Shown here piece by piece: positions 1 through 64,000 of a stretch of DNA of 64,000 bases. Made by a program: the position numbers and the translations under genes. This DNA is from Flexivirga caeni. GTDB lineage: Bacteria > Actinomycetota > Actinomycetes > Actinomycetales > Dermatophilaceae. The notes beneath the pieces are model-generated. The model saw nothing but the letters and a program-made list of their open reading frames with translations. It had not been told where the DNA came from and did not search any database. Where the stretch lies: contig NZ_RJJQ01000004.1 of NCBI RefSeq assembly GCF_003724155.1, positions 180,526 through 244,525 of the forward strand. Direction: 5' to 3'. How positions within the stretch are numbered: position 1 is the stretch's first letter; each line of letters opens with the position of its first letter.

Positions 1-1
1 G

Positions 2-784
<783 letters not shown>

Positions 785-811
785 CGCGCCTCACCGCCAC
801 TGATTCGCCGG

Positions 812-845
812 CCGGGCCGGGTCCTTCGGGACCCGGCCCGGTTTT
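812..845 (+). terminator. Intrinsic terminator after the Rpf-like gene
   Basis: A perfect 13-base-pair GC-rich stem (812-824 with 829-841) closes on a TTCG tetraloop and is followed by TTTT. It lies 28 bases after the stop codon and separates the Rpf-like gene from the nar operon. Confidence 0.92.
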
Positions 846-899
846 GTCGTGCGGGTGGCCACGACGGCCGCAGCGGACTGAAATTACGAGAACTGGATT

Positions 900-922
900 A
901 ATTACTACATGTGGTAGTAATT
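900..922. promoter_or_regulatory. Palindromic operator candidate upstream of narK
   Basis: Nine-base arms AATTACTAC (900-908) and GTAGTAATT (914-922) are exact inverted copies around ATGTG. The element is AT-rich in a GC-rich setting and lies 52 bases before the chosen narK start. The TACTAC/GTAGTA half sites resemble operators of BlaI/MecI/CopY-type repressors. That comparison is from memory and the regulator is unknown. Confidence 0.55.
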
Positions 923-973
923 TATGAGCGTCACGCACACCAGCACCAGCTGCCCGCCAGAACGAAGGTCCAG

Positions 974-2260
974 ATGGCCACCACACGCCAATCGCGCTCC
1001 CAGTCGGCGAATCCCTGGGTCCAGTTGCTGATGGCAACTGTCGGCTTCGCCCTGAACTTCTGGGCCTGGGCGCTGATCAGCCCGCTCGGTCCGTTGTTCA
1101 GCCCGGACAAGGCCAAGCTGAGCGCCGGCGCTTACCAGCACGCGGTGCACTGGCTGCCGTTCGGCAACCACGTTCCGCTGACCGCCAGCCAGGCCAGCCT
1201 GATGGTGGCCGTTCCGGTGGTGGTCGGCTCGGTCGGCCGCATCCCGGTCGGTGCGCTGACCGATAGATACGGCGGCCGGATCATGTTCCCGCTGGTCACC
1301 GCGGCGACGATCGTCCCGGTGCTGGTTCTGGGCCTGTGGGCACAGCGCTCCTTCGGGGCGATCCTGGTCGTGGGCGTGTTCCTCGGCATCAGCGGCACCT
1401 CGTTCGCAGTCGGCGTTCCCTTCGTGAATGGCTGGTTCCCCCCGGAGAAGCGCGGTATGGCGGTCGGCATCTTCGGTGCCGGCATGGGGGGCACCGCGAT
1501 CAGCGCGCTGACCACCGTCAGCATCTTCAAGTCGCACGGCAGCGCCGCACCATTCGTCCTCGTGGCGATCGTCCTGGCGGCATACGCCGTCGCCGCGTGG
1601 TTCGTCCTGCGCGAGCCCGCCCATCGATCGGTGCCGACCACGCCGCTGCTGCGGCGGCTGGCCGGCACGGTCAAGCTGCCGGTCACCTGGCAGGCGTGCG
1701 TGCTCTACACCGTCTCGTTCGGCGGGTATGTGGCATTCTCGGTCTTTCTGCCGCTCTACCTGAAGAACGCCTATCAGCTCTCCGCGGTGGACGCGGCGAA
1801 CAAGATGGCGGGCTTCGTCATCATCGCCGTGATCATGCGGCCGGTCGGCGGCACGCTGTCCGACAAGCTCGGCCCCATCCACGTGCTGGCAACGTGTTTC
1901 GCGCTGGTCGCGGTGTGCGCCGCGATCGCGTCGGGCACCCCGCCATTGCACGGCTACGGCACAGTGATCTTCCTGGTGATGGCCGCGGCGCTCGGTGCCG
2001 GCTCCGGCGCGACGTTCGCGCTGATCGCCCAGACGACCGAGCCGTCCAGCGTGGGCAGCGTCACCGGGGTGGTCGGCGCGGCTGGTGGTCTCGGTGGATT
2101 CGTCCCGCCCCTCGTGATGGCCTACATCTACTCGCAGACCAGGTCCTACGGCATCGGCATGTGGCTGCTGGCCATCTGTGCCGCACTCACCGTGGTCCTG
2201 ACGCTGACGATCGTCCGGCACACCGCACGGGCTGCCTTGGTTGCGAAGGAACACGCATGA
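974..2260 (+). CDS. narK: Nitrate/nitrite transporter NarK
   Basis: Major facilitator protein of 428 residues that imports nitrate and/or exports nitrite for the reductase encoded downstream. The family signature NFWAWALISPLGP lies near the start of the first membrane helix. Roughly twelve hydrophobic segments follow, with typical MFS loops such as GRIPVGALTDRYGGR and RPVGGTLSDKLG. ATG 974 is preferred over the in-frame GTG at 911 because GAAGG sits 5 bases before it and the extra residues are not hydrophobic. The stop overlaps the narG start (ATGA), which indicates translational coupling. The palindrome at 900-922 is its likely control site. Confidence 0.93.
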   Translation: MATTRQSRSQSANPWVQLLMATVGFALNFWAWALISPLGPLFSPDKAKLSAGAYQHAVHWLPFGNHVPLTASQASLMVAVPVVVGSVGRIPVGALTDRYGGRIMFPLVTAATIVPVLVLGLWAQRSFGAILVVGVFLGISGTSFAVGVPFVNGWFPPEKRGMAVGIFGAGMGGTAISALTTVSIFKSHGSAAPFVLVAIVLAAYAVAAWFVLREPAHRSVPTTPLLRRLAGTVKLPVTWQACVLYTVSFGGYVAFSVFLPLYLKNAYQLSAVDAANKMAGFVIIAVIMRPVGGTLSDKLGPIHVLATCFALVAVCAAIASGTPPLHGYGTVIFLVMAAALGAGSGATFALIAQTTEPSSVGSVTGVVGAAGGLGGFVPPLVMAYIYSQTRSYGIGMWLLAICAALTVVLTLTIVRHTARAALVAKEHA

Positions 2261-5200
2261 ACACAGGACTCGACGACCCCCTGACCGATGCGCTGGTCGG
2301 CACCCGCCGGTTCTTCACCCGCGCCGAAGTCTCCGAGGATCACCGCGCCATGTATGTCGAGGGCGGTCGCCAGGGTGACTCCTTCTACCGGGACAGGTGG
2401 AGCCACGACAAGGTGGTGCGCTCCACGCACGGCGTCAACTGCACCGGCTCGTGCTCCTGGAAGGTCTACGTCAAGGACGGCATCATCACCTGGGAGGCGC
2501 AGCAGACCGACTATCCGAGCACCGGCGCGGATCGGCCGGAGTACGAACCCCGGGGGTGCCCGCGCGGTGCGGCATTCAGTTGGTACACCTACTCGCCGAC
2601 CCGGGTCCGCTACCCCTATGTGCGCGCGGCGCTGCTGACCATGTTCCAGGAGGCACGGGCCATGTATGGCGACCCGGTGGTCGCCTGGGCGTCGATCGTG
2701 CAGGACCCCGAACAGGCGCGTCGCTACAAGCAGGCACGCGGGAAGGGTGGCCTGGTCCGTGCGTCCTGGGCCGATGCCGTCGACCTGATCGCGGCAGCGC
2801 ACGTCTACACGATCAAGCGCTACGGCCCGGACCGGATCGCCGGATTCTCGCCGATCCCGGCCATGTCCCAGGTGAGCTATGTCTCCGGCGCCCGATTCCA
2901 CGAGCTGATCGGCGCCCCGATGCTCAGCTTCTACGACTGGTATGCCGACCTGCCGGTCGCCAGCCCGCAGATCTTCGGCGACCAGACCGACGTGCCCGAG
3001 TCCGGCGACTGGTGGGACGCGGGCTACCTGATCATGTGGGGCAGCAACGTCCCGATGACGCGGACCCCGGATGCGCACTGGATGACCGAGGCGCGCTATC
3101 GCGGCCAGAAGGTCGTGGTGATGAGCCCCGACTATGCCGAGAACGTCAAATTCGCCGATGAGTGGCTCTCGCCCGCGCCCGGAACGGACGCCGCGCTCGC
3201 CATGGCGATGGGCCACGTCGTGCTCAAGGAGTTCTTCGTCGACCGGCAGACCGGTTTCTTCGACGACTACGTCACCACGTTCACCGACCTGCCGTTTCTG
3301 ATCACTCTCCGAAAGGATGCCGACGGAGGGTGGCGACCGGACAAGAACCTGGTGGCTGCCGACTTCGAAAACCCCTGGCGGACAAGCGAGAACGCGCTCT
3401 TCAAGCCGGTCGTCTTCGACGAAGTGAGCGGTGCGCCCGCAGTCCCGAATGGCACCCTCGGCCACCGCTTCGGCGACGAGGGGGTCGGCACGTGGAACCT
3501 CGACCTGGAGGGGCTGCGTCCCCGGCTGACCTGCTGGTCCGAGGACGCCGAATCCGTGACCGTCCGGCTGCCACGTTTCGACGCCGCCGACGGGCAAGCC
3601 GTGTTCGAGGAACGCGGCGTGCCGGTCATGCGCGTCGGGAACCATCTCGTGACAACAGTTTTCGACCTCATGCTGGCGCAGTATGGCGTCGGCCGTCCGG
3701 GCCTGCCCGGCCAGTGGCCGACCGGGTATGACGACTCCCGCGCGCCATACACCCCGGCGTGGCAGGAGGGAATCACCTCCGTCCCAGCCGAGGCATGTGC
3801 CCGCATCGCCCGCGAGTTCGCTCGGAATTCCGTTGACACGCAAGGGCGTTCGATGATCCTCATGGGCGCCGGAACCAACCACTGGTATCACTCCGACCTG
3901 ATCTATCGCGCCATGCTGATGCTGACCACGATCACCGGGTGCCAGGGACGCAATGGCGGGGGATGGGCGCACTACGTCGGCCAGGAGAAGGTGCGGCCGC
4001 TGACCGGCTTCCAGAACACGGCGTTCGCACTCGACTGGGTGCGGCCACCACGGCACATGAACCAGACGGCGTATTGGTACGTCAACACCGGCCAGTACCG
4101 CTACGACACCTTCGTCGCGGACACCGTGGGCGCCGGGATGGGGGCCTTCCCCGGCCAGACCGTGATGGATCTGCTGCTCACGTCGGTGCGCCTGGGCTGG
4201 TCACCGTCGTACCCGACGTTCGACAAGAGCTCGATCGAGATTCCGGAACTCGCGGCGCAGGCCGGGATGGACGTCAAGGAATGGGTCGTCGCCGGTCTGA
4301 AATCCGGTGAGCTGAAGTTCGCGCTGGAGGATCCGGAGAACCCCGAGAACTTCCCGCGCGTGCTGAGCCTGTGGCGCAGCAACCTGCTGGGCTCCAGCGC
4401 CAAGGGCGACGAATATTTCCTCAAGCACCTGCTCGGCGCCGAGGGGTCGGTCACCGCGCACGAGGCGGCGCCCGACCAGCGGCCGCGTGACGTCGTGTGG
4501 GCGGACGAGGTGGCCGAGGGGAAGCTGGACCTGCTGACGACCATCGACTTCCGGATGACCAGCTCGACGCTGTTCTCCGACGTCGTGCTGCCGGCCGCGA
4601 CCTGGTACGAGAAGCACGACATCAACACCACCGACATGCACCCCTTCATCCATTCGTTCAACCCGGCGATCGACCCGCCCTGGCAGAGCAAGACCGACTG
4701 GGACGCGTGGAAGGAGATCGCCCGACGCTTCTCCGAGCTGGCGGTCGACCACCTGGGCACCCGCACCGACCTGGTCGCCAAGCCGTTGTGGCACGACACA
4801 CCCGAGGCGATGGCCACGCCACACGGCATCGTGCGCGACTGGAAACTCGGGGAGTGCGAGCCTGTTCCTGGCGAGACGATGCCCGCCCTGGTGCCGGTGG
4901 AGCGTGACTACACCGCGATCTACGACAAGCTGACCTCGGTGGGCCCGTTGCTGGACACCTTGGGAACGTCCTGCAAGGGCGTCACGTATGACGTGTCGGC
5001 TGAGATCGCACAGTTGCGGCAGGACCACGGCATGGTCGCGACCGGTCCGGCGGCGGGCCGTCCCCGGCTGGACACCGACGTGCAGGTGGCCGAGACCATC
5101 ATGATGTTGTCCGGGGCCACGAACGGCCGCCTTGCGACACAGGGTTTCGAGACTCTGGAGCGGCGGACAGGTCGCCAACTGCACGATCTTGCAGCCGAAA

Positions 5201-5937
5201 GCGAAGGCAGGAGAATCACTTTCGCTGACACGCAGAATGCGCCGCAGCCGGTCATCACCACTCCGGAGTGGTCCGGGTCGGAGACCGGCGGACGTCGTTA
5301 CAGTCCGTTCACCGTCAACGTCGAGCGACTCAAGCCGTTCCACACGCTCACCGGGCGTCAGCACTTCTACCTCGATCACGACTGGCTGCTGCGGATGGGC
5401 GAGGCACTGCCGACGTTCCGTCCGCCGCTGGACATGACCCGGCTGTTCGGTGAGGCCGAGATCGGCGCGACTGGCGAACTCGGCGTCTCCGTGCGCTATC
5501 TCACCCCGCACAACAAGTGGTCGATCCACTCCGAATACCAGGACAACCTGTTCATGTTGTCGCTGTCCCGGGGCGGCCAGACGGTGTGGATCTCCGACCG
5601 CGACGCGGCGAAGGTCGGCATCCGCGACAACGACTGGGTCGAGATGGTCAACCGCAACGGCGTGGTCGCCTGCCGTGCCGTGGTGTCCCACCGGATGCCC
5701 GAAGGCACCGTCTACATGCATCACGCTCAGGACCGGCTGATCGACGTGCCGCTGACGCAACGGGACAAGAAGCGCGGCGGCATCCACAACTCGATGACGC
5801 GCATCATGCTCAAGCCCAGTCACCTGGTCGGTGGATATGCCCAATTGACCTACTTCTTCAACTACATCGGGCCGACCGGCAGCAACCGCGACGAGGTCAC
5901 CATGATCCGCAAGCGGACGACACCCGTGGAATATTAG
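2257..5937 (+). CDS. narG: Respiratory nitrate reductase alpha subunit NarG
   Basis: Molybdenum-bis-MGD catalytic subunit that reduces nitrate to nitrite on the cytoplasmic face of the membrane. It has 1226 residues, the normal family length. The N-terminal FS0 cluster ligands are visible as THGVNCTGSC followed by the downstream Cys in RGCPRGA, including the His ligand typical of NarG. The Mo-coordinating Asp is expected in SFYDWYADLP. The C-terminal molydopterin-dinucleotide-binding domain includes LTPHNKWSIHSEYQDN. The start overlaps narK by 4 bases and narH begins 21 bases after the stop. A longer upstream reading of this frame (from 1336) only shadows narK. Confidence 0.97.
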   Translation: MNTGLDDPLTDALVGTRRFFTRAEVSEDHRAMYVEGGRQGDSFYRDRWSHDKVVRSTHGVNCTGSCSWKVYVKDGIITWEAQQTDYPSTGADRPEYEPRGCPRGAAFSWYTYSPTRVRYPYVRAALLTMFQEARAMYGDPVVAWASIVQDPEQARRYKQARGKGGLVRASWADAVDLIAAAHVYTIKRYGPDRIAGFSPIPAMSQVSYVSGARFHELIGAPMLSFYDWYADLPVASPQIFGDQTDVPESGDWWDAGYLIMWGSNVPMTRTPDAHWMTEARYRGQKVVVMSPDYAENVKFADEWLSPAPGTDAALAMAMGHVVLKEFFVDRQTGFFDDYVTTFTDLPFLITLRKDADGGWRPDKNLVAADFENPWRTSENALFKPVVFDEVSGAPAVPNGTLGHRFGDEGVGTWNLDLEGLRPRLTCWSEDAESVTVRLPRFDAADGQAVFEERGVPVMRVGNHLVTTVFDLMLAQYGVGRPGLPGQWPTGYDDSRAPYTPAWQEGITSVPAEACARIAREFARNSVDTQGRSMILMGAGTNHWYHSDLIYRAMLMLTTITGCQGRNGGGWAHYVGQEKVRPLTGFQNTAFALDWVRPPRHMNQTAYWYVNTGQYRYDTFVADTVGAGMGAFPGQTVMDLLLTSVRLGWSPSYPTFDKSSIEIPELAAQAGMDVKEWVVAGLKSGELKFALEDPENPENFPRVLSLWRSNLLGSSAKGDEYFLKHLLGAEGSVTAHEAAPDQRPRDVVWADEVAEGKLDLLTTIDFRMTSSTLFSDVVLPAATWYEKHDINTTDMHPFIHSFNPAIDPPWQSKTDWDAWKEIARRFSELAVDHLGTRTDLVAKPLWHDTPEAMATPHGIVRDWKLGECEPVPGETMPALVPVERDYTAIYDKLTSVGPLLDTLGTSCKGVTYDVSAEIAQLRQDHGMVATGPAAGRPRLDTDVQVAETIMMLSGATNGRLATQGFETLERRTGRQLHDLAAESEGRRITFADTQNAPQPVITTPEWSGSETGGRRYSPFTVNVERLKPFHTLTGRQHFYLDHDWLLRMGEALPTFRPPLDMTRLFGEAEIGATGELGVSVRYLTPHNKWSIHSEYQDNLFMLSLSRGGQTVWISDRDAAKVGIRDNDWVEMVNRNGVVACRAVVSHRMPEGTVYMHHAQDRLIDVPLTQRDKKRGGIHNSMTRIMLKPSHLVGGYAQLTYFFNYIGPTGSNRDEVTMIRKRTTPVEY

Positions 5938-5958
5938 ACAGGGCAAGGTGTTTCGAAG

Positions 5959-7674
5959 ATGCGAGTAATGGCCCAACTGTCGATGGTGATGAACCTCGAC
6001 AAGTGCATCGGCTGCCACACCTGTTCGGTGACCTGCAAGCAGGCATGGACCAACCGGGCGGGCACGGAGTACGTGTGGTTCAACAACGTCGAGACCCGGC
6101 CCGGGCTCGGCTACCCCCGGACCTGGCAGGACCAGGACCGGTGGAGGGGTGGCTGGAAGCGATCGTCCGGCGGGCGGCTGACGCTGCGTTCGGGCAACCG
6201 CTTGTGGAAGCTGGCGAACATCTTCAGCAATCCGAAGCTGCCGAGCATTCAGGATTACTACGAGCCGTGGACCTACGACTACGAGACGCTGCTCGACTCA
6301 CCGGTCACCAAGAACTATCCGGTCGCCCGCCCCTACTCGCTGCTGTCCGGCAAGCCGATGAACGTCGAATGGTCCGGCAACTGGGACGACGACCTCGCGG
6401 GCGGACGTGAACACGCCGTCAAGGACCCGATGCTCAAGGGCATCGAGGACAAGGTGAAGTTCGAGTTCGAACAGACCTTCATGTTCTACCTGCCGCGCAT
6501 CTGCGAGCATTGCCTCAATCCCGCGTGTGCGGCCTCTTGCCCCAGTGGCGCCATCTACAAGCGCACCGAGGACGGAATAGTCCTGGTCGATCAGGACCGC
6601 TGCCGCGGCTGGCGCATGTGCATCAGCGGATGCCCTTACAAGAAGGTCTATTTCAACCATAAGACCGGCAAGGCCGAGAAGTGCACGTTCTGCTACCCGC
6701 GGGTCGAGGTCGGGATCCCGACGGTGTGCGCCGAGACCTGTGTGGGCCGGCTGCGCTACATCGGGGTCATGCTGTACGACGCGGACCGTGTCCTCGAAGC
6801 GGCCTCCGTGGAGAACGACCAGGATCTGTACGAGGCTCAACTCGGCTGCTTTCTGGACCCGTTCGACCCGCAGGTGCAACGCGCCGCGGAGAGCGCCGGC
6901 ATACCTGGCGACTGGATCACGGCCGCGCAGCGCTCACCCGTCCGCCGGTTGATCACCGACTACCGGGTCGCGTTGCCGCTGCATCCGGAGTTCCGGACCA
7001 TGCCGATGGTCTGGTACATCCCGCCACTGTCACCGGTGGTCGACGTCATCAAGGACACCGGGTACGACGCCGAGGACCGGCACAACCTCTTCGCCGCGAT
7101 CGACGCGCTGCGGATCCCCGTCGAGTACCTCGCGAACCTCTTCACCGCCGGCGATGTCGCCACCGTCGAACGGGTGCTGCGGAAGATGGCCGCGATGCGA
7201 TCATTCATGCGCGACGTCAATCTCGGTGGCGACCCCGACGAGGAGATCGCCGCCTCGGTCGGGATGAGCGCCGAAGACATGTACGAGATGTTCCGGCTGC
7301 TGGCAATCGCGAAGTATGACGAGCGCTACGTCATACCGACCGCGCACGCCGAACAGGCCCATGGGCTGGAGGAATTGGCGACGGAGTGCGCAGTCAGCGG
7401 CTACGACGATCTCGGGTCGTCCGCAGCTCCGTTCGGCGAAGGCTCCGGGCCCGGTGCGCTGACACCTGTGGCCGTCGAGAACTTCCGGATGCTGCAGGCA
7501 CGTCAGACCTCCGACGGCGGCGCCGCCGGTCGGGACAGCCCGAGGAGCGGCCGGGTCAACCTGCTCAACTGGGACGGCCGCGGCGTCCCCGATGGGTTGT
7601 TCCCGCCGGATGGCCGAGTAGCGAAGGAACGCAGCGGGAGAGCGTATCGAGGCCACGAGAAGGACAGCCGATGA
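5959..7674 (+). CDS. narH: Respiratory nitrate reductase beta subunit NarH
   Basis: Iron-sulfur electron-transfer subunit linking NarI haems to NarG, 571 residues. Four Cys groups are visible: CIGCHTCSVTCK, CEHCLNPACAASCP, CRGWRMCISGCP and CTFCYP...CAETC. Trp replaces one Cys in CRGWRMC, the hallmark of the [3Fe-4S] site in NarH. AAGGTG lies 8 bases before ATG 5959; ATG 5968 is an alternative. The last 50 or so residues form a polar tail with no clear counterpart in the core fold. The stop overlaps narJ (ATGA). Confidence 0.97.
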   Translation: MRVMAQLSMVMNLDKCIGCHTCSVTCKQAWTNRAGTEYVWFNNVETRPGLGYPRTWQDQDRWRGGWKRSSGGRLTLRSGNRLWKLANIFSNPKLPSIQDYYEPWTYDYETLLDSPVTKNYPVARPYSLLSGKPMNVEWSGNWDDDLAGGREHAVKDPMLKGIEDKVKFEFEQTFMFYLPRICEHCLNPACAASCPSGAIYKRTEDGIVLVDQDRCRGWRMCISGCPYKKVYFNHKTGKAEKCTFCYPRVEVGIPTVCAETCVGRLRYIGVMLYDADRVLEAASVENDQDLYEAQLGCFLDPFDPQVQRAAESAGIPGDWITAAQRSPVRRLITDYRVALPLHPEFRTMPMVWYIPPLSPVVDVIKDTGYDAEDRHNLFAAIDALRIPVEYLANLFTAGDVATVERVLRKMAAMRSFMRDVNLGGDPDEEIAASVGMSAEDMYEMFRLLAIAKYDERYVIPTAHAEQAHGLEELATECAVSGYDDLGSSAAPFGEGSGPGALTPVAVENFRMLQARQTSDGGAAGRDSPRSGRVNLLNWDGRGVPDGLFPPDGRVAKERSGRAYRGHEKDSR

Positions 7675-8390
7675 AGAACCTGCGCTGGCAACGTCATCGC
7701 CGCACCACACCCGAGTTGCCGGACGAACTCCTTGCGGCGACCTGGCAGCTCGTCTCGCTGCTGCTGGAATATCCCGATGCCCAAGCAGCGCAACGATTTC
7801 CGGCGCTCCGCAAGGTCGCCCAGCGCCTGCCGCCGGATGTCGGCCGTCCGCTGGTGGACTTCCTGGACAACGCGTCCGGTCTGCCACTGACCGCGCTGCA
7901 GACCGACTACGTCGACACCTTCGACGTGACGCGCAAGTGCAGCCTGCACCTGACCTTCTTCACCAACGGAGACACTCGCCGCCGGGGTGTGGCGCTCGTG
8001 GAGTTCAAACAAGCCTACCGGCGCGCCGGGGTCCGGCTGGCCGACGACAGCGCGGAGCTGCCGGACTTCCTGCCGGTGCTGCTGGAGTTCGGCGCGTTCA
8101 CCGACCGGGAAGCGGCCTGGAAGCTGCTCAACGCCAACCGGGTCGGTATCGAACTCCTGCACGCAGCGCTGGCGCGGCGCGAATCCCGTTGGCTGCCGGT
8201 CCTGGACGCGCTCCGGGCGACCTTGTCGTCGCTCGGTGAGGATGATGAGACCGCGCTTGCTGCGCTCATCGCGGCGGGTCCTCCCTCGGAGGAGGTGGGC
8301 ATCGACAGTTCGCCATACAGTCTCGACCCGCGCATCAATCCGCGACCCGTGCCGATCAAGGTCGGTGTCTCCACCCGAGGAGTGTCCTGA
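7671..8390 (+). CDS. narJ: Nitrate reductase assembly chaperone NarJ
   Basis: Cytoplasmic chaperone of 239 residues (TorD/DmsD-like all-helical fold) that holds apo-NarGH until the molybdenum cofactor is inserted. The family core YVDTFDVTRKCSLHLTFF is present, followed by RRRGVALVEFKQAYRRAG and ELPDFLPVLLEF. It is wedged between narH (4-base overlap) and narI (1-base overlap), the usual position. The acidic C-terminal part is less conserved. Confidence 0.95.
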   Translation: MKNLRWQRHRRTTPELPDELLAATWQLVSLLLEYPDAQAAQRFPALRKVAQRLPPDVGRPLVDFLDNASGLPLTALQTDYVDTFDVTRKCSLHLTFFTNGDTRRRGVALVEFKQAYRRAGVRLADDSAELPDFLPVLLEFGAFTDREAAWKLLNANRVGIELLHAALARRESRWLPVLDALRATLSSLGEDDETALAALIAAGPPSEEVGIDSSPYSLDPRINPRPVPIKVGVSTRGVS

Positions 8391-9139
8391 TGGCCCTCTT
8401 CCTGTGGGTGATCGTGCCGTACGTCTGCCTCGCAATTTTCGTCGCCGGTCACATATGGCGTTACCGCTACGACAAATTCGGCTGGACGACACGCAGCTCG
8501 CAACTCTACGAGAACAACCTGCTGCGCTGGGGGAGCCCGATGTTCCACTTCGGCATGCTCGGCGTGATTGCCGGCCATATCATCGGCCTGGTGATCCCGA
8601 AGGTGTGGACCGACGCGCTGGGCATCTCCGAGCACGGCTACCACGTGATCGCGCTGGCGGGCGGCATACCGGCCGGGCTGATCGCGCTGGCCGGCATGGT
8701 GATCCTGATCTACCGGCGCCGGGTGACCGGCCCGGTCTTCTCTGCGACGACCCGGATGGACAAGGTTATGTATGTCTTCCTCGGCGTCACGATCGTGCTT
8801 GGGGTGTGGAACACGTTGGCATCCGGTCTTTTTCATCTTGGTGGCGAATACAACTATCGTGACGGTGTCAGCATCTGGTTCCGTGGCGTCTGGACCTTCC
8901 GGCCGAATCCGTCGCTGATGGCGGATGCGCCGTGGAGCTTCCAGGTGCACGCGCTCGTCGCGATGGTGCTCTTCGCACTGTGGCCGTTTACCCGGCTGGT
9001 CCACGTCTTCAGCGCGCCACTGGGTTATCTCACCAGGCCGTACATCGTCTACCGGTCGCGGGACGAGCGGTCCGGTCGAGGCACGGGTTCGCGTGCACCG
9101 GGGCGTGGTTGGGACAAACCGACGTTGCAGAAGAAATGA
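8390..9139 (+). CDS. narI: Respiratory nitrate reductase gamma subunit NarI
   Basis: Membrane-anchor cytochrome b subunit of 249 residues that oxidises menaquinol and passes electrons to NarH. Five hydrophobic helices can be traced. Haem-ligand histidines are in FHFGMLGVIAGH (N-terminal pair) and in HALVAMVLFALWPFTRLVH (C-terminal pair). The last 35 residues are basic and cytoplasmic. It overlaps narJ by 1 base and the following mobA by 4 bases. Confidence 0.96.
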   Translation: MALFLWVIVPYVCLAIFVAGHIWRYRYDKFGWTTRSSQLYENNLLRWGSPMFHFGMLGVIAGHIIGLVIPKVWTDALGISEHGYHVIALAGGIPAGLIALAGMVILIYRRRVTGPVFSATTRMDKVMYVFLGVTIVLGVWNTLASGLFHLGGEYNYRDGVSIWFRGVWTFRPNPSLMADAPWSFQVHALVAMVLFALWPFTRLVHVFSAPLGYLTRPYIVYRSRDERSGRGTGSRAPGRGWDKPTLQKK

Positions 9140-9726
9140 TCGCGTTCGACGCGGTCGTCCTCGTCGGCGGCGCCGGGTCCAGGCTCGGCGGAGTCGACAA
9201 GGCGGCCGTCGAGCTGGCCGGCCGGAGCCTGGTGTCGCGTTCGCTGGACGCGGTGCGCGATGCCCGCACCCTCGTCGTGGTGGGTGACACGTCCGCGCAG
9301 GTACCCGCACATGCGATCCGGGTTGTCGAGGACCCGCCCGGCGCTGGTCCGGCCGCTGCGACGGTGGCGGGGTTGCTGGCGATCGAGGAACCGGCTGCGT
9401 GGACCTGTCTGGTGGCGTGTGACCAGCCCGGCGCGGAGGACGCCATCCGGCTGCTGGCGACCACGGAGGCGGGTGACGCCGACGGAGTCGTGATCGCCGA
9501 GCCGGGCGGACGGATGCAGTGGTTGCTCGGACGCTATCGCTCGTTCGCGCTGTATGACGCCGCGGAGCAACTCGGCGACCCGACCGACCGGTCGATGCGG
9601 TCGCTGCTGGACGGTCTCGACCTGCTCGCTGTGCCCGCTCCCGAAGCTGTCTGGCGTGACGTCGACACCTGGGCGGACCACGCGGAGTGGGTGCAGCGGT
9701 TGGCGGCTCGGTCGCTCGACGAGTGA
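9136..9726 (+). CDS. mobA: Molybdenum cofactor guanylyltransferase (MobA-like)
   Basis: Nucleotidyltransferase of 196 residues that would attach GMP to molybdopterin to form the MGD cofactor NarG needs. The N-terminus VVLVGGAGSRLGGVDKA is the GT-A nucleotide-binding loop with the conserved Lys. VACDQPGAED corresponds to the metal-binding region. The C-terminal half contains WLLGRY and DVDTWAD, as in MobA. ATG 9136 overlaps the narI stop, so cofactor synthesis is coupled to enzyme synthesis. An unspecialised MobA-like transferase is the main alternative. Confidence 0.88.
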   Translation: MIAFDAVVLVGGAGSRLGGVDKAAVELAGRSLVSRSLDAVRDARTLVVVGDTSAQVPAHAIRVVEDPPGAGPAAATVAGLLAIEEPAAWTCLVACDQPGAEDAIRLLATTEAGDADGVVIAEPGGRMQWLLGRYRSFALYDAAEQLGDPTDRSMRSLLDGLDLLAVPAPEAVWRDVDTWADHAEWVQRLAARSLDE

Positions 9727-9752
9727 TGTGCGGTCGCGGGGTGGTCGAGGGC

Positions 9753-10094
9753 TCAGCTGGCACCGCGAGGCTTGGCGACGGTGAGCAGGACGACGGAGTC
9801 CTCGACAGCGTTGAGCGCGTGCCGCGCGGCCGGGATGATCAGGTGATCTCCGGGTGAGCCGTCCCACGTCGCGGCGGCACTGGTGAGCTGGACGTGGCCC
9901 TGGAGCACGACCAGGGTCGCTTCGCCAGGGCTCTCGTGCTCGCTCAGTGCGCTACCCGCGGTCAGGGCGATCAGGGTCTGCCGCAGGGTGTGCTCGTGGC
10001 CGCCGTAGACCGTGTGCGCGCTGCGCCCGTTGCCGGCTGTTCGTGCCGCCGCCAGTTGCTGCCTGCCAAGAGCGGTCAGCGATCGCTTTTCCAT
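9753..10094 (-). CDS. Small cupin-domain protein
   Basis: Single cupin barrel of 113 residues. TLRQTLIALTAGSALSEHES and GHVQLTSAAATWDGSPGDH give the two cupin motifs; PAARHALNAVEDSVVLLTV closes the barrel. Metal ligands are only partly preserved (HES, and H in PAARH). AAAGGG lies 6 bases before ATG 10094. It is the last gene of a minus-strand set with a DUF488 protein and a COG2345-type regulator. No enzyme activity can be assigned. A longer upstream reading of the frame shadows the DUF488 gene. Confidence 0.82.
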   Translation of the reverse strand: MEKRSLTALGRQQLAAARTAGNGRSAHTVYGGHEHTLRQTLIALTAGSALSEHESPGEATLVVLQGHVQLTSAAATWDGSPGDHLIIPAARHALNAVEDSVVLLTVAKPRGAS

Positions 10095-10125
10095 GGGTGG
10101 CCCTTTCTCGAGGGGTGACTGAGTC

Positions 10126-10551
10126 TCAGGACGGTCCGCGACGGTCCGCGCGGACACCGGCTGTCGTGGGCGAATGGTGTCGGAGGAGGTCCACCAGGAC
10201 GGCTGCCTGACTGATGTCGGCGCTCTTGGTAGCCGTGAGCAGGGTGAGGGTTCCGTGGGTGGCGAGTTCGCGCAGGTGGGCAAGCGCGGCGCCGGATTCG
10301 GGCTGGTCGAGTTCGGCGCGGTAGCGGCGCGAGAACTCGGCAAAGCGCTCCGGGTCGTGGCCGTACCAGCGGCGCAGATCGGTGGACGGGGCGACCGCTT
10401 TGCACCACTCGTCGAGATGAGCCTGCTCTTTGCGCAGGCCACGGGGCCAGACTCGGTCGACCAGCACGCGGGTGCCGTCCGTGGCGGTTGGCGGATCGTA
10501 GACACGGGCGAGCCTGACGGCGTGGGGCCGGGCGGGCATGTCGGAACTCAC
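10126..10551 (-). CDS. DUF488 family protein
   Basis: 141 residues from GTG 10551, or 137 from ATG 10539. The DUF488 core is clear: RVYDPPTATDGTRVLVDRVW, PRGLRKE, then WYGHDPERFAEFSRRYRAEL and LTLLTATKS near the end. The family's biochemical role is unknown. GTG 10551 overlaps the stop of the upstream regulator (GTGA), so coupled translation favours that start. No ribosome site is visible at either start. Location between a regulator and a cupin protein suggests a stress-response unit, which is inference. Confidence 0.88.
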   Translation of the reverse strand: MSSDMPARPHAVRLARVYDPPTATDGTRVLVDRVWPRGLRKEQAHLDEWCKAVAPSTDLRRWYGHDPERFAEFSRRYRAELDQPESGAALAHLRELATHGTLTLLTATKSADISQAAVLVDLLRHHSPTTAGVRADRRGPS

Positions 10552-11273
10552 TGCGCGCGCGTGCCCGCACGAGGGCCGGTGGCAGTCTTGGTGAAACGGG
10601 CGACACAGAGGTTCGGCTCGACGAAGGGATCCAGGTGGGTTGCCTGGAGCGGAGCGTCGAGTTCGGCGAGCATGCCGCGCATGAGCCCGAGATGCAGGGT
10701 GCAGACCACTTCGCGGTGTTCCTCGGCAATCTCGCGGAACGGGCATTGACGTAGGAGGATCTGCCGCTCGCGCTGGACCGTCACGGCTTCGGGGGCGAAC
10801 CCCATCTCGTCGAGAAACCCGACCAGGTGGCGGGTCGCCGCGGACGCGTCGACGTGGTGGAACGGCGCCGGCCGGTCGGTGAGGAATCGGCCCCAGGCCT
10901 CACCGGCTTCCAGCGCGGCTCGGCCGGGCTGCTTGGTGCGGGTGGCCAGGTAACTGGTCAGGATCTCGGCCAGCAACCGGTAGCTGCGCTGTCCCGATCG
11001 AGGGCTGTCAGCGCTCGCGGTGTAGAGAGCCCGTGGCCGGCCCGGCAGTTCGCGTTGCTCGGTCTCGCGGTGGGCAAGGCCTTGCTCGACGAGTCCGTCC
11101 AGGTGGAATCGCGCCGTGTTCGGATGCAGCCCCAGTTGGTCGGCGATCTGGCCAACGGTGGCCGGTTCGGCTGCAGCTTGCAGCAGAGCGAGCACCTGGG
11201 TTCGCCGGTCACCGAGAACCGGTCCGGTCGGTGGGTCCGGCCGCATCAACTCCTGGCGTTCCATTCGTCGCAT
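10548..11273 (-). CDS. COG2345-type winged-helix regulator (SufR-like cysteine pattern)
   Basis: 241 residues. The N-terminal winged helix-turn-helix runs from DRRTQVLALLQAAAEPATVG through LGLHPNTARFHLDGLVEQG. The C-terminal part carries QCPFREIAEEHREVVC (two Cys 14 residues apart) and a third Cys in EPNLCVARF. In SufR relatives comparable cysteines bind an Fe-S cluster, so redox, iron or NO sensing is possible; this is inference. Start ATG 11273 is chosen with AAAGGG upstream; ATG 11264 is also possible. It is divergent from the acyl-CoA ligase and leads an operon with the DUF488 and cupin genes. Confidence 0.8.
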   Translation of the reverse strand: MRRMERQELMRPDPPTGPVLGDRRTQVLALLQAAAEPATVGQIADQLGLHPNTARFHLDGLVEQGLAHRETEQRELPGRPRALYTASADSPRSGQRSYRLLAEILTSYLATRTKQPGRAALEAGEAWGRFLTDRPAPFHHVDASAATRHLVGFLDEMGFAPEAVTVQRERQILLRQCPFREIAEEHREVVCTLHLGLMRGMLAELDAPLQATHLDPFVEPNLCVARFTKTATGPRAGTRAQ

Positions 11274-11397
11274 ATTTCCATATCCCTTTGGTAGAAACAA
11301 CGAAACCCGAACGGGCTCGTGCAAACGTTCTGTCGGGTTGCCATGCACTCGCGCCGAACCAGTGACGGATGCGGCCGGCATGTGCAACGCTCCGGTT

Positions 11398-13065
11398 ATG
11401 GACAGCACGATGCAGCGCACGCCCCTGCTGATCTCGACCCTCCTGCGCTACGGCGCCGAGGCCCACCCCCGCAGCGAGCTGATCACCTGGACCGGGTCCG
11501 GCGCGCGGCGGATCACCTACCGCGAGGTGGGCGCCAAGGCAGCTCAGCTCGCGCACGCGTTGCGCGGTATTGGCATCACCGGTGACCAGCGGGTCGGCAC
11601 CTTCATGTGGAACAACGCCGAGCACGTCATCGCCTATCTCGCGGTGCCGTCGATGGGTGCCGTGCTGCACGCGCTGAACATCAGGCTCTTCCCCGAGCAA
11701 CTGGCCTACGTCGCCCGGCACGGCGGCTCGGAGGTCGTGATCGTCGACGACTCGCTCGCCGAGTCGTTCAGCAAGCTGCTCCCGGCGCTGACCCGGGTCC
11801 GGCATGTCGTCGTCAACGGGCCGGTGCCGGCGGAGGTCCGCGATGCGCTCGCGGCCCCGGCCCACGTGGAGGCGGTCCACGACTGGGCGGAGTTCCTTGA
11901 CGGGCAACCGGAGACTTTCGAGTGGCCGGATGTCGACGAAAACGACGGCTGCGCAATGTGTTACACCTCGGGCACCACCGGCAGCCCGAAGGGCGTCGTC
12001 TACTCGCACCGCAGCAACTACCTGCACTCGCTGACCGCGGTGTCGATGCTGGGGATCGGGCAGCCCGACCGGCTGCTGATCGTGGTGCCGCTCTTCCACG
12101 CCAACGCCTGGGGTTATCCCTACTCCGCCATGATCAGCGGGGCGAGCCTGGTGCTGCCCGACCGCTACCTGCAGCCCGAGCCGCTCGCTCGGATGATCGC
12201 CGACCTCAAGGTCACCGGCGGCGCCGGTGTGCCGACCGTCTGGAACGGCTTGCTGCAGCAACTGGAGCACGAGCCGGTCGACGTCTCGAGCTGCCGGTTC
12301 CTGATGGTCGGCGGTGCTGCCGCCCCGCCGGCGATGCTGCGGGCCTTCCCGGAGAAGTTCGGCATCGAGATGGTGCAGGGCTGGGGTATGACGGAGATGT
12401 CTCCGGTCGGCAGCCTCGCTCTCGCGCCGGGAGATGTGGCTCCGGACTCCCCGGACTACTGGCGCTACCGCGAGTCGCAGGGCCGGCTGCTGTGCGGCGT
12501 CCAGGGCCGACTGGCCGGGCCGGACGGTTCGCTGCAGCCCGCCGACGGCGAGTCGGTGGGTGAGCTGGAGGTCCGCGGGCCGTGGATCACCGGCTCCTAT
12601 TATGCGAACGGTTCGGAGAGCGAGGCCGAACTCGCCGACATGGCAAGCAAATTCGACGACGGCTGGTTGCGCACCGGAGATGTGGGGTCGCTGACCGACG
12701 ACTCCTACCTGGTGCTCACCGACCGGGCGAAGGACGTCATCAAGTCGGGCGGCGAGTGGATCAGCTCGGTCGACCTCGAGAACGCCATCATGGGGCACCC
12801 GGACGTGCTCGAGGCGTCGGTCATCGGCATACCGGACGACAAGTGGCAGGAGCGGCCGCTGGCGACGGTGGTGCTGAAGGAGGGCGCGACCGCGACGGCC
12901 GGTGACCTGCGCGCATATCTCGCCGGCAAGGTCGCGCGCTGGCAGCTGCCGGACAAGTGGGCGGTGATCGACGAAGTGCCCAAGACCAGCGTCGGCAAGT
13001 TCGACAAGAAGACCCTGCGGCAGCGCTTCGCGGACGGTGCGTTGGAGGTTCGCGAGGTGGACTGA
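11398..13065 (+). CDS. Fatty acyl-CoA ligase (AMP-forming)
   Basis: Activates a medium- or long-chain fatty acid to acyl-CoA through an acyl-AMP; 555 residues. ANL-superfamily motifs appear in order: YTSGTTGSPKGVVYSH (phosphate loop), GWGMTEMSP, DGWLRTGDVG, RAKDVIKSGGEWISSVDLEN (hinge) and the C-terminal catalytic Lys in PKTSVGKFDKKTLR. The chain-length preference cannot be read from sequence. ATG 11398 lacks a ribosome site and may be leaderless; ATG 11410 is an alternative. The position just before ksgA recalls a mycobacterial neighbour of that gene. Confidence 0.9.
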   Translation: MDSTMQRTPLLISTLLRYGAEAHPRSELITWTGSGARRITYREVGAKAAQLAHALRGIGITGDQRVGTFMWNNAEHVIAYLAVPSMGAVLHALNIRLFPEQLAYVARHGGSEVVIVDDSLAESFSKLLPALTRVRHVVVNGPVPAEVRDALAAPAHVEAVHDWAEFLDGQPETFEWPDVDENDGCAMCYTSGTTGSPKGVVYSHRSNYLHSLTAVSMLGIGQPDRLLIVVPLFHANAWGYPYSAMISGASLVLPDRYLQPEPLARMIADLKVTGGAGVPTVWNGLLQQLEHEPVDVSSCRFLMVGGAAAPPAMLRAFPEKFGIEMVQGWGMTEMSPVGSLALAPGDVAPDSPDYWRYRESQGRLLCGVQGRLAGPDGSLQPADGESVGELEVRGPWITGSYYANGSESEAELADMASKFDDGWLRTGDVGSLTDDSYLVLTDRAKDVIKSGGEWISSVDLENAIMGHPDVLEASVIGIPDDKWQERPLATVVLKEGATATAGDLRAYLAGKVARWQLPDKWAVIDEVPKTSVGKFDKKTLRQRFADGALEVREVD

Positions 13066-13086
13066 GCGTGCCGTTAGAGTCGGCGG

Positions 13087-13944
13087 GTGACCGAAGACGC
13101 CGCCGCCCTGCTGACTGCGCCGCTGGTCCGCGAGCTCGCCGGCAGCCTGGGCGTGCGGCCGACCAAGCAGTGGGGCCAGAACTTCGTCATCGACCCCAAC
13201 ACCGTCCGCAAGATCGTGCGGCTCGCGGGAGTCGGGCGGAGGGACAGCGTCGTGGAGGTCGGCCCGGGCCTGGGCTCGCTGACGCTGCCGCTGCTGGACG
13301 CGGCGGCACATGTCACCGCGGTCGAGGTCGACCCGCGCCTTGCCAAGCAACTGCCGCGCACCGTCGGGCAACTCGCGCCGCAGCTGAGCGACCGGTTGCG
13401 CGTCATCCAGCAGGACGCGATGGCGGTCACCGAGCTGCCCGACCCGCAGCCGGTCGCCCTCGTTGCCAACCTGCCCTACAACGTCGCGGTCCCGGTCGTG
13501 CTGTCCTTCCTCGCGCGGTTTCCGTCGCTGCAGCGCGTGCTGGTGATGGTGCAGTTGGAGGTCGCCGAGCGCCTCGCGGCCGCGCCCGGCAGCAAGGTCT
13601 ACGGAGTCCCGAGCGTCAAGGCCGCCTGGTATGCCGACGTGCGGCTGGCCGACCGCGTCGGGCGCAGCGTGTTCTGGCCGGCACCCAACGTCGACTCCGG
13701 TCTGGTGTCGATGACCCGCCGTGATCCGCCGCAGACCGCGGCGAGCCGGGAGGATGTCTTCGCGTGCGTTGACGCGGCGTTTGCGGCCCGGCGCAAGACG
13801 CTGCGCGCGGCGCTCGCACCGTGGGCAGGGTCGCCCCAGGAGTCCGAGCGCATCGTGCGGGCGGCGGGTGTCGACCCGTCGTTGCGCGGGGAGCGGCTGA
13901 CGATCGGGCAGTTCGCGGCGATTTCGGCGCAGCGCATAGGGTGA
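13087..13944 (+). CDS. rsmA: 16S rRNA (adenine(1518)-N6/adenine(1519)-N6)-dimethyltransferase KsgA
   Basis: Dimethylates two adjacent adenines in the 16S rRNA 3' hairpin late in small-subunit assembly; 285 residues. [11 protein letters not shown], the SAM-binding loop [10 protein letters not shown], the acidic EVD and the catalytic motif NLPYNVAVP are all present, as is [10 protein letters not shown] near the C-terminus. It starts with GTG 21 bases after the ligase gene. The stop overlaps the run-in to ispE, giving the common actinobacterial ksgA-ispE pair. Confidence 0.96.
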
Positions 13945-13949
13945 CGGGC

Positions 13950-14879
13950 ATGGAAGTGACGTCCACGGCCCCGGTGACGGCACGCGTGCCGGCCAAGGTC
14001 AACCTCGAGCTACGCGTCGGGCCGCTCGAGGATGACGGATTTCACTCTCTCTCAACGGTTTTCCACGCTGTCGACATCCATGACGAGGTCAGTGTGCGTG
14101 CCGCGGACCAGTGGTCGGTCACCACGACCGGGGTGGGTGAGGACCTGGTGCCGGACGACGACACCAACCTCGCGCTGCGCGCGGCGCGGCTCCTGGCCAC
14201 TCGCGTCGGCACCGACGACTGCCTCGCGATCGAGGTCGTCAAGCGAATCCCGGTCGCCGGCGGTATGGCGGGCGGCTCCGCCGACGCCGCGGCCGCGCTG
14301 GTGGCCGTCGACGCCTTCTGGGCGACCGGATTCAGCCCGCGGGAGCTGCAGGACATGGCGGCCCGGCTCGGCAGTGACGTGCCGTTCGCGTTGGAGGGCG
14401 GCACCGCGCTCGGGTCCGGTCGCGGCGAGCACCTGGTGCCGGTGCTGACCCGTGGCACGTTCAACTGGGTCTTCGCGCTGCACCATGAGGGACTGTCCAC
14501 CCCGGCCGTCTATGCCGAATGCGACCGGTTGCGCGGCAACCGGGCCGTGCCGGAGCCGGCTCCGAACGCCGCGCTGATGGCCGCGCTGCGTGCCGGCGAC
14601 GTCGATGCCCTCGCGGCCAACCTCTACAACGACCTGCAGGACGCCGCCTGCACGCTGATGCCCCGGCTGACCGAGACCATGACGACCGGCCTCGCAAGCG
14701 GTGCGCTCGGAGCGATCGTCTCCGGGTCCGGCCCGACGGTCGCCTTCCTGTGCGCCGACCGCACGTCCGCTCTCGATCTGATGGTGACGCTGTCGGCCAG
14801 CAACATCTGCGACGAAGTGGTCAGCGCGAGCGGGCCGGTGCACGGCGCGCACCTGATGCACGACCTGCGGCGCCGATGA
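13950..14879 (+). CDS. ispE: 4-diphosphocytidyl-2-C-methyl-D-erythritol kinase IspE
   Basis: GHMP-family kinase of the non-mevalonate isoprenoid pathway that phosphorylates CDP-ME; 309 residues. The N-terminal AKVNLELRVG, the ATP loop PVAGGMAGGSADAAAAL and the C-terminal SGSGPTVAFL are diagnostic. ATG 13950 has AGGGTGA 5 bases upstream and is preferred over GTG 13941, which overlaps the ksgA stop. Confidence 0.95.
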   Translation: MEVTSTAPVTARVPAKVNLELRVGPLEDDGFHSLSTVFHAVDIHDEVSVRAADQWSVTTTGVGEDLVPDDDTNLALRAARLLATRVGTDDCLAIEVVKRIPVAGGMAGGSADAAAALVAVDAFWATGFSPRELQDMAARLGSDVPFALEGGTALGSGRGEHLVPVLTRGTFNWVFALHHEGLSTPAVYAECDRLRGNRAVPEPAPNAALMAALRAGDVDALAANLYNDLQDAACTLMPRLTETMTTGLASGALGAIVSGSGPTVAFLCADRTSALDLMVTLSASNICDEVVSASGPVHGAHLMHDLRRR

Positions 14880-14913
14880 GTCGGCACCGTCATACCGGAA
14901 CGAAGACTGTCTG

Positions 14914-16719
14914 ATGCCCAATCTGCTTTCCGCTGAGTCGATTTCGCTTGCCCTCGGCACCAACCAAGTGCTCGACGGGGTCTCGCTCGGTGTCGGCACC
15001 GGCGACCGCATCGGGGTCGTCGGACGCAACGGCGGGGGCAAGTCGACACTGCTGCGGGTGCTTGCCGGCACGCAGCTGATCGACTCCGGCCGGGTGACGC
15101 GGGTGGGCGGCCTGACAACCGGCATGCTGAGCCAGGACGACCGGCTCGATCCCGAGGCAACCGTCGGTGCGGCAGTGCTGGGCGACCGCGCCGAGCACGA
15201 ATGGGCGGGCGATCCGCGCATCCGCGATGTCCTCGGCGGGTTGCTGGGTGGCGTGACCTTCGCCGCGATCGGTGGTCCGGACGCGATCGTCGGCACCAAG
15301 TCCGGTGGCGAGAGGCGGCGAATCGCGTTGGCGCAGTTGCTGATCGACGACCCAGACTTGTTGCTGCTCGACGAGCCGACCAACCATCTCGACGTCGAGG
15401 GCGTGCAGTGGCTGGCCGAGCACCTGGTGCGCCGCCGGGCCCGGCCGGACAATGCGTTCGTCACGATCACCCACGACCGCTGGTTCCTGGACGCGGTCGC
15501 CGAGCACACTTGGGAGGTCGTCGACGGGCGGGTCGAGCAGTATGACGGGGGCTACGCGGCATACGTGCTCGCCAAGAGCGAACGTGCCCGCGTCGCCGCG
15601 GCCACCGAGGACCGGCGGCAGAATCTGCTGCGCAAGGAGCTCGCCTGGCTGCGGCGGGGCGCTCCGGCGCGCACCTCGAAGCCGCGATTCCGCATCGACG
15701 CCGCCAACGAGCTGATCAAGGGCGAGCCGGACCCCCGCGACGAGGTGGCCCTGGTGCGGTTTGCCACGACCCGGCTCGGCAAGGACGTGATCGACCTGAT
15801 CGACGCGACGGTCGAGGTGGGCGGCCGGCGGATCCTGGACAAGCAGACGTGGCGGCTCGCGCCGGGGGAGCGCACCGGCATCGTCGGCGTCAACGGCGCG
15901 GGCAAGTCGACCGTGCTGCGGGCGATCGAGGGCAGCCAGCCGCTGACCGCAGGCAAGCGCAAGCAGGGTCGCACCGTCGAGCTGGCGTTCCTGACCCAGG
16001 AAGTGCGCGAGCTGGACGCGTATGACGGGCAGCGTGTCATCGACGCGATCACCGAGGTGAAGAGCTTCATCATGCTGGGCGGCAAGGAGGTCTCCGCGTC
16101 GTCCCTCGCGAAGCGGCTGGGCTTCTCGGGTGCCCGGCAGCAGACGCGGGTCGGTGACCTGTCCGGTGGTGAACGACGCCGGTTGCAGCTGCTGCGGCTG
16201 CTGATGACCGAGCCCAATGTGCTGCTGCTCGACGAGCCGACCAACGACCTGGACATCGAGACGCTGACCTCGCTGGAGGACGTGCTCGACGGCTGGGCCG
16301 GCACGCTGATCGTCGTGTCCCACGACCGTTACCTGCTGGAGCGGATGTGTGACCGGCAGGTCGCGTTGCTGGGTGACGGGCGCATCCGGGAGCTGCCCGG
16401 AGGGGTTGAGCAATATCTCGAATTGCGTGCCGCTGCAACGGTTTCTGTGGCTCCGCAACCCGCTGCGACGGTGCCGGCGCCCGAGGCCCGATCGGCGGTC
16501 AGCGCCGCGGAACAGCGTGACGCGCGCAAGGAGATGGGGCGCATCGAGCGCACGCTGAGCAAGCTGGCCGACCAGGAGGAGAAGCTGCACGACGCCCTGG
16601 TCGAAGCCGCCACCGACCCTGCTCGCGCGACCGAGCTGGACGGCCAGTTGCGCGCCATACATGTGCAGCGCGAGGAGATCGAGGAACGCTGGCTGGAGCT
16701 GTCCGAGCTGGTGGAGTGA
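14914..16719 (+). CDS. ABC-F family ATPase (Uup-like)
   Basis: Soluble tandem ABC protein of 601 residues with no membrane segments. ABC-F proteins act on the ribosome E site or in translation and ribosome quality control. Walker A motifs are GRNGGGKST (residues 37-45) and GVNGAGKST (about 325-333). Each half has an SGGERRR signature and an LLLDEPTN Walker B, with the inter-domain linker between. The last 70 residues form a charged coiled coil (MGRIERTLSKLADQEEKLHD), as in Uup rather than EttA. A role in antibiotic resistance cannot be inferred. Confidence 0.92.
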   Translation: MPNLLSAESISLALGTNQVLDGVSLGVGTGDRIGVVGRNGGGKSTLLRVLAGTQLIDSGRVTRVGGLTTGMLSQDDRLDPEATVGAAVLGDRAEHEWAGDPRIRDVLGGLLGGVTFAAIGGPDAIVGTKSGGERRRIALAQLLIDDPDLLLLDEPTNHLDVEGVQWLAEHLVRRRARPDNAFVTITHDRWFLDAVAEHTWEVVDGRVEQYDGGYAAYVLAKSERARVAAATEDRRQNLLRKELAWLRRGAPARTSKPRFRIDAANELIKGEPDPRDEVALVRFATTRLGKDVIDLIDATVEVGGRRILDKQTWRLAPGERTGIVGVNGAGKSTVLRAIEGSQPLTAGKRKQGRTVELAFLTQEVRELDAYDGQRVIDAITEVKSFIMLGGKEVSASSLAKRLGFSGARQQTRVGDLSGGERRRLQLLRLLMTEPNVLLLDEPTNDLDIETLTSLEDVLDGWAGTLIVVSHDRYLLERMCDRQVALLGDGRIRELPGGVEQYLELRAAATVSVAPQPAATVPAPEARSAVSAAEQRDARKEMGRIERTLSKLADQEEKLHDALVEAATDPARATELDGQLRAIHVQREEIEERWLELSELVE

Positions 16720-16803
16720 CTGCGACCCCTTCCTCGCCGAATGGTGGCTCGCTCGGGTCGTAGACTGAGCCGTCGGGCAGCGACAGATTGGGGGCTCGTC
16801 GGA

Positions 16804-17751
16804 ATGGCGCAGATCTCTCGCCGCGAGGCATTCGGGTGTATGGCGGGTGGCGTCGGTATGGCGCTGCTCACCGGCTACAGTGCATCAGCGCATGCCCGCT
16901 CCGCGCCGGTGACGAGGTCGGTGCGCCCGACGGTTACTGACCCGGCAGCAATTGCGGCTGAAAGTGTTCCCGAGACGCCGTCGGCGCGACTGGCTGCGAG
17001 CGGGCTGGATCAGGTGGTGCCGCTCGGTGCCGGTATGACCGCGAAGACCGTGGAGAACACAGTAGCGATCGGGAGCCGGCCGGCTGCCGTTGTCGACACC
17101 ATCGCTTCCTTGGCCGACGAGTTCGGTGCGCAGGCGGCGGGTCTGGTGGGCCGCGCTGAGGCCCACCCAATCCTGATGCTGGTGCCATCGACCGCGCGCG
17201 AGTTCCAAGTCTGGCTGGATGCCGGAGCCGCCAGTCTCACGGAGGTTGCGGGCGTCACGGTGACTCCGCTGTCACCGCAGCTGCCGTGGGTCGTGCTCAA
17301 CCCGAACATCGATGCTGCGACGACCACAGCAGCAGGAGGGCACCATCTGTCGTTCGAGCACACCATCGCGCACGAGGTGTTCCACGCGGTCACTCTGCCC
17401 AGCGGTGATCAGACCGCTCCGCGCTGGCTCATCGAAGGTGCTGCCGAGTGGGCGTCCACAGCGCTGACGGGCACAGTGGAGCGGAAGCCGGCCAGGCGCC
17501 CTTACCTTCCGACCGAAACGCAGCTGTACGCACCGGCCACGGGGTATGACGCCTACTTCTTCGCTGAATGGTTCGTCGCCTACCTCATGAAGCGGGATCT
17601 GGGCGCAGGTATTGATTTCTACAACAAGGCCATCACGTCCCCAGCTCGTGAGACGAGCCCCCTCGCACGGAAATACTTCGGTAGGTCGCTGGAGCAACTG
17701 AAGCGACAGTGGCTGGCCGACTATGACGCCGAGACTGCAGGCCTTGACTAG
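16804..17751 (+). CDS. Secreted zinc metalloprotease (peptidase MA-like), Tat signal
   Basis: 315 residues. The N-terminus has a twin-arginine signal SRREAFG followed by a hydrophobic run ending near SASAHA, so it is probably exported folded. The zinc site HEVFH (residues 190-194) is followed by Glu in IEGAAEW (E211), a gluzincin arrangement like the peptidase MA family. Between them is QTAPRWL, typical of that group. The C-terminal part (YDAYFFAEWFVAYLM) is the helical subdomain. ATG 16804 is chosen because it sits directly before the Tat motif. The substrate is unknown. Confidence 0.82.
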   Translation: MAQISRREAFGCMAGGVGMALLTGYSASAHARSAPVTRSVRPTVTDPAAIAAESVPETPSARLAASGLDQVVPLGAGMTAKTVENTVAIGSRPAAVVDTIASLADEFGAQAAGLVGRAEAHPILMLVPSTAREFQVWLDAGAASLTEVAGVTVTPLSPQLPWVVLNPNIDAATTTAAGGHHLSFEHTIAHEVFHAVTLPSGDQTAPRWLIEGAAEWASTALTGTVERKPARRPYLPTETQLYAPATGYDAYFFAEWFVAYLMKRDLGAGIDFYNKAITSPARETSPLARKYFGRSLEQLKRQWLADYDAETAGLD

Positions 17752-18126
17752 ACGTGCGAACGTCGAGAACCGTTGGCGTCAGGACAGTTTCATCCCGACC
17801 GTCGCAGGGTTGACGCCGTTGTCGTTCAATGCGGCGGTCCAGATCGTCTTCCCGGCCCGCCCGTTGAGGCAGTGGCAGACGCGGGCGGTTCGTGCGATTC
17901 AGCGGCTCGCTGAGGCTGGATTGGCTGGTATATCTTGTTGATGACGCCCCGGTGGAGCGCTGGCCTTGGCGATAGGGCTACATCTCGCCGGGGCTTTGAC
18001 ATTCCTAAAACCGGATTTGTTGAGGAGTGACGTGACCGACCCAGAACGCCGTAACACGGGCGCATGGGTCGAGACCTGGCTCGCCGAGCCGAGGTCCGCT
18101 CGCTACCCGACCGAAGCCGCTGGTAA
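17752..18126. other. Non-conserved decayed stretch with possible gene scraps
   Basis: No convincing gene fills this stretch. A minus-strand open frame, 17779-17898, ends in a sensible-looking C-terminus (KTIWTAALNDNGVNPATVG) but lacks any beginning. GCCCCGG at 17945 and CCGGGGC at 17988 could pair across a long loop. TTGACA at 17997-18002 is a possible -35 box with no clear -10. Together with the truncated deacetylase that follows, this looks like a site of gene loss. Confidence 0.4.
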
Positions 18127-18169
18127 GAAGACCAGCCGTGTCGATGGGGAACGGTCGATGGCTACATAG
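18032..18169 (+). CDS. Hypothetical 45-residue protein
   Basis: Small open frame starting at GTG 18032 with a good GAGGAG ribosome site just upstream. The product is hydrophilic (VTDPERRNTGAWVETWLAEP at its start) and is not recognised. It overlaps the open end of the truncated deacetylase in another frame. It may be a genuine small gene or a remnant. Confidence 0.3.
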   Translation: MTDPERRNTGAWVETWLAEPRSARYPTEAAGKKTSRVDGERSMAT

Positions 18170-18684
18170 GCCGCTACTTCAACCACAATCCGCGGTTCAT
18201 GCGGGTGGGGACGTGCTTCACTGATGACGTGGGAGCGCGGGCGGCCGCGTTGATGGGCCAGGAGCTGGTCAGCTTCGCGATCAACGGCGACGCGGGCTCG
18301 ACCTACCCGGCCGGCACGGTCTGCACCGAGGCGTGCACGGCCTCGCCTGGTGACATCGTCATCAGCCATATGAACCGTCCCGGTGGGGGCACCGCACCCG
18401 GCTATGCGCGCAAGGTTCCTGCACTGAAGGCCCGCGGGTACAAATTCCGCACGCTGAGCCAGGTCATCGGCGCCACAACCAGCCCGCCGACATCCTGGGT
18501 CACCATCGAGTACGGCAGCCAGGGCGCCGAGGCCGTCGGGGTGCAGCGGGTGTTGCACCTCACTGCCGACGGCATCTTCGGGCCGATCACCCAAGCCGCT
18601 GTCAAGGCATATCAGGGCAGCCACCACTCGGTCCCCGACGGCATCGTCGGTCCGCTCACTGCGCACACCATGGGGTTGGCGTGA
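18127..18684 (+). pseudogene. Polysaccharide deacetylase C-terminal fragment with peptidoglycan-binding domain
   Basis: The frame opens after a TAA at 18124-18126 with deacetylase-like sequence (WGTVDGYIGRYFNHN) and has no start codon before ATG 18199. SPGDIVISHMNRPGGGTAPG and ARGYKFRTLSQV match the C-terminal half of actinobacterial NodB-fold deacetylases. The final 55 residues (VGVQRVLHLTADGIFGPITQ) form a peptidoglycan-binding-1 domain. The N-terminal metal-binding Asp and His-box region is absent from the upstream sequence in all frames I checked. This is therefore a 5'-truncated gene, although an ORF from 18199 could still be translated. Confidence 0.75.
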
Positions 18685-18711
18685 CCGGAGTCCACACTGA
18701 CCGGTCGCGGC

Positions 18712-19218
18712 TCAGTCGCTCGCGGTTTCCACCGCCGAGAGCAGCATGCGCAAGGAGGCGGCGAGCGCCGACCGGTTGCGCTGGGGCAGGTGTTCGAGGA
18801 TGGCGCGTTCGTGCTCGAGCAGCTCGGTCATCGCCGAGTCGACGGTGTCCCGGCCCGCGGGGGTGAGCCGGACCAACACGCCACGCCGGTCGTTGGGGGC
18901 CGGGTGCCGCTCGACGAAGCCGCGCCCGGCCAGCCGGTCGACGCGGTTGGTCATCGTGCCGCTGGTGACCAGCGTCTGCTGCACGAGGGCGCCTGGCGAG
19001 AGTTCGTATGGCGGGCCGATGCGCCGCAACGCGGACAAGACGTCGAACTCCCAGCCTTCGAGCCCGTGGTCGGCAAAAGCGCGTCCGCGTGCCTGGTCGA
19101 GCAGCCGCGCCAGCCGAGAGACCCGCGAAAGCACTTGCAACGGCTCGACATCCAGATCGGAGCGCTCGCGGCGCCAGGCATCGACGATCTGGTCGACCTC
19201 GTCGCGTTCTCCCGCCAT
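18712..19218 (-). CDS. MarR-family regulator, probable TamR
   Basis: 168 residues (170 if GTG 19224 is used). The winged-helix core contains LEGWEFDVLSALRRIGPP, LVTSGTMTNRVDRLAGRGFV and the wing RHPAPNDRRGVLVRLTPAG. It is divergent from a trans-aconitate methyltransferase gene, with two copies of a palindrome between them. In Streptomyces the MarR/PecS protein TamR controls the divergent tam gene and responds to citrate-type ligands. The same arrangement here supports a TamR role by analogy. Confidence 0.88.
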   Translation of the reverse strand: MAGERDEVDQIVDAWRRERSDLDVEPLQVLSRVSRLARLLDQARGRAFADHGLEGWEFDVLSALRRIGPPYELSPGALVQQTLVTSGTMTNRVDRLAGRGFVERHPAPNDRRGVLVRLTPAGRDTVDSAMTELLEHERAILEHLPQRNRSALAASLRMLLSAVETASD

Positions 19219-19238
19219 ACCCACAGTCTACTCGCGAG

Positions 19239-19256
19239 TTTCTTGACATCGAGACA
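19239..19256. promoter_or_regulatory. MarR operator copy 1 (imperfect)
   Basis: TTTCTTGACATCGAGACA is an imperfect version of the perfect palindrome at 19265-19282, differing at 4 of 18 positions. It covers the -35 box of the tam promoter. The two operator centres are 26 bases apart. Confidence 0.65.
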
Positions 19257-19270
19257 ACCGGATGTATCTT
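19243..19270 (+). promoter_or_regulatory. Predicted tam promoter
   Basis: TTGACA at 19243-19248 and TATCTT at 19265-19270 are separated by 16 bases. Operator copy 1 covers the -35 box and operator copy 2 covers the -10 box, so a bound MarR protein would block polymerase. Confidence 0.6.
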
Positions 19271-19282
19271 GATATCAAGATA
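19265..19282. promoter_or_regulatory. MarR operator copy 2 (perfect 18-base palindrome)
   Basis: TATCTTGATATCAAGATA is perfectly self-complementary, a classic MarR-family operator. It lies 20 bases before the GTG start of the methyltransferase and 47 bases from the MarR start. Confidence 0.8.
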
Positions 19283-19302
19283 ACCAATGATGAGGAGACG
19301 CC

Positions 19303-20088
19303 GTGGCGACCTGGGATCCGCAGCAGTACGAACACTTCTCCGACCTGCGCAATCGGCCGTTCGCGGATCTGGTGGCACGGGTCGGTGCGGAAGCACCGAA
19401 GTCGGTCGTCGACCTCGGCTGCGGCAACGGGCCGCTGACGATCTCGCTCGCGCAGCGCTGGCCGGAGGCGACGATCACCGGCATCGACTCCTCGCCGGCG
19501 ATGCTGGAGCGGGCGCGCGCTCTCGATGCCGCCGGCCGGATCCGGTGGGAGCAGGGCGATGTCGCGGCGTGGCAGCCCTCCCCGGCGCCCGACGTGATCG
19601 TCACCAATGCGACGCTGCAGTGGGTTCCCGGGCACGTGGCGCTGATCGAATCCTGGCTGCGCGCGCTGCCTGCCGGAGGCTGGTTCGCGATGCAGGTGCC
19701 GGGCAATTTCGACGCGCCATCGCACCGCATCATCCGGGAGGTCGCACGGGCACACCGACGCGCTGACGACCTGGTCGGAGCGCTGCGAGAGGCTCCGGTC
19801 GAGACGCCCGAGCGGTATGCCGAGGTGCTCGCTGCCGCCTGCGGCCACGTCGACGTGTGGGAGACGACCTACCTGCAGATCCTGGATCCGCAAGGCGCGC
19901 AGCGCAGTCCGGTGCTCGAGTGGGTAAAGGGCACCGCGCTGCGGCCGTTGCTGGACGTGCTGAACGAGAGCGAGCAGGAGGCGTTCCTGGCTGAACTCAC
20001 GCAGCGCTTCGACGCGGCATACCCGCGCGCGTCATACGGCGTGGCGATGCCGTTCCGGCGCATCTTCGCAGTCGGCAGGAAGGGCTGA
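19303..20088 (+). CDS. tam: Trans-aconitate 2-methyltransferase
   Basis: Class I SAM methyltransferase of 261 residues that methylates trans-aconitate, a by-product that inhibits aconitase. The SAM loop VVDLGCGNGPLT, ITGIDSSPAMLERAR and EQGDVAAWQP are present. TNATLQWVPGH and GGWFAMQVPGNFDAPSH are family-specific, which distinguishes it from generic methyltransferases. It starts with GTG after the paired operators. Confidence 0.92.
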   Translation: MATWDPQQYEHFSDLRNRPFADLVARVGAEAPKSVVDLGCGNGPLTISLAQRWPEATITGIDSSPAMLERARALDAAGRIRWEQGDVAAWQPSPAPDVIVTNATLQWVPGHVALIESWLRALPAGGWFAMQVPGNFDAPSHRIIREVARAHRRADDLVGALREAPVETPERYAEVLAAACGHVDVWETTYLQILDPQGAQRSPVLEWVKGTALRPLLDVLNESEQEAFLAELTQRFDAAYPRASYGVAMPFRRIFAVGRKG

Positions 20089-20093
20089 AAACC

Positions 20094-20474
20094 GTGACTT
20101 CGCAAGGCTTTACGGTGACCGGTCTGCATCACGTGCAGCTCGCCTGCCCGGCCGGGTCCGAGGACCGGCTGCGAGTGTTCTACTCCGGGCTCCTCGGGCT
20201 GCCCGAGATCGCCAAGCCGCCGGTGCTGGCGGCGCGTGGCGGATGCTGGTTCGCAGTGGGTCCGGATCACGAATTGCATTGCGGCATCGAGGAATCCTTC
20301 ACTCCGGCCCGCAAGGCACACCCGTGTCTGCTGGTGACCGACGTCGACTCGGCAGCGGCTGCCGTCGCCGATGCGGGAGGAGCCGTGCGGTGGGATGACG
20401 CCATACCCGGTGTTCGCAGGTTCCACACCGACGATCCTGTCGGCAACCGGGTGGAGGTCCAGCAGGCTGGTTAG
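20094..20474 (+). CDS. VOC-superfamily (glyoxalase-like) protein
   Basis: 126 residues with the two beta-alpha-beta-beta-beta modules of the vicinal oxygen chelate fold: TGLHHVQLACPAGSEDRLRV at the N-terminus and HPCLLVTDVDSAAAAVADAG in the second half, ending DPVGNRVEVQQ. Metal ligands His and Glu are plausible in GLHHVQ and RVEV. The substrate is unknown. It starts 5 bases after tam, and its stop codon is interleaved with the TetR stop on the other strand (20471-20474). Confidence 0.82.
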   Translation: MTSQGFTVTGLHHVQLACPAGSEDRLRVFYSGLLGLPEIAKPPVLAARGGCWFAVGPDHELHCGIEESFTPARKAHPCLLVTDVDSAAAAVADAGGAVRWDDAIPGVRRFHTDDPVGNRVEVQQAG

Positions 20475-21094
20475 AGCGTCTTCAGCGTGGGATCGCGTTC
20501 GATGCCGCCGAGCCCGTTCCAGGCAAGGTTGACCATATGGGCGGCGACGGTGTCACGGGAGAGGGACGAGCCGGACTCGATCCACCACTCGCCGGTGAAC
20601 CCGATCATTCCGACCAGCATCTGCGCATAGATCGGCACGACCGAGACGTCCAGGTCGTTGCGCTCGAACACCTCCACGACGAGCGTTTCGACGTGCCCGG
20701 CGACGGTGGACATGATGCTCGCGGCGGACCCGGCGCCGTGGGATGCCGGCGAGTCGCGCAACAGCACCCGGAAGGCCGCGGGCTGCTCCTCGATGTAGCC
20801 CAGCAGTGCCGACGCGCTCCGTTCCAGCAACTCCCGCGAACCCCCACCGCCCGTCAGCGAGCCGACGACCCGGTCGAGCAGCTGCCGCATCGCGCGGTCG
20901 ACGACCACGGCATACAGGCCCTCCTTGCCGCCGAAGTGCTCGTAGATCAGCGGTTTGGTCACGCCCGCAGCGGTGGCGATGTCCTCGACCGTCGTCGGCT
21001 GCACGCCGTTCTCGGCGAAGAGCTGCTGGGCCACGGAGATCAGCTGTTCGCGCCGGTCCGCGGCCGTCAGCCGGGAGCGCTTCTTCGGGGGCAT
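20471..21094 (-). CDS. TetR-family transcriptional regulator
   Basis: 207 residues. The helix-turn-helix VEDIATAAGVTKPLIYEHFG follows a basic N-terminus MPPKKRSRLTAADRREQL. The C-terminal ligand domain is unremarkable. ATG 21094 is preferred over TTG 21106. It lies beside tRNA-Gln and a few kilobases from glmU, the same neighbourhood as mycobacterial Rv1019, so it may be its counterpart. Target genes are unknown. Confidence 0.92.
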   Translation of the reverse strand: MPPKKRSRLTAADRREQLISVAQQLFAENGVQPTTVEDIATAAGVTKPLIYEHFGGKEGLYAVVVDRAMRQLLDRVVGSLTGGGGSRELLERSASALLGYIEEQPAAFRVLLRDSPASHGAGSAASIMSTVAGHVETLVVEVFERNDLDVSVVPIYAQMLVGMIGFTGEWWIESGSSLSRDTVAAHMVNLAWNGLGGIERDPTLKTL

Positions 21095-21201
21095 GAGGAC
21101 ATTCAACGGGAAACCGCGCGCTCGCGCCGCCGGTTGCCGGGGACCGAGATGCTCCCAGCGCCTCTTGTGGCCTACCCTGGTCGGCGTCCCCGTGGGGGCG
21201 A

Positions 21202-21280
21202 TCCCCGGTTGCTCTGCTGGTAGGGGCCGCCTGACTTTGAATCAGGATTAGCGACGTTGGTTCGATTCCAACCCGGGGAG
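21202..21280 (+). tRNA. tRNA-Gln (anticodon UUG)
   Basis: A full cloverleaf can be drawn. The acceptor is TCCCCGG (21202-21208) with CCGGGGA (21273-21279). The anticodon stem CCTGA/TCAGG encloses CTTTGAA with TTG at 21237-21239. The T arm is GTTGG/CCAAC around TTCGATT. U1-A72 and discriminator G73 are glutamine identity elements. Odd points are a 9-base variable region, a 2-base linker between the D and anticodon stems, and U rather than A opening the D loop. No CCA is encoded. Confidence 0.82.
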
Positions 21281-21301
21281 CTCGCGTGTGAAGGGGGTCC
21301 G

Positions 21302-22126
21302 ATGGACGACACGACGCTGGAAGCGGTCGGCGGGGAGCCGACGCTGCGGCTGACGCGTGAGCTGACCGCGCCGATCGCCGAGGTGTGGCCCGCCGTGAGC
21401 CAGCCAGGTGTCCTCGCTGAGTGGTGTATGCCGATCGCGCCGTTCACGCGCCCGACCGAAGTCGGCCGGGCGCTCGGTGAGGAACAGGGCGCACCAGAGT
21501 CCGTCGATCCGCCGACCCGGGCGACCTGGTTGGTGGACGGGGAGGAGTGGACCTTTCGCCTGGCGGAGACGGCGGCCGGCGGCTGCCGGGTCGAGTTGCT
21601 GGTCACGTTGGAGGACCGCGACGAGGCGGCTGTCGCGGCGTCGCTGGTGGGCCGGTTCCTCGATCGGCTCGCGCCATACCTCGCCGGAGAGAAGCTGACG
21701 TATGCCGCGTTCGGCGATCTCGATGCGGACGCCGCCCGCCTGGAGGAGTATGCCGAGCGCTTCGGCATCGACCCGACCCCGGGCCGTGAGTCCGTCGCGC
21801 GCCGCCGGGCGGCGATTGGCACCGCTGAGGCGGCAGAGAACGACGGCCCCCAGCTGAGCCCGGCGAGCCCGGCGGAACTGGCAGATTTCGAGGCGCGGCT
21901 GGCGGCATACCTGCGAGAGCACAAGGAGGCACTCGACGCCGCCATGGCCAGGCGCGGCGAGGACGAGATGATGGAGCGGCTCGAGGACTGGCTGCTGCGT
22001 GGGTCGACGACCCAGGCGGAGTTTGCCGAGCGCTATTTCTTCCTGCTCGACTGCTTCCGCGCCGACCAGTCGATCGGTCGCGAGGATCTCGACTCCGCCT
22101 GGCGCGCAAGCCATCCCGACGACTGA
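21302..22126 (+). CDS. SRPBCC (START/AHSA1-like) protein with uncharacterised C-terminal half
   Basis: 274 residues. The first 150 or so look like a SRPBCC ligand-binding fold: LRLTRELTAPIAEVWPAVSQ and LAEWCMPIAPF at the start, ATWLVDGEEWTFRL in the middle. The C-terminal third is acidic and helical (EEYAERFGIDPTPGRESVAR; DMEER-like DEMMERLEDWLL) and not recognised. ATG 21302 has AAGGGGG 5 bases upstream. It follows the tRNA by 21 bases. No function is assigned. Confidence 0.72.
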   Translation: MDDTTLEAVGGEPTLRLTRELTAPIAEVWPAVSQPGVLAEWCMPIAPFTRPTEVGRALGEEQGAPESVDPPTRATWLVDGEEWTFRLAETAAGGCRVELLVTLEDRDEAAVAASLVGRFLDRLAPYLAGEKLTYAAFGDLDADAARLEEYAERFGIDPTPGRESVARRRAAIGTAEAAENDGPQLSPASPAELADFEARLAAYLREHKEALDAAMARRGEDEMMERLEDWLLRGSTTQAEFAERYFFLLDCFRADQSIGREDLDSAWRASHPDD

Positions 22127-22139
22127 GGCGGCGACCAGA

Positions 22140-22553
22140 TTACGCGCGGAACTGCGGTGGCACGTAGAAGTTCTCCACCGGGATCTCCCGGCCCGAGGTC
22201 ACGTCGATGATCCGGATGCCTCCCTCGCGTTCGATCGCCAGGTCGCTGCCGACCGGGAAGTCGTAGATGCCGATCAGGGCGGGCTCGATGGCGCACACGT
22301 CGTTGAAGGCCATGATCACGAACGGGTCTCCCTGGTTCATGTACTCCTCGGTGTCGAACTCGCTGAAGATGCGCCAGCCGTTGTCCGCGGGCACCTGCGA
22401 CTTCTCCCGGACCATGAACTTCACCCGGCCGACGCCGTCGCGGACATGCGTGGTGACCAGGCACGCCCCTGCATCCGGGATGAACTCGATCCGCTCGCTG
22501 CCAGCCGCCGGCCGGTTCCCGGACGCCTTCTTCTTGCCGAACCCCAATGCCAT
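22140..22553 (-). CDS. DUF2185-like protein
   Basis: 137 residues from ATG 22553. KFMVREKSQVPADNGWRIFS and DTEEYMNQGDPFVIMAFNDV resemble DUF2185, a family related to Imm33-type immunity proteins. No toxin gene is nearby, so an immunity role is not supported here. The N-terminus MALGFGKKKAS is basic. It converges on the SRPBCC gene. Confidence 0.65.
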   Translation of the reverse strand: MALGFGKKKASGNRPAAGSERIEFIPDAGACLVTTHVRDGVGRVKFMVREKSQVPADNGWRIFSEFDTEEYMNQGDPFVIMAFNDVCAIEPALIGIYDFPVGSDLAIEREGGIRIIDVTSGREIPVENFYVPPQFRA

Positions 22554-22639
22554 CCGACGAGTCTGACACTCATGAGACGGTCTGATCGTGCGGGGATTCC
22601 GCTGTCTCGATTGACGGACGCCGAGCAATACTTCGACCT

Positions 22640-23237
22640 ATGAGCAGCGACACGCACGACGTGCGACAGATAATCCGCGCACGACTCGCCCGTGCGCAGG
22701 AGAGTCGCTGGCCGGTGCGCGTCGGCAGATTCATTCCTGGGGCGGCTGTGCTCGCCGGGTTACGTCGTGGGCGTCGGCCGGAAGTGGACGCTCCTTGCGA
22801 GCATCGCCGAGGACCTCGCGCTGGACGGCTACGTGGCGCTCCGTACCCGCGACATCGCCCGGGTCGGTGCGCCAGTGGGTGGCGATGTGTCGACGCGGGT
22901 GCTCGCAGCACGACAGCAGTGGCCGCCGTCCGCGCCCAAGTCGGTGCCGCTCGACCGCACGGGTGCTCTGCTTCGCCGGTTCGCTGACGTCGCACCGCTA
23001 CTCAGCCTCTACACCGAGACGGATGATCCCGACGAGTGTTTCGTCGGGAAGCCGGTTCGGTGGGCGGATACCGAGGTGTGCCTGCGTGAAATCAGTCCTG
23101 CGGCGCGCTGGGAGGACACCGTCTCGGTGTGGCGCTACCGCGAGATCACGCGGGTCGAGGTTGGGGACGGGTATGCCGCAGCGCTCGCCGAGGTCGGCGG
23201 AGAACCTCCGCCATACGCACCCGACGCTGAGCGGTAG
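22640..23237 (+). CDS. Uncharacterised protein with apparent frameshift
   Basis: Two overlapping frames seem to encode one protein of about 198 residues. ATG 22640 opens MSSDTHDVRQIIRARLARAQ and reads well to RVGRFIPG. The continuation RLCSPGYVVGVGRKWTLL, LDGYVALRTRDIARV lies one frame away and runs to the stop at 23237. Removing one G from GGGG at 22739-22742 joins them. This is either a sequencing error or a disabled gene. The downstream frame alone would start within 22692-22760. The product is not recognised. Confidence 0.6.
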
Positions 23238-23248
23238 TCGATGCCGGT

Positions 23249-24394
23249 TCAGGCGGCAGGCGCGAGCTGGCTCTTGCGGTGCCGGTAGGCCCAGCCGGGG
23301 GAGCGCAGCAGATAGGAGCAGCGGTCGGTCCAGGTGGTGGCGCGGGAGACCTCGCCGAACATGTCGACCCACTCGTGGCCGACGATCCGCAGCGGGTTGA
23401 ACGTGTTGATGTTGGTCGTCAATCCGTAGACGGGCTGGGCGTTTTCGGGCTCGAAGGTGCCGAAGAGCTTGTCCCAGACGATCAAGATGCTGCCGTGGTT
23501 GCGGTCCAGGTATTCGCTATTGGTGCCGTGGTGCACGCGATGGTGGGACGGCGTGTTGAGCACGCGCTCCAGCCAGCCGATCGAGCGGATCATCTCGGTG
23601 TGGATCCAGAACTGGTAGAGCAGGTTGATCGCGCGCGCCTGGATGATGTGCTCCGGCCGCACGCCGATCAGAGCGAGCAGGCTGTAAGGGACGTAGAGGG
23701 TGATCGTGTCGCCCCACGGCTGCCGCAGCGCCGTCGACAGGTTGTAGTGCTCGCTGGAGTGATGCACCTCGTGCATCGCCCACATCCAGCGGACCTCGTG
23801 GTCGAGGCGGTGGTTCCAGTAGTAGATGAAGTCCCACCCGAGGACCGCCAAGGTCGCGACGACCGCGCTGTCGCCGAGGTCGAGCGGACTGCGTGCGAAG
23901 AACTTCTCGCCGGTCGTGCGGGCGCCCCACTCGGTGGCGACGACCAGCGCCGTCGAGGCGACTGCGACCGCGCCGACCTTGCCGGTGATGCGCTGGAGCA
24001 CCGGCTTCACCTGCGGCGCAGCCGGATCGCTCGAAACCTGCGGTTGTTGCAGGGCACGGGTATCCCAGTCGGCCACGCCCGCCTCGCCGAAGTCGTCACT
24101 GCGCAGTTTGCGGACCACGTCGAGCGCGGTGGTCGCCGCCGTCGCGCCGATCGCGACGGTCATCGCGACCTTGGCGAGCTTGCCCGGGCGAGCGACCGGT
24201 CCGAGCAGCCGCTGGGAGACGTATGGCGCCACCAGGCTGCCGATCCCCATCGACAGCGACGCCATCGTGTCCTTGAACTCGTAGTCGCCGGCACGGGTGC
24301 CCGGATCGACCGGATGCTTGCGTTGCCAGGCATATTCGGCAGCCATCGCCCCCACAAACGCCGGAATCGCCAGCACCGTCAGGTCCAGTTTCAT
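23249..24394 (-). CDS. Sterol desaturase / fatty acid hydroxylase family membrane protein
   Basis: Di-iron integral membrane oxygenase, 381 residues from ATG 24394. The histidine boxes are HRLDH, HEVHH and HRVHH, arranged as in the FA_hydroxylase family. Several hydrophobic segments surround them (LTVLAIPAFVGAMAAEYAW at the N-terminus, VVATLAVLGWDFIYYW before the first box). The substrate, whether sterol, fatty acid or alkylglycerol, cannot be told. ATG 24394 is chosen over a longer reading because it sits directly before the first hydrophobic helix. Confidence 0.88.
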   Translation of the reverse strand: MKLDLTVLAIPAFVGAMAAEYAWQRKHPVDPGTRAGDYEFKDTMASLSMGIGSLVAPYVSQRLLGPVARPGKLAKVAMTVAIGATAATTALDVVRKLRSDDFGEAGVADWDTRALQQPQVSSDPAAPQVKPVLQRITGKVGAVAVASTALVVATEWGARTTGEKFFARSPLDLGDSAVVATLAVLGWDFIYYWNHRLDHEVRWMWAMHEVHHSSEHYNLSTALRQPWGDTITLYVPYSLLALIGVRPEHIIQARAINLLYQFWIHTEMIRSIGWLERVLNTPSHHRVHHGTNSEYLDRNHGSILIVWDKLFGTFEPENAQPVYGLTTNINTFNPLRIVGHEWVDMFGEVSRATTWTDRCSYLLRSPGWAYRHRKSQLAPAA

Positions 24395-24456
24395 GCTGCT
24401 CAGTGTCGCCGAAAACTCGTCGCGTGGCAGGTGTTTGCGGCGTACCTTCGTGACCC

Positions 24457-25278
24457 GTGAGCAATGTTCTGCCACCCGGGCAACGCACCGACCTCGGGAT
24501 CCTGCGGTTGCAGGGCGCGCAGGTATCCGACCGTGGCGACCATCTCGTCATACGGTCGCCGGCCAACCCCGAATTCCATTGGGGCAACTTCGTGCTCGTC
24601 ACCACGGGCGACCCGGAGGACGCCGACCGCTGGCTGACGGTCTTCGCCGCGGAGTTCCCGCAGGCCGGGCACGTCGCGATCGACCTGCCCAGCCTGCCCC
24701 GCACGGATCGGTATGCCGCCCACGGCGTTTCGCTCGACACCGACACCGTCCTGACCAGCTCCGCCATACCCCGGCAACGGCCGCTCGCCGAGGGTTACAT
24801 CGTCCGCGAACTCGTCACGGACGACGACTGGGAGCGGGTGGTGCACCGGGCGGTCGCCGAGAACGACGTCACGGGGGAGCAGGAGCCGGCAGGTTTCGAG
24901 CGGTTCTCCCGGGACCAGGCCGCCGCCCGCCGGGCACTCATCGCGACCGGTAACGCCGCGTTCTTCGGGGTGTTCGCCGGCGGTGACCTGGCCGCCGAGC
25001 TCGGCATCGTGCTGCTCGGCGACACGGCGCGCTACCAGTCGGTCGGCACCCAGGCCGAGCACCGCCGCAGAGGGCTGGCCGGCCACCTGCTCGGCGTTGC
25101 TGCCCGGTGGGCGGCCGATCGCGGGGCGACGGAGTGGGTGATCGTCACCGAGTCGACCAACCCGGCCGCCCGCCTTTACCGGTCAGTCGGTTTCGCTGAC
25201 GCGGCGCAGACAGTGCAGGCATACCGCACACCCGGGGCCGAGGCGTCATACCGCCGGCCGCATCCGGTGACAGGATGA
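24457..25278 (+). CDS. GNAT-family N-acetyltransferase
   Basis: 273 residues. The acetyl-CoA site is in the C-terminal half: QSVGTQAEHRRRGLAGHLLG carries the R/Q-x-x-G-x-G/A-type loop, followed by VIVTESTNPAARLYRSVGF. The N-terminal 130 residues form a separate domain (FHWGNFVLVTTGDPEDADRW) common to a subgroup of GNATs. The acceptor substrate is unknown. GTG start; the gene is divergent from the desaturase. Confidence 0.85.
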   Translation: MSNVLPPGQRTDLGILRLQGAQVSDRGDHLVIRSPANPEFHWGNFVLVTTGDPEDADRWLTVFAAEFPQAGHVAIDLPSLPRTDRYAAHGVSLDTDTVLTSSAIPRQRPLAEGYIVRELVTDDDWERVVHRAVAENDVTGEQEPAGFERFSRDQAAARRALIATGNAAFFGVFAGGDLAAELGIVLLGDTARYQSVGTQAEHRRRGLAGHLLGVAARWAADRGATEWVIVTESTNPAARLYRSVGFADAAQTVQAYRTPGAEASYRRPHPVTG

Positions 25279-25282
25279 ATCC

Positions 25283-25504
25283 ATGACGGACACATCGAAC
25301 AAAGAACTCCAGGCCGAGGCCGCGAAGGCGATCCTCAAGCGGATCAAGGGCCTTGCCCCGAAGGCGGATGCCGGCGAGTTGCGCAAGCTCGCCGACGCCT
25401 ACACCGCGGTGGCGCAGCAGGAAGGGTCCGATTTCGACCCGCGCACGATCTTCGGGCGGGAGTTCAACCCGTTCGCGCGCTTCGCCGAGCGGGACGTCGA
25501 CTGA
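25283..25504 (+). CDS. Hypothetical 73-residue protein
   Basis: Small hydrophilic protein beginning 4 bases after the GNAT stop, probably co-transcribed with it. MTDTSNKELQAEAAKAILKR is helical and basic; the tail IFGREFNPFARFAERDVD is aromatic and acidic. No domain is recognised. Confidence 0.65.
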   Translation: MTDTSNKELQAEAAKAILKRIKGLAPKADAGELRKLADAYTAVAQQEGSDFDPRTIFGREFNPFARFAERDVD

Positions 25505-25631
25505 CGCCAGCCGAGCGTCGAGTGCCCGGTGCCCGGCCGCGGCTTCGCGGTGGCCGACCCCGGCCGGTAACATCGCGCCGGGTACGCATGCGCACGCGTC
25601 CCGTCGTCGCCATCGCCAGGAGTCGGATCCC

Positions 25632-27116
25632 GTGACTGCTACGCCCGCCGCCGTCATCGTCCTGTCCGCGGGGGACGGCACCCGGATGAAGTCGCGGCGC
25701 AACAAGGCCCTCCACTCGATCGGCGGCCGCACCCTGGTCGGGCACGCGGTGAGCGCCGCCGTCGGCACCGGCGCACCGCACGTCGCCGTGGTGGTGCGCG
25801 CCCAGAAGGAAGCCGTCGCCGCTGCAGCACGCGAGATCTCCGCCGACATCGTGATCGCCGAGCAGGACGACGTCTACGGCACCGGGCGGGCAGCCGAGTG
25901 TGCGCTGCTCGCGCTGCCGGACTCGCTGGCCGGCACCGTGGTCGTGACACTGGGCGACACCCCGCTGCTGACCGCCGAGACTCTGCTCGGGCTGACCGCG
26001 GAGCACGAGGCGTCGGGCGCCGCCGTCACCGTGCTGACCGGTGTGCTCGCCGACGCCAGCGGCTACGGCCGCATCGTGCGCGACGCGCGCGGCTCCGTGC
26101 GGGCGATCGTGGAGCACAAGCAGGCGACGCCGGAACAGCTGCAGATCGGCGAATTCAACTCTGGCGTCTTCGCATTCGACGTCGCGGTGCTGCGTGATGC
26201 GCTGACCGAGATCGGCATCAACGCGCAGGCCGGGGAGAAGTACCTCACCGACGTCGTCGAGGTGGTCGCCGGGCGCGGACTGCTCGTCAACGGCTACGTC
26301 CTGGACGACCTGTGGCAGACCGAGGGCGTCAACGACAAGTCCCAGCTGGCCCGGCTCGGCAAGGAGCTCAACCGCCGCGTGCTCGACGCGCTGATGCGCG
26401 AAAGCGGCGCGATCGTCATCGACCCCGACAGCACCTGGGTGGACGTCGGCGTGAGCGTGGGCGCCGACACCGTCATACATCCGGGGTGTCAGTTGCACGG
26501 CGCCACCACCATCGGCGCCGACTGCGAGATCGGCCCGGACACCACACTCACCGACACCGAGGTGCAGGACGGCGCCAGCGTGATCCGCACGGTGGCGAAC
26601 GTCGCCCTCATCGGCCCAGGCGCGACCGTCGGGCCGTTCTCCTACCTGCGCCCCGGCACCGAGCTGGGCAGGGAGGGCAAGATCGGCGGCTTCGTCGAGA
26701 CCAAGAATGCGCAGATCGGCGACGGCGCGAAGGTGCCGCACCTGACCTACTGCGGCGACGCGACCATCGGCGAGGGCAGCAACATCGGCGCCGGCACCAT
26801 CTTCGCCAACTACGACGGCGTCACCAAGAGCCACACGAGCGTCGGCAAGCATAGCTTCGTCGGCAGCAACTCGGTCATCGTCGCGCCGGTCACGATTGCC
26901 GACGGCGTGTATGTCGGCGCCGGCTCCGCAGTCGTCAAGAGCGTCGGCCCCGGCGAACTCGCCGTCACCCGCGCACAGCAGCGCAACATCCCCGGGTGGG
27001 TCGCGCGGCGCCGGGCGGGCACCGACTCGGCGGCAGCAGCAGCCGCTGCGCTCGCCGCAGACCACCCGGACGACACCGCATCGGGCATGTCCCAGCAGGA
27101 AGGCACCGACGTATGA
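25632..27116 (+). CDS. glmU: Bifunctional N-acetylglucosamine-1-phosphate uridyltransferase / glucosamine-1-phosphate acetyltransferase GlmU
   Basis: Makes UDP-GlcNAc for peptidoglycan; 494 residues. The N-terminal uridyltransferase has VIVLSAGDGTRMKSRRNKAL, YGTGRAAECALLAL and GEFNSGVFAF. The C-terminal left-handed beta-helix acetyltransferase has YLRPGTELGREGKIGGFVE, LTYCGDATIGEGSNIGAGT and FVGSNSVIVAPV. AGGAG is 9 bases before GTG 25632. A 35-residue Ala-rich tail follows the catalytic core. It overlaps prs by 4 bases. Confidence 0.97.
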   Translation: MTATPAAVIVLSAGDGTRMKSRRNKALHSIGGRTLVGHAVSAAVGTGAPHVAVVVRAQKEAVAAAAREISADIVIAEQDDVYGTGRAAECALLALPDSLAGTVVVTLGDTPLLTAETLLGLTAEHEASGAAVTVLTGVLADASGYGRIVRDARGSVRAIVEHKQATPEQLQIGEFNSGVFAFDVAVLRDALTEIGINAQAGEKYLTDVVEVVAGRGLLVNGYVLDDLWQTEGVNDKSQLARLGKELNRRVLDALMRESGAIVIDPDSTWVDVGVSVGADTVIHPGCQLHGATTIGADCEIGPDTTLTDTEVQDGASVIRTVANVALIGPGATVGPFSYLRPGTELGREGKIGGFVETKNAQIGDGAKVPHLTYCGDATIGEGSNIGAGTIFANYDGVTKSHTSVGKHSFVGSNSVIVAPVTIADGVYVGAGSAVVKSVGPGELAVTRAQQRNIPGWVARRRAGTDSAAAAAAALAADHPDDTASGMSQQEGTDV

Positions 27117-28090
27117 CGACTGGCATGAAGCGCACCACGGAGAAGAACCTGATGGTGTTCTCCGGCCGGGGTCACCCGGAACTCGCCGAGGCGGTGGCGG
27201 CGGACCTGGGCACCGGCTTGGTGCCCACGGAGTTGCGCGACTTCGCCAACACCGAGATGTATGTGCGTTTCGAGGAGTCGGTCCGCGGCTGCGACGCCTT
27301 CGTCATCCAGAGCCACACCGCGCCGATCAACAAGTGGATCATGGAGCACTTGATCATGGTCGACGCGCTGAAACGGGCCAGCGCCAAGCGGATCACCGTG
27401 GTGACACCGTTCTACGGATACGCCCGGCAGGACAAGAAGTCGCGCGGTCGCGAGCCGATCAGTGCCCGGCTGATGGCGGATCTGTTCAAGACCGCCGGCG
27501 CCGACCGGCTGATGGCGGTGGATCTGCACACCGACCAGATCCAGGGCTTCTTCGACGGCCCGGTCGACCATCTGCAGGCGCTGCCGATCCTCACCGACTA
27601 CGTGGCCGGCAAGTACGGCACCGAGGAGCTCACGGTCGTCTCACCGGACGCCGGCCGGATCAAGGTTGCCGAACAGTGGTCCCGGCGGCTGGGCGGCGCA
27701 CCACTGGCCTTCATTCACAAGACGCGTGACGTGACCCGCGCGAACACGAGTGTCGCCAACCGGGTGATCGGCCGGGTCGAGGGCCGGACCTGCGTGCTGG
27801 TCGACGACATGATCGACTCCGGCGGCACGATCTGTCACGCGGCGGACGCGTTGCTGAACGACGGCGCCGGTAGCGTCGTCATCGCCGCGACGCACGCAAT
27901 TTTCTCCGAGCCGGCCGTGCAGCGGCTGCGCGACTCGGTCGCCCGCGAGGTCGTGGTCACCGACACGCTCCCGATCACCGCGGAGAAGAAGTTCGAGAAG
28001 CTGACCGCGCTGTCGATCGCGCCGCTGCTGGGCCAGGCGATCCGCGAGGTGTTCGAGGACGGCTCGGTCACCTCGATGTTCACTCCCTGA
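27113..28090 (+). CDS. prs: Ribose-phosphate pyrophosphokinase
   Basis: Makes PRPP from ribose-5-phosphate and ATP for nucleotide, His and Trp synthesis; 325 residues. TPFYGYARQDKKSRGREPIS (flexible loop), DLHTDQIQGFF and the PRPP loop VLVDDMIDSGGTICHAA are diagnostic of class I enzymes. It is translationally coupled to glmU, the standard glmU-prs pair. Confidence 0.97.
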   Translation: MTTGMKRTTEKNLMVFSGRGHPELAEAVAADLGTGLVPTELRDFANTEMYVRFEESVRGCDAFVIQSHTAPINKWIMEHLIMVDALKRASAKRITVVTPFYGYARQDKKSRGREPISARLMADLFKTAGADRLMAVDLHTDQIQGFFDGPVDHLQALPILTDYVAGKYGTEELTVVSPDAGRIKVAEQWSRRLGGAPLAFIHKTRDVTRANTSVANRVIGRVEGRTCVLVDDMIDSGGTICHAADALLNDGAGSVVIAATHAIFSEPAVQRLRDSVAREVVVTDTLPITAEKKFEKLTALSIAPLLGQAIREVFEDGSVTSMFTP

Positions 28091-28099
28091 CGGCTCGCT

Positions 28100-28135
28100 G
28101 GTGTCCCGGAGTCGCGACCGTCGCGCTTTGGGGAC
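28100..28135. repeat. 36-base direct repeat, copy 1
   Basis: Identical to 28152-28187, with a 52-base period. The unit begins GGTGTCCCGGAG and ends CTTTGGGGAC. Its ends (GTCCC/GGGAC) and a central GTCGCGAC make each copy partly self-complementary. Confidence 0.9.
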
Positions 28136-28151
28136 GGGTTTGGTGTGGTTT

Positions 28152-28187
28152 GGTGTCCCGGAGTCGCGACCGTCGCGCTTTGGGGAC
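28152..28187. repeat. 36-base direct repeat, copy 2
   Basis: Exact copy of 28100-28135. AGTTTTCG follows it. The pair could act as a terminator for glmU-prs or be a REP-type element. Confidence 0.9.
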
Positions 28188-28210
28188 AGTTTTCGCGAAG
28201 CTGCTGCGGG

Positions 28211-28250
28211 AGTATGCCCAGCGCGCGGTGGGGCGCGCGCTCGGCATACT
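28211..28250. repeat. Long hairpin (17-base arms, one mismatch)
   Basis: AGTATGCCCAGCGCGCG (28211-28227) pairs with its near-exact complement at 28234-28250 around a 6-base loop. No T run follows, so it is not a standard terminator. Confidence 0.8.
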
Positions 28251-28506
28251 GGGCGGGGCGCCACCACCGCTACCCCACCGCGCCGACACCGCGCCCCGCA
28301 CGCCGCTCGATTTGAGTGCTGAGCGGCTCCCGGCATACCATCGACGGCGCCAGCCTCGGCGAGGGACGTTGCACGAACGTCCGTGATCGACAAGGTGTGC
28401 ACCGCGGCAGTCGTTGCCGCTTCCTGCGCATGTATGTCGGCCGCTCGCGCCGCGTCCCACGTCGAGGCGACTACCTATCAGTTGCTCGACGAAGCGAGGA
28501 AAACCC

Positions 28507-29142
28507 ATGGCACAGATCGAACTCCGCCTCAACGCGGAGCTGCGCACCGAGTTCGGCAAGGGCGCTGCCCGCCGCATCCGCCGCGACCACAAGATCCCGG
28601 CAGTGCTCTACGGGCACGGTACTGAGCCAGTGCACCTGACCCTGCCGGGCCACGACACGATGCTGGCGCTCAAGCACGTCAACGCCATCCTGACGCTCGA
28701 CTTCGACGGCAAGGAGGAGCTCGCGCTGGCCAAGGACGTGCAGCGCGACCCGATCAAGCCGGTCATCGAGCATGTCGACCTGGTGATCGTCAAGCGCGGC
28801 GAGAAGGTCACCGTCGACGTGCCGGTGCACGTCGAGGGCGAGGCCGGCCCGGACACCAACGTCATCGTCGAGAACGGCACCCTGGCCGTCGAGGCTGACG
28901 TCCTGTCCATCCCGGAGCTGCTCACCGTGTCGGTCGAGGGCCTCGAGGCAGGCAGCCAGATCCTGGCCAAGGACGTCCAGCTGCCGGCCGGCGCCACCCT
29001 GGCCGCCGACGAGGACCTGCTCGTCGTGAACATCAGCCAGCAGGTCGCTGCCGAGGAGCTCGAGGACGAGCTCGCCGAGGCCGAGGAAGAAGCCGGTATC
29101 GAGAAGGACGAACCCGCCGCTGAGTCCGGCGACGAGGCCTGA
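28507..29142 (+). CDS. rplY: 50S ribosomal protein L25, general stress (Ctc) form
   Basis: Binds 5S rRNA; 211 residues, the long Ctc/TL5-type form with an added C-terminal domain. The N-terminal L25 domain includes LRTEFGKGAARRIRRDHKIP and AVLYGHG. The C-terminal beta domain (VDVPVHVEGEAGPDTNVIVE) follows and ends in a very acidic tail (LEDELAEAEEEAGIEKDE). ATG 28507 has GAGGA upstream. Gene order prs-rplY-pth matches other actinobacteria, with the decayed transporter inserted before pth. Confidence 0.95.
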   Translation: MAQIELRLNAELRTEFGKGAARRIRRDHKIPAVLYGHGTEPVHLTLPGHDTMLALKHVNAILTLDFDGKEELALAKDVQRDPIKPVIEHVDLVIVKRGEKVTVDVPVHVEGEAGPDTNVIVENGTLAVEADVLSIPELLTVSVEGLEAGSQILAKDVQLPAGATLAADEDLLVVNISQQVAAEELEDELAEAEEEAGIEKDEPAAESGDEA

Positions 29143-29160
29143 GCCACCTGCCAGCACCAC

Positions 29161-29204
29161 GCACTGCGGCCCCGCTCCGGACTTCCGGAGCGGGGCCGCA
29201 GTGC
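29161..29204. terminator. Very strong hairpin between convergent genes
   Basis: Perfectly complementary 21-base arms (29161-29181 and 29184-29204) lie between rplY and the convergent gene ending at 29220. There is no T tract on either side. It may stop transcription from both directions. Confidence 0.7.
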
Positions 29205-29219
29205 ATTCGGCGCCGAGAG

Positions 29220-30071
29220 TCAGCTGCGCGAGATCGTCACCGACGCCCCTGCTGTGCCCAGCACGATGATCTTCGCTGTGCCGCTCTTCTTCGGGGTGAA
29301 CGTGACCGTCTGCATGCCGTCATCGTCCATGTCCGGGCCGGACAGCGCGGAGTAATCCTCGGAGCCATCGGTCGAGAAGTCCGTCGGGAAATCGGTCGAC
29401 GAGCCGGAGCCCAAACCGGTGGCCGAGCCGGACGGTGCGTCGTCGGTCGGGTAGCCCGACGGGTAGGCCGTTGCGTCGGTCGGAACGCCGCCATACCCCT
29501 CACCGCTGTCCTCGTAGCTCCCGGCATAGGCGAAGGAGCCGAACGACCCGTCGTCCGCCCATCCGTCCGGGGTGGCGACCGTCATCCCCACGACATCGTC
29601 GTCGCGTGCGGTCTTCGCCATCAGCGTGACCTTCTGCCCGGCCTTCACCTGCAGCCCCACGACCGCCGTGCTGTCCGCGCGCAGCTTGACCGTCACCGAG
29701 TTGCCGGAGAGCGTCGCGTCGGGCGTGAGGTTCTGCGCCACCTGCAATACGTGGAAGTAGGCGCCGACCGTGCGGTTGAACTGGTTGTCGCTGAGCTTCG
29801 CGGTCGAGATCCGCAACGACTGCAAGAGCGTCTGCTCCGGGTCGACGTGCCACCCGGCGGCGTCCTTCGTCGTGACGACACCCGGTGCGTCGATCACGTC
29901 GCCGAACGGGCCGACGGCGTCGTTCAGCGCCTGCTCCGAGCACTGCTTGGCGCGATCGGAGAGCTGCACGCAGTTGCCGTCGATCGTGCCGGACAGGTGC
30001 TCCCCGTTTGTGCCGTCAGTAGCGGTGAACGTCAAGTGCTTGATCTCCACCAGCGTCGTGCCGTCGACCAC
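29220..30071 (-). CDS. Hypothetical protein, probably N-terminally truncated
   Basis: 283 residues, mostly beta-rich extracellular-type sequence with no signal peptide. Residues about 190-255 are a low-complexity linker rich in Ser, Gly, Asp and Tyr, followed by a small C-terminal domain (MQTVTFTPKKSGTAKIIVLG). The only in-frame starts are inside an apparently mature domain (GTG 30071, VVDGTTLVEIKHLTF). An ATG at 30102 overlaps the stop of the upstream ABC remnant but is in another frame. The original N-terminus seems to have been lost in the event that damaged the ABC gene. Confidence 0.6.
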   Translation of the reverse strand: MVDGTTLVEIKHLTFTATDGTNGEHLSGTIDGNCVQLSDRAKQCSEQALNDAVGPFGDVIDAPGVVTTKDAAGWHVDPEQTLLQSLRISTAKLSDNQFNRTVGAYFHVLQVAQNLTPDATLSGNSVTVKLRADSTAVVGLQVKAGQKVTLMAKTARDDDVVGMTVATPDGWADDGSFGSFAYAGSYEDSGEGYGGVPTDATAYPSGYPTDDAPSGSATGLGSGSSTDFPTDFSTDGSEDYSALSGPDMDDDGMQTVTFTPKKSGTAKIIVLGTAGASVTISRS

Positions 30072-30098
30072 CCGGGTGCCGCACCGGGAGCGGCCCGT

Positions 30099-30859
30099 TC
30101 ATCGTGTCGTCTTTCCGACCAGCCGTCGGTAGAGGTCGCCGATCCCGTTCCGAGCGTGTACGCCGATGCCGCCCGCAGTGAGTGCGGCGAACAGCTCGTC
30201 GAGGGTGGCGTCGCCGAGTTCGACGTCCACGGTCACGTGCCCGGCCGCGTCCGCGCCGGGTCGAGCCCGTTGGCCGGTTCGTCGAGGATCAGCAGGTCGG
30301 GCAGCCCGAGCAGCGCGCCGGCGATCGCCAGCCGCTGCTTCATGCCCTGGCTGTAGTCGCGCGCCCGCCGGTCCAGGTATGGCGTGAGCCCCGCCAGCTG
30401 TGCCGCCAGGTCGAGTTGCGCCTCGTCCGCCGGCCGGCCGCTCACTCGCCACAGCGTCTCCAGGTTGGCGCGGCCGGTCAAGTGCGGCGCGAAGCCGGGT
30501 TCCTCCAGCGCGATGCCTGCCCGGCGCAGCACCGCCGAGCCCGGCGCGACGCGCTCACCGAGCACGTATGCCGCACCGGCACTGGGCAGCGCCAGGCCCG
30601 AAATCAATTGCAGCAGAGTCGTTTTACCCGCACCGTTCGGGCCCATAAGCGCAAGCACCGCGCCACGCGGCAGGGCGAAGGTCACGTCGTCCAGCGCGAC
30701 GCGCTCGCCATACCGCTTGGTGAGGCCGTGGACCCGCAGCACCGCGTCGTCGGCGACCGTCGTGACCGGTGCCCGGCGCAGCCGGTAGGCGACGATCGTT
30801 ACCGTCCAGGCGACGACGAGGATCGCGGCACCGGCCAGCGGAAGTGCCGCGTCGTGCAA
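30099..30859 (-). pseudogene. ABC transporter ATP-binding protein with internal deletion
   Basis: The frame from TTG 30859 has a membrane-like N-terminus ([20 protein letters not shown]), then an ABC domain with GPNGAGKTT, signature YSQGMKQRL and Walker [15 protein letters not shown]. It then stops abruptly (RTRPGT). Another frame resumes at once with [20 protein letters not shown] and ends GKTTR at 30099, the usual tail of a drug-type ABC ATPase. About 80-90 residues that normally follow the D loop, including the H loop His, are missing. The protein cannot be a working ATPase. Confidence 0.78.
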
Positions 30860-31009
30860 CTAACCCCCGACGAACATGCTGCTGGACACCACCTGTCCGC
30901 CCGCTGGTCGCGGGTGAGCCGTCCGCATTCGGCCGTGTCCGTCCGGCAGGGATCTTCCGGAATGCGTTATCTTCGATGGCGATTCCGGCACCACGTGAAT
31001 GGACGAGAA

Positions 31010-31588
31010 GTGACTGGCGAGGCACCCTGGCTGATCGTCGGTCTCGGCAACCCCGGGCCCCAGTACGCCGGCAACCGGCACAACGTGGGTGCGATGGTGA
31101 TCGATCGTATGGCGCGCGATGCCGGCACCTCGTTGCGCGCGCACAAGGCGGGTGCGCTGGCAGCGTCGATCCGCCTCGCCGGGCAGCCGGTCGTCATCGC
31201 GACGCCGACGAGCTACATGAACGAGTCCGGCGGGCCAGTCGCCGGGCTGATGCGCTTCTTCAAGGCGCCGCTCGAGCGGCTGATCGTCGTCCATGACGAG
31301 CTGGACATCGAGTTCGCGACGCTGCGGCTGAAGCGCAGCGGCGGCGAAGGCGGGCACAACGGACTGAAGTCGATCAGCAAATCCGTGGGCAGCAAGGACT
31401 ATCTGCGGGTGCGGGTCGGCATCGGGCGGCCGCCGGGCCGGATGGACCCCGCGGCATACGTGCTGAAGAACTTCACCGCGACCGAGCGGGCGGAGCTGGA
31501 GTTCCTCGTGCCGGAAGCCGCCGAGGCTGCGGAGCTGTTGACCGTCAAGCCGCTGAACGACGTACAGAACGTCGTGCACGCGCGGTAG
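31010..31588 (+). CDS. pth: Peptidyl-tRNA hydrolase
   Basis: Releases tRNA from aborted peptidyl-tRNA; 192 residues. [20 protein letters not shown] contains the catalytic His, and [13 protein letters not shown] and [20 protein letters not shown] the other conserved residues. GTG 31010 is preferred, with GGACGAGAA just upstream; GTG 30995 is in frame too. The long upstream extension of the frame shadows the ABC remnant on the other strand. Confidence 0.96.
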
Positions 31589-31614
31589 GCGGCCGGTACA
31601 ACTACAGTGACCGC

Positions 31615-32070
31615 GTGCGCCGGGTAGCTGTCGGATTGCTCTGGGTCGTGGTCGTGCTCGGCGTCCTGATCGGCGTCGGTATGGCGATCGGCGGACTGGT
31701 TTCCGGCGTGGCAGCGTCTCACCGCGCACCGCACGAGACCGCGACGGCCACGGGCATGGTCACCACTGCCGGCAAGTGCGCGGGCCGTGCCACGTCCTAC
31801 GGTCGGGCCGTCTTCACCGCGGGCGGCTCGCCCTACACCGCGACGGTCGCCTGCAACACCCACAAGGGGGAGCGGGTTGCCGTGAAGTACAACCCGGCGG
31901 ATCCGGCTCACAACAACGACAGGGAGAACTCCGTGCACCACTTCGTGATCGCGGGGATCGGCGCTCTGCTCGCGCTGGTCGTAGCGGGCAGGGCCGCTCC
32001 CGCACTGCTGCGCGAGCGGCGCCGCAGCATGTCGGGCAAGCGCCGGTCGCCGCGGCACGGCCGCGCATGA
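31615..32070 (+). CDS. Small membrane protein, possibly DUF3592-like
   Basis: 151 residues with two membrane helices (LLWVVVVLGVLIGVGMAIGG and HFVIAGIGALLALVVAG) flanking an extracytoplasmic domain with two Cys (GKCAGRATSYG, VACNTHKG). VAVKYNPADPAHN resembles the end of DUF3592 domains. Basic C-terminus (RERRRSMSGKRRSPRHGR). It follows pth by 26 bases. Confidence 0.6.
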   Translation: MRRVAVGLLWVVVVLGVLIGVGMAIGGLVSGVAASHRAPHETATATGMVTTAGKCAGRATSYGRAVFTAGGSPYTATVACNTHKGERVAVKYNPADPAHNNDRENSVHHFVIAGIGALLALVVAGRAAPALLRERRRSMSGKRRSPRHGRA

Positions 32071-32099
32071 ATGTCACGGGCACCACTTAGGCTGGCCGT

Positions 32100-33263
32100 A
32101 TGACCGAGAGCCCTGCGCTGGGGCGCATTCACATCGAGGGGTTTGCGTCCATCGCTGACCTCACCCTCGACGTGTCCTCCCCGGTCACGGTCCTCATCGG
32201 GCCGAACGGCAGCGGCAAGTCGAACATCGTGACGGCAATCGAGCTGATCGCCAAAGTGGTCGACGGCGGTTTGCAAGATCACGTGGCGCGCAGGGGCGGG
32301 CTGGACCGGATGCTGCACGAGTCCGCGGCGGGCACCGCGAGCCAGATCGTCCTCGAGATCCGCAATGCGCCGGTGAGTGGCGAGCTGGAAAGCGGCTACC
32401 GCGCGGTCGTCTGGCCGGACGACACCGGAGAAGCTCTCCTCAGGGAGCAACTGCTCACCCGTGATGCAGCCAAGTTCGCCGTGGACCACCCGTACGACAA
32501 GGTGCTGGCAACCGCGGCGCGCGAGAGCCGCCTTGCGCAGACTTCTCGAACGGGCGGGGACCCCAGGCTGCGCGCGTTCGCCAGACACGTACTGGATGTC
32601 GTGGGGTCCTGCCGTGTCTATCACTTCGACGACGTGAGTTCGGATGCTCCACCCAAGCGGGCTTCGACGATCGGCGATGATGTCCAGTTGCGGTCGGATG
32701 CCGGCAACATTGCCGCCTATCTCCATCACGTTCGGGACTCGGATCCCTACGCGTACGACCGGATCGTGGGCGCGATACGCACCGTCACTCCGTTCTTCGG
32801 CGATTTCGTCCTCGAACCAACTGTCCCTCGTGGGGATTCGATCCGCCTCCGGTGGAGGCAGCGTGGACTCGAACGTGTCTTCACGGCGGACGAAATCAGC
32901 GATGGGACACTGCGATTCATCTGCTTGGCGACGCTGTTGCTCGGACCGGAGAGACCCGCAACGATCATCCTGGACGAGCCGGAGCTCGGCTTGCATCCCT
33001 TTGCGATCCATCAACTTGCGGCGATGGTGCGCAGCGCCTCGATCGACCGGCATCGTGTCATCCTTGCGACGCAATCGGTGACGCTGCTTTCACAGTTCAC
33101 GATCGAGGAGACCGCCGTCGTCCAGCGCGGGGACGACGGGACGACTGCTGAGCGCGTCGATCCGGACTCCTTGGCCGCCTTTCTCGACGATTTCTCTCTC
33201 GGTGCGATGTGGGAGATGAATCTGCTGGGAGGGCGACCCCGACTCGGGGAGCCATCGGCATGA
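32100..33263 (+). CDS. AAA-family ATPase (AAA_21, OLD/RecF-like), first gene of a two-gene cassette
   Basis: 387 residues, cytoplasmic. Walker A is GPNGSGKSN (residues 34-42) and Walker B TIILDEPELGLHP (residues 288-300, with D292 and E293). DEISDGTLRFICLATLLL before it is the ABC-like signature region, and ATQSVTLLSQF the switch region. The short insert between the Walker motifs, without a long coiled coil, fits COG4637/AAA_21 proteins rather than SMC or RecN. The stop overlaps the DUF4276 gene (ATGA), so the two are made together. ATPase plus TOPRIM-type partners are known from OLD-family and PARIS defence systems. A defence role here is inference. Confidence 0.85.
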   Translation: MTESPALGRIHIEGFASIADLTLDVSSPVTVLIGPNGSGKSNIVTAIELIAKVVDGGLQDHVARRGGLDRMLHESAAGTASQIVLEIRNAPVSGELESGYRAVVWPDDTGEALLREQLLTRDAAKFAVDHPYDKVLATAARESRLAQTSRTGGDPRLRAFARHVLDVVGSCRVYHFDDVSSDAPPKRASTIGDDVQLRSDAGNIAAYLHHVRDSDPYAYDRIVGAIRTVTPFFGDFVLEPTVPRGDSIRLRWRQRGLERVFTADEISDGTLRFICLATLLLGPERPATIILDEPELGLHPFAIHQLAAMVRSASIDRHRVILATQSVTLLSQFTIEETAVVQRGDDGTTAERVDPDSLAAFLDDFSLGAMWEMNLLGGRPRLGEPSA

Positions 33264-33913
33264 GGCAGACCGTCATCGTTGTCGAGGGCCAGTCGGAAGA
33301 AGCATTCGTCACCCAGGTTCTTGCTCCCCGCGCGGCGGACGCGGGGGTCTATCTGACGCCGATCGTGGTCAAGCACCTTCATGGTGGAGCTGTCGTGGGG
33401 AGGGGCGGTGGGAGCTGGAAGCACTACGAGAAGCTGCTGGCTCCGTTGATCCACCAGACCCACTGGGATCGGGTTGGTCTGATGTGCGACTTCTATGGCT
33501 ATCCACCAGCAGCCCCGGGGGCGGATTGCCCAGGGGCGACGCCGCATGCTCGCAGGGAAGCCATCCACGCGTCATTGCGGCAGGCCTTCCCCGACCCGCG
33601 CTTTCGTCCATGCGTGGTCCTGCACGAATTTGAGACGCTTGTCCTGGCTGCGCTGCGAGCCGATCGAGCGCTGTTCCCCCAGACGCCCGAACTCGATCAG
33701 CTCGTCACAGACCTTGATGGATTCGATGACCTCGAGCTGGTGAACGACTCGGTAGCGACGAGCCCGTCGCATCGGATTGCCACGGCATGGCCGGAGTACC
33801 AGAAGGCGATTGATGGCATCCGCATCCTGACCCGAGCGCCCTTGTCAAGGGTGCTTTCCGAGTGCGCTACCTTCCACGGGTGGTGGGCGGAACTGGTCAG
33901 AACCGCCCCGTAA
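33260..33913 (+). CDS. DUF4276 (TOPRIM-like) protein, second gene of the ATPase cassette
   Basis: 217 residues. The N-terminal strand VIVVEGQSEEAFV puts Glu9 where TOPRIM proteins have their first acid. LMCDFYGYP (D77) and HEFETLVLA (H122, E123, E125) are conserved in DUF4276. Such domains are predicted nucleases or effectors acting with an AAA ATPase. No membrane segment or signal is present. Third-position T and A look more frequent than in neighbouring housekeeping genes, by eye only, which would fit transfer. A hairpin with a T run follows at 33965. Confidence 0.82.
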   Translation: MRQTVIVVEGQSEEAFVTQVLAPRAADAGVYLTPIVVKHLHGGAVVGRGGGSWKHYEKLLAPLIHQTHWDRVGLMCDFYGYPPAAPGADCPGATPHARREAIHASLRQAFPDPRFRPCVVLHEFETLVLAALRADRALFPQTPELDQLVTDLDGFDDLELVNDSVATSPSHRIATAWPEYQKAIDGIRILTRAPLSRVLSECATFHGWWAELVRTAP

Positions 33914-33964
33914 CTCCGGGGCCGTACGGCTCTCAGCGACGGCGACTAGAATCAGCTGTGTCAA

Positions 33965-33994
33965 CCCCGTCTCGCCTGCGAACGGGGCCCTTTT
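33965..33994 (+). terminator. Hairpin terminator between the ATPase cassette and mfd
   Basis: CCCCGT (33965-33970) pairs with ACGGGG (33982-33987) around an 11-base loop, then CCCTTTT. It most likely ends the cassette transcript. A TAGAAT at 33950-33955 could be a -10 box for mfd, in which case the hairpin would lie in the mfd leader. Confidence 0.6.
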
Positions 33995-34036
33995 GCGTGT
34001 CCGCCCCGGCGGTCCCGATGCCCGAGGAGCTCACCG

Positions 34037-37642
<3,606 letters not shown>

Positions 37643-37648
37643 GCGCAC

Positions 37649-37670
37649 GGGTGGCCCAACGCGGCCACCC
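37649..37670 (+). terminator. Hairpin after mfd
   Basis: GGGTGGCC (37649-37656) and GGCCACCC (37663-37670) form an 8-base stem with a 6-base loop, 7 bases after the mfd stop. No T run follows, so termination is only likely. Confidence 0.5.
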
Positions 37671-37770
37671 CCACCCAGGCACCGCCCGGCACAGTCGGTG
37701 CTGGCATGATGCAGGGTGCGCGCCGGACTCCGGCGCCGGTCAGGACATCGCAGAACGAAAGGCCGTCTCC

Positions 37771-38319
37771 ATGCCCAGCTTCCACCGCGGACGGTTCGCC
37801 GTGGGCGCCGCAGTCGCGCTCAGCACCCTCGCACTCGCAGGTTGCGGCGCCGGCGGTGTGATGCACGACGGCTCCACCGCGCTGAAGTATGACGGCCAGA
37901 CGGTGACCAGCGCACAGTTGCAGACGGCGACAGACGAGATCAACAAGGCCACCGGTTTCGGCATCGACCCGGCGAACGTGGCGCAGGTGCTTTCGATCGG
38001 GCCCGAGATCGTCAAGGTCGGCCAGGAGCACGGGGTCGTCTTTTCGGACGGCTACCTGCGCGCGAAGTACAGCAAGGCGACGCTGTCCGCAGTCGCGCTC
38101 CAAGCGCTGCGGGTCAATGACGTCTCGCAGAGTCTCCACAATGCCGGCAACCTCACCACGGCCGACACCAAGTTGATCGCTGACCAGGAAGCCACCCTGA
38201 ACCCGCGCTACGGCAAATGGGTCAAGGGCGCCGGACCGGTGCAGGCGCCCGAACCCTGGATCAGCCCGACCCCGACCGGCAATGCCGCCGCCCCGGGCAA
38301 CGGGCACCCCGCCGAGTGA
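37771..38319 (+). CDS. Lipoprotein, SurA N-terminal-like
   Basis: 182 residues. The signal peptide RGRFAVGAAVALSTLALAGC ends in an LAGC lipobox, predicting a membrane-anchored lipoprotein. ALKYDGQTVTSAQLQTATDE resembles the start of SurA/PrsA N-terminal chaperone domains. The C-terminus is Pro-rich (VQAPEPWISPTPTGNAA). GAAAGG lies upstream of ATG 37771. It sits between mfd and mazG and overlaps mazG by 4 bases. No peptidyl-prolyl isomerase domain follows. Confidence 0.78.
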   Translation: MPSFHRGRFAVGAAVALSTLALAGCGAGGVMHDGSTALKYDGQTVTSAQLQTATDEINKATGFGIDPANVAQVLSIGPEIVKVGQEHGVVFSDGYLRAKYSKATLSAVALQALRVNDVSQSLHNAGNLTTADTKLIADQEATLNPRYGKWVKGAGPVQAPEPWISPTPTGNAAAPGNGHPAE

Positions 38320-39287
38320 GTGATCCGCGGCCGCTGCTGACGGTGCTGGTCACCAGCCCTCGGGTCGCCGCGGGTCTGCTGTCCCGGGATGCGTGGGACG
38401 CGCTGGCAGCGGCCGATCAGGTGCTGGCCGCCGACCCCGAAGACCCGGTGCCCGCAGCGGTCTCTGCGTCCGGCATCACGGTGACGGCTGCGCCATACGA
38501 CGTGGCGGCGGAGGCCGCACGCACCCTGGTCGAGGCTGCCGGCGCCGGCCCGGTGGTCTGGATCGGCTCGCCCGACGCCGACCCCGGCCTCACCGATGCG
38601 CTCGCCGAAGAACTCACCCGGCTGGACGAGCCGCCGCAGATCGAGGTGCTCGTCGGCTCGTGGGACCTGCCGGGTGCGCGGCTGCTGGACGCCGTTGCCG
38701 TGATGGACGCGTTGCGGTCGCCGGGCGGCTGCCCGTGGGATGCGCAGCAGACGCACGAGTCGCTGGCGAAGTATCTGATCGAGGAAGCCCACGAGACGGT
38801 CGAAGCGATCGAGACCGGGGACGCCGACCACGTCGCCGAAGAACTCGGCGACGTGCTGTTGCAGGTGCTCTTCCACGCACGGATCGCCGCCGACGAGGAT
38901 CCCGGCTACACCGTCGACGACGTTGCAGGACTGTTGGTGGAGAAGCTGATTCGCCGTCACCCGCACGTCTTCGGCGACGGCGACGCGAGCACGCCCGAGG
39001 AAGTCGAGCAGTCCTGGGAGCAGATCAAGGCCGCGGAGAAGTCCGACCGGGACTCCGATGACCTGCTGGCCGGCATCCCCCCGTCGTTGTCGCCGCTGCT
39101 CGTCGCCGAGAAGGTGCTCTCGCGGGCGCGACGGCGCGGCATACAGCTGTCGTATGACGCGAGCGCGGACGTCGGCGCGCAACTGCTGGCTCTGGTGGAG
39201 CGGGCCCAGGCGGAGGACGTCTCGGCGGATGCCGCGCTACGGGCGACCCTGCGCGACGTGGCGCGGAAGCGCTCGATCGCCGAGTGA
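38316..39287 (+). CDS. mazG: Nucleoside triphosphate pyrophosphohydrolase MazG
   Basis: Hydrolyses aberrant NTPs; 323 residues. The catalytic helix pair is LIEEAHETVEAIE with EELGDVLLQVLFHA, preceded by GGCPWDAQQTHESL. The second half (RRHPHVFGDGD, SWEQIKAAEKSDR) completes a full MazG. About 120 residues precede the catalytic region, a usual feature in actinobacteria. GTG 38316 overlaps the lipoprotein stop. Confidence 0.95.
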   Translation: MSDPRPLLTVLVTSPRVAAGLLSRDAWDALAAADQVLAADPEDPVPAAVSASGITVTAAPYDVAAEAARTLVEAAGAGPVVWIGSPDADPGLTDALAEELTRLDEPPQIEVLVGSWDLPGARLLDAVAVMDALRSPGGCPWDAQQTHESLAKYLIEEAHETVEAIETGDADHVAEELGDVLLQVLFHARIAADEDPGYTVDDVAGLLVEKLIRRHPHVFGDGDASTPEEVEQSWEQIKAAEKSDRDSDDLLAGIPPSLSPLLVAEKVLSRARRRGIQLSYDASADVGAQLLALVERAQAEDVSADAALRATLRDVARKRSIAE

Positions 39288-39457
39288 CGCACCTCGCACC
39301 GAGTGACGCAGGTGCTTGCCTGGAGGCCGCCGGCTACGCCGCGGTGCCGGTCTCACTCCGCTTCGTTCCGCTAGCGCTCCACTTCGCTGCATAGGCCCGG
39401 CCCGACGACGCACCCGGCGCCTGGTCGGCTCACCCTGGTCCATTGCTGGGCGGGTCG

Positions 39458-40033
39458 TCAGTGGTCGCCATGTCGTCGTGACCCTGGGTCGCGATCAACG
39501 CGTGGGGTCCAGCCGTCCCAGTCGCCCCACCAGCGGGTGCCATCGATCAGGAGTTGCTCCACATCGGCCGCCGCTGCGAGGAGGTCCAGCACGGTCTGCG
39601 CGTCGATGCGTCCCTGGGCCCGCTGATGGTGCAGGTCCGCGATGTCCTTCCATCGCCAGCTCCCGTCTGGCGCGATGACGATGTCGAGGCCGTGGTCGTC
39701 GGTGTCGACGCCTGCCTTCGTGCGGATGACCGGTGCCTCGAAGTTGACGTACCAGTGCCGGAAGTCGCCCTCCGGGCCGAAGAACTTCCAGACGGAGTAG
39801 CGCAGCCGCGGCCGGTAGAGCTGCAGGACGGTCGTCTCACCCCATGCGGTGCGCGGCGCCCACGGGTGCGTTCCGAACGGGTGCTCCGGGTAGGTCATCG
39901 GCATCCCGGGGTCGACACGCACGGCGAGGGTGGCACCGGTGTCGCCGACGATGGTCACCGGAGAGGTCAGCCAGGTGCGACCGTGCAGCACTTCTCGGCG
40001 CTCGATGACGGCGCCGGTTTCGAAGAGCGGCAT
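39458..40033 (-). CDS. DUF402 family protein
   Basis: 191 residues. The DUF402 core is KFFGPEGDFRHWYVNFEAPV followed by DDHGLDIVIAPDGSWRWKD and HHQRAQGRI. Characterised relatives include nucleoside tri- and diphosphatases (NtdP/YtkP type), so a phosphatase role is possible but unproven. It stands alone on the minus strand, divergent from pyrE. Confidence 0.85.
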   Translation of the reverse strand: MPLFETGAVIERREVLHGRTWLTSPVTIVGDTGATLAVRVDPGMPMTYPEHPFGTHPWAPRTAWGETTVLQLYRPRLRYSVWKFFGPEGDFRHWYVNFEAPVIRTKAGVDTDDHGLDIVIAPDGSWRWKDIADLHHQRAQGRIDAQTVLDLLAAAADVEQLLIDGTRWWGDWDGWTPRVDRDPGSRRHGDH

Positions 40034-40124
40034 GATGCGAGGTTACGCGGCAGGTAAGGCCCGTCGCCTTCGCCCGGGGGGAGGGGCGGCTGTCGCTGCG
40101 GGTCGCTCTGCCAAGCTCGGGGGT

Positions 40125-40670
40125 ATGACGACGAAACCCTCGCTCGCACAAGCAATCGACGCTCGTTGCCGGCTGGCAGGTGAGTTCACCCTCCGGTCCG
40201 GGCAAGTGGCGACGGAGTACTTCGACAAGTACCTTTTCGAAGCCGACCCGCAGCTGCTGCGCCGCGTCGCGGAGGCGATGCTGCCGCTCGTGCCGCAGGA
40301 CGCGAACGTCCTCGGCGGGCTCGAGCTCGGCGGGGTGCCCATCGCGACAGTCCTGAGCCAGCTCGCCGACAGGCCAACAGTTTTCGTCCGCAAGAAGGCG
40401 AAGGAGTACGGGACGTGCAAACTCGCCGAAGGCGGTTCGGTGGAGGGTAAGTATGTCGTGCTCGTCGAGGATGTCTTGACGACCGGTGGCGCGGTGCTCG
40501 CGGCGACCGATGCGCTGCGGCAGCTCGGCGCCCGAGTCGACCTGGTGCTGTGCGCCATCGATCGACGACCGCCGGCAGCGCTGGGCCTCGCGGACGCCGG
40601 GATCGAGGTCCGCTCGGTGCTCACCCGAGCTGACCTGGACGCCGTGCGTGTGCCGTCGAAAGGTCAGTAG
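40125..40670 (+). CDS. pyrE: Orotate phosphoribosyltransferase
   Basis: Adds ribose phosphate from PRPP to orotate in pyrimidine synthesis; 181 residues. The PRPP loop VVLVEDVLTTGGAVLAATD is the PyrE signature; FVRKKAKEYGT carries catalytic Lys residues, and FTLRSGQVATEYFDKYLFE the N-terminal substrate loop. ATG 40125 is preferred to a longer frame that shadows the DUF402 gene. Its stop codon lies in one arm of a long inverted repeat. Confidence 0.93.
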   Translation: MTTKPSLAQAIDARCRLAGEFTLRSGQVATEYFDKYLFEADPQLLRRVAEAMLPLVPQDANVLGGLELGGVPIATVLSQLADRPTVFVRKKAKEYGTCKLAEGGSVEGKYVVLVEDVLTTGGAVLAATDALRQLGARVDLVLCAIDRRPPAALGLADAGIEVRSVLTRADLDAVRVPSKGQ

Positions 40671-40713
40671 TTGTCGCTAGAAGCCGGGTTTCGCAGCAAC
40701 TACTGACCTTTCG
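40657..40713. repeat. Inverted repeat overlapping the pyrE stop codon
   Basis: CGAAAGGTCAGTAGTTG (40657-40673) and its exact complement (40697-40713) flank a 23-base loop. The left arm contains the last pyrE codons and TAG. It could stabilise or terminate the transcript, or be a mobile short repeat that supplied the present stop. Confidence 0.85.
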
Positions 40714-40909
40714 GCGAATCGGAACCGAGTGCACCCACGCCTCAGCCCGCGAATGACGGCCTCCTCGGCGAATGACGGGGTAATCTCGCCGTCGCTCGGC
40801 GAAGAAGCCGTCACTCACGGAATTCCGGTGGCGAAGCAGCGTCGCCCCCTGCCGATCGGCGAAGGGAAACGGCGCGCTGACCCACGGCGCGACGTGCGAC
40901 CATGGCCAG

Positions 40910-41545
40910 ATGGTCTACCTGCCTGCCCACGACGCCGCGCCGGGCGCTGCGGAAGTCGCGGACCTGATCGACGCCGTACCGCTCGCGACGCTCGTGACGT
41001 CGGACGGAAATGCGTTGAGCGCCAACCATATTCCGCTGTTGCTGGAGCTGGGCGAGGGTGGCGACCGGCTGGTGGGTCACGTCGCGCGTGCCAATGAGGT
41101 ATGGCGCGAGGGCAATCACGAGGGCGAGACACTGGTGGTCTTCAGCGGCGCCGAGCACTACGTGTCGCCGACCTGGTACCCGTCGAAACAAGAGCACCAC
41201 CAGGTGGTGCCGACCTGGAACTATCTGGTGGCTCACGTGTATGGCGAGCTCGTCATCCACGACGACGTGCGGTGGACACGTGCCGTCGTGGCGAAGCTGA
41301 CACAGCGGATGGAGCGCGGGCGGCCCGACGCCTGGCACATGGGCCAGGCACCTGCGGACTACCTGGCCGGTCAGCTGGACAAGATCGTCGGCGTCGAGCT
41401 GCGAATCTCGAGGATCGTCGGCAAGTTCAAGGTGAGTGCGGGCCGCAGCGCGGCAGATCGCGGTGGTGCCGCCGACGGCATCGAAGCGGACGCCGGTCGC
41501 TCACCGCTGGTCGACGCGATGCGCGCGGTCGAACAGCGCGGCTGA
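40910..41545 (+). CDS. FMN-binding PaiB-like protein
   Basis: 211 residues of the PaiB/FMN_bind_2 family with the split-barrel flavin fold. LATLVTSDGNALSANHIPLL, GHVARANEVWR, SPTWYPSKQEHHQVVPTWNY and KIVGVELRISRIVGKFKVS are family motifs. Bacillus PaiB is a negative regulator of sporulation and protease genes; no such role is established in actinobacteria. Confidence 0.9.
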   Translation: MVYLPAHDAAPGAAEVADLIDAVPLATLVTSDGNALSANHIPLLLELGEGGDRLVGHVARANEVWREGNHEGETLVVFSGAEHYVSPTWYPSKQEHHQVVPTWNYLVAHVYGELVIHDDVRWTRAVVAKLTQRMERGRPDAWHMGQAPADYLAGQLDKIVGVELRISRIVGKFKVSAGRSAADRGGAADGIEADAGRSPLVDAMRAVEQRG

Positions 41546-41564
41546 GCAAGCCCGAGCCGCAGCC

Positions 41565-42158
41565 TCAGCCCTGCCGCATCGCCGCAAGCCGGTGCTGCTC
41601 GAGCGCGAACTCGGTCACCCGCACCAGCGCGGCCTTCGCCGACGCCCGGTCGCGTGCGTCCACCCGCATCAGCGGAATGTGCGGCGGCAGCGCGAGCGCG
41701 TCGGCAATCTCGGCCTCGGAATGCACTCGGGTGCCGTCGAACTGGTTGACGGCGACGATGAACGGCAAGCCCTTCGCCTCGAAGTAGTCAATGGCCGAGA
41801 ACGCGTCGCCGAGTCGCGCGGTGTCGACCAGCACGATCGCGCCGATGGCGCCGCGGACCAGGTCGTCCCACATGAACCAGAAACGCCGCTGGCCCGGCGT
41901 GCCGAAGAGATAGAGCACCAGGTCGTTGGCGAGCGTGATGCGCCCGAAGTCCATCGCCACGGTGGTGGTGTTCTTGTTCGGTGTCGACATGAGGTGGTCG
42001 GTGCCCTCGGACAACTGCGTCACGGTCGCCTCGGTTCGCAGCGGGATGATCTCCGAAACTGCGCCGACGAGCGTCGTCTTGCCGACGCCGAAGCCACCGG
42101 CGACAACGATCTTCGTCGACGTCGTATGACGGTGCTGGCTAGAGGTCGCGGAGTCCAC
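41565..42158 (-). CDS. Conservon small GTPase (CvnD type)
   Basis: Ras-like GTPase of 197 residues. The phosphate loop is AGGFGVGKTTL, G3 is LFGTPGQRRFWFMWDD and G4 is NQFDGTR; GTPG in place of DTPG is usual for this group. It is the last of four minus-strand genes in the order kinase, roadblock, DUF742, GTPase, matching Streptomyces conservons that act like a membrane-coupled G-protein unit. The GTG start overlaps the DUF742 gene by 20 bases. Confidence 0.92.
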   Translation of the reverse strand: MDSATSSQHRHTTSTKIVVAGGFGVGKTTLVGAVSEIIPLRTEATVTQLSEGTDHLMSTPNKNTTTVAMDFGRITLANDLVLYLFGTPGQRRFWFMWDDLVRGAIGAIVLVDTARLGDAFSAIDYFEAKGLPFIVAVNQFDGTRVHSEAEIADALALPPHIPLMRVDARDRASAKAALVRVTEFALEQHRLAAMRQG

Positions 42159-42525
42159 GCAAGGTCCTTTCGATCAGGCTGATGCGCTCGTCGTTCGACG
42201 TGCTGTCGGTCATGGTCTGCTGCAGTTGCACGCTGCCCTCTGCGGCGAGATCGCCGACGAGGACACGCGCGACACCGAGCGCAAGGTCCGCACGGGCTGC
42301 GATCTCGGCCACGGAGAGCAGTTCGCCGGAGCACAGGTCGATGATGCGGCTGTTGGGGTCGTGCGCCGGCCAGTGCCGTGCACGCCCTTCCTCGGTGAGT
42401 TCGACGGTAGCTTCGAGCGGGACGTCCACCCGGGAGGTCGTGCGGCCTGCCGTGAACGTGTAGGGGCGGACCACACTTGCGACCGGTTCGTCGGTGTCGT
42501 CCCACTCGGGAGGATCCTCAGTCAT
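42139..42525 (-). CDS. DUF742 protein of the conservon (CvnC type)
   Basis: 128 residues. VVRPYTFTAGRTTSRVDVPL and DLCSGELLSVAEIAARADLA (a winged-helix-like segment) are typical of DUF742. ISLIERTLRGLRDL closes the protein. It lies between the roadblock gene and the GTPase gene and is probably co-transcribed with both. Confidence 0.92.
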   Translation of the reverse strand: MTEDPPEWDDTDEPVASVVRPYTFTAGRTTSRVDVPLEATVELTEEGRARHWPAHDPNSRIIDLCSGELLSVAEIAARADLALGVARVLVGDLAAEGSVQLQQTMTDSTSNDERISLIERTLRGLRDL

Positions 42526-42570
42526 TGGTCCGCAACCGCGCTCGGCTCGGTGCCTGCTCCCGGGGCTCGG

Positions 42571-42984
42571 TCATCTCATCCGGGGGGCCGCGTCCACGGC
42601 GCGTCCGACGCGCTCGACCATGATCGCCATCTCGTATCCGATCTGTCCGATGTCCGCGGACGGGCCGGTCAGCACGGCGAGGTGCGAGCCGTCGCCGACG
42701 CTCATCAGCAGCACGAACCCGTGCTGCATCTCGATGATCGACTGCAGCACCGCGCCGCCGTCGAAGAGGCCGGCTGCGCCCGCGGCCAGGCTCGCCAGAC
42801 CGGACGACACCGCTGCCATCTGCTCGGCGCGGTCGATCGGCAACTCGGCGTTGCGGGCGATCACGAGTCCGTCGACCGACACCAGCACGGCGTGGGCGAC
42901 TCCGGTCGTCTCATGCACGAATCTGGAGACCAGCCAGTCGTATTGGCCGTTCGGGCCGGCAGGGGTGGAGTGGTCGGTCACCAT
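42571..42984 (-). CDS. Roadblock/LC7 protein of the conservon (CvnB type)
   Basis: 137 residues. The roadblock fold shows as [35 protein letters not shown] and [18 protein letters not shown]. Such proteins regulate the partner GTPase, as MglB does for MglA. ATG 42984 overlaps the 3' end of the kinase gene by 7 bases. Confidence 0.92.
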
Positions 42985-45728
42985 GACCTCGATCCGTTGT
43001 CGTCGTGGGATTGGTCGGGAGCGCCCGTGGCGGCTCGCCGCGCACGTTCGACGCCCTGCTTGTAGCGGCTCAGTTTCGCGCGCAGCGCCTCCGGATCGCG
43101 CAGGGGGGCGCCTTCCGGCTGCGGGCTGTGCGGTGCGGTTGCGGCGCCCGTCGGCTCGATGCTGCCCGGCACGATGTACCGGCCCGGCTGGCGGCCCGGC
43201 AACGGGCTGTCGCTGTCGCCTCCGCTCCGCGAGTGCTCGTCGGTCGCAGCCTGCGCGGCCCGCCACGCCCGGTCGGTGGGCTCGGACGACCACGGCAGGT
43301 CGCCGTCGGTCCGCAGCCAGCGCGAGCTGATCGACTGGAAGATCGGGGTGTCCTCGACACGTGGCGGGGCGGGTGCTGGGTCCGCGGCCGGTGGATGGCG
43401 CTGGACGGGAATCTCGACAGTTGCGGGCCGCGCCTCGCGAGTCCCGGTGAAGAACGCCACCGCGCCCAGCGAGCGTTCCGGCGCCGATGCCGACCCGGCG
43501 ATCGGCGAGACCCACTCCTCGCCCGTGGACCGGTCGGCATCGGGTGACGGGGGTCCTCCCGCCGGCGAACCCGCAGCCGGCGGGCGTGCGGCGGCAGCGC
43601 CGCTGAACGAGCCACCGAACGAACCGCCCAGCGACGCCGCGCCGGTCTGTGTGGTGACCCCGGTCGCGCCGGGGCGCCGCCGTGGCAGGCCGGCCTCGGT
43701 CTGCTCGAACTGCTGCTGCGGCTCGGCGCCGGCCACAGCAGTGGCCGGCTGCGCTGCGGGTGCTGGCTCAACCGCTGGTTGTCCGGCCGGAGCCGGCCCG
43801 GCCTCCGGAGTCGGCTCAACTGCGGCAGGCGCACGCCATACCGGAGCCGACGTGGTGTCCGGGGCGCGCAGCACCTCGGCCGGCACGTGCACCGCGGCGA
43901 CGGTGCCAGTGGCTCCGGCAGCGGTCTTCCGGCCGGATTTCCCGCTCGCGGTCGAGCGCAGCCGCACCCGTATGCCGTGGCTCTGACTCAGCCGGCCGAC
44001 CACGAAAAGGCCCATGTGGCGCGTGGTTTCGACTCCGAAGCGGCCGCCGGCCTGGAGGTCTTCGTTCAGCTTCTCCAGTGCGGCAGCCTCGATGCCGAGC
44101 CCACTGTCCTCGATCTCCAGCAACACCCCGCCGTCGATGGCGCGGGCGCCGCTGACCTGCACCCGAGTGTGCGGTGGCGAGTAGCCCAGCGCGTTGTCCA
44201 CGAGTTCGGCGACGATGTGGACCAGGTCGGTGGCGACGTCCGGATCGACGATCTGGTCGGGGACCTGGCCAACATCCACCCGCTGGTAGTCCTGCACTTC
44301 GGAGATGGCGGCGCCGATGACCTGTGCGGCAGCGAGTGCCTCGTTGCGGTGCCGCCCCTCGTTGCCGGCGAGCACCATCAGGCTCTGTCCGTTGCGGCGC
44401 ATCCGGGCCGCCAGGTGGTCGAGCCGGAAGAGGCTGTCCAGGCGGGCCGAGTCGTCTTCGCTGCGTTCCAGCTGCTCCAGCAGGTTGAGCTGCTGGTTGA
44501 CCAGCGAGGTGTTGCGCCGTGACAGGGTCTCGAACATGTCGGTCATCTGGCGGCGCAGGCTGGCTTGCTCGGAGGCGAGCCGGATCGCCCGGTGCTGCAT
44601 GCCGTCGATTGCGCGGGACAGCTGGCCGATCTCCTCGCGGTTCGGCAGCGCGACACTCTGGATGCGGCCCAGCCCCTGGCCCGACTGCACCCGCTCGATC
44701 GCGGCCGGCAGGTGTTCCTCGGCGACGTCGATCGTGCTGCGGCGCAGTTGCGCGATGGGCCGCACGAGCAGCCGTCGCGAGATCCACAGCGCGAACAGCA
44801 CGGTGAGCAGCAGCAGCGCCAGGATCAGGGCGATCTGCAGCAGCGCCGATCGCCGTGCGGTGTCGGTCTGCCGGGAGACGTGAGCGGACGCCTCCTTGAC
44901 CGCTGCCTGGTAGATGGGCCGGTAGGACTGGGTCACCGGCGGGGTGATGTTCTTGACGTCCTGGAGCGTGCCGTAGCTGCTGAGCGTGAGCCGGGACGAT
45001 GTCGCCGACTGCTGCGTCGTGATGTCCACGTCGGGCAGGTCGGCCTGAACCCGGTCCAGCGAGTCCCGTTCACCACCGACGTCTGCGGACAACTGGATGC
45101 GCAGATCGTTGGTGAAGCTGTCGGCCGTCGCCAGGTCCATGCGTTCGCCGGCCAGGTGGCTCTGTGCGGTGACGACGTCGTGCAGCGCGCTCAGCTTCGG
45201 GTCCGAGCGGATCGCATTGAGGTCGTCGACGACCGCAAGCACGTCGGAACTGACTGCACCGGGCGCGATGCTGGCCGTGTTCGCGCTGGGGGAAGATGAG
45301 TCGAGCGGCCCTGCGGTGCCGAGCGCGCCGTCCAGCAGGCTGCGCTGGTGGGCGGTGAGCTGGGAGGAGCCGATGGCGTCCTGCAACGCGCTGCGGGCCG
45401 TGCGGAAGCGCGCGCGATCGGCCTGGATGGCTTCGGCGTCGGACGGTGTGCGCACGATCTCCGTCGCCAGGTCCTGAGTCGCGGCGAGAAAGTCGATCGC
45501 CGGTTCGAGGACGTGGTAGCGGGTTTTCGCCTGTGACGCGGACTCTGCCTGCGACCTGGCGTTGACCGCCCGCAGTCCGACCAGCACGGTCGCGAAGATC
45601 AGCGGCAGTGCGAGCGCGGCGACGACCTTGCGCCGCAGCGACCAGTCCATCGGTGGCCAGAAGGTTCTGGTCGGTGCGTTGGCAGGGGTGGACGCAGACG
45701 CCGTCGCCTCGGGGGGTGGTTCGGGCAT
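42978..45728 (-). CDS. Conservon sensor histidine kinase with nitrate/nitrite-sensing domain (CvnA type)
   Basis: 916 residues from ATG 45728. A membrane helix ([20 protein letters not shown]) is followed by an extracytoplasmic NIT-like domain ([20 protein letters not shown]). A second helix ([20 protein letters not shown]) and a HAMP-like segment come next. The HATPase domain has [15 protein letters not shown] and [17 protein letters not shown]. The last 300 or so residues are a Pro/Ala-rich disordered tail. A His phosphorylation site is not obvious, as in other CvnA proteins. It leads the four-gene conservon. Confidence 0.88.
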
Positions 45729-45955
45729 GTGTCGTTCGTCTCTTCCGATCGGGTGGCGCACCGGAGCACTCCGTCTCCGGGAGCGCGCGACGAATCTCAC
45801 CGCAGCGGATGCGCCGCAGCTCGAATGCGTATGCCGACAGAGGGGTCGCCTCGGCAAACCTTCGATGAAGGCCCGGAACGGCGCACGCGTCCACCAGCAT
45901 GCACCACAACGCAGGCGCGCGGGGCGGAATGGTGCAGAACGCCTCGGCCGAGGCT

Positions 45956-46849
45956 TCAGGCACTCGGCAGGGCCACGGCCCGTGCCGCCGCCGCGAGCGT
46001 GGCCGCGACCGCATCCACCGCGCGTGGTCGCGGCGGGGCGCCATACGTCACCACGTGCACCTGCCGGGTGGCCGGCAGCCGCGTGACGCGGACCCCCGGA
46101 TGCTGGTGTACGGACAGTGCGAGGCCGGGCAGGATGCTGACCAGCGATCCGTGGGCGACGAGCGCCTGCACCGCGAGGTAGTCGTCGGTCGCGAAGCTGA
46201 TCTCGGGTTCGAAACCGGCGTCGGCGCACAGTTGCACGAGCTGGGCCCGGCACCGTTCGCACCCCGCGACCCAGGAGGTATGACGGTGCGCTCGCAGCGC
46301 ACGCCGTGCCGTGCGGATGGGCAGGTCACCTGGTTCGACGAGGTACAGATGGTCGGCGAGCACGGTCTCGGTGCGCAGCAGCTCGCTCTCACCCGACTCG
46401 TAGGTAAAGGTGACCGCGAGGTCGACGCGTCCGGCGCGCACCAGTTCGATCGCGTCCGGCGGCTCGGCTTCGACCAGTTCGATCGCGACGCCCGGTGCGC
46501 TGGTGCGCAGGTCGGCGAGCGCCGCGGGGACCAGGGTGGCTGCGGCGGACGGGAAGGCGGCCAGGCGGACCAGGCCCGATCGCAGCCCGGCGGCGAGCAG
46601 CAGCTCGTCCTCCGCGCGCTGGCTGAGCGCGAGGATCTCCTCGGCCCGGCGGGCCAGGGCAAGGCCGTCCGGCGTGAGCCGCACACCGCGCCCGGCGCGC
46701 TGCACCAGAACCGTGCGCGTCTCGGCCTCCAGCCGCCGCAGGTGATGGGAGATGGTCGGCTGGCCGTAGTGCAGTTCTCCGGCGGCGGCGGACACCGAGC
46801 CGGTGCGGGCGACCGCGACGAGTGCTTGGAGGCGGCGCAGGTCCAGCAT
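45956..46849 (-). CDS. LysR-family transcriptional regulator
   Basis: 297 residues. The N-terminal winged helix contains ALVAVARTGSVSAAAGELHY and GQPTISHHLRRLEAETRTVL. The C-terminal effector domain is of periplasmic-binding fold. It is divergent from a threonine dehydratase-like gene that it probably controls. The 85-base intergenic region is AT-rich and holds ATAT repeats suitable for LysR binding. Confidence 0.92.
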   Translation of the reverse strand: MLDLRRLQALVAVARTGSVSAAAGELHYGQPTISHHLRRLEAETRTVLVQRAGRGVRLTPDGLALARRAEEILALSQRAEDELLLAAGLRSGLVRLAAFPSAAATLVPAALADLRTSAPGVAIELVEAEPPDAIELVRAGRVDLAVTFTYESGESELLRTETVLADHLYLVEPGDLPIRTARRALRAHRHTSWVAGCERCRAQLVQLCADAGFEPEISFATDDYLAVQALVAHGSLVSILPGLALSVHQHPGVRVTRLPATRQVHVVTYGAPPRPRAVDAVAATLAAAARAVALPSA

Positions 46850-46934
46850 TCCGGCAATATATCGACATCATCGTGGAAATATCACTAAAAGATCTATTGG
46901 ACCGATGTGACATCCGGGCTGCACACTCGAGTGC

Positions 46935-47897
46935 GTGAGCAACCTGAGCTTTGCCGGAGTCCTGCATGCTGCCGACGTGATCGGCGCCGAACTGCCGCCG
47001 ACACCGTCCTGGAACTATCCGGCGCTGGACGCCGCGACCGGCTGCCAGGTCGTGGTGAAACACGAAAACGTCCAGCCGACAGGCGCGTTCAAGGTTCGGG
47101 GTGGCGTCTCACTGAGTGCTGGACTCACAGCCGAGGAGCGGCGTGCCGGCTTGGTCAGCGCGTCGACCGGTAATCACGCACAGAGCGTGGCGTATGCCGC
47201 GCGCCTTGCCGGAGCGCCGGCGGTGCTGGTGATGCCGGTCACCGCGCCCGAGGCGAAGGCACACGCGACCCGGCTGCTGGGCGCCGAGGTGGTCCGGCAC
47301 GGCGCGACCATGGGCGAGGCGTGCGACTTCGCGGTGTCCCTCGCGGCCGAGCGTGGCATGCGGTACGTCAGTCCCGGTGACGAACCGGCGGTCGTCCACG
47401 GGCACGCCACGATCTATCTCGAGCTGCTGCAACGTCATCCGGACCTGGAGGCGATCTACGTGCCGGTCGGCAGTGGTTCGGGTGCGGCGGGCGCGTGCCT
47501 GGTGCGTGACGAACTCGCGCCGTCGTGCCGGGTCGTGGGGGTGCAGAGTGCGGCGGCGCCGGCGGCATACAACTCCTGGCGCAGTGGCCGCGTCGAGCAG
47601 GCGGAGTGCCGGACTCGCTTCAGCGGGGTGGCCACCTCCCGTGGTTCGCAGTTGCCGCTGGCCGTCATGCACGAGCGCCTCGACGACTTCCTGCTGGTGG
47701 ACGACGACGAAATCCTCTCTGCCATGAGACTTTTCAGCACAGCGGCGCACACGCTCGCAGAGGGTGCGGGTGCGGCGGCGCTCGCCGGACTCCTCGCTGA
47801 CACGCGCCGGCCGCAGCGCTGCGCGGTCGTGTGCACCGGCGGCAACGCCGATGCTGGTGAGATCGCCGACATCGGCGCGCTCGCGGCCGTCGGCTGA
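46935..47897 (+). CDS. Threonine/serine dehydratase-like PLP enzyme
   Basis: 320 residues of the fold-type II PLP family. ENVQPTGAFKVRG carries the PLP Lys, SASTGNHAQSVAYAARLAG the phosphate-binding Asn loop, and VPVGSGSGAAGACLV the Gly loop. No ACT regulatory domain follows, so it is a catabolic or hydroxyamino-acid dehydratase rather than biosynthetic IlvA. Its exact substrate is uncertain. GTG start; divergent LysR gene upstream. Confidence 0.85.
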   Translation: MSNLSFAGVLHAADVIGAELPPTPSWNYPALDAATGCQVVVKHENVQPTGAFKVRGGVSLSAGLTAEERRAGLVSASTGNHAQSVAYAARLAGAPAVLVMPVTAPEAKAHATRLLGAEVVRHGATMGEACDFAVSLAAERGMRYVSPGDEPAVVHGHATIYLELLQRHPDLEAIYVPVGSGSGAAGACLVRDELAPSCRVVGVQSAAAPAAYNSWRSGRVEQAECRTRFSGVATSRGSQLPLAVMHERLDDFLLVDDDEILSAMRLFSTAAHTLAEGAGAAALAGLLADTRRPQRCAVVCTGGNADAGEIADIGALAAVG

Positions 47898-47948
47898 GCT
47901 CCGTCCACTGGGCGGGTCGTGCGGGGCCGGCGGGCGTTTCGGCGATAG

Positions 47949-49298
<1,350 letters not shown>

Positions 49299-49335
49299 CC
49301 GAAACGGTTTCCGAGGCTGACCGAAAGGCTTGTAG

Positions 49336-49854
49336 GTGACACGAGATTCGCGCAGCAAGACCGCTGCGGGTCGGCCGCGCCCGGCGTCCCGGCCGACGAC
49401 CCCGCGTCGGCCCACCGGCGCGGGGCGCGCCACGCAGGTGCGCACATCGACCCCCAAGCCCGCCGGGGGCCGGGCCGTCCGCCGCAGCCGCTCGCCGCGA
49501 TCCATGCGGCGGCTCGCGGTGCTCGGCGCCCTGATCATCTTCCTGGCAGTTGTCATCGCGCCGACGGTGCGCTCCTATCTCGCGCAACGGCACCAGGTTT
49601 CGGCCCTTCGGGCGCAGGTTGCTGCTCAGCGGGCCAACGTCAAGTCGCTGCAGAAGGAAAAGGCCAGGTGGAGTGACCCTGCCTACGTGCAGGAGCAGGC
49701 CGGCCAGCGGCTCGGCTACGCCAAACCCGGCCAGCCGCTGACCGTCTACGTCACCGACGCCAAGTCTCGTGCCGCGGCAGCGAAGCGCGCCGAGAAGAGC
49801 CAAACCTGGTACGGCACCTTGTGGAAGTCGGTCGTGTCGGCGGGCGCGCGCTAA
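49336..49854 (+). CDS. Septum formation initiator (FtsB/DivIC-like)
   Basis: 172 residues. A basic Pro/Arg-rich cytoplasmic N-terminus of about 55 residues precedes one membrane helix (LAVLGALIIFLAVVIAPTV). A coiled coil follows (HQVSALRAQVAAQRANVKSL), then DPAYVQEQAGQRLGYAKPGQ, the DivIC/FtsB signature. It would join the divisome FtsQ-FtsL complex. Start GTG 49336 has GAAAGG 7 bases upstream. Confidence 0.9.
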   Translation: MTRDSRSKTAAGRPRPASRPTTPRRPTGAGRATQVRTSTPKPAGGRAVRRSRSPRSMRRLAVLGALIIFLAVVIAPTVRSYLAQRHQVSALRAQVAAQRANVKSLQKEKARWSDPAYVQEQAGQRLGYAKPGQPLTVYVTDAKSRAAAAKRAEKSQTWYGTLWKSVVSAGAR

Positions 49855-49862
49855 TCCTCCTG

Positions 49863-50387
49863 ATGACCGGAAACTCTTTGCCGACAGTCGATCCCGACGA
49901 TCTGGCCGCCGTCGAACGTCAGCTCGGACGGCTGCCGCGCGGCGTCGTGGAGATCGCTGCTCGGTGTCCCTGCGGCTGCCCGGCGGTGGTGCGGACGCTG
50001 CCCAGACTGCCCGATGGCACGCCGTTCCCGACGTCGTTCTATGCGACGTGCCCCCGGCTGACCCGGGCGGTCGGCACGCTGGAGTCGCAAGGCCTGATGC
50101 GCGAGATGACCGAGCGCCTCGCGGCCGATTCCGAGCTGGCGGGTGCCTACCGGGCCGCGCACGAGGACTACCTCCGCCGTCGCGCCGAGCTCGGCGACGT
50201 GCCCGAGATCGAGGGCATCTCCGCCGGCGGGATGCCGGACCGGGTCAAGTGCCTGCATGTGCTCGTCGCCCATGCGATGGCGGTCGGCCCGGGCGTGAAT
50301 CCCCTCGGCGACGAAGCACTTTCGGCGCTCCCGGCATGGTGGGAAGGCGGCTGTTGCACGGTGTTCACAGAAGGAGTCACCCCATGA
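49863..50387 (+). CDS. DUF501 family protein
   Basis: 174 residues. The family core is clear: VEIAARCPCGCPAVVRTLPR, PFPTSFYATCPRL and GMPDRVKCLHVLVAHAMAVG, with conserved Cys and His residues that may bind metal. Function unknown. It lies between the FtsB-like gene and ppx as in mycobacteria, and overlaps ppx by 4 bases. Confidence 0.93.
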   Translation: MTGNSLPTVDPDDLAAVERQLGRLPRGVVEIAARCPCGCPAVVRTLPRLPDGTPFPTSFYATCPRLTRAVGTLESQGLMREMTERLAADSELAGAYRAAHEDYLRRRAELGDVPEIEGISAGGMPDRVKCLHVLVAHAMAVGPGVNPLGDEALSALPAWWEGGCCTVFTEGVTP

Positions 50388-51334
50388 CCCGAGTCGGCGC
50401 AGTCGACTGCGGCACCAACTCGATCCGGTTGCTCGTGGCGGACGTCGACGACGGTTCGCTGACCGACGTCCTGCGACGCATGGAGATCGTCCGCCTCGGC
50501 AAGGGCATCGACATCACCGGACGCATCGCACCCGAATCGATGGAGCGCACGTTGCGCGTTGCCGGCGAATATGCCCGCCAGTGCGAGGAACTCGGCGTCG
50601 AGCGAGTGCGTTTCGTCGCCACTTCTGCCTCCCGGGACGCCGCGAACGCGGCCGAGTTCACGCGGGGCGTGTCCGACGCGTTCCAGCACTTCGGCACGGT
50701 GCCCGAGGTGATCAGCGGCAGCGAGGAAGCGCAGTTGAGCTTCCGCGGCGCGATCAGCGGCGCCGGGTCCGCCGCGCAATCGCCACACCTGGTCGTCGAC
50801 CTCGGCGGCGGGTCCACCGAGTTCGTGCTGGGTGGCACCGAGGTGGAAGCCGCACGCTCGGTCGACATGGGCTGCGTGCGCTTCACCGAGCGCCACTTGC
50901 GCACCGATCCGCCCACCGACGCCGAAATCGCGGGCGCACTGCACGACATCCACGCCGCGATCGACCAGGCCGCCGTCGAGGTACCGCTCGCACGAGCCAG
51001 CTCGCTCATCGGGCTCGCCGGGTCGGTCACCACGATCACCGCGAACGCGCTGGGCCTCACGACGTACGACGCGGAGCGCATCGACGGCGCGGAGCTGCCG
51101 GTGGACCAGGTGCGCCGATCATGCGACTCGCTGCTGCACGCGACCCGTGCCGAGCGCGCGGCCCTTGGGTTCATGCACCCCGGGCGAGTGGATGTCATCG
51201 GCACCGGCGCGCTCATCTGGCGCACCATCGTCGAGCGCGTCCACGACGCGGCGGGTGTGGACACGGTGATCACCAGCGAGCACGACATCCTCGACGGGAT
51301 CGCACTGAGCGCCGGCCCGTCGCGCGTCGGGTAG
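50384..51334 (+). CDS. ppx: Exopolyphosphatase / pppGpp phosphohydrolase family protein
   Basis: 316 residues with the ASKHA fold: AVDCGTNSIRLLVADV (phosphate 1), VVDLGGGSTEFVLGG (phosphate 2) and GLAGSVTTITA (adenosine-side loop). This is the short form, without the C-terminal HD-like domain of E. coli Ppx. AAGGAG lies 7 bases before ATG 50384. In mycobacteria the two short paralogues differ in polyphosphate versus pppGpp preference, which cannot be judged here. Confidence 0.93.
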   Translation: MTRVGAVDCGTNSIRLLVADVDDGSLTDVLRRMEIVRLGKGIDITGRIAPESMERTLRVAGEYARQCEELGVERVRFVATSASRDAANAAEFTRGVSDAFQHFGTVPEVISGSEEAQLSFRGAISGAGSAAQSPHLVVDLGGGSTEFVLGGTEVEAARSVDMGCVRFTERHLRTDPPTDAEIAGALHDIHAAIDQAAVEVPLARASSLIGLAGSVTTITANALGLTTYDAERIDGAELPVDQVRRSCDSLLHATRAERAALGFMHPGRVDVIGTGALIWRTIVERVHDAAGVDTVITSEHDILDGIALSAGPSRVG

Positions 51335-51340
51335 CGGGAC

Positions 51341-51371
51341 TCGCGTCCGCAGGCCTCGACCGTCGAAGGTT
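51341..51371. repeat. 31-base direct repeat, copy 1
   Basis: Matches 51391-51421 with one mismatch, 50-base period. Core CAGGCCTCGACCGTCGAAGG. It lies 7 bases after the ppx stop. Confidence 0.88.
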
Positions 51372-51390
51372 GCGTATGCCGCGGGCGGAT

Positions 51391-51421
51391 TCGCGTACGC
51401 AGGCCTCGACCGTCGAAGGTT
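51391..51421. repeat. 31-base direct repeat, copy 2
   Basis: Second copy of the element at 51341-51371. The inner CCTCGACCGTCGAAGG is nearly self-complementary. Confidence 0.88.
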
Positions 51422-51463
51422 AGGTACGTCGCCGCCGGCCTCGCCGGTTGGCAGAATGCCGGC

Positions 51464-52099
51464 ATGACTCGCACCGACCCGACGCGAATTCCCGAGCTGA
51501 TGTCGCGCGATCGCGGGCTACTGGACGCGCTGCTCGACGCCACCGTCCTCGCGCACGTCGCGTTCGTCACCGCGGACGGCACACCTGGTGTGCTGCCGAC
51601 CGCGGCCATCCGATGGGGCGACGAACTCCTCGTCCACGGCTCTACCGGCTCGCGCTGGATGCGCCTGGCCGCGGGCGCGCCCGCGGTCGTGTCGATCGCA
51701 GTGGTTGACGGCGTCACGGTTGCCCGGTCCGCATTCGAGTCGTCGCTGCTCTATCGCAGCGCGGTGCTGTTCGGGTCTTTCCGGCGGCTCGAGGCGCAGG
51801 AGAAGGCTCGGGCACTGGCTGCGGTGACCGACCGTCTCATCCCCGGCCGCGTTGCCGAGGTTCGTGGCTCAACCCCTCGGGAACTGGCCGCGACGATGGT
51901 CCTGGCGATGCCGATCCGGGAGTGGTCGTTGCGGGTCTCGGATGACTGGGCCGAGGACCCCGAGCACGATGTCGCCGGCGACGCGTGGGCTGGCCAGGTG
52001 CGCTTCGGCGATCGTCCGGCCACTGTGTTGGGCGCCCCGGACCTGCGAGCCGGCATACCCGTGCCCTTGTCCGTCCAGGACTTGCGCGCCCGCCACTGA
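51464..52099 (+). CDS. Pyridoxamine 5'-phosphate oxidase-like flavin-binding protein
   Basis: 211 residues with the split beta-barrel of the PNPOx-like/nitroimidazole resistance (NimA-type) group. VLAHVAFVTADGTPGVLPTA and HGSTGSRWMRLAAGAPAVVS form the flavin site, followed by SSLLYRSAVLFGSFRRLE. Likely an FMN-binding oxidoreductase of unknown substrate rather than PdxH. Confidence 0.83.
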   Translation: MTRTDPTRIPELMSRDRGLLDALLDATVLAHVAFVTADGTPGVLPTAAIRWGDELLVHGSTGSRWMRLAAGAPAVVSIAVVDGVTVARSAFESSLLYRSAVLFGSFRRLEAQEKARALAAVTDRLIPGRVAEVRGSTPRELAATMVLAMPIREWSLRVSDDWAEDPEHDVAGDAWAGQVRFGDRPATVLGAPDLRAGIPVPLSVQDLRARH

Positions 52100-52153
52100 C
52101 CTCGAACCTTTCAGCGCACGTGGTGGGCGGGCACTCGTCGACCGCTCCCAGCA

Positions 52154-52179
52154 GATAATGAGAATCGTTCCCTATTATC
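52154..52179. promoter_or_regulatory. Zur/Fur-like box upstream of the zinc transporter genes
   Basis: The outer arms GATAAT (52154-52159) and ATTATC (52174-52179) are exact inverted copies. Inside, TGAGAAT-C-GTTCCCT has the 7-1-7 shape of Fur-family sites, with a left half matching TGANAAT. It lies 66 bases before the binding-protein gene. Zinc-dependent repression by Zur is the simplest reading. Confidence 0.65.
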
Positions 52180-52245
52180 CTCGATGTCACACCCGAGGAG
52201 GTGCCGGTCGCCGCCGTGCGGCCGGTCCGGAATAGGAGAACGACG

Positions 52246-53235
52246 ATGACTCGTGGACGTCTCGGCCGGTGGTCGGTCGCCCTTGCGAGCAGCCTGGCGC
52301 TCGCAACCCTCGCTGCTTGCTCGAGCTCGGGCGGAGGTTCGCACAGCGGCAGCCCGTCAGCCGGGGGCGGCTCGGCCACCGGTTCGGCGGCAAGCGCCGG
52401 GTCCGGCACGAAGATCGTCGCGGTCGGCGCGGAGAACGAATACGCCGACGTGATCAGCCAGATCGGCGGCAAGTATGTCGCGACGACTGCCATCATGAGC
52501 GATCCCAACACCGACCCGCACACCTTCGAGGCGTCGGCGGGGGTGTCCAAGGCCGTGCAGGCCGCCTCCCTGGTGGTGCAGAACGGCGTCGGCTACGACG
52601 ACTTCATGGACAAGATCGAGAAGGCGTCCCCGAACTCCGCGCGCAAGGTCATCAACGTCCAGCAGTTGCGCGGCCTGCCGGACAGCACCCCGAATCCGCA
52701 CCTGTGGTACGACCCGAAGACGATGCCTGCCGTGGCCGCCGAGCTGGTCAAGGACCTGTCGGCGATCCAGCCCGCGCACGCGGCATACTTCCAGGCGCAG
52801 GAGACCACGTTCCTCGCGGCGCTGAAGCCGTGGACCACGGCCCTGGCCACGTTCACCAAGGAGCACCCCAACGTGCCGGTCGCCACGACCGAGCCGGTCG
52901 CCGACTACATGCTGCAGGCCGCGGGCACTGACAACAAGACCCCATGGAGTCTGCAGGCGGCCATCATGAACGGCACCGACCCGTCGCCGCAGGATGTCGC
53001 CACCCAGTCGGGCTTGTTCAAGAACAAGCAGGTCAAGGTGTTCCTCTACAACCAGCAGGTCACCGACGACATCACCGCCAAGTTCCTGAAGGAAGCGCAC
53101 GCGGCGGGCATCCCGGTCGTCGGCGTCTACGAGACGATGCCGACGGACGGATACACCTACCAGTCCTGGATGCTCGCCGAGCTGGACGCCCTGAAGAAGG
53201 CAGTGGTCAGTGGTACCTCCACTGAGAAGCTCTGA
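52246..53235 (+). CDS. Zinc (or manganese) ABC transporter substrate-binding lipoprotein
   Basis: Cluster A-I metal-binding lipoprotein of 329 residues. The signal peptide ends in LAAC, followed by a Ser/Gly-rich linker. SDPNTDPHTFEAS supplies a His ligand, TPNPHLWYDPK another, and VYETMPTDGYTYQSWM the C-terminal acidic ligand region. There is no His-rich loop, so zinc versus manganese is judged only from the upstream Zur-like box. AGGAG precedes ATG 52246. Confidence 0.88.
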   Translation: MTRGRLGRWSVALASSLALATLAACSSSGGGSHSGSPSAGGGSATGSAASAGSGTKIVAVGAENEYADVISQIGGKYVATTAIMSDPNTDPHTFEASAGVSKAVQAASLVVQNGVGYDDFMDKIEKASPNSARKVINVQQLRGLPDSTPNPHLWYDPKTMPAVAAELVKDLSAIQPAHAAYFQAQETTFLAALKPWTTALATFTKEHPNVPVATTEPVADYMLQAAGTDNKTPWSLQAAIMNGTDPSPQDVATQSGLFKNKQVKVFLYNQQVTDDITAKFLKEAHAAGIPVVGVYETMPTDGYTYQSWMLAELDALKKAVVSGTSTEKL

Positions 53236-54103
53236 GGACGCGCCGGGGACGTATGGCGAGGGCGCCCCGCCGACCGGCGCTGACCTGTTGCGGCTGGACG
53301 ACGTCAACGTCCGGTTCGGCGACCGGCAGGTGCTGCGCGACGTTGCGTTCGCCATCGAGCCGGGGCAGTTCGTCGGCCTGATCGGCTCGAACGGTGCCGG
53401 CAAGACAACGCTGCTGCGGGTCATCCTCGGGCTGCAGCGGCCGACCAGCGGCGCGGTGCATCTCGCCGCAGGCCACGAGCTCGGCGGGGCCGGCCGGCCC
53501 CGCCGGGCGCCGCTGGTCGGTTACGTGCCGCAGAAGGTGATGCTCGATCCCGACTTGCCGCTGCGGGCACGTGACGTCGTCGCCCTCGGCATCGACGGTC
53601 GCCGCCCCGGCATCGGGCTGCCCTCACGCAGCCGACTGGCGCTCGTCGACCGGCTGCTGGAACAGGTCAGCGCGACCCGGTTCGCCGACTCGCGGGTCGG
53701 CGAACTGTCCGGCGGCGAGCAGCAGCGCGTGCTCATCGCGCACGCGCTCATCGGGCGTCCGCGACTGCTGCTGCTGGATGAACCGCTGGCCAACCTCGAC
53801 CTCAACGCCGGCCAGGACGTGGTGAACCTGCTGGCGCGCCTCGCGCACGAGCAGCAGATCGCCATACTCCTGTCGGCGCACGAGATGAACCCACTGCTGC
53901 CGGTGATGGACCGTGTCGTCTATCTCGCCGGCGGCCGCGCCGTGTCGGGCCGCACTGACGAGGTCATCCGGACCGACGTTCTCAGCGGGCTCTACGGCCG
54001 GCCGGTCGAGGTGTTGGAGGTGCAGGGCCGGGTGCTGGTCGTGGCCGGGCTGGAGACACCGGACCTGCCGGTGGTCTCGGCCGGCGCGCGGGCAACCCGG
54101 TGA
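53210..54103 (+). CDS. Metal ABC transporter ATP-binding protein
   Basis: 297 residues. Walker A GSNGAGKTT, signature LSGGEQQRV, Walker B LLLLDEPLANLD and switch SAHEMNP. It powers the importer formed with the two permeases that follow. GTG 53210 overlaps the binding-protein gene by 26 bases; the first 25 residues are probably disordered and the true start could be later. It overlaps the first permease by 4 bases. Confidence 0.92.
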   Translation: MVPPLRSSEDAPGTYGEGAPPTGADLLRLDDVNVRFGDRQVLRDVAFAIEPGQFVGLIGSNGAGKTTLLRVILGLQRPTSGAVHLAAGHELGGAGRPRRAPLVGYVPQKVMLDPDLPLRARDVVALGIDGRRPGIGLPSRSRLALVDRLLEQVSATRFADSRVGELSGGEQQRVLIAHALIGRPRLLLLDEPLANLDLNAGQDVVNLLARLAHEQQIAILLSAHEMNPLLPVMDRVVYLAGGRAVSGRTDEVIRTDVLSGLYGRPVEVLEVQGRVLVVAGLETPDLPVVSAGARATR

Positions 54104-55029
54104 CCGCCGTGTGGGACGCGATCTTCCAGGCCGGCTTCTTCAGCAGTGACGAGGTGCAGGTGGCGCTGGTCGTCGGTGGCGTGGTGGCCGTGGTGTCCGG
54201 GGTCGTCGGGGTGTTCGCGGTGCTGCGCGGGCAGTCGTTCGCGGGACATGCCCTGGCCGACGTCGGCTCCACCGGCGGGTCCGGAGCGTTCCTGGTGGGC
54301 GCGCCACCGATGTGGGGATTCCTCGTCTTCAGCGTCGCGGGTGCGGCGCTGATGGAGCTCATCGGCATTCAGCGGGCCCGCGGGCGCGACCTCGCGACCG
54401 GCATCGTGCTGGGCGGCGCGCTCGGCCTGTCGGCGCTCTTCCTCTACGAGGACACCACCGTGCACAACACGACCGGCGCCACGATGACGGTGCTCTTCGG
54501 CTCCATCTTCGCGATCAGCAGCAGCCTCACCCCGTGGGTGGTCGCCCTGAGCGCGATCAGCACGGCCGGGGTCATCGTCTGCTACCGGCCGTTGCTGCTC
54601 GCCTCGGTGCATCCCGACCTCGCGGCAGCGGCCGGCGTGCCAGTGCGGCAGATCGGTGCGGTCTTCCTGGGCTCGCTGTCGGTCGCCGTCGCTCTCAGCT
54701 CCATCACGATCGGGTCCATCCTGTCCACGGCTCTGCTGATCGGCCCGGCGGCGACTGCCGTCCGGCTCGCCCGGCGGCCCGGCCTGGCCATGCTCTGGTC
54801 GGCGCTGATCGCGGTCGTCTCCGTCTGGCTCGGCGTGCTGCTCGCCTACGACAGCTACACCTGGCCACCGAAGCACCAGGCGTGGCCGGCCAGCTTCTTC
54901 GTCGTGGCGGTGGTTTTCCTGTTCTACCTGGGCGCCGACGCCGGCGTCTCGTTGCGTGCCCGGCTGCGTCGTCCGGCGGCCGGCCAGGTCGCGGGCGACG
55001 GGCCGGCCCCTGCGGGGGTGAGCGGCTGA
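54100..55029 (+). CDS. Metal ABC transporter permease 1 (ABC-3 family)
   Basis: 309 residues, about eight membrane helices. RGQSFAGHALADVGSTGGSG near the N-terminus and SVHPDLAAAAGVPVRQIG (the ATPase-coupling EAA-like loop) are ABC-3 family hallmarks. GTG start overlaps the ATPase gene; it ends 1 base into the second permease gene. Confidence 0.92.
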   Translation: MTAVWDAIFQAGFFSSDEVQVALVVGGVVAVVSGVVGVFAVLRGQSFAGHALADVGSTGGSGAFLVGAPPMWGFLVFSVAGAALMELIGIQRARGRDLATGIVLGGALGLSALFLYEDTTVHNTTGATMTVLFGSIFAISSSLTPWVVALSAISTAGVIVCYRPLLLASVHPDLAAAAGVPVRQIGAVFLGSLSVAVALSSITIGSILSTALLIGPAATAVRLARRPGLAMLWSALIAVVSVWLGVLLAYDSYTWPPKHQAWPASFFVVAVVFLFYLGADAGVSLRARLRRPAAGQVAGDGPAPAGVSG

Positions 55030-55889
55030 TGTTCACCGGTTTCATGGTCAACACCTGGATCGTCGCGAGCATCGTCGCCCTGATCGCGGGCGTCGTCGGC
55101 TCGTTCGTGGTGATGCGCGGCACCGCCTTCGCGGCGCACGCCATCCCGCAGGGTGCGTTCGCCGGCGCGGCACTCGCCGGTCTGATCGGGGTCGACACGA
55201 TCCTCGGGCTCGGCGTGTTCTCCGTGATCGCGGCGCTCGGCATCGGCTGGCTGGGCCGCCGTGGCCGGCACGATGTCGCCGTCGCGCTCTCGCTGGTCGT
55301 GCTGCTCGCGCTCGGCTCGCTCTTCCTGAGCTGGAACACCGACTACGAGCCGGAGATCTTCTCCCTGCTCTTCGGGGAAGTGCTCGGCATCAGCAGCGAC
55401 CAGGTCGCACCGACCGTGGTGCTGGCAGTGGTCACCATCGCGCTGATGGTGGTGCTGTTCCGTCCGCTGCTGTTCTCCTCGGTGCTGCCCGAGGTCGCCG
55501 AGGCGACCGGCCTGTCCACTCGGGCCATGGACCTGATCTTCCTGATCGTCCTGGCGCTGGCAACGAGCATGACGCTGCCGGTGGTGGGCGCGCTGCTCAT
55601 CTTCAGCCTGATGATCGGGCCGCCCGCAGCGGCACGCTCGGTCACGGCGAATCCGATGACAGCACTGGGGATTTCGGTGGTTCTCTCGCTGGTGACCGTG
55701 TGGGTGTCGATCGCGCTGGCCTATCAGTGGAACCTGCCGGTCGGCTTCTTCGTGGGCACGATCTCCGCCCTCTGGTATGCCGTGGGCCGCGCCTGGCTGG
55801 CCTGGACGCGCAGGCGCCGGCGGGTCGCCGGGGACGACGTGGCCGAGGTCACAGTCCAGGCGGCACCGCTGGGTCGGTGTCGCCGGTGA
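55029..55889 (+). CDS. Metal ABC transporter permease 2 (ABC-3 family)
   Basis: 286 residues, homologous to the preceding permease: RGTAFAAHAIPQGAFAGAAL and SSVLPEVAEATGLSTRAMDL occupy the same positions. Two distinct permeases suggest a heterodimeric channel. It closes the binding protein-ATPase-permease-permease operon. Confidence 0.92.
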   Translation: MFTGFMVNTWIVASIVALIAGVVGSFVVMRGTAFAAHAIPQGAFAGAALAGLIGVDTILGLGVFSVIAALGIGWLGRRGRHDVAVALSLVVLLALGSLFLSWNTDYEPEIFSLLFGEVLGISSDQVAPTVVLAVVTIALMVVLFRPLLFSSVLPEVAEATGLSTRAMDLIFLIVLALATSMTLPVVGALLIFSLMIGPPAAARSVTANPMTALGISVVLSLVTVWVSIALAYQWNLPVGFFVGTISALWYAVGRAWLAWTRRRRRVAGDDVAEVTVQAAPLGRCRR

Positions 55890-55890
55890 G

Positions 55891-56331
55891 GTGGTCGTCA
55901 GCGTCCCGACGACGTTCGCGAAGCTGACGATCGACGACTGGCTGGACACCGTGCTGACCCAGGTGCACATTCTGGGAGCAGTGGTGTGGCTGGGCGGCTA
56001 TAACCAGGTGGTGCTGCTGCCGCAGATCGAGCGGGCCTTGCGCGACGGCGACCGCATCACAGTCCGGCACGCGGTGCCCACGCACTTTCCGAAGGTGGCG
56101 CTCGTCGAGGCGGTGCTTGGGTTCGCCGTGCTCTGCATCGTGCCCTTCCTGACCGGCTCGGCGCGCAAGGAGTCGGGGAGCGGCGCGGCAGCCCCCTTCG
56201 ACGGCCGGATCCTGTTCGTCGGCCTCGTGCTGGTCGCCACCATGCTCGCGTCGTTCTGGGCAACCGGGCAGCTGGCACGCGCCCGCACCCGTCGACCCCA
56301 CCTGGCCCCCGTGCCCGACCCGGCCGACTGA
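55891..56331 (+). CDS. Small membrane protein, CopD/DUF2269-like
   Basis: 146 residues with about four hydrophobic segments. VHILGAVVWLGGYNQVVLLP resembles the first helix of CopD-type and DUF2269 membrane proteins; VALVEAVLGFAVLCIVPFLT and ILFVGLVLVATMLASFWATG follow. It starts at GTG 55891 just after the permease stop, so it may belong to the metal operon. Function unknown. Confidence 0.62.
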   Translation: MVVSVPTTFAKLTIDDWLDTVLTQVHILGAVVWLGGYNQVVLLPQIERALRDGDRITVRHAVPTHFPKVALVEAVLGFAVLCIVPFLTGSARKESGSGAAAPFDGRILFVGLVLVATMLASFWATGQLARARTRRPHLAPVPDPAD

Positions 56332-56400
56332 CCGGACATCGGTGCGGCTGAGCCGGACCACGCAGCATCGAGCGCGCGCCGCCTGCGTACGCTGGCACTC

Positions 56401-56474
56401 GCCCTCGTAGCCCAATTGGCAGAGGCAGGCGACTTAAAATCGCTCGAGTGCGGGTTCGAGTCCCGTCGGGGGCA
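56401..56474 (+). tRNA. Class I tRNA with UAA (leucine) anticodon
   Basis: A well-formed cloverleaf: acceptor GCCCTCG/CGGGGGC (one G-U pair), D arm AGCCCAATTGGCAGAGGC, anticodon stem GGCGA/TCGCT around CTTAAAA with TAA at 56435-56437, and T arm GCGGG/CCCGT around TTCGAGT. The discriminator is A. The variable region is only 5 bases (56445-56449). Bacterial tRNA-Leu is normally class II with a long variable arm, so the anticodon says Leu but the body does not; it looks more like tRNA-Lys. CC but not CCA is encoded. Confidence 0.85.
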
Positions 56475-56540
56475 CCCGGATGCTCATCAAGAGCAGGTCG
56501 AGGGCCCGGGCGCCGAACCAGAAGCGAGGGGTGGACCCCA

Positions 56541-57104
56541 TTGGGAAACGGCGTAGTTGTGCTGTCCGGGCCGCCGTGTTCCGGCAAGTCCGAGGTCGCT
56601 CGCCTGCTGTCGTCGCACTGGTCGACCACCGGGCGGCACTGCATCGAGGTCGACGCGGTCTTCACCATGCTGCTGCCGGGGTCGGACCGGAACAGTGCGG
56701 ACAGAATGCTTGCGTATGACGCCGCTCACGCGGTCGCTCGCGCGCTCCTCGACCGCGGTCACACACCGATCCTCGAATGCACCTACAGCCGGCGGACCCA
56801 GCGGGCGGCTCTGGTGCAGGCGATCGCCGACCTCCCGGCGACCCCGCTGTGGGTCGTGGAGTTCTCAGTGTCTCCCGACGAAGCCGTCCGCCGTTTCCGG
56901 CAGAGCGCGGCGCACCGGGCGACGGACCTGACCGAGCACCTCGTGCGCGAACGGGCAGCGACCTTTCCCTACACCGATCGGGCTCTGCGGTTGAGGGACG
57001 ACGATGCGTCCCCGGCGACCCGGGCACGGGAAATCTCCGGGTGGATACATCGCGAACCGGATCCTGTGGACAGGAACACCTGGGCAGCGGCGGGAAAGGA
57101 CTGA
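56541..57104 (+). CDS. P-loop kinase (AAA_33-like)
   Basis: 187 residues. Walker A is LSGPPCSGKSEVARLL, followed by IEVDAVFTMLLPG. The lid region has Arg residues (ECTYSRRTQRAALVQA; SPDEAVRRFRQSAAHRA), as in AAA_33 small-molecule or nucleic-acid kinases. The start is TTG 56541 with GAGGGG upstream. It lies 66 bases after the odd tRNA and could share its transcript. The substrate is unknown. Confidence 0.75.
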   Translation: MGNGVVVLSGPPCSGKSEVARLLSSHWSTTGRHCIEVDAVFTMLLPGSDRNSADRMLAYDAAHAVARALLDRGHTPILECTYSRRTQRAALVQAIADLPATPLWVVEFSVSPDEAVRRFRQSAAHRATDLTEHLVRERAATFPYTDRALRLRDDDASPATRAREISGWIHREPDPVDRNTWAAAGKD

Positions 57105-57249
57105 GTTCGCTCCGCGCACTTCGCTCACTGCGCGGAACACCACGCCCCCCGCTCGCGTTGACTCATGTGACGGGTGTGGCGCACGCACGGCACTAGACTG
57201 TGTGCCAGAAATTGTTTGCATCCGGTTTCGACCACAGTAAGGGGCTGTC

Positions 57250-58161
57250 ATGCCATCAAATCCGGTGTTCAACCGGTTCAACGACGACCTGTCCAAGGGG
57301 CGGTTGCCCGAGGCCCAGCCCCAATACGGCCAGTTCGGCACCCCGGAGCAGCAGCAGGCTGCACGCTACGGGTACCCCCAGCAGGGGTACCCGCAACAGG
57401 GTTACCCCCAGCAGGGTCAGTTCGGCCAGCCGGCGCCCGACTTGGAGAAGATGTATGGCGCGCCGGCCGCGACAGCGGCGCAGTCCGGCCGGATGACGCT
57501 CAACGACGTGGTCACCAAGGCGCTCGGCCTCTTCGGGGTGCTGCTCGTCTTCGCCGCGATCGGCTGGTTCGTCGGCAAGGAGAACCAGGGCGCCGGCATG
57601 GCGCTGTGGCTCGGCGGCATGTTCGTCGGCCTTGCGATCGGCTTCATCATCTCGTTCAAGCGGGTCATCTCGGTGCCGCTGATCGTGGCGTATGCCGTCT
57701 GTGAAGGCCTTTTCGTCGGAGCGGCGAGTGGTTTCTTCAACACCGTCTACCCGGGCGTCGTCGCCGAGGCGGTCCTCGCCACCCTGTGCGTCTTCGCGGG
57801 CATGTTCGCCGGCTGGAAGTTCGGGCTGATCCGCGTCACCGACCGCTCCCGCAAGATCTTCGGGCTGATGGCGATCGGCTACCTGCTGTTCGCACTTGTC
57901 AACGTGGTGCTCGTCTGGACCGGTGCCATCGGCAACCCGTTCGGCGTCGGCGGCACCGGCCCGCTCGGCATCATCATCAGCGTCATCGCGGTCGGCCTCG
58001 CGTCCTACTCGCTGGCCATCGACTTCGACTCCATCCAGCGTGGCGTCAACGCCCGGCTGCCGGAGAAGTACTCCTGGCTGATGGCGCACGGTCTGCTCGT
58101 GTCGGTCGTCTGGCTCTACATCGAGCTGCTGCGCCTCTTCGCCCGCCTGCAGAGCCGCTGA
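57250..58161 (+). CDS. Bax inhibitor-1/YccA family membrane protein
   Basis: 303 residues. A cytoplasmic Gln/Pro/Tyr-rich N-terminus has tandem GYPQQ repeats (residues about 41-56). Seven hydrophobic helices follow, from LGLFGVLLVFAAIGWFV to LMAHGLLVSVVWLYIELLRL. The conserved end of the family (DFDSIQRGVNARLPEKYSW) is present. Relatives act as Ca2+/H+ leak channels; the role here is unknown. Confidence 0.88.
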   Translation: MPSNPVFNRFNDDLSKGRLPEAQPQYGQFGTPEQQQAARYGYPQQGYPQQGYPQQGQFGQPAPDLEKMYGAPAATAAQSGRMTLNDVVTKALGLFGVLLVFAAIGWFVGKENQGAGMALWLGGMFVGLAIGFIISFKRVISVPLIVAYAVCEGLFVGAASGFFNTVYPGVVAEAVLATLCVFAGMFAGWKFGLIRVTDRSRKIFGLMAIGYLLFALVNVVLVWTGAIGNPFGVGGTGPLGIIISVIAVGLASYSLAIDFDSIQRGVNARLPEKYSWLMAHGLLVSVVWLYIELLRLFARLQSR

Positions 58162-58184
58162 TCCTGGCGGCGGACAACGCTCCA

Positions 58185-58229
58185 CAGATCGAGCACGCGG
58201 TCCCGTCGGACCGCGTGCTCGATCTGTTT
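58185..58229 (+). terminator. Hairpin terminator after the BI-1 gene, overlapping the next start
   Basis: CAGATCGAGCACGCGGTCC (58185-58203) pairs perfectly with 58208-58226 around CGTC and is followed by TTT. It starts 24 bases after the BI-1 stop. The right arm contains GTG 58215, a likely start codon of the next gene. Confidence 0.7.
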
Positions 58230-59006
58230 GCCGTGCCCGCGGACCTGCGCGCGCTGCCCGGGGGCCAGGGCGGTTCGGTCCTCGCGGGGGATCTGGTGCT
58301 CAGTCCCGGCCGCGACGCCGTCATCGCCGATGCGCTCAGCCCCGTGGTCGCCCGGCTCGCGGTCACTCTCGACACACGGCCGAAGCGCCGCCCGCGCGAC
58401 CTGCGCATCGCCATGCCCATCCCCGCGCGGGACGGCAGCTGGACGGTCGAGGGCTGGAGCGCGAGCCGCTACGAGCCCGGCACGGTGACGTGCTCCGACC
58501 CGGCCGTGGTGCGTGCGGCCGGTGCGCTGCTGCACGCCGAATTCGCTTCTGCCGTCACGGACTGGCCGCTCTCGCGGCAAGAGCCGCGGCACCGGTGGGA
58601 CCGTGCGGAGCGGGCTGCGTTCGGACCGGATACCCCGGATCTCGGCTCGTACGCCGCGGGCCAGGCCGCTCTCGCCGCCGATCTGCTCGCCCTGCGCGAC
58701 GGCCAGCCGATCGGCCCGGCCCAGCTGGTCCACGCCGATCTCGCCGGGAACGTGCTGCTGGACGGTGCCGGAGCCCCGGTCGTCATCGACGTCGCACCCT
58801 ACTGGCGGCCGATGTTGTGGGCCGATGCCGTGTGCGTCCTGGATCTGGTCAGGTGGTTCGGCGCCGACCCGGGGCTACTTCGCGACTGGACGGCCGGCGC
58901 GCGTCGTCAGGCGATGATCCGCGCCGCGGTCTTCCGGGTGCTGTCCGACATCGATCCCGACGTCGAGCGCTACCGCTGCACGCTGGAATCGCTGCTAGGG
59001 AAGTGA
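58215..59006 (+). CDS. TIGR02569-like (aminoglycoside phosphotransferase-fold) protein
   Basis: 263 residues from GTG 58215; GTG 58233 is also possible. LPGGQGGSVLAGDLVLSP is the Gly-rich N-terminal loop, VHADLAGNVLLDGAGAP the kinase-like catalytic loop and VVIDVAPYWRPMLWADAV the metal-binding segment, as in the actinobacterial family TIGR02569. Substrate unknown. Alignment starts at VLDLFAV, which is encoded inside the hairpin, so the start must lie there or upstream. Confidence 0.72.
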   Translation: MLDLFAVPADLRALPGGQGGSVLAGDLVLSPGRDAVIADALSPVVARLAVTLDTRPKRRPRDLRIAMPIPARDGSWTVEGWSASRYEPGTVTCSDPAVVRAAGALLHAEFASAVTDWPLSRQEPRHRWDRAERAAFGPDTPDLGSYAAGQAALAADLLALRDGQPIGPAQLVHADLAGNVLLDGAGAPVVIDVAPYWRPMLWADAVCVLDLVRWFGADPGLLRDWTAGARRQAMIRAAVFRVLSDIDPDVERYRCTLESLLGK

Positions 59007-59273
59007 CCGGCGCAGCTCGGTCAGGCCCCGGGAGACCAGTTCGTCCAGGCCCGCGCGCCGGGCGTCATACACCATGACCGTGAGCTGATCGAGGAGCGTC
59101 GCCGGCCCCAGCTCCGGTATGGCGAGCCGCTCCCGGCCGGCAGCCTCTCGTGTCGAGTCCGCTAGCTGCTGCGCGAATCCCCGCAGCAGTGCTGCGTTTT
59201 CGACGGCAACCGGTTCGGGAAGCTCGCGCCATCGCCGGGCGATCCGGCGCAGCTCGGCCGGAATGTCCTCCAC
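58995..59273 (-). CDS. Hypothetical 92-residue helical protein
   Basis: Starts at GTG 59273, 13 bases after the thiolase stop, so probably the last gene of that operon. The product is helical and charged (ELRRIARRWRELPEPVAVEN; LDQLTVMVYDARRAGLDEL). No family recognised. It overlaps the end of the TIGR02569-like gene by 12 bases, tail to tail. Confidence 0.68.
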   Translation of the reverse strand: MEDIPAELRRIARRWRELPEPVAVENAALLRGFAQQLADSTREAAGRERLAIPELGPATLLDQLTVMVYDARRAGLDELVSRGLTELRRSLP

Positions 59274-59286
59274 GGGTCCGGAGCGC

Positions 59287-60510
59287 TCAGGAAAGCCGCT
59301 CGTAGATGATCGCCATGCCCTGGCCGCCGCCGACGCACATCGTCTCCAGGCCGAGGGTGCCGTCGGCCTCCTGCAGCCCGTTGAGCAGCGTGGTGGTGAT
59401 GCGCGCACCCGTCGAGCCGAACGGGTGGCCGAGGGCGATCGCGCCGCCGTGGACGTTGAGCTTGTCGAAGTCCATGCCGAGGTCGTCCGCCGACGGCAGC
59501 ACCTGGGCGGCGAACGCCTCGTTGATCTCGTAGAGGTCCAGGTCGGCGATCGTCATACCCGCGCGTTGCAGCGCCTGACGTGACGCCTCGACCGGGCCGA
59601 GGCCCATGATCTCGGGGGAGAGGGCCGAGACGCCGGTCGACACGACGCGGGCGAGCGGCGTGATGCCGAGTTGCTTCGCCTTCGTGTCGCTCATCACGAC
59701 CACGGCCGCGGCACCGTCGTTGAGCGGGCAGCAGTTGCCGGCGGTCACGGTGCCGTTCTCCCGGAAGACCGGCTGCAGCGTCGACACCTTCTCCAGGGTC
59801 ACGCCGGCGCGCGGGCCGTCGTCGGTGCTGACCACAGTGCCGTCCGGCAGGGTCACCGAGGCGATCTCCCGGGCGAAGAACCCGTCGGCGATCGACTGCT
59901 CGGCGCGGTTCTGGCTGGTGACGCCCCACTCGTCCTGGCGCTCGCGGCTGACGCCACGCAGCGTCGCGACGTTCTCCGCGGTCTGCCCCATTGCGATGTA
60001 GATGTCGGGCAGGTTGCCCTCGTCGCGCGGGTCGGTCCAGGTGCTGTTGTCCTTCGCGATCTGCTCGCTGCGGGCGATGGCGCTCGCGAACTTCGGGTTC
60101 TGCGAGTCGGTCTTGCTGCCTCCGGCACCGGAGAACGCGGCATAGCGGGACACACATTCGACGCCCGCGGAAATGAAGACATCGCCTTCACCCGCCTTGA
60201 TCGCGTGTGCGGCCATCCGCGTGGTCTGCACCGACGAGGAGCAGAACCGGTTGACCGTCGCACCCGGCAGGTGATCCCAGCCGCCGAGCACCGAGACGAC
60301 GCGCGCCATGTTGCTGCCGTGTTCGGCCGATGGCTCAGCGCAGCCGAGGTAGAGGTCTTCGACGAGCTTCGGATCCAGCCCGGGCACCCGGTCCAGCGCC
60401 GCCTGGATCACTTGCACGCTCAGGTCGTCCGGCCGGATGTCCTTCAGCGACCCCTTGAACGCGCGGCCGATCGGCGTGCGTGCTGCGGCGACGATGACTG
60501 CTTCGGGCAT
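59287..60510 (-). CDS. Acetyl-CoA C-acyltransferase (thiolase)
   Basis: 407 residues. The nucleophile Cys is in TVNRFCSSSVQT, the His in NVHGGAIALGHPFGSTGAR and the second Cys in METMCVGGGQG-like LETMCVGGGQGMA. GGAGGA is 5 bases before the start. Fatty-acid beta-oxidation or acetoacetyl-CoA metabolism is likely. Its place near an SGNH hydrolase and cbs matches mycobacterial fadA3 (Rv1074c-Rv1077). Confidence 0.94.
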   Translation of the reverse strand: MPEAVIVAAARTPIGRAFKGSLKDIRPDDLSVQVIQAALDRVPGLDPKLVEDLYLGCAEPSAEHGSNMARVVSVLGGWDHLPGATVNRFCSSSVQTTRMAAHAIKAGEGDVFISAGVECVSRYAAFSGAGGSKTDSQNPKFASAIARSEQIAKDNSTWTDPRDEGNLPDIYIAMGQTAENVATLRGVSRERQDEWGVTSQNRAEQSIADGFFAREIASVTLPDGTVVSTDDGPRAGVTLEKVSTLQPVFRENGTVTAGNCCPLNDGAAAVVVMSDTKAKQLGITPLARVVSTGVSALSPEIMGLGPVEASRQALQRAGMTIADLDLYEINEAFAAQVLPSADDLGMDFDKLNVHGGAIALGHPFGSTGARITTTLLNGLQEADGTLGLETMCVGGGQGMAIIYERLS

Positions 60511-60590
60511 GTGGTCCTCCGTTGTGGCACCTGGGCTCCGTTCGTTGCGCCGTCAGTGTAGGAGGCTGCTCTGGTGCACCTTCGCCCGGT

Positions 60591-61010
60591 TCAGCCGCGC
60601 AGCGCCTCCGCCGCGGCGGCGATCACCTCCGCGTCGCCGCCCTGGCCCGGTTTCCAGGGCACGGCGAGGCCGTCCTCGGCATACCGGGGGACGACGTGCA
60701 GGTGGAAGTGGAAAACGGTCTGCCAGGCAGCGGCCCCGCAGCAGTTGATCAGGTTGACACCGTCGGCAGGCAGCGACGACAGGGCGCGCTTGGCGATCTC
60801 CTGTGCCTTGAGGACCACGCTGGTCAGGTCGGCCGGGCCGATCGTCGTCAGGTCGGTCGTATGCCGCTTGGGTATGACGAGGGCATGCCCTCGCGTGCCG
60901 GGGTTGATGTCCATGAAGACGTAGGTGTCCTCGTCCTCGGAGACCTTCGTCGAGGGAATCTCACCCGCGATGATCTTGCAGAAGATGCAGTCAGCGGCCT
61001 CGGCATTCAT
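60591..61010 (-). CDS. HIT-family protein
   Basis: 139 residues. Zinc-type CIFCKIIAGEIPSTKV at the N-terminus and the histidine triad FHFHLHVVPRY near the C-terminus define a Hint/HIT nucleotide hydrolase. ATG 61010 lies 10 bases after the SGNH gene stop, so the two are co-transcribed. Likely substrate: adenosine phosphoramidates. Confidence 0.93.
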   Translation of the reverse strand: MNAEAADCIFCKIIAGEIPSTKVSEDEDTYVFMDINPGTRGHALVIPKRHTTDLTTIGPADLTSVVLKAQEIAKRALSSLPADGVNLINCCGAAAWQTVFHFHLHVVPRYAEDGLAVPWKPGQGGDAEVIAAAAEALRG

Positions 61011-61020
61011 GGCACAGATT

Positions 61021-62100
61021 CTACTGTCCGGTGCCCTCCACTGTCTGGCGTCCGGCCCGTTCGGTCTCGTCCTGCCCCGTCCCGGGCTCGCCTGCCTCCG
61101 CTTCGGGTCCGGCCGGCTCGGCGGGCAGCGGCTGCCGGTGACGGCGTAACAGGACCGCCCACGGGCCGCGGACATTGCGGGCGACACCGTCGACCTGGGT
61201 GCCGGACACCTCCGTGCCGGGATCGCGAGCTGCCCGTCTCGCCGCGGACGAGACGGTCCGCACTGCCTCGCCACGCATCCGGTCCGGTTTGCGGCCGGTG
61301 TCGGGAGAGGTCTGGCCGAGCGCGTCGAGCACGCTGGGCAGCAGCGCCGACGCAGCACGCGCGTAGCCGGCCGCCGACGGGTGGAAGCGGTCCTTGGAGA
61401 ACATCACGGACGGGCTGTCGGAGAACTCGTGGCCGAGCAGATCGCCGAGTGACACGGTCCGGCCGCCGAGTTCCACCACCGCCACGGTCTGCGCCGCCGC
61501 GAGGTGTCGCGACCACCGCCGGGCCAGTTGCCGCAGCGGCTGCGGCACCGGCTTGATGACGCCGAGGTCCGGGCAGGTGCCGACGACGACCTCGCTGCCC
61601 GCGTCGCGCAGCCGGCGGACTGTCTCAGCGAGATGGGCGACTGCATCGGTCTGGGACAGCCGGCTGGTGACGTCGTTGGCGCCGATCACTATCAGTGCCA
61701 CGTCCGGGTGCGGCAGCTGCGTGAACGCCAGCTCGAGCTGACCGTCCAGGTCGGGGGAGGTGGCCCCCACGACGGCGACGTTGACCAGCCGCACCGGGCG
61801 GCCCGCGTGGGCAGCCACGGCGTTGGACACGATCGCGCCGACGGTCTGGGTGGCGTTGTCGGCGCCCATGCCCTTGGCCGTCGAGTCACCGAGCACCAGA
61901 AGCTCGATGGGTTCGCCGGGCCCGGCCCCGTAGATTCCGTTGTCGTCCGGTGCCCCGTCGAACGGCTGGCCGACGACGCGCCTGGCGATCAGCGCCTCGC
62001 CCTTGAGCACACCCCAGCCCCCAAGGACGCCGGCGGCGCCCACTCCGGCGCCGCCGGCGACATACGTCGCTGCCTTGCGCGCTATCGATCCCCGACTCAT
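61021..62100 (-). CDS. SGNH/GDSL hydrolase
   Basis: 359 residues. The N-terminus has a hydrophobic anchor (AATYVAGGAGVGAAGVLGGW). Catalytic blocks are LLVLGDSTAKG (Ser), VIGANDVT (Asn) and SKDRFHPSAAGYA (Asp and His). The last 80 residues are polar. The mycobacterial positional counterpart, Rv1075c, is a GDSL esterase. ATG 62100 has GGAG upstream. Divergent from cbs. Confidence 0.88.
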   Translation of the reverse strand: MSRGSIARKAATYVAGGAGVGAAGVLGGWGVLKGEALIARRVVGQPFDGAPDDNGIYGAGPGEPIELLVLGDSTAKGMGADNATQTVGAIVSNAVAAHAGRPVRLVNVAVVGATSPDLDGQLELAFTQLPHPDVALIVIGANDVTSRLSQTDAVAHLAETVRRLRDAGSEVVVGTCPDLGVIKPVPQPLRQLARRWSRHLAAAQTVAVVELGGRTVSLGDLLGHEFSDSPSVMFSKDRFHPSAAGYARAASALLPSVLDALGQTSPDTGRKPDRMRGEAVRTVSSAARRAARDPGTEVSGTQVDGVARNVRGPWAVLLRRHRQPLPAEPAGPEAEAGEPGTGQDETERAGRQTVEGTGQ

Positions 62101-62227
62101 GGTGCTCCGGATCACCCTCCACTTGCGCCTCGTCCGTGGCCCCATGCTCTCACTCGGCTGCTCGGCCGCCGTCGCCGACTGAGTGGCACGCGCCACAGGA
62201 CGATCCGGCATCTGAGACGATCGACCC

Positions 62228-63607
62228 ATGAAGTTCGCGGAGCACATCGTCGAGTTGGTGGGCGGAACGCCCTTGGTCCGGTTGTCGAAGGTCACCGAAG
62301 GGATCGCCTGCACCGTCCTGGCAAAGGTCGAATACGTCAATCCCGGCGGCTCGGTCAAAGACCGCATCGCCCTGCGGATGATCGAGGCTGCCGAGGCGTC
62401 TGGAGCCCTGCAGCCCGGCGGGACCATCGTCGAGCCGACCTCGGGCAACACCGGTGTCGGCCTGGCACTGGTGGCGCAGCGGAAGGGCTACCAGTGCATC
62501 TTCGTGTGCCCCGACAAGGTGAGCGAGGACAAGCGCAACGTGCTGAAGGCGTATGGCGCAGAGGTCGTCGTCACGCCGACGTCGGTGCCGCCGGAGCACC
62601 CGGACTCCTACTACAGCGTCTCCGATCGCATCGCCGCGGAGACGCCGGGCGGCTGGAAACCCGATCAGTACTCCAACCCCGAAGGTCCCAACTCCCACTA
62701 CCACTCGACCGGACCGGAGATCTGGGCCGACACCGACGGCGAGCTGACCTCGTTCGTGGCCGGCATCGGCACCGGCGGCACGATCACCGGCACCGGCCGC
62801 TTCCTGCGCGACGTGTCCGCTGACCGGGCGGGCGGCCGGGTGCGGATCATCGGCGCCGACCCGGAAGGCTCGGTCTATTCCGGTGGTTCGGGACGGCCGT
62901 ACTTGGTCGAAGGGGTCGGCGAAGACATGTGGCCGCGAGCCTACGATCCGTCGGTCGTCGACGAGGTCATCGCGGTCAGCGACGCGGAGTCGTTCGAGAT
63001 GACCCGTCGCCTCGCGCGCGAGGAAGGACTGCTCGTTGGCGGATCGTGCGGTATGGCGGTCGTCGCTGCGCTCCGGCACGCGGCGACGCTGCCCGCGGAG
63101 GCGACGGTCGTGGTGCTGCTGCCCGACTCGGGCCGTGGCTATCTGTCCAAGATTTTCGACGACGAGTGGATGGCCAGCTACGGCTTCTTGCCCGGTCAGG
63201 CGGACGGCCGCACGGTCGGCGACGTCCTCGCCGCGAAGGTGGGCGGCTTGCCGGCGCTGGTGCACACGCACCCGAACGAGACGATCCGCGACGCGATCGA
63301 GATCCTGCGCGAATACTCCGTCTCGCAGATGCCCGTCGTGAAAGCGGAGCCTCCGGTCATGGCCGGCGAAGTCGCCGGGTCGGTCAGCGAACGCGAACTG
63401 CTCGACGCCCTGTATGCCGGCTCGGCGCATCTCGCCGACCCGGTCGAGCACCACATGGAGGCGCCGCTGCCGATGATCGGCGCGGGCGAGCAGGTGTCGG
63501 CCGCGCGCGAGCTGCTGGGGAAGCACGACGCGCTGATGGTGGTCCAGGACGGCAAGCCGGTCGGTGTGCTGACCCGCGCCGACCTGCTCGGCCTGCTGGT
63601 CGACTGA
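62228..63607 (+). CDS. cbs: Cystathionine beta-synthase
   Basis: Condenses homocysteine with serine (or a cysteine-synthase-like reaction); 459 residues. The PLP Lys is K44 in NPGGSVKDR; EPTSGNTGVGLALVA and GIGTGGTITGTGRF bind substrate and phosphate. The C-terminal third is a pair of CBS domains (TVGDVLAAKVGGLPALVHTH; VLTRADLLGLL), absent from simple cysteine synthases. No N-terminal haem domain. Confidence 0.93.
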   Translation: MKFAEHIVELVGGTPLVRLSKVTEGIACTVLAKVEYVNPGGSVKDRIALRMIEAAEASGALQPGGTIVEPTSGNTGVGLALVAQRKGYQCIFVCPDKVSEDKRNVLKAYGAEVVVTPTSVPPEHPDSYYSVSDRIAAETPGGWKPDQYSNPEGPNSHYHSTGPEIWADTDGELTSFVAGIGTGGTITGTGRFLRDVSADRAGGRVRIIGADPEGSVYSGGSGRPYLVEGVGEDMWPRAYDPSVVDEVIAVSDAESFEMTRRLAREEGLLVGGSCGMAVVAALRHAATLPAEATVVVLLPDSGRGYLSKIFDDEWMASYGFLPGQADGRTVGDVLAAKVGGLPALVHTHPNETIRDAIEILREYSVSQMPVVKAEPPVMAGEVAGSVSERELLDALYAGSAHLADPVEHHMEAPLPMIGAGEQVSAARELLGKHDALMVVQDGKPVGVLTRADLLGLLVD

Positions 63608-63643
63608 CCCCCGGGTCGCCGGATTCGTTGGAACGGCGCCGAT

Positions 63644-63673
63644 TTGGAAGTTCCGCGCTCCGTGGGCTACTGT
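63644..63673 (+). promoter_or_regulatory. Putative rRNA promoter P1
   Basis: TTGGAA at 63644-63649 and TACTGT at 63668-63673 with an 18-base spacer, upstream of the rRNA leader. Confidence 0.4.
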
Positions 63674-63754
63674 TCTACATGTCAGCCCAACGGGGCGCGA
63701 ACGGAGAGCGAGAGCTCACCGGGCAAAGCTCACGGACGACTGGATGATCGGATT

Positions 63755-63782
63755 TTGTGTCCGGCCAGGAGCCTGCTAGGCT
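63755..63782 (+). promoter_or_regulatory. Putative rRNA promoter P2
   Basis: TTGTGT at 63755-63760 and TAGGCT at 63777-63782 with a 16-base spacer, followed by the leader region. Confidence 0.5.
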
Positions 63783-63911
63783 GACAACGTCGCTCGGAGC
63801 CAAGTGCGCGAGAGTCGAGATCATCGACTTGCCGCCCAAGAGACGAGCGAAACAACGAAAAGCAGTCCTTGTCGACAGCCGGATACCGGCGACTCGATAA
63901 GTGTCTGGTCG

Positions 63912-63934
63912 TTTTTTGAGAACTCAACAGCGTG
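63912..63934 (+). promoter_or_regulatory. rRNA operon leader: antitermination (boxA-like) element
   Basis: TTTTTTGAGAACTCAACAG and the following CGTG are the conserved leader block found before 16S rRNA in actinobacteria. T/G-rich sequence with TTGTTTGTTGGTTGATTGG follows to the window edge. The 16S gene itself begins beyond 64000. Confidence 0.85.
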
Positions 63935-64000
63935 TCGAGTGATTGATGCCAATTGTTTGTTGGTTGATTGGTTTTGTAGCATTTTTTGCTCTTGATCAGT

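Follow-up and report, generated by a model that had tools for sequence, protein, structure and literature searches.

The stretch of Flexivirga caeni DNA analysed here (64,000 nucleotides; hereafter, the window) contains two overlapping, co-directed genes located between pth and mfd, the names assigned to the flanking genes in the initial annotation. The upstream gene encodes an ATPase of the AAA_21 family (Pfam, E 1.5e-28) with intact Walker A (GPNGSGKS, residues 34-41) and Walker B (IILDE, residues 289-293) motifs and with an SDG motif at residues 267-269 that we take to be ABC-signature-like. The downstream gene, for which the mechanically called open reading frame (ORF) begins at 33209 and the actual start is the ATG at 33260, encodes a protein with DUF4276 (PF14103, E 3.2e-29) as the sole family above its Pfam cut-off. 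The positions and families of both ORFs, the two Walker motifs and the ATGA overlap at 33260-33263 are all as initially described (Table 1), and so is the identity of the partner, which is DUF4276 and not DUF4435 according to both Pfam and PADLOC.

Residues 5-380 of the 387 in the ATPase match the HEC-01A model (PDLC04175, E 4.9e-118), residues 1-213 of the 217 in the DUF4276 protein match the HEC-01B model (PDLC04188, E 2.7e-56) of PADLOC-DB 2.0.0, and the two genes are adjacent on the same strand. Because both matches are strong, the pair represents an already catalogued candidate defence system: by homology, gene order and adjacency, it is HEC-01. Embedding with Hma gave the HECs their name and, as we understand it, is not demanded of each copy. 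The acronym stands for Hma-embedded candidate (PMC12111858), and HEC-01 is mentioned in a defence context in a passage of PMC12724379. Our literature searches found no reported test of HEC-01 and no paper on DUF4276.

Table 1. Features of the HEC-01 locus and its surroundings (window coordinates)
Feature	Position	Strand	Evidence or conservation
DUF3592-like ORF, 151 aa	31615..32070	+	sub-threshold matches; probably not a component of the pair
HEC-01A, ABC-type (OLD/RecF-like) ATPase, 387 aa	32100..33263	+	Pfam AAA_21 and PADLOC
Walker A GPNGSGKSN, residues 34-42	32199..32225	+	G34, N36, G37, G39 and K40 in 68/68 aligned
ABC-signature-like SDG, residues 267-269	32898..32906	+	S and D in 67/68, G in 68/68 aligned
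Walker B IILDE, residues 289-293	32964..32978	+	D292 in 67/68, E293 in 68/68 aligned
HEC-01B, DUF4276 protein, 217 aa, predicted TOPRIM-like nuclease	33260..33913	+	Pfam and PADLOC
ATGA overlap, ATPase stop and DUF4276 start	33260..33263	+	sequence
DUF4276 E9 ... E13, glutamate of TOPRIM type followed by another acidic residue	33284..33298	+	both in 73/73 aligned
DUF4276 D77-F-Y79, degenerate DxD	33488..33496	+	D77 in 73/73; position 79: Y 66, F 6, D 1
DUF4276 HEFE, residues 122-125	33623..33634	+	H, E123 and E125 in 73/73 aligned
DUF4276 K182, possible catalytic lysine	33803..33805	+	K in 70/73 aligned
Hairpin and T run before mfd	about 33965-33995	+	also found, with some variation, in the four congeners that lack DUF4276

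The variable slot between pth and mfd

In four genomes of the same genus, all of them without a DUF4276 match, pth and mfd are separated by only about 200 to 550 bases. Thus, as initially proposed, the pair is inserted between genes that are close neighbours in relatives, and it is not fixed among those relatives. The spacer contains a 136-aa ORF in G001, a similar ORF (VOC-like by eye) in G002, and nothing but about 200 bases in the other two congeners, so the slot after pth (31589-33940 in the window) is variable. Listed by locus, with all names given by eye, its contents are a VOC-like 136-aa ORF (L023), a similar ORF (L024), just about 200 bases (L025 and L026), an APH-like gene (L030) and a small hydrophobic ORF (L031).

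On its right side, the insert ends near 33940, where similarity to G001 resumes. The insert exceeds the two-gene cassette that was initially outlined because a DUF3592-like ORF upstream of the pair likewise is absent from this slot in the four congeners. This ORF shows a sub-threshold match to the Rv1733c family (2.5e-4) and has a relative on another G001 contig (L028:2912-3328; 50% identical over 105 aa). We considered it as a third gene of the system and rejected it, with no relative detected in the other HEC-01 loci examined.

The initial annotation also attributed to the cassette a terminator-like hairpin of its own, and this assignment has to be withdrawn: the hairpin is found before mfd in the four congeners lacking DUF4276, nearly unchanged in two and, in the other two, in a variant form whose T run is shorter, and it lies beyond the right edge of the insert. 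By sequence comparison, it belongs to the pth-mfd spacer. Its folding is no better than that of shuffled sequences (z -0.72); one terminator-like site was found in the region, and shuffling yields a mean of 1.0. A TAGAAT box lies directly 5' of the hairpin and T run (33945-34000), with variations in the four congeners; the box and the hairpin may serve as leader or attenuator for mfd, the 1201-aa ORF directly downstream of the pair. No Rfam match was detected in 31400-34200, and no sigma-70-like promoter was found in the region. The GC content of the two genes is 0.64 and 0.63 compared to 0.69 for the window, with third-position GC equally low in other genes of the window.

We searched for defence genes among the 28 nearest of the 53 genes called in the window (the pair included in the 53). 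These neighbours yielded only weak PADLOC matches (mad2, 5e-20; Cas3, 2e-13 and 4e-12), with no methylase, Hma model or GajB among the matches at E <= 1e-10, which places this copy outside any defence island.

Pairing of the two genes across genomes

Scanning the contigs of 84,980 species produced at least 584 matching stretches, at least 495 of which encode a DUF4276 relative; the best 80 of these relatives together with one viral contig made up the 81 loci analysed. The ATPase gene is located directly upstream of the DUF4276 gene, on the same strand, in 80 of the 81 loci (two of these ATPases end at a contig edge), and in the one exception, L090, the sequence upstream is only about 400 bases long and gave no ATPase match. 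Because the best 80 loci represent the nearest relatives, distant members of PF14103 were examined as well, and in all 12 such loci, including three with matches under the Pfam cut-off, the ATPase frame ends at or overlaps the DUF4276 start. The co-occurrence that the initial annotation asked about is therefore borne out at both ranges.

Start-stop overlaps are present in 50 of 78 pairs (ATGA in 41, GTGA in 7, TTGA in 2), a count that the DUF4276 sequence of L039, which ran past a stop, could shift by one at most and that is independent of the similar overrun in the ATPase of L050. The distances among the ATPases and those among the DUF4276 proteins correlate with r 0.80 over 79 pairs, host descent included (shuffled maximum, 0.13), and both proteins have the same nearest neighbour in 44 of the 79. 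The partnership of the ATPase with DUF4276 is real.

The distribution of the pair is patchy. DUF4276 was identified in 4 of 58 genomes, namely, this one and three of the same order that carry more distant forms, and, the four congeners aside, was not found in 31 other genomes of the same family, four of which are less than 90% complete. Throughout the phylum, PF14103 was detected at E <= 0.001 in 10 of 396 genomes, this one included, and the ATPase, with four candidates scored per genome, at E <= 1e-30 in two (this one and G143), both with DUF4276. Given that the folds nearest to that of the ATPase are the SMC and Rad50 heads and that database names include RecF or SMC, the two proteins might work in DNA repair or recombination, as a RecF/RecN-like pair unconnected to phages. 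We regard this as quite unlikely, considering that DUF4276 is missing from the four congeners and the 31 other family members and is found in just these 10 genomes of the phylum, and that elsewhere the pair belongs to restriction-like operons (see below).

Plasmids also carry the pair. The ATPase was detected at E <= 1e-30 in 15 plasmid records, four typed as conjugative and two as mobilizable, and DUF4276 is encoded downstream in nine of the 10 records examined. In pTR11_2, the pair adjoins VapBC; in the tenth record, a Tolypothrix plasmid (L197:3474-5420), an intact ATPase is followed by only about the first 20 codons of DUF4276, suggesting that the ATPase is tolerated without the effector. 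The plasmid occurrence, the VapBC neighbour, the truncated partner of a whole ATPase and the tight coupling of the two genes could all be accommodated if the ATPase silenced a DUF4276 nuclease toxin, in a toxin-antitoxin-like or plasmid-maintenance pair selected mainly for the upkeep of mobile DNA, with phage defence secondary. However, the pair is also frequent on genome contigs among ordinary neighbours and its embedding in methylase-helicase operons favours defence, and PARIS itself blurs the line between toxin-antitoxin and defence; altogether, we consider plasmid maintenance a rather unlikely main role.

Among 50,697 phage records, we found no DUF4276 match at E <= 1e-3 and no ATPase match at E <= 1e-15. 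IMG/VR contributed one DUF4276 locus (L112), and a second viral scan, with the ATPase profile, retrieved 12 loci, in none of which a profile from A3 detected DUF4276. In E. coli genomes, the DNA of the pair had no match (blastn).

A predicted TOPRIM-like fold with a degenerate DxD motif

The structure predicted for the DUF4276 protein (pLDDT 92.5) resembles the TOPRIM domains of the OLD family (Foldseek taken alone, only E 8.6e-3) and contains strands at residues 2-8, 30-36 and 71-77 with helices in between. The invariant E9 and G50 match the TOPRIM glutamate after beta-1 and glycine after beta-2, with G50 positioned in a low-confidence loop (block mean 55). A sequence search for solved relatives of DUF4276 returned none at E <= 1, with a BLM helicase chain at E 1.6. 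The VEGQSEE strand highlighted in the initial annotation contributes E9 and E13, which all 73 aligned sequences share. In the TOPRIM DxD after beta-3, the second aspartate is absent (Y or F) in 72 of the 73 sequences; the motif is retained in 8 of the 12 distant PF14103 members. With this motif incomplete, we denote the protein 'TOPRIM-like'.

The loss of the second aspartate, along with that of K182 in most of the 12 distant members, would be compatible with DUF4276 being an inactive nuclease that persists as a purely structural or binding partner of the ATPase. Yet eight residues (E9, E13, D77, H122, E123, E125, E159 and R172) show no change across the 73 aligned sequences, which indicates that the site is under selection, and we give little credence to a loss of catalysis.

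The two-metal site of Bp OLD consists of E400, E404, D455, D457, T506, E508 and K562, and E9, E13, D77, E123/E125 and K182 of DUF4276 correspond to it in order and spacing. The E9/E13 spacing equals that of E400/E404, and the spacing within HEFE resembles that of T506/E508, whereas the position of D457 is occupied by Y79, so that DUF4276 has DxY in place of the DxD of OLD nucleases and GajA. By order and spacing, E9, E13, D77 and E125 would fit such a two-metal site, and K182 may be the counterpart of K562. Of 27 usable OLD-like sequences, 20 were used in A8. Separately, we observed stretches of about 190 aa with OLD-like TOPRIM motifs (VEG/LEG with D four residues on, C/YDxxE, DLEDEL and GRK) in L147, L149, L151, L152, L156-L160 and L162-L164, most of them from genomes of 5.5-10.7 Mb.

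Together, the predicted structure and the conserved acidic residues support a TOPRIM-like assignment of DUF4276 in an OLD/PARIS-like layout. The acidic site that the initial annotation expected of a TOPRIM-type partner is conserved in sequence, and the layout it proposed stands in part, tempered by the Foldseek E value and the missing aspartate. PARIS, which consists of the AriA ATPase and the AriB TOPRIM protein, has been proposed to constitute OLD class 4 (PMC10568477); the AriA sensor releases the AriB nuclease, resulting in cleavage of host tRNA (PMC12409363). The pair examined here has an ABC ATPase encoded apart from, and adjacent to, a protein predicted to be TOPRIM-like. The AriB (DUF4435) effector, however, is missing: at E <= 1, the DUF4276 protein has PADLOC matches to five HEC-01B models but none to AriB, and the pair therefore is not PARIS. 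A search of 197 genomes of the class for AriB relatives found no DUF4435.

The pair is not OLD or Gabija in the strict sense either. OLD classes 1-3 combine the ATPase and TOPRIM in one polypeptide, whereas here a stop and restart separate two ORFs; similarly, GajA of Gabija is one protein compared to two here, and GajB is absent among the 28 neighbours. The ATPase weakly matches AbiLi (PADLOC, E 1.7e-18), but the AbiLii partner of AbiL is missing, with no AbiLii match for DUF4276 at E <= 1 (PADLOC). IbfA (HEC-04) shares the combination of ABC ATPase and TOPRIM but is a single fused protein of a different HEC family, for which antiphage activity has been reported (PMC12111858). Several HECs, HEC-06 among them, have been reported to be active (PMC12988326), and TOPRIM-linked OLD-ABC ATPases form a recurring theme according to a 2026 survey (PMC12839542).

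Defence neighbourhoods and a candidate mechanism

Some relatives of the pair are embedded in methylase-helicase operons, unlike the copy analysed here, which stands alone between pth and mfd. The gene order is WYL regulator, SNF2 helicase, ATPase, DUF4276, DNA methyltransferase in Aeromonas media pMC64A; methyltransferase, ATPase, DUF4276, helicase in A. veronii pHX3; and helicase, methyltransferase, ATPase, DUF4276, Mrr in an Ideonella plasmid. The other seven plasmid copies opened showed no methylase-helicase operon in the stretch viewed. On genome contigs L093 and L104, the order is methylase, small ORF, pair, SNF2 helicase, and on L081, helicase, pair, methylase. Ten neighbour proteins chosen as likely helicases or methylases included seven of helicase, methylase or restriction type beside the pair in four loci, one that is type ISP methylase-like and two ordinary proteins.

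A broader survey covered 204 proteins, the two nearest genes per side in the 51 loci with three callable genes per side (from 57 processed of the 81). At PADLOC E <= 1e-100, one half of the survey contained type III and IIG restriction enzymes, a type III methylase, PDC-M19B and HEC-03B, and the other half BrxH-type helicases, type I and III methylases, DrmD, DarG and type I specificity; these tallies count members per family, with 25 families shown, and approximate the number of distinct defence proteins. Type I specificity was matched at 1e-10 by 5 of 104 neighbour proteins. Among 105 control proteins from 19 arbitrary stretches of relatives, PsyrT was the sole match at 1e-100, with weaker matches to DpdF (1.7e-94) and generic ones such as mad3 in four. 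By sequence matching, there is an excess of defence genes near the pair, the control representing one order and the loci many phyla. Several matched families consist of generic helicases or methylases, and the genes next to the pair are for the most part ordinary. The defence-island link asked about initially thus holds for helicase-methylase operons elsewhere, plasmids included, and not for this copy.

The homology to HEC-01, the patchy presence, the tight pairing and the helicase-methylase and restriction operons elsewhere support the original proposal of a candidate defence module. In our assessment, with a probability of about 0.6, this is a copy of HEC-01 in which an ATPase gene overlaps the gene for a predicted OLD-type TOPRIM-like nuclease, the two products likely acting jointly as an infection sensor and effector. 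The best reading is by analogy: the pair would be a split OLD-type ATPase sensor and TOPRIM-like nuclease, PARIS-like in its working. We infer that it likely helps the bacterium resist phages.

Translational coupling would supply the two proteins in matched amounts. The ATPase would dimerise on ATP and hold or recruit the DUF4276 protein, until a phage trigger altered the state of the ATPase and freed or aligned the nuclease. With metals bound by E9, E13, D77 and E125, DUF4276 would then cleave nucleic acid, the candidate substrates being host tRNA, by analogy with PARIS, or DNA, by analogy with OLD and Gabija, and abortive infection or loss of phage DNA would follow. The trigger, substrate and outcome envisaged here are modelled on PARIS, OLD and Gabija.

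More tentatively, and with clearly lower confidence in the whole, DUF4276 might be a separate branch of TOPRIM-derived effectors with an E-E-D-Y-HExE-E metal site replacing E-DxD. Combined with its own ABC ATPase and its own nucleic-acid target, it might then define a split immune lineage beside PARIS, one that would extend across many bacterial phyla, reach at least one archaeal genome and be able to work either alone or in methylase-helicase operons.

The addition made here to the existing catalogue is modest, namely, the conserved active-site pattern of DUF4276 and the change from DxD to DxY. HEC-01 is thereby given a concrete, testable mechanism, which combines a proposed sensor ATPase with specific DUF4276 residues as candidates for catalysis. 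If this mechanism is correct, the ATPase-plus-TOPRIM logic of PARIS and Gabija would extend to a further widespread family, and a compact native pair would be available for testing it.
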